Virus record (IMG/VR): IMGVR_UViG_3300035698_014527
Coordinates: 1-33,062 of that record
DNA: 33,062 nucleotides
DNA from: a virus
Reading direction: 5' to 3' (one strand)
Positions within the stretch are counted from its first letter, which is position 1. Every line of letters starts with the position of its first letter. Below, one piece after another: positions 1-33,062 of this stretch. The translations under genes and the position numbers were made by a program. The notes beneath the pieces were generated by a model. That model was not told where the DNA came from, did not search any database, and saw only the letters and a list, made by a program, of their open reading frames with translations.

Positions 1-4
1 AAGC

Positions 5-13
5 TGTGGATAA
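5..13 (-). promoter_or_regulatory. DnaA-box consensus
   Basis: TGTGGATAA on the + strand reads TTATCCACA on the minus strand, the exact E. coli R1-type DnaA box. It sits at the very edge of the window beside a C-rich, G-poor tract (about 20-130). Only one box is visible, so an origin cannot be claimed; sequence further upstream would decide. Confidence 0.4.
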
Positions 14-134
14 GTGACCCCCACCCCCAGTTTATTTGTTCTCATTGTGTTCTCAAGGTGTCAAACCCCCCGCAGTAAAATTTCACCAAACCAACTCCAC
101 CCGTTACGCCTAACCTAACCCCAACCCAAACTTG

Positions 135-163
135 CTGACAGCCCCTTACACAATCAGTACGCT
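135..163 (+). promoter_or_regulatory. putative sigma70 promoter for the exported-protein gene
   Basis: CTGACA (135-140), a 17-nt spacer and TACGCT (158-163). The same -10 hexamer is used by the next promoter at 667-672. Predicted start near 170 leaves a leader of about 40 nt before the ATG at 211. Confidence 0.45.
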
Positions 164-210
164 GGCCCAGCAAACCCAGAAGTTACTTTTAACCTAAAGC
201 GAGTAAACAG

Positions 211-564
211 ATGAAATTAAAACTAAGTTCGTTCTGCTTGACTGTCATGCTGACGATGGTGCTAATACCATTCTCTGTCAGCGCCGGACACCCAGTAGGT
301 TTTGTGGATATTCGAATAAGCCCACCAGAGGTAACCCCCCAGCCCGAGGTACTGCAGTTCTCGGCCAAGGCTGAGACATTCACTATCCATGCCATTGACC
401 GAATCATTATCCAGGACTCGGACAAAGATACCCTCTTTGCCAAATCTGCAGACCTTGAACAACCGATGCAGGCGGGCTCAAGGGCTGCAGCAATTTACCG
501 AACTAACGTGGCAACTGCTCAGTTGTATGACGGCCCTGTCGAGGTTGGTTGGCTCAAAGCCTAA
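211..564 (+). CDS. small exported protein of unknown function
   Basis: The 117-residue product opens with a clear Sec-type signal peptide: basic MKLK, a hydrophobic core over residues 6-22 and a VSA cleavage motif ending near residue 25. The mature part of about 92 residues has no recognised family, no cysteine and no membrane segment. An in-frame ATG follows a weak purine-rich stretch (AAGCGAG). The gene stands alone between its own promoter (135-163) and an intrinsic terminator (601-625), unlike the overlapping genes downstream, which suggests independent control. A periplasmic role such as altering the host envelope is possible but only inferred. Confidence 0.7.
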   Translation: MKLKLSSFCLTVMLTMVLIPFSVSAGHPVGFVDIRISPPEVTPQPEVLQFSAKAETFTIHAIDRIIIQDSDKDTLFAKSADLEQPMQAGSRAAAIYRTNVATAQLYDGPVEVGWLKA

Positions 565-600
565 AGCTTCGTAGTTACCTACGTAATAGTACAAAACTAA

Positions 601-625
601 AGGCCTCCAATCGGGGGTCTTTTTT
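601..625 (+). terminator. intrinsic terminator after the exported-protein gene
   Basis: AGGCCTCC (601-608) pairs with GGGGGTCT (613-620), 8 bp including two G-U pairs around an AATC loop, and is followed by a run of six T. Confidence 0.75.
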
Positions 626-643
626 ATGCGCGTGACAAACTTA

Positions 644-672
644 TTGACAAAGGTGTAACGCTGGTATACGCT
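644..672 (+). promoter_or_regulatory. putative sigma70 promoter for the candidate ncRNA
   Basis: Consensus TTGACA (644-649), 17-nt spacer, TACGCT (667-672); an overlapping TGnTATACG extended -10 (662-670) is also present. It lies just after a terminator and before about 500 nt lacking a convincing gene. The -35 is embedded in a motif shared with 1206-1223. Confidence 0.6.
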
Positions 673-678
673 GTCCCT

Positions 679-1179
679 CAATACCTCGATTACTCGTGAC
701 AGTGGCCTTCTATTAGAAGCCATGTGTTCCGCCATAGTATAGCAGCGAGCAGCTTGACGATAAATTGGGGCGCGCTATTCAGGATAGTTGTAGAAGATGG
801 GTCGGAGCCCCCGAATCCCACTGCAGCAGAAGTAGTATTCCAAAGTCCGGCCCACTATACTCAGGGCTGGATGCCTTTCGGGTGAGGGGCGTCCAAACTT
901 GTAACGAGGGCTTGTTACCCTATCGACTCCGAAAACCGGTTATGAAGCAGGGGTTACGAACTTCAACCATCTGCGGCACCCCGTCAAGGGAGACCCGCAG
1001 ACTTATTAAACACTCGGAGGTGTGTCCCCTAAGCCGCATCTCCGGATATAGCAGCCCTGCCATAGGTAGCTGCGTCGTTGGTCAAGAGTTGCCGCTCTGT
1101 GCCGACAGCTGGCAAGAAGTTTTACCTTCGAGCTGGCAAATTGGCCCTGAGGTCTGATTGCCTCAGGGCCTTCTTATTT
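679..1179 (+). ncRNA. candidate large structured non-coding RNA
   Basis: This 500-nt segment starts downstream of a good promoter and ends at a perfect intrinsic terminator. No ORF in it looks real: the longest (765-1157) needs a TTG start, is rich in Ser, Arg, Cys and Pro, and stops inside the terminator hairpin. Strong local helices are visible: 703-723 (TGGC/GCCA and TTCT/AGAA arms with one bulge), 798-820 (TGGG/CCCA and CGG/CCG), 846-871 (TCCGGCCC/GGGCTGGA), 903-920 (GTAAC/GTTAC), 970-1001 (TCTGCGG/CCGCAGA enclosing CCC/GGG), 1089-1115 (TTGCC/GGCAA enclosing CTGT/ACAG) and 1117-1130 (GAAG/CTTC). AGCTGGCAA occurs twice (1107, 1131). Large phage RNAs such as GOLLD and ROOL show that such genes exist in phages, but I cannot assign this one to a class. 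Confidence 0.45.
1143..1179 (+). terminator. perfect intrinsic terminator
   Basis: GGCCCTGAGG (1143-1152) pairs without mismatch with CCTCAGGGCC (1161-1170) across an 8-nt loop, followed by TTCTTATTT. It closes the candidate ncRNA unit. Confidence 0.85.
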
Positions 1180-1205
1180 ACCCCTATTTGTTGAGCTCAT
1201 GACAT

Positions 1206-1223
1206 AACTTGTTGACAAACGTG
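1206..1223 (+). promoter_or_regulatory. TTGACA-containing motif upstream of the small-gene operon
   Basis: AACTTGTTGACAAACGTG matches 638-655 (AACTTATTGACAAAGGTG) at 16 of 18 positions, and AAC-TT-TTGACAAA recurs loosely at 6604-6617. TTGACA (1212-1217) could be the -35 of the operon starting at 1275, but I see no convincing -10 about 17 nt downstream (CAAAGT at 1235-1240), so an activator or a different role is possible. Confidence 0.35.
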
Positions 1224-1274
1224 CCATATGGTGCCAAAGTGAGCCTTCACATGACATTAAAGGGGCTTTACGCC

Positions 1275-1481
1275 ATGCCAGCACCACGAATATCTCTTAC
1301 ACCTGCTGTTTTAGGCCAGCTGGAATCCGCCATACACCAGCGTGTAGACGCTCTGCGCATAAAGCTTCTGCAGTCCGATGAGAAGCAATCCAGTGTGGAT
1401 TCCAAACTCGGCATGCTAAAAGATTTGATGTACTCGGATATCCTTCGAGCCCTGTTGGGCGAGGAGGCGAATGATGGGTGA
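1275..1481 (+). CDS. small helical protein of unknown function, first gene of the operon
   Basis: A 68-residue product starting MPAPRISLTP. ATG 1275 is chosen because AGGGG (1261-1265) lies 9 nt upstream; an in-frame start further upstream (1209) would overlap the TTGACA motif. The sequence looks mainly helical, with charged residues between hydrophobic ones and no cysteine or membrane segment. Its 3' end overlaps the next gene by 11 nt, and the SD for that gene (GGCGAGGAGG) lies inside this coding region, so translation is probably coupled. No family recognised. Confidence 0.65.
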   Translation: MPAPRISLTPAVLGQLESAIHQRVDALRIKLLQSDEKQSSVDSKLGMLKDLMYSDILRALLGEEANDG

Positions 1482-1791
1482 TCCAGAAGTGTTTGCCCCA
1501 ATCCCTCCTGACCTGAAGCAGTGTCAGACTGAGATCCCCAATGGCAACACTTTCATGACGCTCGGGGGCGTGGTCGGTAGAACCCGCTGCGGCAACGGCG
1601 CTGTATACCTTGTCATAGAAAACGGCCCATCTGAGAAAGCCGGGCTGATCGGTTCCATGACGATGTGTCGGGAATGTAAGAATGTGTTCTTAACTCAGAT
1701 GTGTACCGAGCTTCCCAAGTTCACTTTCTGCGAGATCTTAAACATGGCCCCTGCGCCTGCGCCTGAGGCTGAGGCTGAGGAAGCAAGATGA
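1471..1791 (+). CDS. cysteine-containing small protein, possible zinc ribbon
   Basis: A 106-residue product (ATG 1471, or the adjacent ATG 1474) with a strong GAGGAGG Shine-Dalgarno. The cysteines are spread as single residues plus a CREC pair (C-x2-C) near residue 66, so a metal-binding fold is possible but not shown. The C-terminus is low complexity, an Ala-Pro then Ala-Glu tail (APAPAPEAEAEEA) encoded by near-repeat codons. It overlaps both neighbours by a few bases. Function unknown. Confidence 0.65.
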   Translation: MMGDPEVFAPIPPDLKQCQTEIPNGNTFMTLGGVVGRTRCGNGAVYLVIENGPSEKAGLIGSMTMCRECKNVFLTQMCTELPKFTFCEILNMAPAPAPEAEAEEAR

Positions 1792-2111
1792 TTGATTCCG
1801 TAAACAGAATGCACAAAGGCCCGTCGCAGCCGCCAATTAGCTCACGCCCCAATTACACCTTCCGAGAAAAATGGGCTATCCCAGCGCATGCTCTCGAAGA
1901 ACTTCAGCGATACATAACCCAGCGCATCCGTCCTGGTGGGTTCATTTATGCGGTACTCGTCAACGACCTGTACAAGGCTGTGAGCTACGCAGACGATGAG
2001 GTAGCCAGTGGCCTCCCTGCGTTCGTTGGATACCTGACAAATGAAACTGATGGCCGTGCTTACGGTTCCAAAGCTAAAGTCGACCGGTGGTTGGCGGGAG
2101 AAGAAGAATGA
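1788..2111 (+). CDS. hypothetical phage protein
   Basis: A 107-residue product starting at an ATGA junction with the preceding gene. The core, roughly residues 25-100, alternates hydrophobic and charged residues (ALEELQRYITQRI, FIYAVLVNDLYKAV), suggesting a small alpha/beta domain, and ends GEEE. No signal peptide, cysteine or membrane segment is seen. It is part of a translationally coupled string, which suggests an early or middle accessory role. I do not recognise the family. Confidence 0.65.
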   Translation: MIDSVNRMHKGPSQPPISSRPNYTFREKWAIPAHALEELQRYITQRIRPGGFIYAVLVNDLYKAVSYADDEVASGLPAFVGYLTNETDGRAYGSKAKVDRWLAGEEE

Positions 2112-2545
2112 GCAGTGAAGAATACATCCGCCCAGCTGGGAAAGTCTCAATTACGCAGCAGAACAGCAACTCCAAAAATTCTCAGATTTGCATTAAAATC
2201 AATGACGGAATTTCGGGGCTGTTGATCACTGAGGTGCTGATGACCCCGCACGATTTCGCCAAGTGTCTGACCGGTCTGGCGCACAGCCCAGCGGCTTCAA
2301 TCAGGTTACCCAGCGAAAGCGATGTCAAACATTTCGGTAAGAAGCGAATTGCGTGTACGTGGACTTGTGACAAGTCTAAAGCAATAGGTTCTGTAGGCCA
2401 AAGGGTGCTGGTACGCTCGCACTTCAGAGAGGCTAGAGCATTGGCGGATAACCCGAACTGGCTGCTGCACAACGATGGCTGCGACTCACAGCAGCCAGGA
2501 GATCGCCACGCTTACACGGTTATTAGATTCGAGGAGGTGGAGTAA
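2108..2545 (+). CDS. hypothetical phage protein
   Basis: A 145-residue product. ATG 2108 is preferred over the in-frame GTG at 2087 because it forms an ATGA junction with the previous stop, the rule in this operon, and follows GGGAGAAGAAG. The protein has a beta-rich N-terminal half, four cysteines and a C-terminal segment rich in Asn, Asp and His (residues about 115-140). No catalytic motif or family is recognised. Confidence 0.65.
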   Translation: MSSEEYIRPAGKVSITQQNSNSKNSQICIKINDGISGLLITEVLMTPHDFAKCLTGLAHSPAASIRLPSESDVKHFGKKRIACTWTCDKSKAIGSVGQRVLVRSHFREARALADNPNWLLHNDGCDSQQPGDRHAYTVIRFEEVE

Positions 2546-2859
2546 TGAAAATCAGTAGATTCCTGTCAATGTGGTGTACCCACAACAACTTCTATCACGC
2601 GGATCTAGGGATGTTAAAAGGAGATCTGTTCGAACATGCAAAGGGCCTGCTGTTGGCGCTGCTTGGAGTTCTCGATGCGCTGTTCCAGATACTCGTAGAC
2701 ATTTTAGCGTATGTCTTAATGACCCCCCCAGCCTGTTTGATCACGAACTTCTTCGGGGTTACTTTCATGCACCTTTCGAAGAGTGAGGAAGAGCTGTCGC
2801 ACATTCATCAGCGCAATCATAAGCACCTTTTGAAAAAGCATTACAGGGGTAAGTCATGA
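2545..2859 (+). CDS. small membrane protein with a basic, His-rich tail
   Basis: A 104-residue product starting at a TAATG junction after a GAGGAGGTGGAG Shine-Dalgarno. Residues about 34-75 form one long or two short hydrophobic segments around a PP turn (LMTPPACLI). The C-terminal 25 residues are rich in His and Lys and are probably cytoplasmic. A membrane location is likely; the function is unknown. Confidence 0.6.
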   Translation: MKISRFLSMWCTHNNFYHADLGMLKGDLFEHAKGLLLALLGVLDALFQILVDILAYVLMTPPACLITNFFGVTFMHLSKSEEELSHIHQRNHKHLLKKHYRGKS

Positions 2860-2932
2860 GTGTATGGAAGAGGTTCGCCGCGAGGTTTACGGTGAAGATT
2901 ACGAACTAATTTTTGGAAAAGGTAAAAAGTAA
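2856..2932 (+). CDS. one of two alternative micro-ORFs in the junction
   Basis: Two tiny overlapping frames fill the 72 nt between larger genes. ATG 2856 (ATGA junction, AGGGG 6 nt upstream) gives 17 residues, MSVWKRFAARFTVKITN, ending at 2909. ATG 2864 gives 22 residues beginning MEEVRREVYGEDYE and ending at 2932 as TAATG into the next gene. The spacing favours the first start, the coupling favours the second. They may serve only to keep ribosomes moving along the operon. Confidence 0.3.
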
Positions 2933-3621
2933 TGAGCAATTTTCAAATAGAAAACGATTACGAAGAGATTAAAGAAGCCGCCAGAGATCGTGGGTGGAGG
3001 GTGCCAGGAATATTCGTGGATGATGATGTTGCATGTCTGTGGATGGCCTATTGGTTAGAGATGAAAAAATATGAAAATATGCTCAATTCTGGAAGTCTGC
3101 CTGACGATGTGCCTCGTCCACCTTTACACAGCGGGCACAACAGGATGTCAATGTGGAAGGGCAGCCCTCTTGCAAAACGCAAAGTGCCTCGGGAGAACAC
3201 CCCAGTAAACAAAGCATACCGGCTTCTGTACGGATGGCTACAGTGCATCAAGCAGCAGAACAAGTGCATCAAACGCCGAAACAAACTTATCAAGCGCCTG
3301 CGGGCCCAACTGGCTGAGCTGAAGACTGAAAACGCTGACTTGAAGGCTGTCAAGTGCATCAAACGCCGAAACAAACTTATCAAGCGCCTGCGGGCCCAAC
3401 TGGCTGAGCTGAAGACTGAAAACGCTGACTTGAAGGCTGTCAAGTCTGAGCTGCTTAATGGCATCGCATTGGACGGGCACAACCACACCGAGTTGGGTGA
3501 AAAATTCAAGCATTCGGCAGTGGCGCTGGCTACAGCTAGGCAGGAGTTTGCCCGAGTAACCGGAGAGAACAGCAGGCTTCAGGGCGTGGTCAACAACTTG
3601 TTGGACGGAGGTAAAGGCTAG
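2932..3621 (+). CDS. coiled-coil protein with a duplicated 30-residue segment
   Basis: A 229-residue protein. Residues 1-100 look globular, with Trp and Pro present. Residues about 105-175 are a highly charged helix of Lys/Arg-rich then Leu/Glu-rich heptads, typical of a parallel coiled coil, and a second helical stretch closes the protein. Residues about 111-140 and 141-170 are identical because the DNA holds a perfect 90-bp tandem duplication (3261-3440). The start overlaps the preceding frame at TAATG. No enzymatic motif is seen. The duplication lengthens the coil by 30 residues without breaking the frame, so its length is tolerated. Confidence 0.7.
   Translation: MSNFQIENDYEEIKEAARDRGWRVPGIFVDDDVACLWMAYWLEMKKYENMLNSGSLPDDVPRPPLHSGHNRMSMWKGSPLAKRKVPRENTPVNKAYRLLYGWLQCIKQQNKCIKRRNKLIKRLRAQLAELKTENADLKAVKCIKRRNKLIKRLRAQLAELKTENADLKAVKSELLNGIALDGHNHTELGEKFKHSAVALATARQEFARVTGENSRLQGVVNNLLDGGKG
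3261..3445 (+). repeat. perfect 90-bp tandem direct repeat inside a coiled-coil gene
   Basis: Copies at 3261-3350 and 3351-3440 are identical base for base, with a partial third start (CAAGT, 3441-3445). Each encodes 30 residues beginning CIKRRNK and ending DLKAVK. Lack of silent changes points to a recent duplication. Confidence 0.95.
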
Positions 3622-3622
3622 T

Positions 3623-3853
3623 ATGGAGATAATCTACATGGTAGGCACCGAAGTCCACACGATGCCCGACGAAATCTTCTACGCTTTCCTGCTCTTCACA
3701 CTGGGCATGTTTGCATTAGGGTTCTACCTCGGGGGCATGAGGGCCACAAGCCCGAGAAAACTCCGCCAAAGGGTTTGGGATAGCTTCGGGTACGAAGGCT
3801 GGGTGCCCGACCACTGGAACACTCGAGATACTGCAGGAGAGTACCATGAGTGA
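3623..3853 (+). CDS. single-pass membrane protein of unknown function
   Basis: A 76-residue product starting one base after the preceding TAG, with GGAGG and AAAGG upstream. Residues 17-40 (IFYAFLLFTLGMFALGFYLGG) form one transmembrane helix, followed by a basic segment (RKLRQR) that predicts a cytoplasmic C-terminus. The soluble tail is rich in aromatic residues. No family recognised. Confidence 0.6.
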   Translation: MEIIYMVGTEVHTMPDEIFYAFLLFTLGMFALGFYLGGMRATSPRKLRQRVWDSFGYEGWVPDHWNTRDTAGEYHE

Positions 3854-3986
3854 AAACAACATGATGCGAGTGCCGGAACTGACAGCACTACTCAAGTTCC
3901 ACGGGTTATCTGAAGAAGCCGCCACTGAGATGGCAGAGACTTTAGATGAAGAATTAATTCAGGATAGCGAGGATGGGCACTATTAA
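3846..3986 (+). CDS. small acidic protein of unknown function
   Basis: A 46-residue ORF, MSENNMMRVPELTALLKF onward, rich in Glu and Asp (LDEELIQDSEDGHY at the end). GGAGAG lies 5 nt before the ATG, it overlaps the previous gene by 8 nt, and its stop forms a TAATG junction with the next gene. Placement and SD make it a likely real gene despite its size. An acidic mini-protein in an early phage operon could be a host-protein inhibitor, but that is speculation. Confidence 0.5.
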   Translation: MSENNMMRVPELTALLKFHGLSEEAATEMAETLDEELIQDSEDGHY

Positions 3987-4159
3987 TGGCAACTAACAAA
4001 TTTGGATTGGACACTAGATACCTGAACAAGAATTTCAGAATTCTGATACGGGACTCCACCAGTTACACGCCGGAGGAGATGCAGCGAGCTCTGCAGAAAC
4101 TGGCGGATGTTGCTGGCTCTCAAATCAAACCAAAACCAGGAGAGGCTAATGGCCAGTAA
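3986..4159 (+). CDS. small basic protein of unknown function
   Basis: A 57-residue product starting MATNKFGLDTRYLNKNF at a TAATG junction. The middle (YTPEEMQRALQKLADVAG) is a clear amphipathic helix, and the end is Lys/Pro-rich. It overlaps the following gene by 11 nt, and the GGAGAGG Shine-Dalgarno of that gene lies in its own last codons. Confidence 0.5.
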   Translation: MATNKFGLDTRYLNKNFRILIRDSTSYTPEEMQRALQKLADVAGSQIKPKPGEANGQ

Positions 4160-4337
4160 ACAAGTAGAAATCGATGTGGAAATTGTCCACGAAACCGAAA
4201 AGGCGTACCTCGTGTCTAACGGGGCTGTCGAAAACTGGGTTCCGAAATCTGCAGTGACAGACCACTGCGAAGAGGGTGGGGTTATAAACTCTATTTTTAT
4301 CTCTGAGTATTTGGCTACTGAAAAAGGGTTGATCTGA
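4149..4337 (+). CDS. hypothetical small phage protein
   Basis: A 62-residue product. ATG 4149 is chosen over in-frame upstream codons because GGAGAGG sits 4 nt before it. The sequence (VEIDVEIVHETEKAYLVSN, then ENWVPKSAV) alternates as beta strands, like a compact SH3-like or OB-like barrel; phage proteins with a similar AYLV...WVPKS pattern are common, but I cannot name the family. Confidence 0.6.
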   Translation: MASKQVEIDVEIVHETEKAYLVSNGAVENWVPKSAVTDHCEEGGVINSIFISEYLATEKGLI

Positions 4338-4651
4338 TGGAAGCCCATATGAGAGTATCCGCAGAAAGCCTCGAACGCCATTGGCTCAGCGGCACTACGT
4401 GTCATCGACATACTCGTTCGGTCCACTGGAGGAGTGCTGATGGTAAATGGATTCTCATGAAGCACCATGGGCACAGTGAGTACATTGACCGGATGGCAGG
4501 AACGGGGAGGTGTGCTACGCATTACGACTTGTTCAGAGAAGGCGAAGAGTTCCCAAGGACTCTGGAGGATTCGGCGTGGTGGCACCATGAAGGGCGTATG
4601 ACTAAAGCCGCCGAAGCGAAAATGCATGAAATAATCAGATGGGTAAAATGA
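4337..4651 (+). CDS. His- and Trp-rich protein of unknown function
   Basis: A 104-residue product starting at a TGATG junction. It is unusually rich in His (about 11) and Trp (6), with clusters such as CHRHTRSVHW, MKHHGHS and WWHHEGR, plus two cysteines. The His/Cys placement allows a metal site, but no known motif fits cleanly. It ends at an ATGA junction with the next gene. Confidence 0.6.
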   Translation: MEAHMRVSAESLERHWLSGTTCHRHTRSVHWRSADGKWILMKHHGHSEYIDRMAGTGRCATHYDLFREGEEFPRTLEDSAWWHHEGRMTKAAEAKMHEIIRWVK

Positions 4652-4932
4652 TGGCCGAAGCAAAAGCTAAATCTAAACTGAGCCTTAAGACTTCGATAAA
4701 TTTGGAGCTGACAGAAGCTGAGGCTGCAGCTTTGAATGTAATGACCTGTTACGGGATAAAGTCGTTTTTGGATGGCTACAGAAAGCATCTTGGGAGTTTC
4801 TACATAGCTCCGCACGAGCAAGGGCTCACAAGCCTGTTCGAGACTATTAAGGGTAGCCTTCCGCAAGAATTGAAAAGGCTGAGAGATTACAAATCCGCCA
4901 TAGCCTCCGTAGAGGCCGAGTACACAAAATGA
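4648..4932 (+). CDS. helical hypothetical protein
   Basis: A 94-residue product. ATG 4648 gives the usual ATGA overlap; in-frame ATG 4639 and 4651 are alternatives. The N-terminus (LKTSINLELTEAEAAAL) is a short strand followed by helices, resembling in layout the next protein's start (MKTNISIDLNNEQLSQL). The two may be distant paralogues. Ribbon-helix-helix-like DNA binding is a possibility only. Confidence 0.6.
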   Translation: MMAEAKAKSKLSLKTSINLELTEAEAAALNVMTCYGIKSFLDGYRKHLGSFYIAPHEQGLTSLFETIKGSLPQELKRLRDYKSAIASVEAEYTK

Positions 4933-5240
4933 AAACAAACATATCAATAGATTTAAACAACGAACAGCTCAGCCAACTGGCGGATCACCTTGGTGGCAAA
5001 GAGACGACTCGAAGGGCTAGCCGAGCAGACATCGTAAAATTATGTCAGCAATTTGTGGCCGGTATGGTTGCTGAGCAAGCCAAAATCGATCGAATTGTCC
5101 ACAAGACTCCGAGTGCGCCCAAGGTTATGCTTAGGAGCAAGTTGTACATTGTGGCACAGGAAGACGCTGAGCATCTCAAGGGTAAGTCGGACGGATTCAT
5201 ACGAGGCTACAACACCGTGAAACGTGGAAGCAAAAAATGA
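4929..5240 (+). CDS. helical basic hypothetical protein
   Basis: A 103-residue product with ATGA junctions at both ends. After a short strand (NISIDLN), helices follow, including SRADIVKLCQQFVAGMVAEQ. The C-terminus is Lys/Arg-rich. It directly precedes the J-domain gene, so the two are co-translated. Function unknown. Confidence 0.6.
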   Translation: MKTNISIDLNNEQLSQLADHLGGKETTRRASRADIVKLCQQFVAGMVAEQAKIDRIVHKTPSAPKVMLRSKLYIVAQEDAEHLKGKSDGFIRGYNTVKRGSKK

Positions 5241-5908
5241 GTGATTTGTACAACGTTCTAGGGATTACCAAAGACGCCTCTCAAACGGATGTGAGAAAAG
5301 CTTTCAGGCGCTTGATGTCAGCTCACCACCCTGATCGGGCGGGTGGGGACAGTGAAATGTTTAGGGCCGTTAAAGAAGCCTATGAAGTGCTCTACGATGA
5401 ACCAAAACGAAAAATCTACGATGATACTGGAACTTTCAGAACCGTGGCGGAAGACACTCTGGTGGCTCAGGCGTATCGGCATCTGGCGGCATTGTTTCAC
5501 CAAATAATCGAGGAAAGCTTAGCGGCCAACCTTGACCTGGCGAGCAACGATCTGGTCAAAGCGGTTGAAGATTCTCTGGATGAAAACGTCAGGCTGTCAA
5601 AAGATGCTATGAGAGCTAACCAAGAGACTCGGAGAAAACTTGGAATAGTGAAGGATAGACTGCACCGGAGCGAGTTCACCAAAGCTAACGCTAAAATGCA
5701 GCAAGCGGTTCTGGAGGGCGTTTTGGAGGGAAAAATTAAAAATGCCCAGAGTGAAAAGATCGCCATAACCCAAGCTTTAGAATTGCTGGCGCGTATGCGG
5801 GAGCTTTCTAAGGGATACTATTACGTGACCGACGAGGCCCCTAGGATAACGGCGTTTCACGACCCATTCACGTACTCCGGTGCATATTCAAGTTCCAGAA
5901 CATACTGA
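5237..5908 (+). CDS. J-domain (DnaJ-like) co-chaperone protein
   Basis: A 223-residue protein. Residues 1-65 are a complete J domain: LYNVLGI at the start, a basic helix II (VRKAFRRLMSAHH), the invariant HPD tripeptide at 31-33, and helix III (FRAVKEAYEVL). J domains stimulate the ATPase of host DnaK-type Hsp70. There is no Gly/Phe region, zinc-binding domain or canonical client-binding domain; the rest is a long charged helical region, probably coiled coil, ending in an aromatic, Ser-rich tail. This resembles specialised J proteins that target Hsp70 to one task. In a phage this could be replication-complex remodelling or virion assembly; the context does not decide. ATGA junction with the upstream gene. 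Confidence 0.85.
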   Translation: MSDLYNVLGITKDASQTDVRKAFRRLMSAHHPDRAGGDSEMFRAVKEAYEVLYDEPKRKIYDDTGTFRTVAEDTLVAQAYRHLAALFHQIIEESLAANLDLASNDLVKAVEDSLDENVRLSKDAMRANQETRRKLGIVKDRLHRSEFTKANAKMQQAVLEGVLEGKIKNAQSEKIAITQALELLARMRELSKGYYYVTDEAPRITAFHDPFTYSGAYSSSRTY

Positions 5909-5910
5909 CC

Positions 5911-6303
5911 ATGGGCTTCACGGCCTACAAAAAATCTGCCCTCAGTTGGGTCATGCTTAAAAACCCTGACGACGAGGTCGAAGGGTACGCTAGATCGATA
6001 AGGTACAGACAAGCTTTATAGATCGCTTGTCTGTACTACGCCGCAGAAGGTGAGGGTCTTCCGGAAATATATGATAGGGCCAAACTGCTGAGAGAGCTGG
6101 GATGGAAGGTGCATGTCGACCATATCGTACCGTTGAGATCAAAAAATGTATGCGGGCTGCACGTCAGGTGCAACTTACAAATTCTAGGGGAGCGCCCCAA
6201 TCTGGAAAAATCAAACCTCTGGTGGCCGGACATGCCGGAGCGACTGAACTGGCAGATTGGATTCGACATAACCAGCGCGCCTCACCAGCTCACGTTACTG
6301 TGA
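5911..6303 (+). pseudogene. HNH endonuclease interrupted by an in-frame amber codon
   Basis: From ATG 5911 the frame reads MGFTAYKKSALSWVMLK... for 36 codons, meets TAG at 6019-6021, then stays open for 94 codons to TGA 6301-6303. The second part holds the HNH core: VDHIVPL (DH at codons 70-71), CGLHV, NLQIL, then N and KSN, as in the small phage HNH nucleases of about 130 residues near terminases. Such nucleases nick or cut DNA and often assist packaging or act as homing enzymes. TAG is a normal stop elsewhere here (3619, 7249, 18632). The gene is thus a point-mutation pseudogene, a downstream-initiated fragment, or a readthrough gene. The stop lies in the loop of a perfect inverted repeat. 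Confidence 0.75.
6003..6036. repeat. perfect 12-bp inverted repeat around the HNH amber codon
   Basis: GTACAGACAAGC (6003-6014) and GCTTGTCTGTAC (6025-6036) flank a 10-nt loop (TTTATAGATC) that contains the in-frame TAG. No T-run follows, so it is not a standard terminator. It may be an mRNA stem-loop, a protein-binding site or a recombination trace. Confidence 0.9.
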
Positions 6304-6605
6304 GCTACAATTACCGGTGTACCAAAGGCGATTGCAGGAAACGCACGACCCTGCCAAAAATGACGGAGTTCTACTTGAGAGTTCCACCTTGCAAAGGGTG
6401 TGGCAGGAAGCACACGCTCAGCTTAGATCCTGCAGTCAGGAAGCAAACACTCCAGCGTACATGTAAGTGCCGTGGCATCCGCTGGCCTCACCGCGTAGGC
6501 ACCTACTTAAACCAGCTGGAGTTTTGTGATCACGCGAAAGTTGACTTGACTTTTGAGGGTTCCAGAGTGTATGTCATGGCTCCTGAGGATGTTTGCCCAT
6601 TCTAA
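6300..6605 (+). CDS. zinc-ribbon-like Cys-rich protein
   Basis: A 101-residue product. GTG 6300 is chosen because it makes a GTGA junction with the HNH stop and gives a sensible start, [12 protein letters not shown]; an open frame upstream to 6102 overlaps the HNH coding region and is probably not translated. Cysteine pairs C-x4-C (7, 12), C-x2-C (near 31, 34) and C-x-C (near 53, 55), plus later CDH, suggest one or two structural zinc sites. It is the last gene before the late promoter at 6610. Nucleic-acid binding is plausible; function is not known. Confidence 0.6.
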
Positions 6606-6609
6606 CCTT

Positions 6610-6638
6610 TTGACAAATTGGCTCCGGCCCCCTACACT
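6610..6638 (+). promoter_or_regulatory. strong sigma70-type promoter for the packaging and capsid operon
   Basis: Consensus TTGACA (6610-6615), 17-nt spacer, TACACT (6633-6638). It lies in the only gap between the small-gene operon and the terminase genes, about 30 nt before GTG 6668. The same -10 hexamer recurs at 18669 and 27457. Confidence 0.75.
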
Positions 6639-6667
6639 TTGTAAGAATTAACCTGCAGAGAAGCCGT

Positions 6668-7072
6668 GTGTCTAAAGATTTTGAAAACGTCGGAGCTGAG
6701 AAGCGCCCACCGGCAGGTGAAGATGAGGATGAGGATGAAGGTGAGTTCGAGTTCGATCAGGACGCAAAGCTGGATCTTCGAGAAGAAGTCTTCTCCCAGA
6801 TAGGGCTTCTGAAAGCGATTCGTAAGCACTTGTTCAAGTCTAACGGTGAGCCAAAACGGGACACAGAGTTTAAAGACATCCGTGCGTACTTAAGCTCGAG
6901 CACCCAGCTTTTAGGTATGCTACAAAAATTTGAAGAAGCCCTGAAAACTGATGCTGATTTTGGCAAAGTTGAATTGGCTATGGAAAAGGCTATGGAAGAC
7001 TTCCCTGTGGAAGGATTTGTTGAACGCCTGAGATTTTATTTGAAAGAAATTGCAGACGAGACCCCAGAATGA
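6668..7072 (+). CDS. putative terminase small subunit (oligomerisation part)
   Basis: A 134-residue product starting with GTG at 6668 after a weak AGAGAA. The N-terminus is very acidic (residues 17-31, GEDEDEDEGEFEFDQ), and the rest is helical (residues 35-130). It is the first gene after the late promoter and precedes the large terminase, the position of a small subunit. No helix-turn-helix is evident here, but the next tiny gene has one. The assignment rests on position and helical character, not on a recognised motif. Confidence 0.45.
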   Translation: MSKDFENVGAEKRPPAGEDEDEDEGEFEFDQDAKLDLREEVFSQIGLLKAIRKHLFKSNGEPKRDTEFKDIRAYLSSSTQLLGMLQKFEEALKTDADFGKVELAMEKAMEDFPVEGFVERLRFYLKEIADETPE

Positions 7073-7251
7073 AAACTTATACCGTTGGAGGATCGACGTT
7101 GTCCATTGCAGATTGGGCGCGCAGGGCTGGAATCTCTCGGCAGGCTATGACCCGTCGGGTTAACAATGCCAAAACCCCAGAAGAGCTGGCCAGCAGGCTG
7201 ACCCAGAAAGTGCAACAGGGTCAACGTAACGACCTTGGTAATAAGGGTTAG
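7069..7251 (+). CDS. small helix-turn-helix protein next to terminase
   Basis: A 60-residue product with an ATGA junction to the preceding gene. Residues 10-35 (TLSIADWARRAGISRQAMTR) fit a helix-turn-helix: a helix, the turn at AGIS and a recognition helix with Arg residues. The tail is polar. Directly upstream of the large terminase, it may supply the DNA-recognition function of a small terminase, recognising the packaging site, or act as a minor regulator. Confidence 0.6.
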   Translation: MKTYTVGGSTLSIADWARRAGISRQAMTRRVNNAKTPEELASRLTQKVQQGQRNDLGNKG

Positions 7252-7254
7252 TCA

Positions 7255-9003
7255 GTGGCGCTATCCAAGAAACTGGAAGGATTTTTAGACAGGGTCGGTG
7301 CCATTGGAGACAGATCCACGGCCATGAAACAGTTGTCAGGCTGGATGACCCGAAACCTGAAGTTGAATGGTCGCGCATACACATTCAAGAATCACGAGAT
7401 GCAGGAACACATAGCTTCCGACCAGCATCCGGATAAGGTTGTGAGGAAGTGCTCACAGATAGGCTTGACAGAGTTGTCGCTCAGGCTGACTGCAGCTATT
7501 GCTGCAGTCACTCGATCAAGGATCATATACGTCTTCCCCTCGGCCAAATTTTCGGAGAAAGTTTCAGCTGACAGATTCCTTCCGATTATTCAGGAATCAC
7601 CACTGCTGAGATCCATGCAACACGCTGAAGTCAAATCAGCTTCGATGAGGAAGCTAGGCAACTCCACAATCTATTTTCAAGGAGCCTCTGGCACTACCCA
7701 AGCAATTTCCATACCAGCTACGCATTTGATCGTGGACGAAGAGGACTTCTGTGACCAAGTTGTTCTGGGGCAATTCAACGCACGTCTCAGACACGCTGAA
7801 GAAGACCCAAAGACGGGTATTCGAGGTATGCGCCAAAGGTTCTCTACCCCCACCATACCAGGCTATGGAGTCACAGCGAGGTATGACAACTCAGACCAGA
7901 AGTCCTACATGGTGCAGTGCGACAAATGCAACACATGGCAAGCGCCGGATTACTACACAGATTTCGTGATACCTGGCTTCGATGGCTTGATGGAAGAATT
8001 TGAGAAGACGGATCTGGGCAATCCAAAATTCAACATCGATGGGGCCTACGTTAAATGCCAAAAGTGTGGCACCGATTTGTGGGCGGCCCTGATGAACCCT
8101 GCGAGACGTCAATGGGTGGCCAAGTACCCAGAGAGAATTATGCTTTCAGGTTATGCGGTATCCCCAATCGATGTTCCTCACTACAACAAAGTACCTGCCA
8201 TATTCAGACAGTTGGGGGAGTACACGCTTCAGGATCACCGGAACTTTGTTCTGGGTATGCCCCATGAGGACAAGCACAATTCATTTCTGCTGTCGATATT
8301 TATAAACCGGACAGATGCTTACATCGTGGAGCTCTACGAGGCCAAAGCGGCGGGAGCCATGAGTGGTATCAGATTCGGCATTGACATAGGTAAAATTTCT
8401 CACTTGATTATTGCCAAGCGCCCAAGCAGCAATACCACGGATTTGCACATCATCATGCTGGTGCAACTGTCCATAAAGGATGGATTGTTGTCCGACCAGA
8501 TCCAGACGTATATTGATGCGTACAAACCGGATACCGTGGTGCTCGATGCAGCCCCAGACTTTTCCACCCCGCAAGCCTTGATAGCCAATAACCGGTATGG
8601 TCAGGTGTTCGGGTGCGAATATCAGAAGCACGTCATCGGGGCCTACACGCACATAGACCCTAGGCCCGATGACGGAGTGGTAAAAGCTGGCCGATCAGGA
8701 ACCTTGATGGATACCATGGCCCGCCACAACGCTGGGAAGGTCCACTACCCTATGGGAACCCCTGAAGTGGAAGTTGTTAAAAAACACCTGAAGACTACCA
8801 AGAAATTGGTCAAGACCACGGAACTTGGGGACGTCATTGTTTTCCCCAAACCAGAAGACCCAGATCACTACGTGCATGCTCTGAATTATGTGAATATAGC
8901 CGACACTATTGCCTCGGATCACAGCATCTTGCCCAAGATAATCGGGGTGTTACCTGGGGTCACTGCGGTCAAGATTGGATCTAAAGTCCTGGACAGGCCT
9001 TGA
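7255..9003 (+). CDS. terminase large subunit, GpA family
   Basis: A 582-residue packaging motor starting with GTG at 7255 (AAGGG upstream). It cuts concatemers and pumps DNA into proheads with ATP. The ATPase half shows an atypical Walker A-like KCSQIGLTE (65-73), as in lambda A relatives lacking a classical P-loop, and a Walker B HLIVDEED (157-164). A zinc-ribbon-like pair follows: CDKC (222-225) and CQKC (268-271). The nuclease half has acidic residues in GIDIGK (D377) and VVLDAAPDF (D431), then DHYVHALNY near residue 542. Length is slightly below lambda A (641). Its family suggests cos-type cutting, but no cos site is identified here. Confidence 0.93.
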   Translation: MALSKKLEGFLDRVGAIGDRSTAMKQLSGWMTRNLKLNGRAYTFKNHEMQEHIASDQHPDKVVRKCSQIGLTELSLRLTAAIAAVTRSRIIYVFPSAKFSEKVSADRFLPIIQESPLLRSMQHAEVKSASMRKLGNSTIYFQGASGTTQAISIPATHLIVDEEDFCDQVVLGQFNARLRHAEEDPKTGIRGMRQRFSTPTIPGYGVTARYDNSDQKSYMVQCDKCNTWQAPDYYTDFVIPGFDGLMEEFEKTDLGNPKFNIDGAYVKCQKCGTDLWAALMNPARRQWVAKYPERIMLSGYAVSPIDVPHYNKVPAIFRQLGEYTLQDHRNFVLGMPHEDKHNSFLLSIFINRTDAYIVELYEAKAAGAMSGIRFGIDIGKISHLIIAKRPSSNTTDLHIIMLVQLSIKDGLLSDQIQTYIDAYKPDTVVLDAAPDFSTPQALIANNRYGQVFGCEYQKHVIGAYTHIDPRPDDGVVKAGRSGTLMDTMARHNAGKVHYPMGTPEVEVVKKHLKTTKKLVKTTELGDVIVFPKPEDPDHYVHALNYVNIADTIASDHSILPKIIGVLPGVTAVKIGSKVLDRP

Positions 9004-9057
9004 CTTTGATAACTGGGTGCTCGATTATCCGCTTAATTCTCACCAAGATTTGAATTG

Positions 9058-10494
9058 ATGGCTGAACCGTCCACCTCGAAAACTATAGTACTGCCCAGAA
9101 ATGTAACGTCTGTAGTGAAGTCGAGAACTGTGGAATCTGCAGCGGCTTCTGGGTCTCCGATCCTAAATCCAGACAAGACGTGGGTTACCCGAGACCCCAG
9201 AACTCAGCGAGCTCAGGGCCAAGTTGTAGCTGCCATCAGAACGTTGGCAAAAGAAAACGGTAATCTGTCTACAGCTGTTTTCCACATGGTGCAGATAGCC
9301 AATTCAAAAATTAAAGTCGCTGCTTACGTTCCTGGTACCACGGAATTTTCCGAGGAAGGGACTATTTTGGCCAGAAACATAATCGCCAGTATGGACACGC
9401 TATACGACTACACTCTGGGGTTTGGCAAGAAGCGGCCAATCGCTATGCTGATTCAGACCCTGTTGAGAGAGGCCGCCATTACCGGTGGGTGCTCCATGGA
9501 GCTGGTACTGGACAAAGCAAGATTCCCAGAAAAATTCCAAGCAGTCGACTATTCGACGCTGGAGTGGGTGTCTGATGGTAAAGGCAGTAAGTACCCTCGC
9601 CAGACTGGGTTTGGCGATCCAATACCGCTAAACATTCCAACGTTCTATGCAGAGTCTCTGCATCAAGAACTTAACACAGCCTACGGCACTTCGATATTCA
9701 GGGCTTCCTTGGACTCGCTATTCGCGTCATCTGACTTTATCGCGGATATGCGTCGGGTACTGTTCAAGTCTGGGCACTCAAGATTAGTGGCAGTTCTAGA
9801 CTCTGAGAAGATACGCGCTTCAGCACCTAAAGATGTTCAGGACGACGACAAGAAGTTGCTGGCGTTCATGAATGAGGTGAAAACCTCAGTGGAAGAGACC
9901 CTGAAAGGTATCGCCCCAGAGGATGCTGTGGTTTCTTTCGATTCTGTAGACTTTGAAACTCAGGACATAGGAAAGACCAAAACTGATTACACGGGTTTGA
10001 TGACCTCCATGGCTAATATGGAAGCCACAGGGCTGAAGACTCCCCCGTCTGTGCTGGGTATGCGCGCAGCTGGGTCTCAGAGCCTTTCCAACACTGAGAC
10101 ATTGATATTTCTGAAGACTGCTGGAGCATTGCAGACCCCAGTCAGCTCAGTGATGAGCCGAGGATTGACTACGGCTTGTAGGTTGTATGGTAGTGACGTT
10201 TACGTGAAGCTGGAATTTGAACCTATAGATCTTAGGCCGGAATCAGAGCTCGAGGCCTTCAAAACCATGAAGGAAGCCAGAATACTCAGACGCCTTAGTC
10301 TCGGGTTAATTACGGATGCTCAGGCGTATTACGAGTTAGACATTCCGTACAATCTTGGGGCACCTAAATTGTCCGGCACCAACTTTGATGTTGAAACTTC
10401 TCAGCAGGACACTTCCACTACTCGAGGGGGCGCTGAGGACAATCTGCAGCCAGGGCAAGACTCCCCTAGAAAAGCTGGTGGGGATTCTCAGTGA
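9058..10494 (+). CDS. portal protein
   Basis: A 478-residue protein starting MAEPSTSKT at ATG 9058; a TTG one codon upstream is less likely. It follows the large terminase and precedes the protease, the lambda B position, and its size fits a portal of the lambda/HK97 type that forms the dodecameric DNA channel. Mid-protein features such as GTSIFRASLDSL, the charged helical stretch at 265-295 and MRAAGSQSLSNTETLIFLK (about 340-358) fit the wing, stem and clip regions. The C-terminal 40 residues are polar, Gln/Ser/Gly-rich and probably disordered. No Shine-Dalgarno is visible. The 54-nt gap before it holds nothing recognisable, and no lambda W-like gene is present. Confidence 0.88.
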   Translation: MAEPSTSKTIVLPRNVTSVVKSRTVESAAASGSPILNPDKTWVTRDPRTQRAQGQVVAAIRTLAKENGNLSTAVFHMVQIANSKIKVAAYVPGTTEFSEEGTILARNIIASMDTLYDYTLGFGKKRPIAMLIQTLLREAAITGGCSMELVLDKARFPEKFQAVDYSTLEWVSDGKGSKYPRQTGFGDPIPLNIPTFYAESLHQELNTAYGTSIFRASLDSLFASSDFIADMRRVLFKSGHSRLVAVLDSEKIRASAPKDVQDDDKKLLAFMNEVKTSVEETLKGIAPEDAVVSFDSVDFETQDIGKTKTDYTGLMTSMANMEATGLKTPPSVLGMRAAGSQSLSNTETLIFLKTAGALQTPVSSVMSRGLTTACRLYGSDVYVKLEFEPIDLRPESELEAFKTMKEARILRRLSLGLITDAQAYYELDIPYNLGAPKLSGTNFDVETSQQDTSTTRGGAEDNLQPGQDSPRKAGGDSQ

Positions 10495-10501
10495 TATTAA
10501 C

Positions 10502-10530
10502 TTGCACATTATTTTATAAATTGGTACTTT
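10502..10530 (+). promoter_or_regulatory. weak promoter-like pair upstream of the protease
   Basis: TTGCAC (10502-10507), 17 nt, TACTTT (10525-10530). The predicted start falls on or beside the A of ATG 10537, and no Shine-Dalgarno precedes that ATG, so a leaderless message is conceivable. Each hexamer matches consensus at only 3 of 6 positions. Confidence 0.25.
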
Positions 10531-10536
10531 CCGCAC

Positions 10537-12057
10537 ATGCCTACTAGTATTTCATCCAAAGACGTAACCTGTTGGCTCGGCAGTCAGCAGAGCTTAGAGA
10601 TAGTTTTGAATGCCCAAGAAGAATTCAGGGGCAAAGTCTACTCGGGCGAAGATGATGATGATGACGGGGTGCGCAGCCGCATACTTTCTGTAGTCGGGCC
10701 GGTGGCCACAGTGGCCGTACACGGCAGTCTGACTAACGACGACAGTTTCTGGAACTGGCTCTTCGGGATAACCTCGTATAACGATATCCGGAATGCTCTC
10801 GTAGAAGCTGTAGAAAACGCAGAAGTGACTGACATACTTTTGGATATAGATTCCCCTGGTGGAGATGCAAAAGGCATCAACGAACTGTGTGACTTCATTA
10901 AACTTGTTTCAGCCAACCACAAACCCATAACAACCTACATTTCTGGGTCGGCTTCTTCGGCAGCCTATTGGATAGCTTCGGCCACTAACAGGATCTCTGG
11001 CCCTAAAATGTCAGAAGCTGGTAGCATCGGAGTCATAGCCATCGTGCTGGAACAGACTAAGATGCTGGAACAGCGCGGGATAACTGCCCATGTTTTCAGG
11101 GCTGGTAAATATAAAGCATTAGGCAACCCTTTCGAAGAGCTGTCTGAAGACGGCAAGAAGGTCATCCAAGACAAAGTCGACACTATTGAAGGCTTTTTTC
11201 TAGATGACATTGCCATTAACCGGAGTATGGATAGATCCAGCCTAAAGTTAAAAGCAGGCGAAGGCCTAGTGTTCTTCGCTTCAGACGCAGTAGCCAATGG
11301 TTTGATGGATGAAGTTTTAGCCTTTGATGAGCTTTTTAGCCGTCTTGTCAAAGCAAGTAATTCGAATTCGGCTGGTAGAGAAATTTTAACCGAGGATACA
11401 AACATGGGTCTTAAAAAAGTTTTAACCCCAGCTGCAATTGCAGCTATAGCCGGTGGAGCCACTGCTGAGCAAGCCACCGAATTGATGGCTAACGAAGCAG
11501 AACCTACTGAAGCTGAAATTGCTGCAGCCGCTGAAGCTGAAACTGCCCGGCTGGCTGAAGAAGCTGAGACTGCGCGTCTGGCTGAAGAAGGTGCTGGCGA
11601 AGGTGTTGAGCAAACTGAAGCAGAGATTGCTGCAGCTGCTGAAGCCACAGAAACAGCCCGTCTGGAGGCTGAATCCAAGACCGCTGCTGAAGCTGGCGGG
11701 CTGGTCGCACATCTGAAGGAAGAGAACACCACTCTTCGGGAAGAAAATTCAAAATTAAAGGGTGAAGTTGCAGCCAGCGCTTTGGCTTTGACCAACGAAA
11801 CTGCCCTCAAAACTCTTGTCGCTGAATACGTCGGGAACATGTGTGTCGCCTTAGGCGCAACACCTATGGACTTGTCAGCTATGGACACGTCTGTTATTTT
11901 GTCGCAATATACAGAGGTTAGAAAGAAGTACACAGGAAGATTCACTCCTGGGGCTTCCGCGCAAACCAGCGACGAGGATGAAAATGGTGAGTCAGCAGGC
12001 AACTTTGATGACAGGTCTCCAGTTCACAAAGCCTCAGTGGCAGCGAACAAAATTTAA
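10537..12057 (+). CDS. prohead protease (S49/SppA-like) fused to scaffold domain
   Basis: A 506-residue protein of the lambda gpC type. Residues 50-285 are an S49 serine-lysine peptidase: DIDSPGGD (103-110), SGSASSAAYWIA with the likely nucleophile Ser141, and GKYKALGNPFE with the likely catalytic Lys193. The enzyme matures the prohead by cutting scaffold and itself. The C-terminal 217 residues are an Ala/Glu-rich coiled-coil scaffold that can also be made alone from ATG 11404. A short Asp run (39-43) precedes the peptidase. The gene lies between portal and decoration protein, as expected. No Shine-Dalgarno is seen at 10537. Confidence 0.9.
   Translation: MPTSISSKDVTCWLGSQQSLEIVLNAQEEFRGKVYSGEDDDDDGVRSRILSVVGPVATVAVHGSLTNDDSFWNWLFGITSYNDIRNALVEAVENAEVTDILLDIDSPGGDAKGINELCDFIKLVSANHKPITTYISGSASSAAYWIASATNRISGPKMSEAGSIGVIAIVLEQTKMLEQRGITAHVFRAGKYKALGNPFEELSEDGKKVIQDKVDTIEGFFLDDIAINRSMDRSSLKLKAGEGLVFFASDAVANGLMDEVLAFDELFSRLVKASNSNSAGREILTEDTNMGLKKVLTPAAIAAIAGGATAEQATELMANEAEPTEAEIAAAAEAETARLAEEAETARLAEEGAGEGVEQTEAEIAAAAEATETARLEAESKTAAEAGGLVAHLKEENTTLREENSKLKGEVAASALALTNETALKTLVAEYVGNMCVALGATPMDLSAMDTSVILSQYTEVRKKYTGRFTPGASAQTSDEDENGESAGNFDDRSPVHKASVAANKI
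11404..12057 (+). CDS. nested in-frame scaffold protein (Nu3-like)
   Basis: ATG 11404 lies in the protease frame with GAGG (11392-11395) 8 nt upstream, which would give a 217-residue scaffold protein, as lambda Nu3 is made from within C. It begins MGLKKVLTPAAIAAIAGG, runs through Ala/Glu repeats (two copies of TEAEIAAAAEA and tandem AETARLAEE), a leucine-zipper stretch (HLKEENTTLREENSKLKGE) and a hydrophilic C-terminus, where scaffolds usually bind capsid protein. It would shape the prohead and be removed before DNA entry. Confidence 0.75.
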   Translation: MGLKKVLTPAAIAAIAGGATAEQATELMANEAEPTEAEIAAAAEAETARLAEEAETARLAEEGAGEGVEQTEAEIAAAAEATETARLEAESKTAAEAGGLVAHLKEENTTLREENSKLKGEVAASALALTNETALKTLVAEYVGNMCVALGATPMDLSAMDTSVILSQYTEVRKKYTGRFTPGASAQTSDEDENGESAGNFDDRSPVHKASVAANKI

Positions 12058-12078
12058 CTTTAACTTATAGGTGTAAAA

Positions 12079-12543
12079 ATGGGTACTACCACTTTTAATC
12101 GCTCGCTGTTAACTGACGTTTCCCTGATGGGAATCATCACTGACTTGCTGGGTACGAACTCTCGGGATTTTTCCAGCGCATTTGATGTGGGCAAAGGCGT
12201 TAAACTAGGCACGGCCGCTTATGTGGTGCCCTCCGCTGGAGATGAAATCGAAGGCATTGTCAATTCTGTTGAGCCAGGAACGCTTAACACAGGATTTAGC
12301 TGGGGCGGTATCCAGACTAAAGGCCGAGCGATTGTGACCGTTGGTGCAAACCAAACGTCTACCATCACTGTTGGCGGATTTGTCTGTAACGACACCCCCA
12401 TCGCGTTAGGCACTGCGGGGCTGCTTCAGGTGCTAGACACCGGAACCGGTTACACAGCTCCGTCTGACTTCATGTGGCGGGTAATCGCCATCCTATCGGG
12501 CACTGGCGTTGTTGGTGACTCCGTACTGATTGAACGTGTGTAA
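12079..12543 (+). CDS. capsid decoration/stabilisation protein (gpD-like position)
   Basis: A 154-residue, Gly/Thr/Val-rich protein with few charged residues, sitting between the scaffold and the major capsid gene, the place of lambda D. Such proteins bind the expanded capsid at its three-fold sites and stabilise it. The predicted beta-rich sequence (AYVVPSAGDEIEGIVNSVEP, then RAIVTVGANQTSTITVGGFV) fits a small beta barrel. AGGTG lies 7 nt before the ATG. Assignment is by position and composition. Confidence 0.72.
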   Translation: MGTTTFNRSLLTDVSLMGIITDLLGTNSRDFSSAFDVGKGVKLGTAAYVVPSAGDEIEGIVNSVEPGTLNTGFSWGGIQTKGRAIVTVGANQTSTITVGGFVCNDTPIALGTAGLLQVLDTGTGYTAPSDFMWRVIAILSGTGVVGDSVLIERV

Positions 12544-12558
12544 TCGGAGTATACGAAC

Positions 12559-13755
12559 ATGAGCATGAAAACAAAATTTACATTCTCGGATAACACTGGG
12601 GCTCGTCAGGAAGGTGAAGTTGACCTGACTGACTATCGAGTAGCTGCAGGCATGGGCCTGAGTTTGTCACAAATGCTGTCTCAGAAGTATGCGACGGACG
12701 AGTCAAAATATGGCAGTGTGCTCTCGCAGGCATTGGCATCTAACGGGCTGGTCTTGAATTCAGATCACAACATGGGAATCCATGCCACTAAGTTGTCCGA
12801 CGTGTTTAACGGCACACGGATACAAGCGGGTGCTTTGACTTCTCCAGACGGGACAGGTAATGCCACCCCAGCTGGTCGGATCTTCTTCCCTGAGGTAATC
12901 CTGCAAACCATCGCAGCTGCGCTTACGGTGAACAAAGGTGACTTCTTTGAGGGCTTCGAGAGTCTTCTTGGTGGTACAGAAACTGTCAATGCTCCGGAAT
13001 TCAAACGGGCTCGCATTCATTTGACTGCGCCTGAAAATTCAGAGTCCATGGGTACAGCTCAACTTGCTGAGCCACCAAGCATGGTTAGCATCACTGCTGC
13101 GAACACCACTACAGCCATCCCTACCAAGGCGATTGGACTTATGGTGTCTGATCAGGCATTGGCCAACACTTCATTTGATTTAGTCAACACAGTCATGTCT
13201 AAGCAGGCATACGGGGAGCGCGTTCGTCGGGTTGAAGCTCAGCTTTCTGATGTTATCAATGGTAACACTGACTTGGATGCGGATATGACAGCCCTGCCGA
13301 CTTTCTTGGCATCTACGTTGGACGCGGCTTCTACTACTGCGGCCAACTTCAGCCAGAAAGCATGGATTCACTTCCTGCGGGATAACTACCAGACTATGTC
13401 TGTTACCAATGTCCTGATGGGCATCGATACGGCTCTGGATGTTGAAAACCGCAACAACAAGCCGAACAACATGAACGACGATCCACGCAGCCCGCGTATC
13501 GATTCGCTGTTCAATATTGACAATTTGGGTATCACTCCTCCACGAGTGTTCCTGGTTTCAAATTCGGTCGTCCCTGCCAACCGTATAGTGGGCTTGGATA
13601 ACAAGTACGCGCTACGTCGATACATTAACGTTTCCGCAAACTACGAAGCGATTGAGTCGTTTGTCCTACGTCGGGCTAAAGGCTTCCGTGTCGACCACGG
13701 TGAGGCGGTCACTCGGCTGTTTGATGATGCCTTCACCGTAATGGATACAGTGTAA
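12559..13755 (+). CDS. major capsid protein, HK97 fold
   Basis: A 398-residue product starting MSMKTKFTF, with GGAG 10 nt upstream; an in-frame ATG two codons on is possible. It occupies the lambda E position directly after the decoration gene and before a strong terminator. The N-terminal 90 residues are charged and mixed. The middle contains strand-like and helical parts (FFPEVILQTIAAALTVNKGDFF and DQALANTSFDLVNTVMSKQAYGERVRRVEAQLSDVI), consistent with an E-loop and spine helix, and the end (FVLRRAKGFRVDHGEAVTR) resembles a P-domain strand. Individual residues do not prove the fold; order and size do most of the work. Confidence 0.85.
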   Translation: MSMKTKFTFSDNTGARQEGEVDLTDYRVAAGMGLSLSQMLSQKYATDESKYGSVLSQALASNGLVLNSDHNMGIHATKLSDVFNGTRIQAGALTSPDGTGNATPAGRIFFPEVILQTIAAALTVNKGDFFEGFESLLGGTETVNAPEFKRARIHLTAPENSESMGTAQLAEPPSMVSITAANTTTAIPTKAIGLMVSDQALANTSFDLVNTVMSKQAYGERVRRVEAQLSDVINGNTDLDADMTALPTFLASTLDAASTTAANFSQKAWIHFLRDNYQTMSVTNVLMGIDTALDVENRNNKPNNMNDDPRSPRIDSLFNIDNLGITPPRVFLVSNSVVPANRIVGLDNKYALRRYINVSANYEAIESFVLRRAKGFRVDHGEAVTRLFDDAFTVMDTV

Positions 13756-13780
13756 TAACAGGCACATAGGCTGTAACAAA

Positions 13781-13806
13781 AGGCCGTCCAATTGGACGGC
13801 CTTTTT
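13781..13806 (+). terminator. intrinsic terminator after the major capsid gene
   Basis: AGGCCGTCC (13781-13789) pairs perfectly with GGACGGCCT (13794-13802) around AATT, and T-richness follows (CTTTTTAG). The 22-nt element is a perfect palindrome flanked by A and T runs, so it may stop transcription from both strands. Confidence 0.9.
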
Positions 13807-13819
13807 AGTTGTACCTGAA

Positions 13820-13848
13820 TAGACATAACGCTCTTGATGGATTACCAT
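13820..13848 (+). promoter_or_regulatory. sigma70-type promoter for the connector and tail operon
   Basis: TAGACA (13820-13825), 17-nt spacer, TACCAT (13843-13848), located just past the capsid terminator and 38 nt before ATG 13887. It would restart transcription after the terminator. An overlapping weaker pair, TTGATG (13834) with GATAAA (13858), is the alternative. Confidence 0.55.
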
Positions 13849-13886
13849 CGGGACTCTGATAAAACCATCACCCACTGGAGATTCGC

Positions 13887-14279
13887 ATGACCCGTAAGCG
13901 CTCAAACCAAAACTCAACAGGGGCTTCACCTACTCCGGCAACGGATGCCGCTACAACCGCCAGACAAACCGAGACCGACCGACTGGCCGCAGTGGCATTG
14001 GCCGAAAAGGAAACAGGTGAGGCTGAAGAGGCTACCCGCTTGGCTGAAGAGGCTACCCGCTTGGCTGAAGAAGCTGAGGCTACCCGCTTGGCTGAAGAAG
14101 CTGAGGCGGAATCTGAGAGTGGCAAAAAACCTACCTGCTTTGTAACCTTGCTGATCGGTGGCCAGTTCACTGATCGAGACAGCGGAGACGTCTACGTCAA
14201 AGGTCGCCAAACTCCCGTTAAAGAAATCACCAATTGGGTGAAGCTAATGGGCCCTAAGATGTTCAAAGTAGAAAAATAA
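13887..14279 (+). CDS. FI-like protein with an Ala/Glu repeat coil
   Basis: A 130-residue product with GGAG 7 nt upstream, positioned like lambda FI, which helps terminase dock on proheads. Residues 1-35 are polar and low complexity. Residues 35-75 are a repeated EEATRLAEEATRLAEEAEATRL coil encoded by a 21/27-nt DNA array (14021-14107). Residues 80-130 form a compact domain (CFVTLLIGGQFTDRDSG, then VYVKGRQTPV). In lambda FI a helical N-terminus likewise precedes a small C-terminal domain. The coil motif matches that of the scaffold protein (AETARLAEE). Confidence 0.6.
   Translation: MTRKRSNQNSTGASPTPATDAATTARQTETDRLAAVALAEKETGEAEEATRLAEEATRLAEEAEATRLAEEAEAESESGKKPTCFVTLLIGGQFTDRDSGDVYVKGRQTPVKEITNWVKLMGPKMFKVEK
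14021..14107 (+). repeat. in-frame 21/27-nt repeat array
   Basis: Units begin at 14021, 14042, 14063 and 14090, each opening GGCTGAAGA and carrying GCTACCCGCTT. The first two are identical 21-mers, the third adds six bases, and the fourth is partial. They encode EEATRLA coil repeats. Confidence 0.9.
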
Positions 14280-14281
14280 TT

Positions 14282-14761
14282 ATGGCGGTCGCCTCGTTCC
14301 TAAAGCTGACTGACACCAACGAAGTCCGTGGTGTCATTGGCGTGGATGACAAAGAACTCACAGACCCAGACATCTGTGGGGCCAAGCCAGAGGACGACCT
14401 AAAATCTGCATTGTTGGGCTGGGTGCCTACCTATGAAACCTTAATGTCTGAGGGGTTAGCTACTTCACCAACAGCTGCGCAGACTCTGAAATATCTAAAA
14501 CTTAAATTGTATTCAAAATATTTCGTCTCTGCCCTGATTGTCTCAAGCGGCATAAACTCCCTCTTGCAAAAGAAGTCTGATGGGGCCAACGAAGGCGCTC
14601 GGTTCACCAATTTGAGTCTGCGGGATTTCCAGACCGAATTGGAGAATAAAGCCAAAGCGTACAAAGCAGAGTTGTTGCTTTTGATAGACAGTTCTACGGC
14701 GGCTACACACAGTCACTTTGGAATCGCCTCCCCAAATTATGACCCTGTGACAAACACCTAA
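14282..14761 (+). CDS. putative head-tail connector (adaptor) protein
   Basis: A 159-residue, mainly helical product starting two bases after the FI-like stop, with no clear Shine-Dalgarno, so probably coupled. Position after the capsid and FI-like genes and before the stopper and Z-like genes fits an adaptor that binds the portal ring. Helices around residues 35-80 and 110-140 and charged loops fit a gp6-type connector, but no signature motif is seen. TAATG junction with the next gene. Confidence 0.5.
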   Translation: MAVASFLKLTDTNEVRGVIGVDDKELTDPDICGAKPEDDLKSALLGWVPTYETLMSEGLATSPTAAQTLKYLKLKLYSKYFVSALIVSSGINSLLQKKSDGANEGARFTNLSLRDFQTELENKAKAYKAELLLLIDSSTAATHSHFGIASPNYDPVTNT

Positions 14762-15654
14762 TGAACCTTGGAAAAGTAGCGGCTTCATTCGAGACCACTG
14801 CGTTTGATGTTTACAACGAAGTCACTGACACTTGGGAGTTGGCCACTCTCCAAGGAAAGATTCGAGCGGTCGATCGATTTTTGTCTAATTTCAACCGGCC
14901 TACAAAGCGTAGACTATTAGGCCTACGCCCAGATGCTACAATTCCAACTTCTAAAACCCTTAGGGTGCCATCTTCCGGTGAAATTTACATCATAGGCGAA
15001 CTGCGAAAGGACGCTGCGGATGGAATCCAGTACGACCAAACTGGAGTTCTGCACAGGGCTTTAGGAGTTGCTGCAGTTTCCAGAAAAGCTCCAGCAGGCC
15101 CTTCGAATGATCCTGGCTGGCTGGTTGCCTCAGCTATTAGCAGCCATTACGCTGACGTCGAACTCAGGTCGGCTTCAGAAATAGACGAGCAGCACGATGA
15201 CTTCGAGGGCCACTTCTTCTTAATGCTGCCTGACCACGCGGACATTCAGGAGTGGGATGAGATCACGCTCTCTGGTGAAACCTACATGGTCAATAGCCCC
15301 TACTACGACAGCGGCTACGTGTTTGCACGGGTCATTCGTAGGGCTGATCAGCGAGCCGATTTCACTTACCATTCCAGAGGTGCGGGCTTCGACTACAACT
15401 CGGCCACCAGAGTGGTCACTGATGGTCTGGTCACTGCAAATGTTACAGGCTTCGCAGTGGGGGCTCAGATGGACGCGCTTAATTTCACCCCGCTGAAGGC
15501 GGGAGAGCTGAAAGTCATAGTGAAACAGGCCCATATAGGGGTTTCCCCCAGCGCCGAAGACGAGTTAACTTGGACTGACGGTCTCCGGTATAAAGTTAAA
15601 GGGGTACACCCAGATTTCTTAAACGATCAGTACCAGCTAGACTGCACGTTATGA
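14761..15654 (+). CDS. putative head-tail joining (FII/stopper-like) protein
   Basis: A 297-residue, beta-rich protein in the lambda FII position, where a small stopper protein closes the connector. At 297 residues it is far longer than FII (117). Its middle (residues about 150-200, FFLMLPDHADIQEWDEITLSGETYMVNSPYY) looks like the small barrel of head-completion proteins, in which a hydrophobic DxI...DxItl..g..Y.V segment is common. The C-terminal 100 residues resemble a second module ending RYKVKGVHPDFLNDQY. Two fused copies or an extra domain are possible. Function inferred from order. Confidence 0.5.
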   Translation: MNLGKVAASFETTAFDVYNEVTDTWELATLQGKIRAVDRFLSNFNRPTKRRLLGLRPDATIPTSKTLRVPSSGEIYIIGELRKDAADGIQYDQTGVLHRALGVAAVSRKAPAGPSNDPGWLVASAISSHYADVELRSASEIDEQHDDFEGHFFLMLPDHADIQEWDEITLSGETYMVNSPYYDSGYVFARVIRRADQRADFTYHSRGAGFDYNSATRVVTDGLVTANVTGFAVGAQMDALNFTPLKAGELKVIVKQAHIGVSPSAEDELTWTDGLRYKVKGVHPDFLNDQYQLDCTL

Positions 15655-16121
15655 CTGCGAACTCTGATTATGCGGATATGCTGATAGCCAAGCTCAAACC
15701 CTTACCATCCATAGCCGCCAAGGCGGTTGGAAAGGCCATGTATTCGACGGTACTGAACCAGACCTTACAGGATTCTGGAGTGGCGGCTTACAACTGGCGG
15801 GCAAACATCAACAACACCCAGCGCAGAGAATTCCAAGACTCTCGGGGCAGAGCCCCTGTGGGGTCTTCTGGAGACAAGCGCAGCGCAGGGATGGACAGAT
15901 TCATCGTCATCCACGAAAGGTATTCTGATTTTCTATCCAGACTACGGGGTAAAGATGTGAAGACGCTTAAAATTTACAACCCTATCGAAGATCCAGCCCA
16001 TGAGATTCGGTCGTTCATATCTTCGGCCGGCACCATGGCCACTGGGGAATTCACTGAGGACGTTGCAAAAAGAGTCGTAGACCTGCATATGGCTGGAAGG
16101 TTAAACCATGCCGACTTATAA
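15651..16121 (+). CDS. tail completion protein, Z/HK97 gp10-like
   Basis: A 156-residue product with an ATGA junction to the stopper-like gene. Its place between the joining protein and the tail terminator is that of lambda Z or HK97 gp10, small proteins needed to finish the head-proximal end of the tail. The sequence starts with helices (ADMLIAKLKPLPSIAAKAVGKAM), then a basic loop region, and ends helical. It overlaps the next start by 14 nt. Confidence 0.6.
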   Translation: MTANSDYADMLIAKLKPLPSIAAKAVGKAMYSTVLNQTLQDSGVAAYNWRANINNTQRREFQDSRGRAPVGSSGDKRSAGMDRFIVIHERYSDFLSRLRGKDVKTLKIYNPIEDPAHEIRSFISSAGTMATGEFTEDVAKRVVDLHMAGRLNHADL

Positions 16122-16527
16122 CCAAGTGGGACAAATAATCGAAGCTCAATTCACAGCCAACTGGTCGTTTACACCAGTTGCGCATGAGAATCTTCCAGCA
16201 AAAAATTTGAATGATGTTAATCGTCCAGTTCTGGCGCAGGGAATTCTACCGTTTATCTCTGTAAAGATTTTTCATAACACCTCCGCCGCAGCAGAAATAG
16301 GGGCCAGCGCGATCAGGCGCACATGGGGAAATCTAGCGGTAGATTTTCACAGCAAGGAGGACACAGGGTCTTCCACGAACCAAACTAATATTGACAATTT
16401 GACCAATATATTTGAGTATAAGACAATCAGCGACATCGTCTTCAGGGATATTACTATCCTTAGGCCGGTTACCGCAGAAGGTTGGTACATTACTCCGACC
16501 ATGTTGAGGTTTTACTTTAATCGTTAA
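16108..16527 (+). CDS. tail terminator protein (gpU-like)
   Basis: A 139-residue protein between the Z-like gene and the tube gene, exactly the lambda U slot. It begins with a helix (YNQVGQIIEAQFTANW) followed by strands, and ends with WYITPTMLRFYFNR, a pattern common to tail terminators that cap the tube and stop its growth at the tape-measure length. Overlap of 14 nt with the upstream gene implies coupled translation. Confidence 0.65.
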   Translation: MPTYNQVGQIIEAQFTANWSFTPVAHENLPAKNLNDVNRPVLAQGILPFISVKIFHNTSAAAEIGASAIRRTWGNLAVDFHSKEDTGSSTNQTNIDNLTNIFEYKTISDIVFRDITILRPVTAEGWYITPTMLRFYFNR

Positions 16528-16539
16528 GAGGACGTCCTA

Positions 16540-17727
16540 ATGCCTTTCGCAGATACCGCAAACAGTTCCTTGGCTTTCATTGAGGAAGTCACTTTTGATA
16601 CCGCCCCGACCACTGGGTTCAAGCTCCTTCGTAACACCGGGGAGTCCATGAACACTGGACTGGAAAGTGCGCAGTCGGAAGAAATCGACGCAGACCGGCA
16701 GTTTACTGGATCAGTCCATGTATCTGGGAGTTCAGCGGGCGACGTCAACCTGCAACTGAGCTACGGGGAGTACGATGCTTTTCTGGAAGCAGTGCTGCAG
16801 TCAGCTGACTGGGCCGCAGGATACTCAGACACAATCACAGTTATCGCCACTCGACTCTGCACGGTCACCTCCACTACGGGCCTGAAGGTGGGCATGATTC
16901 TGAAGATCACTTCGCTGACCACCAGTGCGGATGATGGGGTTTACACTGTAGAAGCAGTCAACTCTTCAACTACTTTCACAGTCGTGGAAGCCATCACTGA
17001 CATCGGATCTGAAACAGGTACAGTAATCCATGACGGCTCTTTGGAGAACGCCTCGGTTGATCGAAGCTTCTCTTTTGAGAAAAATTTCGATGTCGGGGGA
17101 ACCGACAACTTCTTCCTTATGACTGGCATGAAGGCCGCCTCAATGAGTTTGAGCTTCGCCGCTGGAGCTATTGTAAACGGGTCGTTTTCGTTCATGGGTG
17201 CCACTGGTTCGGCTTCTGCTGCGGTATCGCAGGAGGCTTCGGCGTACGCCGCAGCCGGTACTAACGAGCTGATGAATGGGGTATCGAATGTCGAAGGGCT
17301 GACCTTGAACGCAGTTTCTCTTGCGGGAGCTTTCACCCCTATAGCCGCCACTTTTCAGGAGCTGAGTCTGACAGTGGACAACAACCTTCGAGACCAAACT
17401 GCAGTGGGCAGCTTATTCCCAGCGGGTATAGGTTCGGGCCGAATTAAAGTTGAAGCCAGTTCTACCCTGTACTTTGCCAACCAGGACTTGTTTAACAAAT
17501 TCATCATCAACGATTCTGTTCAGTTACGTTTCCAGATTACCGACGCTGCGGATGCCTATGGCAACCGGTATGGGTTCATACTCCCCGAGCTCAAGATCTC
17601 CAGCCATGAGGTTGTAGCCTCCGGCCCAGATTCGGACGTTCTGGCCACAGTGACGTTCTCGGCGCAGAAAGATAACCGGTCTGGAACTTCTAAGTCGATC
17701 ATAATCAGCCGTATAGCTGCTGTTTAA
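16540..17727 (+). CDS. major tail tube protein with an inserted beta domain
   Basis: A 395-residue tube protein (GAGG 8-9 nt upstream of ATG 16540). The N-terminus (SSLAFIEEVTFDTAPTTGF, then LRNTGESMNTG, SEEIDADRQ) and DVNLQLSYGEYDAFLEAVL are typical of phage tail-tube proteins of the lambda V and related type, which polymerise as stacked hexamer rings. Residues about 100-167 (TVIATRLCTVTSTTGLKVGM to TVIHDG) look like an extra Ig-like or barrel module placed inside the tube fold and would face outward. The main fold resumes at residue 168 (SLENASVDRSFSFEKNF). Strong hairpins follow the gene. Confidence 0.85.
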   Translation: MPFADTANSSLAFIEEVTFDTAPTTGFKLLRNTGESMNTGLESAQSEEIDADRQFTGSVHVSGSSAGDVNLQLSYGEYDAFLEAVLQSADWAAGYSDTITVIATRLCTVTSTTGLKVGMILKITSLTTSADDGVYTVEAVNSSTTFTVVEAITDIGSETGTVIHDGSLENASVDRSFSFEKNFDVGGTDNFFLMTGMKAASMSLSFAAGAIVNGSFSFMGATGSASAAVSQEASAYAAAGTNELMNGVSNVEGLTLNAVSLAGAFTPIAATFQELSLTVDNNLRDQTAVGSLFPAGIGSGRIKVEASSTLYFANQDLFNKFIINDSVQLRFQITDAADAYGNRYGFILPELKISSHEVVASGPDSDVLATVTFSAQKDNRSGTSKSIIISRIAAV

Positions 17728-17734
17728 ACTCTCT

Positions 17735-17765
17735 CAGCGGCCCCCTTTTTCCTCCTCAGCCGCTG
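17735..17765 (+). other. hairpin after the tail tube gene
   Basis: CAGCGGC (17735-17741) pairs perfectly with GCCGCTG (17759-17765) across a 17-nt pyrimidine loop. It sits 7 nt after the tube stop codon and directly before a stronger hairpin. It could protect the 3' end of the tube mRNA or help attenuate transcription. Confidence 0.6.
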
Positions 17766-17772
17766 GAAGCTT

Positions 17773-17814
17773 GGACGTCAACAAGTTGTTGTACTTGTTG
17801 ACGTCCTCTTTTAT
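17773..17814 (+). terminator. terminator-like 14-bp perfect hairpin
   Basis: GGACGTCAACAAGT (17773-17786) and ACTTGTTGACGTCC (17793-17806) pair perfectly around a 6-nt loop, followed by TCTTTTAT. It should reduce read-through from the abundant tube message into the chaperone and tape-measure genes. Confidence 0.75.
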
Positions 17815-17817
17815 ACT
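17789..17817 (+). promoter_or_regulatory. possible promoter overlapping the terminator
   Basis: TATACT (17812-17817) is a good -10 lying 17 nt after TTGTAC (17789-17794), which is a poor -35 in the hairpin. It would start transcription near 17824, 23 nt before the chaperone ATG at 17847. Confidence 0.25.
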
Positions 17818-17846
17818 CCCAGCTCACCCATACTCAGGAACTCCCC

Positions 17847-18263
17847 ATGGCGTTTGATGCTAAGAAAAATTTACGAAACCGAGACCTTGAAAACGAAGGT
17901 AACTGGCTGGAATACGATGAGGACACTCGGTTCCTCGTAGCCCGTAACCGGAACCCAAAATACAAGGGTTTCATGAGCAAGAGCTGGAGAGAGAACGAAA
18001 AAATCCTGCAGTCAAAAACCAACCATAAAAAGGCGGATAACGTGGCCGACAGTTTTCTGTTAGAAGCTACTGCCACGTATCTTCTGGTAGGCTGGGAAGG
18101 GGTTGTTGTCAACGGTGTGGAGGTCGAGTACTCCCCTGAGCTTGCCATAGAAATTCTGGAAGAACACGACGATATTCGAGCTATGATCGAAGAATTCGCG
18201 GAAGTCCGTGAAAACTTTTTCGAAAAGAACGACAAGCGGGATGCTAAAAACTTGGGGGAGTAA
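17847..18263 (+). CDS. tail assembly chaperone, G-like
   Basis: A 138-residue, highly charged protein between the tube and tape-measure genes, the position of lambda G. G-type proteins coat the tape measure during tail assembly and are absent from the finished tail. The sequence has YLLVGWEGVVVNGVEVEYSPELAIEILEEHDDIRAMIEEFA, the pattern of the phage tail chaperone (minor tail G-like) family. A -1 shift near its end (window 18248-18260) would fuse it to the downstream T-like frame. No Shine-Dalgarno is obvious. Confidence 0.78.
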   Translation: MAFDAKKNLRNRDLENEGNWLEYDEDTRFLVARNRNPKYKGFMSKSWRENEKILQSKTNHKKADNVADSFLLEATATYLLVGWEGVVVNGVEVEYSPELAIEILEEHDDIRAMIEEFAEVRENFFEKNDKRDAKNLGE

Positions 18264-18634
18264 TCGGCTGGGCCATAACTTGGGGCACCCCTGAACGTCG
18301 GGAAATGTTCGAACGCCACGAGCGGCAGACAGGGGAAGTTGCTCCGGCTATGGCAAAACGACCTAGCCTCTCCAACCAGAACGAAATCTACAACGATGCT
18401 TTCAACCTCCTATCAAGTGGTCGGCAAAACACCGACCACGTAATCAACCCAATATTGTTCTCTGATGTCATGACCTACTGTGACTGCATTGGGGAGCTGG
18501 ATGGTGAGGAGCGCCTGAGGTACTGGAGGATGGTCAATGCATGCGACATAGCCTTCGTTACCGCCACGGTAGAGCAACGGGCAGTTGCAGCCAGAATAGA
18601 AGCTGCCAAAGAAAAAGTAAAATCAAAGGGCTAG
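18248..18634 (+). CDS. T-like extension made by -1 frameshifting from G
   Basis: The -1 frame relative to the chaperone is open from 18248 to TAG 18634 and reads GWAITWGTPERREMF..., about 125 residues if entered near 18257. It has no independent start with a good Shine-Dalgarno: the first ATG (18305) is preceded only by GGGA two bases away. Frames 0 and -1 therefore overlap for 16 nt, as expected for a G/GT pair that yields a fusion protein of about 262 residues. The T part helps recruit tube subunits to the tape measure. Confidence 0.72.
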   Translation, partial: KLGGVIGWAITWGTPERREMFERHERQTGEVAPAMAKRPSLSNQNEIYNDAFNLLSSGRQNTDHVINPILFSDVMTYCDCIGELDGEERLRYWRMVNACDIAFVTATVEQRAVAARIEAAKEKVKSKG

Positions 18635-18645
18635 TTTAAATCCCG

Positions 18646-18674
18646 TAGATAAACACCAGGAACTTCGATACACT
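18646..18674 (+). promoter_or_regulatory. putative sigma70 promoter for the tape-measure operon
   Basis: TAGATA (18646-18651), 17-nt spacer, TACACT (18669-18674), in the 68-nt gap before ATG 18703. The -10 is identical to the late promoter at 6633. A 9-codon ORF (ATG 18684 to TGA 18713) overlaps the tape-measure start. Confidence 0.5.
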
Positions 18675-18702
18675 GAACTATCTATGCCTTTGAGAGTGTG
18701 TT

Positions 18703-21700
18703 ATGGCGTTTGAAATTGATCTAAGCACCGCACGGGCTCGCAGACAAGTCGGATTGCTGGATATAAAAATTCGGCGGTTGGAGAAGACTGCGGATGGTGC
18801 AGCTGCCAAGCTTGGCAGCTCTATGGGTAATATGGGTGGCTCTGCCCAACTGCGCAGAGTTAACGCCAACATAATCGCGGTCAACCATAGCCTGACCCGA
18901 ATGGGAGCTGAATGGATAAAGGCTCAGAACTCAGCGGCTACCGGCACTGCCAGAACAACTTCAGTAGTAGACCTTCAAGCCCGAGCGCTTACGCGAGCGT
19001 CAGGGGCCTCAGATAGGCTTAGCAACTCCTTAGGCACCAACTCTAGGCAAGCCGCAATCCTCCGCTCGGGCATGATGGCCATGGGCACCAGCGTGGGCAT
19101 GTTCACTGCTAGAACGCTGGTTGCAGCCACCGTCACCTACGGGGTAGTTAAGGCACTCAAAGCAGTTGTCACCATTGGTGCAAATTTCACCAGATCTCTA
19201 GCGGCTACTGCAGCCATCGTAGGCCAGTCCAGAGCCGAGCTTGGGATGCTCACTGAGCAAATGTACGACTTGGCTCAGAGCACAAAATTTACAACCACTC
19301 AGGTAGCCGAGGCCTCGACCATCTTGGCCAAGACTGGCCTGAAGACTGCAGATATCGCTTCCGCGCTCCCACCAGTATTAAACCTTGCAGCTATCGGAGC
19401 CATGGACATGGCTAAAGCCGCAGACATAGCCGCTAATGCTATGTTCGGGTTCCAGCTCAAAACTACGGATCTGGAAAGGGTTGTAGACACCTTGGCATTC
19501 GCAGCCACAAACAGCAACACCACGGTACAGCAACTAGGTAGCGCCCTGTCGTTTGCGGCACCTGTCGCTGCTGCAGCCAATGCAGAATTCAGCGAAGTAG
19601 CAGGTATGCTGGCAGTCATGGCGGACTCCGGTGTTAAAGCCAGCCGCGCTGGTACTACATTGCGTAGGGCCTATGTAAATCTTCTAGACCCGAGTGAGAA
19701 AGCCGCAACAGTCTTCAGTGATCTCGGGGTTACTCTTCGGGACGAGGTTACCGGCGAAATGCGCAGCATGGTGGGCATCCTTCAGGACTTCACCAAGGCT
19801 GGCGGAAACGCGGTTGATATTTCCAGAATATTTGGGGTGCGCGCAGCTCCTGGCATGATCGCAGTTTGGAAAGACATGTCCAAAGCCATTGCTGGAGGCA
19901 CTGGAAAATTCGAAGATTTTATGACGCGGCTGAAGACCGAAGGTATCGGGGCCTCCGGCAGAATGCGGGATGCTATGGAGAAAAACTTGATCGACACTTG
20001 GCTGAAGTTCACTTCAGTTCTGTCGGTCTTGGCTACTAAAATATTCGCGCTGGTGGAGGGGCCATTGACGGATCTGGTGGAATACATGACCAAGTTGGCA
20101 AGAGGCCTACAAGGGGTCGGTTACTACATAGATGTAGTCAACGTCCACCTTGGAGGGTGGCGTAAGCTATTCACTGATCTGGCCAAGGACTTCAAAATCG
20201 TGGCTTTTTACGTAGACCGATTCGAGGCGGCTTTGGATAGTTTTTCTGGAAGCGCCTCGATTGCCACGAGGGTGTTCAAGCGAGTGTTTGGGTTTATAAC
20301 CCAAGCCATACGAGACATGCCAATAAACTTTGCGTTCGCCCTCAGAGCTATAGGCGCTAACATGGCAGCGGCGTTCCTCTGGATAGGCACTACGTACGAT
20401 ATTTTCATAGAAAAGTTTGACCGTGGCGTACTCAAAATGGGGCAGGTTTGGGACTTCTCTACCTCAGCTTGGAAAGAGAGTTTTTTCACAGCCTTGGAGC
20501 CGATGTTTGATTGGTTCGCCAAAAAGCTATTGGGGTTCTCGTTATCCATCAGAAACATACCTGGTTTGGAAGACTTGACTAAAACCATGAAAAATCTGGG
20601 GGACTCTCTGCTGTCCAATGGCTCCAACTCTAGTCAAGCCAGAAGAGATTTGAAAGCTGCAAAAGACAGAAATACAGAGATAGACAAAGGAGTAAAACTT
20701 CATGACGCTGAAATAGTTCGACTTGAAGAACTTCAGGGGCTTTACAGATCCTCAAACTTGGCGGCTATAGACGGGTTACTGGCAAAGCGGGATGCTGAGC
20801 TTTTAGCCAGAGATGCCTCGCTGGAGGCCTTGAAAGTTGAGAGGCTTCGAGCTTCAGTCAATGCACGGTTTGCCAAAGATCGACGCAGCATGCGAGTGCA
20901 AGATCTGAATGGGGCTGACCCAACTGCGGCTACCCGAACCCCAATGCCTCAGTTGTCCACTGCCCATAAATCAAGAATGGAAAATGCCCTGAGCGATATG
21001 AAGAAATTCATAAAAGCTCAGAAGGTGGTCACTGCAGAGTTTAAGCAGACTAACAAGCATTCCGTGGCCATGAAAGAGATCAGCCCATTCCAAGCGCTTA
21101 ACCAAGGCATTGCGGGGAGCCGATCAGCACTAGAAGAACTAAACCGAAAGTACATCTCGTCTAAATCTGAACTTGAGGAATATCGTGATTTGGCAGCGTC
21201 TTCCACTCACAAGCAGATAGCACTGGCACAGGAATACCAGGAAAAGATAGACAAGGTGACCACCGCGTATTTAGGCCAAAAAGTGGCGCTGGAGCGCTCG
21301 GTAACCGGACAAACCAATGCTCTGGAACTGCTACGCAGCAAATACGAAATTGTGAGCTCGGCTGTGGATGGTTTGATCCTGCGCCAGAAGGTATCTGCAG
21401 ACATGTCCGAGACGGATGTGATCAAAGGTTTGGATGCACTTAGGGGTGCTGGGCAGTCGCCTACAGAGAAACTTCAGAAGGACTCTGAACAGAAAGCTGC
21501 CATGTTGCAAACAGCACGAACTACTGAGCAGTCTATGTTCAACGAGCATCATGAATTGATGCTCTTATCTGAGACAGAGTACCAGAACAGGATGCTGCAA
21601 CTTGACATGGGTTCAGCTTCCAAAAGATCTGAAATTTGGGGAGGGTATCACAACACGGTATTCGATCTAGCGCAGTCTGTTAGACAGAAAGATTTTGCGG

Positions 21701-22224
21701 GCATGGTGTCAAACGGGGTTGCCATGCTTGACCAAGCGGGCAAAACCAGTAAGACTGCGTTCAATGCCGCTAAGAAGGCCAAAAAAGCTCAGGCAGTAAT
21801 CGCAACTTACTTGGGCGTAGCCGAAGCTTGGAGCTTTGGGCCGATACTAGGCCCTGCGTTTGCAGCCCTGGTGCTGGCCAATGGCATGAATGCTGTCAGG
21901 GCAATCGACGCTACCCAGTTCGGAGGTGGCTCATCGGGTAGCTCAGCGTCTTCGGGAGTATCGGTGTCTGCTGCAGCGTCCTCGGGATCTACGCCGGTAA
22001 TACCTGCGCAGTCTGATTCTTTGTTTAACCAAACCACCACTGGAGGAACCTTGAACACTGTGGACACTTCCAATCGAGCCGCCGATTTGACAGTAAACTT
22101 TTCTATCACTGCGGTTGACGCCAAAGGTGTAGACCAGCTAATAGCCACCAGGAAGCCTCAAATAGTTTCCATGATTCAATCGGCCTACAGTGAACGTGGT
22201 GCCACCGGAGGGCCAGTCAGATGA
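18703..22224 (+). CDS. tape measure protein, TP901 type
   Basis: A 1173-residue protein whose length sets the tail length. Residues about 165-390 hold the TP901 core: LTEQMYDLAQSTKFTTTQVAEA, then VLNLAAIGAMDMAKAADIA and AAANAEFSEVAGMLAVMADSG. A hydrophobic stretch near 130-165 and a second near 1030-1070 (AVIATYLGVAEAWSFGPILG) are the membrane-active segments typical of tape measures. The middle (640-1030) is long charged coiled coil. The C-terminus carries a Ser/Gly linker and ends near GGPVR. At about 0.15 nm per residue the tail would be roughly 170 nm. Confidence 0.93.
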   Translation: MAFEIDLSTARARRQVGLLDIKIRRLEKTADGAAAKLGSSMGNMGGSAQLRRVNANIIAVNHSLTRMGAEWIKAQNSAATGTARTTSVVDLQARALTRASGASDRLSNSLGTNSRQAAILRSGMMAMGTSVGMFTARTLVAATVTYGVVKALKAVVTIGANFTRSLAATAAIVGQSRAELGMLTEQMYDLAQSTKFTTTQVAEASTILAKTGLKTADIASALPPVLNLAAIGAMDMAKAADIAANAMFGFQLKTTDLERVVDTLAFAATNSNTTVQQLGSALSFAAPVAAAANAEFSEVAGMLAVMADSGVKASRAGTTLRRAYVNLLDPSEKAATVFSDLGVTLRDEVTGEMRSMVGILQDFTKAGGNAVDISRIFGVRAAPGMIAVWKDMSKAIAGGTGKFEDFMTRLKTEGIGASGRMRDAMEKNLIDTWLKFTSVLSVLATKIFALVEGPLTDLVEYMTKLARGLQGVGYYIDVVNVHLGGWRKLFTDLAKDFKIVAFYVDRFEAALDSFSGSASIATRVFKRVFGFITQAIRDMPINFAFALRAIGANMAAAFLWIGTTYDIFIEKFDRGVLKMGQVWDFSTSAWKESFFTALEPMFDWFAKKLLGFSLSIRNIPGLEDLTKTMKNLGDSLLSNGSNSSQARRDLKAAKDRNTEIDKGVKLHDAEIVRLEELQGLYRSSNLAAIDGLLAKRDAELLARDASLEALKVERLRASVNARFAKDRRSMRVQDLNGADPTAATRTPMPQLSTAHKSRMENALSDMKKFIKAQKVVTAEFKQTNKHSVAMKEISPFQALNQGIAGSRSALEELNRKYISSKSELEEYRDLAASSTHKQIALAQEYQEKIDKVTTAYLGQKVALERSVTGQTNALELLRSKYEIVSSAVDGLILRQKVSADMSETDVIKGLDALRGAGQSPTEKLQKDSEQKAAMLQTARTTEQSMFNEHHELMLLSETEYQNRMLQLDMGSASKRSEIWGGYHNTVFDLAQSVRQKDFAGMVSNGVAMLDQAGKTSKTAFNAAKKAKKAQAVIATYLGVAEAWSFGPILGPAFAALVLANGMNAVRAIDATQFGGGSSGSSASSGVSVSAAASSGSTPVIPAQSDSLFNQTTTGGTLNTVDTSNRAADLTVNFSITAVDAKGVDQLIATRKPQIVSMIQSAYSERGATGGPVR

Positions 22225-22820
22225 GCGGAGCATTCCCCAGTACACCGAAGCCGGCTTCGGTAGTGGTAAAGTCGAACACCCCTACACAATATAGTGTCAC
22301 CCAATCAGGCAGGCGTAGCGTCAGGCAGCTGGGTGCTCACAGGTGGCAGTTTACCTGCACTTGGCCCAGCACTATGTCTAGAGACCAGTTCATGCCCATC
22401 ATGGGCTTTGTTATGGATCAGGAAGGGATGACAGGAGCCTTCACGTTTGTCCCGCCAGATCTGGCCACCCCCAGAGGAGAAATCGGGGGAACTCCGGTTA
22501 CCAACGGAGCAGGCCAGACCGGAAAAACTCTGATTACCGATGGTTGGCCAAATAATCGGACAGTGCTTAAAGCCGGAGACGTCTTTTCAATCGTGGGGTT
22601 TAATAAAGTCTACATGGTGACTGCAGATGCCGTGACCAACGGGAGTGGGCAAGTTACCATTTCCATAGCGCCGGCGCTCACTCAGGAGACTGACACGAAC
22701 TTGGGCCTTACTGTGAGCGACGTACCGTTCACTGTGCAGTTATCCTCAGGAGACTTAGACTATGCTGTCTCAGGCCCACTGTTGTACCAGCAGACTTTAG
22801 AAATGGTTGAGGTAGTTTAA
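22221..22820 (+). CDS. distal minor tail protein with an inserted beta segment
   Basis: A 199-residue product with GGAGG 9 nt upstream and an ATGA junction to the tape measure, in the lambda M position. The N-terminal part (STPKPASVVVKSNTPTQYSV, then RRSVRQLGAHRWQFTCTWP) is the usual fold of tail-tip proteins. Residues about 88-160 (GGTPVTNGAGQTGKTLITDG to ETDTN) look like a separate beta insert with AGDVFSIVG and VTNGSGQVTI, resembling the inserts of the tube and hub proteins. The protein ends TLEMVEVV. A role at the distal tail is inferred. Confidence 0.65.
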   Translation: MSGAFPSTPKPASVVVKSNTPTQYSVTQSGRRSVRQLGAHRWQFTCTWPSTMSRDQFMPIMGFVMDQEGMTGAFTFVPPDLATPRGEIGGTPVTNGAGQTGKTLITDGWPNNRTVLKAGDVFSIVGFNKVYMVTADAVTNGSGQVTISIAPALTQETDTNLGLTVSDVPFTVQLSSGDLDYAVSGPLLYQQTLEMVEVV

Positions 22821-22821
22821 A

Positions 22822-23646
22822 ATGCCAAGAGGGCTGAGTGGCACACTGACTACTGCGTTGGCAGAAGAGTCCAAGTATGTTTTCAATTTAGTGGAGCTTT
22901 ACTTTTCCTCCACCTATAGGTACACCGATGCACATGCTGAAATACAACATGATTTTGGTGACGGAGAGGGAAATAAAACTTATCTGGCCAGCCCAAATCT
23001 AGTGTCAATAGGAGCAGTCAATGAAACCGAGAAGCTGCACATAGGGTCTATGGTAGTTGCAGTTAACGCCGTCAACCAGACCCTGTTAGCGATGGCGCTT
23101 TCTGAGGATATAGTAAACAGGGAGGTAAGATTGTATAGGGGGTTGCTGGACACTGGAACCTACGCCGTGATAGATGACCCTACCCTCATATATAGGGGGA
23201 AAATTAAATCTTTCTCAATGCAAGAGTCCGTCGGAGCAACCTCCACGCTATCGTTTAATACCGCATCGACTTTGGCAGACTTCGAGCGCAATGCTGGGCG
23301 TAGGACAAACCAACAAGATCAGCTTAGGTATTTAGAGTTTACTTCTGAGTCAACTGGGTTCGCCACTTCCGCGCATGCGGGTACGCAATTAACCGATACA
23401 GCGGCAAATTTTATTTTGAATGAGACGGTCAGAATAGGCGGTATAGTAACCAACACTGATGACGGAAATTCTGTTGGAGTGGTTACTGGAGTGACGTCAC
23501 CAACGGTGCTTACCATGACGACTCTGTCTGGTGGCACTAACGACGATTGGGAAGTTAACGACGACTACACCATAGTAGCGCCGGTTGATTTGGGGTTTGA
23601 GTTCACCTCAAAAATGAAAACAGAAATTTGGTGGGGAGCTAAATAA
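22822..23646 (+). CDS. minor tail protein (lambda L position) with an insert
   Basis: A 274-residue product. Residues 1-165 (SKYVFNLVELYF, then TEKLHIGSMVVAVNAVNQTL and IYRGKIKSFSMQE) fit the hub-proximal protein of the L type. The ending GRRTNQQDQLRYLEF plus DLGFEFTSKMKTEIWWGAK resembles the conserved C-terminus of that family (GRRTN, DxGF, WG), here split by about 80 residues (about 172-252) rich in Thr, Val and Asp (LNETVRIGGIVTNTDDGNSV). The insert is probably a later addition. No Shine-Dalgarno precedes ATG 22822. Confidence 0.65.
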   Translation: MPRGLSGTLTTALAEESKYVFNLVELYFSSTYRYTDAHAEIQHDFGDGEGNKTYLASPNLVSIGAVNETEKLHIGSMVVAVNAVNQTLLAMALSEDIVNREVRLYRGLLDTGTYAVIDDPTLIYRGKIKSFSMQESVGATSTLSFNTASTLADFERNAGRRTNQQDQLRYLEFTSESTGFATSAHAGTQLTDTAANFILNETVRIGGIVTNTDDGNSVGVVTGVTSPTVLTMTTLSGGTNDDWEVNDDYTIVAPVDLGFEFTSKMKTEIWWGAK

Positions 23647-23647
23647 A

Positions 23648-26600
23648 ATGGCTGGAACATACGGCGCAGGGGGAGCCGCAAGCTTATCCCAAATATTAGC
23701 TAATACAGGCTACACTTTCCAAAGCCCCCAGCAGCTGCAGGCGTTTATAGAAGGGTTAACTCTCCCTACTGAGGAGAATCCTTGGACTCCTGGGTACGAC
23801 TTCGGCCTGAATGACGATGCTAACGAAGCGCTTAACCAAGCGCTTATAGACTACCATAATGTTAGTGAGACAACTACGGCATCAGCAATATCTCAGATGC
23901 CAGTTGTATACGGAAAGCGCAAAGTGCAGGGGAGCGTAGTGCATATGGCATCCTCCAACTCGAACCCCGCGCATCTGTGGACTGTGTATACTCTGTGTGA
24001 TGGTGACAAGGGTGTAAGCAATGTGGCGGATGTGCTGGTCAACGACCTGACCTATACAGACCCTTCGCACTCTGCGTTCCTCACCGTGGTAACTACTCTG
24101 GGAACCCACACTACCCAGCCGTTTACTGCGATGCAGTCAGAAGTCACCAATTGGACTTCTGAGCATTTACTTCTCGGCACTGTGGCTGTAGCCATACGGT
24201 TCACTTACGATCCAGAGGTGTTCACTTCTCTCCCGAAGGTTGAGTTCATACTGGAAGGCGTAAAGTGCTTAGACCTGACTGAGGTTTTAGCTGACCCAAC
24301 CACTGCCACTAGAGCGTACACGGATAACATAGCCCCTATAGTTTTCGACTATTTGACTAACACGGTCTATGGCAAAGGCCTGTCTATAGTCGATGGAGTG
24401 GACTTAGACGTGCAGTCGTTTATCGATGAAGAAGCTTATACCGGAACTTTGGTGGATCAATATGTAGGATCTCCAGGACAGCATTCAAGGTACGCGGTGG
24501 ATATCCTCTTGGGGTCAGATAAAACCCTGATGAGTAACCTTAAAAGTATCCTCATTAACTGTCGAGGTACTCTCCCTTTCATAGGCGGGGTGATGCACTT
24601 TCATGTCGAAAAGGACATAGCTGGGCCGTATTTTGATTTCAATACCGACAACATCATTGGGGATTGGGGGTTTAACTCTGGGAATATAAACTCAAGGTTC
24701 AACCAAGTGAAAATAATCTACAATAATGAAGATATAGACTACCAAGATGACTATGTCATAGTCACCAGCAGGGTATTCAGAGAAGCCGATGGACGATTGC
24801 TGGAGAAAACCATCACGCTACCAGGAGTGACCAACCAGTACCGTGCGCTGGACTATGGGTCTGTGACCATGAGGAAATCTAGAGACCAGATCTCCGTGTC
24901 CTTTCGTGCAACCATAGCAGCTATGGAAACTATCTCTGGGGACATCGTGACAGTCACTCATGAGACTCCTGGCTGGGCTGCTAAAGAATTCAGAATAACC
25001 GACTTGAGTTTGCTACCGAGTGGCGACGTCAACGTCCAATTGCTGGAGCACCAATCCACGGCCTACGACATGTCTCTGCCAAACGAAGTGGAAACGCCAC
25101 CGGACACCACTTTACCCGATGCAAGGATTGTTGCAGATGTGGCCGGACTCACATTGGCCAGTACCGAGACTGAGCTTTTGCTAACCTTGGATGGAACTCT
25201 AGTAATTAGGTTGAAAGTTTCTTGGACTGCTACCACAGATCCATACATTGATGGCTATGATATTGAGTACAAGAAATCTGCGGATTCAGTCTGGTTGCCA
25301 GCAGGTTCGCCCAACACTCGGGTCGCCACTGAGATGCATATCAGCAACGTCCTACAAGCTATCGACTATGACGTCCGGATCAGGGCACACAACACGGCTG
25401 GAGGTTACCGAGGGGCTTGGGTGTCGGTTACCGGACACACAATTGTAGGGAAGTCTACAGCCCCTCCAGCCCCTACAGGTTTGGCCTTGGTAGGGTTGTC
25501 CGACGGGGTCAGGAGATTCACTGTAACCATTGCGGCGACCCCACTGGATTTCGCCGGTTACAAATTCAGAGCCCGTTCTGGAAGTCACGCAACTTGGGAC
25601 GATTTAAGCGTGTCCAATGGAGGTGAGGATGTACATGAGGGTGTCGTCTCCGGCAACCCTTGGGAGACCTCTGGGATACCTGCAGGAGTTCACAGCATAG
25701 GGGTAATAGCCGTCGATACCACAGGTAACGAGTCCGCTGCGTTTATCGATGAATTTACTGTCCTGCCATACAATCCTACGGCAGACGCCGCAGCGCTTAC
25801 CGTGGACTGGGACGATGTTAGGGTAGCCAATTTGGATATAGTAGGGTCGGGTACAGCCGGAGTGTTGACTGTTGAGAAGCCAGTTGGTGGTAGTTTCGCC
25901 GTTGGTACAGCCAACAATGACGGGGCTATAAAAGTTACCCTTCCGAATGGTTGGACGAACACGATGTTGAAATTTAAAATCGACGTCTTCCTTTTTGACC
26001 CTGGTGCAAGTTTTGTAGCATTGGTGGGCGGATATACTCAGTCCGCAGGTTCCCAGTGGACTAGCGAGTCAGCGCAAATAATAGGCAACACGACTGGAAA
26101 TAACCGAGTCAGATTCGGGTACGACACTAACCTAAGCAGGGCATTCGTGTTGATAGGGGATGTCACTGACACTAACAATTATAATTATCCAAAAATAGTG
26201 GTTAAAGAATTTCAGGCGGGCCACAGCAACTACTCAAAAGCCCAGTGGGAAGACGACTGGACTGTGGAGTTGGTAACTGCGGAAACTGATATGGTTTTCA
26301 CAGGGGACTTCTCAGATGCTCTGTTAGACGCTCGGGCAATAATCGGGCAAGGGGCTCTGGCCACTCAAGACACTGCCGACTTCGACACTGACGTAGGTGG
26401 CAGTGGAAAGCCAGCTGCCAACGCCACTGTCGGGTCGACGTGGGATTCGGATATTAACGGCCAGCCAGCCGATGCCTTATTGTTAAACGAGCACACCTAC
26501 CAAGCCTCAGCGCTGACTGTAACCGTGGGCTCTGGAGGGGATTACGCGACGGTCAGCGCAGCACTGATTGATTTAACGAAAAAACGTCCAGCGTTTGCGG

Positions 26601-27412
26601 ATACCTCCGCTCGGGTGACAGTTAATATTTTAACCGGCGAAGAAATAGTTCTGCAAGTTATCGCAGATGGGGTGGATCTGTCTTGGATTACCCTAACCAG
26701 CGTGGATGCTATAGTCGACGTCAACATCCCTGGAGCATGGCCCGTGGTTATGACAGGGTTGAGAAACTCAGGAAGTATCCGGCCGGTTTTTGGAGCTCAG
26801 AATGGGGGCAGACTACCCCTCATCTCAATAAAAATTGATTTAGCGGGGATGCCCAGTGGCTCAGGGTTCGTCTACGTTCGGGATTCTGGATCATCCGCAG
26901 TGTTTTCTCCTGGCGCAGGCGCTGTTTGTTCTACCTCAGTAGTACTTAGCCGAGGGCTGGTAGTGGGTTATGGGGGGTCGTTGGATTTCGCAGAAGGGGT
27001 GGTGGATAATTTTTATTTCCCTGCGCAAATGGATCAATGCACTGTGATACTGCGGGATGCAGAATTTTTGAACTGTGCCACCTACGGGGTGTCAGCCAGG
27101 TTCAGCTCTAGAATTGATGCTAACAGCCTAGTAGTAAATTTAAACAGCTCCCAAGCTGCTTTTTCTGCAGGAGAGGGTGCCACGGTTAATTTAGATTCTG
27201 CAGCTATCACCAACACTGGCACCGGAGGCTACGCCCTATATGCTGGGAAAGGCGCGCAAGTAAATTTCAATGATGGTACAGCGGCTAACTCTGACGGCAC
27301 TCTAGATGACATTGTAGTAGAAAAAGGGGCTGTTATAAACGCAGTCGGGGCCACAGGAACCCTGTCCAAAACTTCAAACACTATCACTAGTGATGGCTTA
27401 ATTATTCAGTAA
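23648..27412 (+). CDS. tail tip / host specificity protein, J-like, with FN3 and beta-helix-like regions
   Basis: A 1254-residue protein (GGGGAG 9 nt upstream). Residues 1-490 are the baseplate hub, with an early SQMPVVYGKRKVQGSVVHM and the conserved segment around residues 265-380 (DQYVGSPGQHSRYAVDILLG, then HVEKDIAGPYFDF). Residues about 490-605 and 605-700 are fibronectin type III-like (VSWTATTDPYIDGYDIEYKK; TAPPAPTGL). Residues 720-890 form another beta-rich region. Residues about 955-1254 start ALTVTVGSGGDYATVSAAL and are rich in repeated short strands, like a pectate-lyase-type beta helix that may bind or cut surface polysaccharide. It should define host recognition together with downstream proteins. 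Confidence 0.85.
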   Translation: MAGTYGAGGAASLSQILANTGYTFQSPQQLQAFIEGLTLPTEENPWTPGYDFGLNDDANEALNQALIDYHNVSETTTASAISQMPVVYGKRKVQGSVVHMASSNSNPAHLWTVYTLCDGDKGVSNVADVLVNDLTYTDPSHSAFLTVVTTLGTHTTQPFTAMQSEVTNWTSEHLLLGTVAVAIRFTYDPEVFTSLPKVEFILEGVKCLDLTEVLADPTTATRAYTDNIAPIVFDYLTNTVYGKGLSIVDGVDLDVQSFIDEEAYTGTLVDQYVGSPGQHSRYAVDILLGSDKTLMSNLKSILINCRGTLPFIGGVMHFHVEKDIAGPYFDFNTDNIIGDWGFNSGNINSRFNQVKIIYNNEDIDYQDDYVIVTSRVFREADGRLLEKTITLPGVTNQYRALDYGSVTMRKSRDQISVSFRATIAAMETISGDIVTVTHETPGWAAKEFRITDLSLLPSGDVNVQLLEHQSTAYDMSLPNEVETPPDTTLPDARIVADVAGLTLASTETELLLTLDGTLVIRLKVSWTATTDPYIDGYDIEYKKSADSVWLPAGSPNTRVATEMHISNVLQAIDYDVRIRAHNTAGGYRGAWVSVTGHTIVGKSTAPPAPTGLALVGLSDGVRRFTVTIAATPLDFAGYKFRARSGSHATWDDLSVSNGGEDVHEGVVSGNPWETSGIPAGVHSIGVIAVDTTGNESAAFIDEFTVLPYNPTADAAALTVDWDDVRVANLDIVGSGTAGVLTVEKPVGGSFAVGTANNDGAIKVTLPNGWTNTMLKFKIDVFLFDPGASFVALVGGYTQSAGSQWTSESAQIIGNTTGNNRVRFGYDTNLSRAFVLIGDVTDTNNYNYPKIVVKEFQAGHSNYSKAQWEDDWTVELVTAETDMVFTGDFSDALLDARAIIGQGALATQDTADFDTDVGGSGKPAANATVGSTWDSDINGQPADALLLNEHTYQASALTVTVGSGGDYATVSAALIDLTKKRPAFADTSARVTVNILTGEEIVLQVIADGVDLSWITLTSVDAIVDVNIPGAWPVVMTGLRNSGSIRPVFGAQNGGRLPLISIKIDLAGMPSGSGFVYVRDSGSSAVFSPGAGAVCSTSVVLSRGLVVGYGGSLDFAEGVVDNFYFPAQMDQCTVILRDAEFLNCATYGVSARFSSRIDANSLVVNLNSSQAAFSAGEGATVNLDSAAITNTGTGGYALYAGKGAQVNFNDGTAANSDGTLDDIVVEKGAVINAVGATGTLSKTSNTITSDGLIIQ

Positions 27413-27433
27413 ATTTGGCAGGGAAGCTGCCCA

Positions 27434-27462
27434 TTGATGGCCAGGGCTAACTGCAGTACACT
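27434..27462 (+). promoter_or_regulatory. sigma70-type promoter at the endolysin
   Basis: TTGATG (27434-27439), 17-nt spacer, TACACT (27457-27462). The predicted start at about 27469 coincides with the A of the endolysin ATG, implying a leaderless transcript. The -10 matches those at 6633 and 18669. A short GGCAG/CTGCC hairpin (27418-27432) just upstream may separate it from the tip gene. Confidence 0.55.
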
Positions 27463-27468
27463 GATTTG

Positions 27469-27900
27469 ATGACTACAGACTTCAAATTTGGTACCAGCTC
27501 AAGCAAAAAATTGGCCACTGCCTGCCCAGTATTGCAGTTGATCACCACTCGGGCACTCAACTTTTCTCCGTATGATTTCACTATCGTATGGGCATGGCGG
27601 GGAGAAGAAGTACAGGACGGGCTGTTTAAGTCCGGAGCTAGCCAAAAGCAATGGCCAGATTCCACTCACAACTTTATGAGCGAGGGAAAACCTGCCAGTC
27701 ACGGCCTTGACTTCGCCCCTTGGATTGATGGCGGTATACCTTGGGATGACACCCACATATTTGCCATCATAGCTGGCTGCTTCCATGCTGCTGCGCAAGA
27801 GCTGGGGGTTATTCTGCGTTACGGCGGGGACTGGGACAGCGACGGATCTACCAAAGATCAAAAGCTTATGGACTGGGGACATATCGAGGTAGTTGTATGA
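27469..27900 (+). CDS. endolysin, M15-type (VanY-like) peptidase
   Basis: A 143-residue protein with the zinc-peptidase pattern of phage M15 endolysins: STHN (His67), ASHGLDFAPW (His78, Asp81), GVILRYGGDW and DWGHIE (Asp135, His138, Glu140). Such enzymes cut stem-peptide bonds in peptidoglycan, often L-Ala-D-Glu, at lysis. The usual SxHxxGxAxD motif appears stretched, so which His (67 or 78) binds zinc is uncertain. No signal peptide, so a holin is needed; the next gene supplies one. No Shine-Dalgarno precedes ATG 27469 or the TTG codon before it. Confidence 0.85.
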   Translation: MTTDFKFGTSSSKKLATACPVLQLITTRALNFSPYDFTIVWAWRGEEVQDGLFKSGASQKQWPDSTHNFMSEGKPASHGLDFAPWIDGGIPWDDTHIFAIIAGCFHAAAQELGVILRYGGDWDSDGSTKDQKLMDWGHIEVVV

Positions 27901-28466
27901 AATTTCTAGACATTGCCAAAACAATCGGGGGCGGACTGCTAAGCGCCTCTGGCCCTGCAGGCGCGCTAGTCATGGGTGCCATTAATGCATTTCTGCCGGA
28001 TGGGGAGCAACTGCCAGCAACTGCAACCGGAGACGATGTGCAGTCTGCCGTTGAACAGTTGTCATCCGCTGATCAGGCCAGACTTCTGGAGAAAGAGTTT
28101 GACGTAGACATCACCACCATAAAAGAAAAGCATTCCACTGTCAGAGCTATGCTTGAATCTGACGCCAAAAATCCGCACACAACCAGACCCTACATTGCCA
28201 AGGGGGCCTTCCATGTAATTGCCTTCGCAATCGTCATAGCTGTGTCTCTGTGGGCTTACGCTGTGGGAACCACACAAACAGAAATGGTTACCGCCATAAT
28301 GGAAGGGTGGCCGTTCGTCCTTGGGGTCATCGGCCCTCTGGTGACCTTGTTATGGGCCTACTTTGGGGTTTTAAAGACTGAGCACAAAGATCGCTTGCAA
28401 GCCGCTGGAGGTAATCCGAAGCCTTCAGGCTTGGCTGGGTTAATTTCAGCTTTCACTAAAAAATAA
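27897..28466 (+). CDS. holin of the 3TM gene-transfer-agent type
   Basis: A 189-residue protein with GAGGT 7 nt before its ATG and an ATGA overlap with the endolysin. Residues 5-35 are Gly/Ala-rich and moderately hydrophobic, and two clear membrane helices follow (AFHVIAFAIVIAVSLWAYAVG near 104-124 and WPFVLGVIGPLVTLLWAYFGV near 137-157). RPYIAKGAFHVI before the first helix fits the GTA holin (3TM) family. It should form lesions in the inner membrane that let the endolysin out. The C-terminus is basic. Confidence 0.8.
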   Translation: MKFLDIAKTIGGGLLSASGPAGALVMGAINAFLPDGEQLPATATGDDVQSAVEQLSSADQARLLEKEFDVDITTIKEKHSTVRAMLESDAKNPHTTRPYIAKGAFHVIAFAIVIAVSLWAYAVGTTQTEMVTAIMEGWPFVLGVIGPLVTLLWAYFGVLKTEHKDRLQAAGGNPKPSGLAGLISAFTKK

Positions 28467-28484
28467 AACAACGAGGATTTCTCA

Positions 28485-28907
28485 ATGGATCAGACAGCAA
28501 TCAATGTGTTACTGGCAATTTTAAATTACGCCATAGAGGCCGCTGTTTGGATGGCGGCTAACCCACTGTACTCCGGCCCTATCTTGGTCGCAGAGTATGT
28601 CTTACTGATGAAAGGTTGGGCAGCCTGCAAGGGGGAGTGGTGGGAACCCTATTATAAAATAGCCGCTGGAGGGTTTTTCATCCCTCAAGATTTGACGGTC
28701 AACTGGACGCTGGCAACCTTAGTTTTTGCGGATATACCAGACACTGCTTTTGAGTTGGTTACGGCAAGATTTAAAAGATACAAGCGTAACGGGGGCCAGA
28801 GCGAAAAAGGCTTTAACATAAACTGGGACTGGATGACTCTGTGGAGACTGGAGTTTTCTTTGAAGTCCTGCAGGTTTCTTAACAAATACGACCCAGACCA
28901 CTGCTAA
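28485..28907 (+). CDS. hypothetical membrane-associated phage protein
   Basis: A 140-residue product with GAGG 9 nt upstream. It carries hydrophobic stretches near residues 5-30 and 30-45, then a Trp-rich segment (GWAACKGEWWEPYY), FIPQDLTVNWTLATLVF and a basic tail (ARFKRYKRNGG) ending in a cysteine-containing segment. Proteins of this layout are frequent after phage holin genes, but I cannot name the family. It may assist lysis or modify the envelope. Confidence 0.6.
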   Translation: MDQTAINVLLAILNYAIEAAVWMAANPLYSGPILVAEYVLLMKGWAACKGEWWEPYYKIAAGGFFIPQDLTVNWTLATLVFADIPDTAFELVTARFKRYKRNGGQSEKGFNINWDWMTLWRLEFSLKSCRFLNKYDPDHC

Positions 28908-28918
28908 GGGTAGGGACA

Positions 28919-29158
28919 GTGTCAACTAAAGAGGTAGTTGCCAAAGGTGTTGAAGACACTGTGAGTACCCTGACGGGTACTGGGGATTTGGCAGTTTCCG
29001 CGTTGATGATGTTCGTAGGTTTGCTGGTTATTGGCATAATAGTGTTGTGGTTGCGGTTGGTAAAGGTCAGTGACGCATCCAATATAGTCATTGTCAAATT
29101 CTCTGAAAGTCTTAACGAAATAAAAGTGGTACTGGCAACCTTGGCAGCCAGACTATGA
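28919..29158 (+). CDS. small single-pass membrane protein
   Basis: A 79-residue product starting with GTG at 28919 (GGGTAGGGACA upstream). One membrane helix spans residues about 25-46 (LAVSALMMFVGLLVIGIIVLWL), followed by a basic turn and an amphipathic helix. It has no lipobox, so it is not an outer-membrane spanin. A holin accessory, antiholin or inner-membrane spanin-like role is possible; none is shown. Ends in an ATGA junction. Confidence 0.6.
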   Translation: MSTKEVVAKGVEDTVSTLTGTGDLAVSALMMFVGLLVIGIIVLWLRLVKVSDASNIVIVKFSESLNEIKVVLATLAARL

Positions 29159-29337
29159 ACGTATTGGTAAACATCCGACGTTGGTTAGCCAAAGAGGAGG
29201 CCAACCGACAAGCCAGGTCAGAACTGAGTGATAGCGCCAAACGCGCGATGAAAGCCATGGATAAAGATTTGCAAGAAATAAAAAATTATGGGCAGGTGAT
29301 AAGCTTAAAATCTAAGAGAGGTTCAAATAAATGTTAG
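29155..29337 (+). CDS. small charged helical protein
   Basis: A 60-residue product starting at ATGA after the membrane protein. It is rich in Lys, Arg, Glu and Asn (ANRQARSELSDSAKRAMKAM) and looks like one long amphipathic helix; the last residue is Cys. It lacks a membrane helix or signal peptide. Coupled to both neighbours, so probably part of the same membrane-protein module. Confidence 0.55.
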   Translation: MNVLVNIRRWLAKEEANRQARSELSDSAKRAMKAMDKDLQEIKNYGQVISLKSKRGSNKC

Positions 29338-29666
29338 AGCTGGCTCAGCTAATGACCATATTCTATGGAATAGTCTGCGTGGCCCTACCTGCATTTTACG
29401 GAGTGTATTTTTACTCCAAAGGTGGCAGCAGGTTAGGGCTGGTATTGGCCGCCATGCTCTGGGGGGAGGCTAACAGCGCTGCTGCAGCCGTGTATTTTGC
29501 CACCAACTCTTACATGCATGTATACAACAGTATGCCCCCTGAAGTAGCCATGGGCATACGAATCTATATCTTCACCGTCCCCCTTATCACGACGATGTTC
29601 CTGGTGGCTTACTTTAAGGGGCTGATGGTGCCTGAACCCACAGTAGCCGAGGACTCCGATGAGTGA
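29331..29666 (+). CDS. three-helix membrane protein of unknown function
   Basis: A 111-residue product (GAGAGG about 10 nt upstream; 7-nt overlap with the preceding gene). Three hydrophobic segments lie at about residues 5-27, 35-57 and 78-97, and the tail is acidic (VPEPTVAEDSDE). It overlaps the next gene by 8 nt. Function unknown; lysis control or envelope modification are possibilities. Confidence 0.6.
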   Translation: MLELAQLMTIFYGIVCVALPAFYGVYFYSKGGSRLGLVLAAMLWGEANSAAAAVYFATNSYMHVYNSMPPEVAMGIRIYIFTVPLITTMFLVAYFKGLMVPEPTVAEDSDE

Positions 29667-30090
29667 ATTTTTAGACATGGTGCTCGCTTGGCTGGCAGGG
29701 GTTCTATCGATCATTCCGGCCATGTTGGTGTTAGAAGTTCTGGCCTCGCTGCTGGTGGCCATGATTGCAGTTCAGTTCATTAAGGGTGGTGTGAAAGTGG
29801 GCTGGCAGGTCAAGTCTGCAAGGCACAAACAGTGGCGGCAATGGTTCTTTTTTATACTCGCTTACTTTGTAGGGTTTCAGTCCGCAGAATATTTTATCGA
29901 AGATCCTGGTAAGATCTCAGTCTTTCTTGGAGTGGCCAATCCAGCGATCTATATAGCTTTGTGCAAATGGGCGTACGCCACCAACCGGATAGGTTGTTTA
30001 GCGTTCCTCAAGAGTCGTAAAATGAAACGATCTGAGGATGGTGGATTGGCCCTTGAGGAGACTCACAGGTTCAAGGCTGGAGAATTGTAG
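29659..30090 (+). CDS. multi-pass membrane protein of unknown function
   Basis: A 143-residue product with GAGGA upstream. Hydrophobic segments occur at about residues 5-45 (one or two helices), 66-80 and 90-105, with a basic loop (KSARHKQWRQW) between. The C-terminus is basic then acidic. It is the last gene before the terminator at 30142, so it ends the lysis and membrane cassette. No family recognised. Confidence 0.6.
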   Translation: MSEFLDMVLAWLAGVLSIIPAMLVLEVLASLLVAMIAVQFIKGGVKVGWQVKSARHKQWRQWFFFILAYFVGFQSAEYFIEDPGKISVFLGVANPAIYIALCKWAYATNRIGCLAFLKSRKMKRSEDGGLALEETHRFKAGEL

Positions 30091-30141
30091 TAGCAGTATG
30101 TTTGCTATCAACCAGGAAACGTAGCAGAATGAATGTACATG

Positions 30142-30165
30142 GCCTAAACTGTAGGCTTTATTTTT
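30142..30165 (+). terminator. intrinsic terminator ending the lysis and membrane cassette
   Basis: GCCTA (30142-30146) pairs with TAGGC (30152-30156) around AACTG, followed by TTTATTTTT. The stem is short (5 bp plus one G-U), but the T-tract is strong. The 116-nt gap before 30207 otherwise holds no gene. Confidence 0.65.
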
Positions 30166-30206
30166 AATTTTACAGCTTACCCGAGCTTATCGGAAGGAGT
30201 GGCGTC

Positions 30207-30632
30207 ATGGTAGCAGCAGTACATTTTCAGGACTTCGTAGAGCAACTGGGCCTCGGGCTTCACGACTTAGACGGGGACACAATAAAGATAGCGCTGACTG
30301 ACGTGTTGCCGGTCAACACCCAGACAGTATTCGATTCTATAACCAACCATGCGGCTATGACCAATGAGAATGGGTACACTGCTCTGGGGCATGATGTGTT
30401 GGCCGCTTGGTCTGAATCGGCGGGGACTGCCACATTGGCGGGGACTGACGTGACCATCACGGCCACGGCTGGAGGTATCGGACAATTCCAGTACATCGTC
30501 ATGTACAATGACACCAACGCGTCTAACGGGCTCATGGTGTATTACGACCATGGATCAGCAGTCAATTTGGCCGAAGGCGAGTCCTACGTATTCGATATTT
30601 TAACTAACATACTAACCCTAGTTGGAGCTTAA
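30207..30632 (+). CDS. phage structural-type protein of unknown function
   Basis: A 141-residue product with a strong GGAAGGAG Shine-Dalgarno. The segment FQDFVEQLGLGLHDLDGDT followed by IKIALTDVLPVNTQTVFDSI and GYTALG is a pattern I know from a widespread family of small phage proteins of the type DTxKxALTNxxP. The rest alternates beta strands (ATLAGTDVTITATAGG, LMVYYDHG). Such proteins are usually treated as virion-associated, but their role is not established. Confidence 0.6.
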   Translation: MVAAVHFQDFVEQLGLGLHDLDGDTIKIALTDVLPVNTQTVFDSITNHAAMTNENGYTALGHDVLAAWSESAGTATLAGTDVTITATAGGIGQFQYIVMYNDTNASNGLMVYYDHGSAVNLAEGESYVFDILTNILTLVGA

Positions 30633-30640
30633 TAGACATT

Positions 30641-30910
30641 ATGCATAACAAAGATAAACATCCTGCCATCTGGGCAGAAAAAGAGGCGGCTGAGGTTGAA
30701 CTGGCCGCGCTCCAGGCAGCTCGAAAAGTCCACACGGATGCCATCAAGGTTGTTCAAGCGGAAATAAATACTGCGGTTGCGGGGCTTAAAGCTGAAAAAC
30801 AGCGTCTCAATGTTCTAGCGCTGGTAGACGTGGACAGAATCCGTGAGCTCAGCACTGACATAGCCCGCTACGCCACTGCTATGGGAGCAGTTGTAGCCAG
30901 CCGAGGATAA
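30641..30910 (+). CDS. small coiled-coil protein
   Basis: An 89-residue product, almost wholly one charged helix with heptad leucines and alanines (AEKEAAEVELAALQAARKV, then KAEKQRLNVLALV). No membrane segment. The Shine-Dalgarno is poor (GGAG 15 nt away), so it may be coupled to the upstream stop. Possibly a trimeric or dimeric stalk or fibre accessory. Confidence 0.55.
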   Translation: MHNKDKHPAIWAEKEAAEVELAALQAARKVHTDAIKVVQAEINTAVAGLKAEKQRLNVLALVDVDRIRELSTDIARYATAMGAVVASRG

Positions 30911-30915
30911 CCCCC

Positions 30916-31110
30916 ATGGATGTACGAGCGCTGGAAGCATTAAGAGCTGAACTTGGCCTCCCGAGGTACTCGGGAATGACAGACTCTGAAGTAAACCTCG
31001 AAATCAACACTGCGGATATAACCCATTATGCCAGTGTGGACTACTCCGACGTGGCCAGTTACCTGATGGTAGTTGACAAGTATCTGAAGATTTTGAATCT
31101 GTGGAAATAA
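30916..31110 (+). CDS. small hypothetical protein
   Basis: A 64-residue product (AGGA 8 nt upstream of ATG 30916) that looks helical at the start (MDVRALEALRAELG) and then Asp/Tyr-rich (ASVDYSDVASYLMVVDKYL). It overlaps the next gene by 10 nt. No family recognised. Confidence 0.5.
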   Translation: MDVRALEALRAELGLPRYSGMTDSEVNLEINTADITHYASVDYSDVASYLMVVDKYLKILNLWK

Positions 31111-31346
31111 GTGCTAAATCTTTTATGCTGGCCATGCACACGTTCAAAACTTTTGACCTGAACAAGGTAGGTGTGATCGGAGCGGTCACCAAGCTTCTGA
31201 ATGCACTCGAAAGCGATAGTCTTATAGACTCCACAGACAATGCTTACATACTCAGCCTGGCTTCCTCACCGGATATCTCCAGAGCTGCAGAGTTGGGCTT
31301 TGGTAACGTCACTGAAGGGCATGTTGCCCACGCGAGGTCATTGTAA
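31101..31346 (+). CDS. small hypothetical protein
   Basis: An 81-residue product. GTG 31101 is the first start and overlaps the previous gene; an in-frame ATG at 31125 is an alternative. The sequence alternates helices (LNKVGVIGAVTKLLNALE, NAYILSLASSPDISRAAE) with no cysteines. TAATG junction with the next gene. Confidence 0.5.
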   Translation: MEISAKSFMLAMHTFKTFDLNKVGVIGAVTKLLNALESDSLIDSTDNAYILSLASSPDISRAAELGFGNVTEGHVAHARSL

Positions 31347-31921
31347 TGGCTACTAACGACGCGATGATTAAACCGGCAGGTACGCAGCTTCTATTCGCGG
31401 ATCATGCCACTGATTTTGGGGCTGCACCCACTACTGCTAATAACAGCCTCATAATTGGGGCACCTACAGATATTCAGATTGATCTGACTACTATTGCGGC
31501 TAGTGGGGGTGCAAGACAATCAGCCAAGTCTGCTACATTGGGAAACACCGAACGCGCCTCGCAATATCGGGTTGATGCTTGTATTGAATTTGCTATCGCA
31601 CCGAGTGATGGTGATGAGGTTGCTTTTTACTGGGCGGGCTCCCCCTCGGCTACTGCTGCTGTTGGCAATGGTGGTGAGGTTACCGGTGCAGATGCAGCTT
31701 ATACACCTACGGTAGGTAACCTTGGAGAGTTAACCTTTATTGGAAAACTGAAGTGCGTTAATAATGTTATCTGTAAAGGGTATGTTGGGACTTTCGCACC
31801 GACTCACGAGTTTGGAAGTTTGGTGGTAGTTAACAACGCTGACCAAGCAACTGCTGGCAGCGGTGTCATGGACGAGACTGACATTACTTGTAGCCCTTGG
31901 ACTTTCGGGCCTGCGGCGTAA
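31346..31921 (+). CDS. beta-rich phage protein, possibly virion-associated
   Basis: A 191-residue product with GAGG 8 nt upstream. Composition is rich in Ala, Gly, Thr and Asn with few charges, and strand-like repeats dominate, as in decoration, tail-knob or fibre-associated proteins. SEQ features: FGAAPTTANNSLIIGAPTDI near the start, then three cysteines (KCVNNVICK and near residue 183). The middle region has LamG-like character but no motif. Function inferred only from neighbours. Confidence 0.55.
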   Translation: MATNDAMIKPAGTQLLFADHATDFGAAPTTANNSLIIGAPTDIQIDLTTIAASGGARQSAKSATLGNTERASQYRVDACIEFAIAPSDGDEVAFYWAGSPSATAAVGNGGEVTGADAAYTPTVGNLGELTFIGKLKCVNNVICKGYVGTFAPTHEFGSLVVVNNADQATAGSGVMDETDITCSPWTFGPAA

Positions 31922-31924
31922 CTT

Positions 31925-32686
31925 ATGGCTGGCTGGTACATACCCGAACCGAGATGGGAATCTGGAGCGTTATTTGAGGGGAATAAGCCCAACACACCTG
32001 TAGCCATTGATCGTAGCCACCACTTAGGTCAGGCAGCTGACCTAATGTGGCTCGGTGGTGATCGATCGGTAGACGGCAAGTATGCTCTAGGGCTTAATGG
32101 TAGTGCCTCTTTTGGTAACGAAGGGGAGTTAATACTGGGTACAGGAGCTGCGCACTACGGTAGAATTACACCCAGTATCGGATTCCCTGACAGAGAAAGT
32201 TACACAATTACCATGTGCTTTTCTCAAAGTGCGCAAACTTCAGCAGGGAAGATTTTTAGTTTTGGTGCATCGGGCATCGCCCCCTTAACTGCCGTAGATA
32301 TACGGTCACCAAATAATCAACTTAGAATGCTTATAGAAGGGGATGTTAGCGGGGGATCTACCAATGGCCAACTAAACGGTACGGTGATAGTTTTGAATCA
32401 AATCTATGTCTTATCATTAGTAATTGACCGTTATGCTAACCTCGCAAGGAGATACCTCAATGGCATCCCTTATGGTATTGATGATGACATTTCAGGGACA
32501 ATAGGCAATACCGGTGCGACAGCTAGTTTTGATAATACTCTGCTAGGTCAGCTAGCTAGTGTGTTAAACACCGGTACTCAGTTTACAGGTTCTCTTTATT
32601 ATTTCATGGTGCATCGAGAGGGGCTTAATGCTTCTCAGATAGGGTTGTTGCATAACAGCCCCTACCAAATGTTGATTCCAAGATAA
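31925..32686 (+). CDS. LamG/concanavalin A-like domain protein
   Basis: A 253-residue product starting three bases after the preceding stop. Residues about 50-250 look like a LamG-type jelly roll: ALGLNGSASFGN, SYTITMCFSQSAQTSAGKIFSF, RMLIEGD, ARRYLNGIPYG and FTGSLYYFMVHREGLNASQI follow the usual order of a concanavalin A-like fold (frame strand, LNG, final HxxxLxxxQ). Such domains bind sugars or proteins on virion surfaces. It is probably a tail or decoration protein linked to host adsorption. TAATG junction with the repeat gene downstream. Confidence 0.72.
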   Translation: MAGWYIPEPRWESGALFEGNKPNTPVAIDRSHHLGQAADLMWLGGDRSVDGKYALGLNGSASFGNEGELILGTGAAHYGRITPSIGFPDRESYTITMCFSQSAQTSAGKIFSFGASGIAPLTAVDIRSPNNQLRMLIEGDVSGGSTNGQLNGTVIVLNQIYVLSLVIDRYANLARRYLNGIPYGIDDDISGTIGNTGATASFDNTLLGQLASVLNTGTQFTGSLYYFMVHREGLNASQIGLLHNSPYQMLIPR

Positions 32687-33062
32687 TGCGCCCGAGTAGG
32701 CTATTTTTTTCGATACCCGCAGCTGGAGGCGTTACTGACGAAATAGCCTCAGCCACGCTAACCTTGACATCCTCTACGGTGGGCTCTTTAAGCCATTTGG
32801 TGTCTAGGATTGATTCTGCCAGCTTAGACCTTACTGCGGGTGCAGTGGACTCCCTGAAGCAGAATGTCAGTAGGATTGATTCTGCAAGTTTCAATTTTTC
32901 GGCTAATGATATCGGAAGTTTAAGTCACCGAGTAAGCTTAGTTGACTCTACTACTTTCAGCCTTACCGCCAGTGCAGTTGGATCTCTGAAGCAGACTGTC
33001 AGTAGGATTGACTCTGCAACATTCGATTTTACCGCCTCCTCAATTGGATCTCTGAACAATCA
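32686..33062 (+). CDS. 22-residue repeat protein, truncated by the window edge
   Basis: ATG 32686 overlaps the LamG gene stop (TAATG) and the frame stays open to the edge (125 codons seen). After a 22-residue start (MRPSRLFFSIPAAGG...), the sequence is an uninterrupted 22-residue repeat, starting at 32752, 32818, 32884, 32950 and 33016 (the last cut off). Consensus roughly A-S-[LF]-x-[LF]-T-A-x-x-[VI]-G-S-L-[SK]-[HQ]-x-V-S-R-I-D-S. Odd units carry SLSH and even ones SLKQ, so a 44-residue pair is the larger period. A repetitive beta-solenoid or coiled fibre is likely. It may be a receptor-binding fibre or an attachment protein, but the 3' end is missing. Confidence 0.8.
   Translation, partial: MRPSRLFFSIPAAGGVTDEIASATLTLTSSTVGSLSHLVSRIDSASLDLTAGAVDSLKQNVSRIDSASFNFSANDIGSLSHRVSLVDSTTFSLTASAVGSLKQTVSRIDSATFDFTASSIGSLNN
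32752..33062 (+). repeat. 66-bp coding repeat array
   Basis: Four complete 66-bp units and one partial one. TCTGC at the Asp-Ser/Ala joints and AGTAGGATTGA recur. Units are diverged rather than identical, so the array is older than the 3261 duplication. Confidence 0.9.

Follow-up and report, generated by a model that had tools for sequence, protein, structure and literature searches.

What is encoded by the longest gap of an otherwise densely packed phage genome? The window, that is, the whole 33,062-base virus record analyzed here, carries a tailed-phage gene set that we read from its sequence: terminase (7255-9003), portal (9055-10494), protease (10537-12057), capsid (12559-13755), and tape measure (18703-22224). 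These genes place the phage among tailed phages whose distant kin include Pseudomonas phages Lana, PMBT3, and UAntarctica and Vibrio phage SHOU24 (terminase identity, ~35 to 38%). The contig is 94.5% coding, and its longest gap lies at positions 679 to 1177, where a first-pass annotation had proposed a large structured phage noncoding RNA (ncRNA) with its own promoter and terminator.

The putative promoter of the candidate RNA, ACTTATTGACAAA-N15-TACGCT (639-672, plus strand), contains a -35 box TTGACA at 644-649, a spacer of 17 nt, and a -10 box TACGCT at 667-672, exactly as annotated. We consider it a promoter rather than a chance pair of hexamers because ACTTRTTGACAAA is a group-wide motif, found repeatedly upstream of genes in the window phage and its relatives, including L081 and L082. 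In the 82-kb relative G005, 18 sites matched the motif with at most 2 mismatches versus none for the reversed pattern; 8 of these sites, the four perfect ones among them, were located 60 to 80 nt ahead of a same-strand ORF, nearly all in intergenic DNA. The other copies in the window are found 63 to 81 nt before genes, whereas the copy at 639 has no convincing gene after it. The next copy (ACTTGTTGACAAA, 1207-1240, plus strand) has a weak -10 box and lies 68 nt before the ATG at 1275. At the other end of the unit, the annotated perfect 10-bp terminator was confirmed as a plus-strand intrinsic terminator at 1143-1177, with a stem at 1143-1170 that reaches 11 pairs when a G-U pair is counted, followed by the T-rich tail TTCTTATTT. 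When the whole window was shuffled 20 times, 18 of the shuffles contained no stem of this kind with a T-rich tail. On sequence grounds, a stand-alone transcription unit of ~500 nt with a phage promoter and a terminator is thus well supported.

Two further features of the motif were observed. In the form AACTTGTTGACAA (positions 639, 1207, and 6605 of the window; G005, corresponding to L126-L130; L081; L082), its -35 box overlaps a TTGT-NN-ACAA dyad; the motif may serve as a regulator site as well. Elsewhere in the window, a 14-bp inverted repeat with a T-rich tail (17773-17806) separates genes 16540-17727 and 17847-18263, and both of its arms contain the promoter-like motif ACTTGTTGACGTC.

The left end of the window is ordered as follows: a conserved flank, a promoter-like copy, gene 211-564, a hairpin at 601-627, the promoter at 639-672, the candidate RNA, its terminator, the motif at 1207, and genes from 1275 onward. 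The flank (17-110; CCCCCACCCCCA ... AAAATTTC) begins the late-strand intergenic region and is common to L081 (575-670) and L113 (5585-5660), as judged from short blastn hits and a matching order of elements. The promoter-like copy (130-163, plus strand) consists of ACTTGCTGACA, a 17-nt spacer, and TACGCT, differs from the motif by 3 mismatches, and lies 81 nt 5' of the next gene. This small gene (211-564, plus strand) has a good codon score and a signal-peptide-like protein start. Its product matched no known family, and a search for relatives of the gene that would locate the cassette elsewhere found none; an ORF for a secreted protein in L082, compared as a possible counterpart, gave no significant match. 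The gene is followed on the plus strand by a terminator-like hairpin (601-627; GGCCTCCAATCGGGGGTC TTTTTT), which two Rfam matches below threshold aligned as a terminator stem.

Relatives were gathered by terminase and portal, and the nearest ones (L005, L006, L108, L109, and L131-L133) end before the region of interest. In L081 and in L113/G005, both with 64% terminase identity, the conserved flank runs directly into a motif promoter and genes, and both cassettes are absent. L082 also reaches a comparable place, and the unit is absent there. Since the matching regions of L081 and L113 lack the unit, its sequence context marks it as accessory in this phage group and as a moron-like insertion. 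Morons are promoter-gene-terminator cassettes located between phage genes, normally with a protein gene. Like them, 639-1177 appears as an inserted cassette with its own predicted promoter and terminator, but unlike them, it holds no convincing protein gene. The large gaps of UAntarctica, Lana, PMBT3, L007, and L035, inspected as possible counterparts, proved unrelated, and an ORF-poor stretch with the same promoter in L105 (1500-2240) likely contains a 50-amino-acid (aa) gene and has a weak fold (z score, -1.3). The related contig L081/L105 (DAOVXW010000001.1) sits in a Dehalococcoidia metagenome-assembled genome, a host assignment by binning that we regard as doubtful.

The first-pass annotation had found no credible ORF in the gap. 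This holds for the frame at 765-1157, which is noncoding: its codon score of -0.258 resembles that of out-of-frame windows and is below that of every tested gene, and no relatives of it were found. In contrast, a plus-strand ORF of 53 aa starting with GTG (724-885) had been missed. Its coding status is ambiguous, since its codon score of -0.03 falls between the two distributions, with 3% of true in-frame windows scoring lower and 4% of out-of-frame windows scoring higher. It has a weak Shine-Dalgarno (SD) sequence, and no homologue was found in the collected loci, phages, Pfam, or PHROGs. We consider it more likely that 724-885 is untranslated.

We then evaluated the predicted fold of the candidate transcript (679-1177, plus strand, ~500 nt). 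The whole unit gave a z score of -4.2, or -2.9 once the terminator was left out, compared to -1.4 for the reverse strand. No shuffle among 100, and none of the phage's 66 plus-strand windows, reached its minimum free energy (MFE), and its positional entropy was within the best 5 to 6%. Nevertheless, the structural excess is only moderate, because the composition-corrected z scores of coding windows of the same phage average -0.7 and reach -3.3. The six or more helices, several of 7 to 9 bp, that had been noticed by eye are present in the prediction, which contains seven, including ones of 12, 11, 9, and 7 bp at a pairing probability of at least 0.9; equally many strong long helices occurred in 11 of 100 shuffles. 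The plus-strand hairpins comprise one with a 9-bp outer stem (798-854; P = 0.93), followed by hairpins of 12 bp (868-895; P = 0.98), 7 bp (970-1001; P = 0.97), 11 bp (1014-1045; P = 0.96), and 6 plus 4 bp (1108-1137; P = 0.98). In these models the structural signal is concentrated in the 3' half, with z scores of -2.5 for 886-1142 and -5.4 for 1001-1200 (terminator included) versus -0.6 for 679-885 alone. The long closing stem of the MFE structure (737-783/1056-1102) brought no gain over a shuffled strand (63/100) and is not credible, because shuffling only 737-795 had no cost on average. Provisionally, we therefore model the candidate RNA as a row of local hairpins. The proposal of a large structured phage ncRNA is plausible on this basis: the stand-alone unit speaks for it, and a closing stem at chance level, the ambiguous 53-aa ORF, and the lack of homologues, and with it of conservation and covariation, speak against it.

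Searches for relatives of the RNA covered several collections. Rfam returned no family at the gathering threshold, GOLLD and ROOL included, and only four noise matches up to an E value of 10. Searches of phages, plasmids, and E. coli with blastn detected no homologue, and none appeared in IMG/VR through seeds from two reading frames, a route that finds close copies only. A covariance model of 796-1001, of low power since it was built from a single sequence, retrieved only itself when 18 related phage genomes were searched. ARAGORN called no tRNA in the window, and a degenerate tRNA array was rejected because there was also no Rfam tRNA match up to an E value of 10. tRNAs are present in the relatives L113, UAntarctica, PMBT3, and Lana. 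In L113, a tRNA-Pro and a second tRNA-like stretch (7331-7500), of which ARAGORN calls only the first, are directly followed by a promoter matching that at window position 6605.

Assembly into a homo-oligomeric cage is a trait of membership in GOLLD and ROOL. GOLLD is a large RNA, often >800 nt, that occurs in phages and prophages, and ROOL is a phage-borne RNA of ~600 nt; tRNA islands often lie near both (PMC12286853). The candidate differs from the two families by the absence of an Rfam match and of neighboring tRNA genes in the window, the latter being a frequent but not universal trait, and from ROOL by the absence of supported pseudoknots or an integrated fold. Another parallel is ICP1, a lytic phage without tRNAs, in which RNA-seq proved an abundant noncoding transcript of ~800 nt that also arises from an ORF-less stretch and has not been assigned to GOLLD or ROOL (PMC7567579). 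The ICP1 RNA is longer and lies near the lysis cluster, and no sequence link between it and the candidate was found. Phage K (Kayvirus), which belongs to another phage group, likewise produces long noncoding transcripts, seen by RNA-seq near tRNA genes (PMC9241854). In some phages, ICP1 and phage K among them, few transcripts are more abundant than such long ncRNAs, whose functions are unknown.

We favor, with about even confidence, the view that 639-1177 is an orphan accessory cassette whose product is most likely an untranslated RNA acting as RNA. This self-contained cassette of promoter, ~500-nt RNA, and terminator adjoins a similar cassette (130-627) that encodes a small exported protein, and both lie where the late-strand genes begin. 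A host-type RNA polymerase would transcribe it from the common promoter of the phage and stop at the intrinsic terminator, releasing a ~500-nt RNA that is probably noncoding. We infer that this RNA would act through its own folded hairpins, mostly those of the 3' half, which may bind a host or phage protein or ribosomes, as in other abundant phage long ncRNAs; a mode of action like that of the known large phage ncRNAs is at most suggested by analogy. The RNA cassette would then be dispensable cargo rather than a core part of the phage. That the Lana/PMBT3-like assemblage harbors a hitherto undescribed class of large structured RNA, in the form of a mobile cassette with its own phage promoter and terminator, is a tentative extension to which we give limited credence.

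The main rival reading is that the unit produces an mRNA for the 53-aa protein, from GTG 724 to TGA 885, with a structured 3' region, whose hairpins would protect or regulate the message, and a terminator. Its start is 85 nt away from the promoter motif, near the 60 to 81 nt seen for gene starts elsewhere, the codon score exceeds that of 96% of out-of-frame windows, and the structural signal is mostly 3' of the ORF. We nevertheless consider it rather unlikely, given that 97% of true in-frame windows score higher, that the SD is weak, that the start falls within a predicted hairpin (698-728), that the ORF lacks homologues, and that an untranslated 3' stretch of 257 nt would be unusual in this phage. 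Alternatively, the segment could be a decayed insert, a remnant of a gene or element left without present function between a live promoter and terminator. Its orphan status, its lack of a counterpart at the corresponding position in L081 and L113, and its only moderate structure agree with such decay, yet an intact promoter and terminator bracket the unit exactly in a contig that is 94.5% coding, the MFE is below that of all shuffles, and the searched frames show no trace of a protein family; we regard this explanation as unlikely too.

Two other readings carry less weight. An antisense RNA that regulates phage or host messages in trans would account for a predicted duplex of -48.2 kcal/mol between RNA positions 1043-1091 and the start region of gene 31925, compared to -41.2 kcal/mol for the best control (standard deviation, 2.6). 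This duplex is, however, one of 46 tests, the mean duplex energy over the 46 gene starts equals that of shuffled controls, and the pairing stretch is already paired in the predicted fold, making a regulator of this kind improbable. A strongly diverged member of GOLLD, ROOL, or another Rfam class would fit the size, the phage origin, and the location in a late-start area where relatives have tRNAs; with nothing but noise at Rfam, it is very improbable. If the accessory-RNA reading is true, an orphan cassette with such exact borders would show that phage long ncRNAs come and go as accessory cargo, and the cassette offers a compact unit for deletion, expression, and probing.

Other features were observed downstream in the window. 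In an HNH-endonuclease-like frame (5911-6300), a perfect 12-bp hairpin (GTACAGACAAGC/GCTTGTCTGTAC) carries an in-frame TAG in its loop, near 6019, which may reflect a decayed gene, an insertion, or recoding. Gene 2932-3621 includes a perfect 90-bp tandem duplication (3261-3440), and positions 5237-5908 encode a DnaJ-domain protein with a distant relative in L006.
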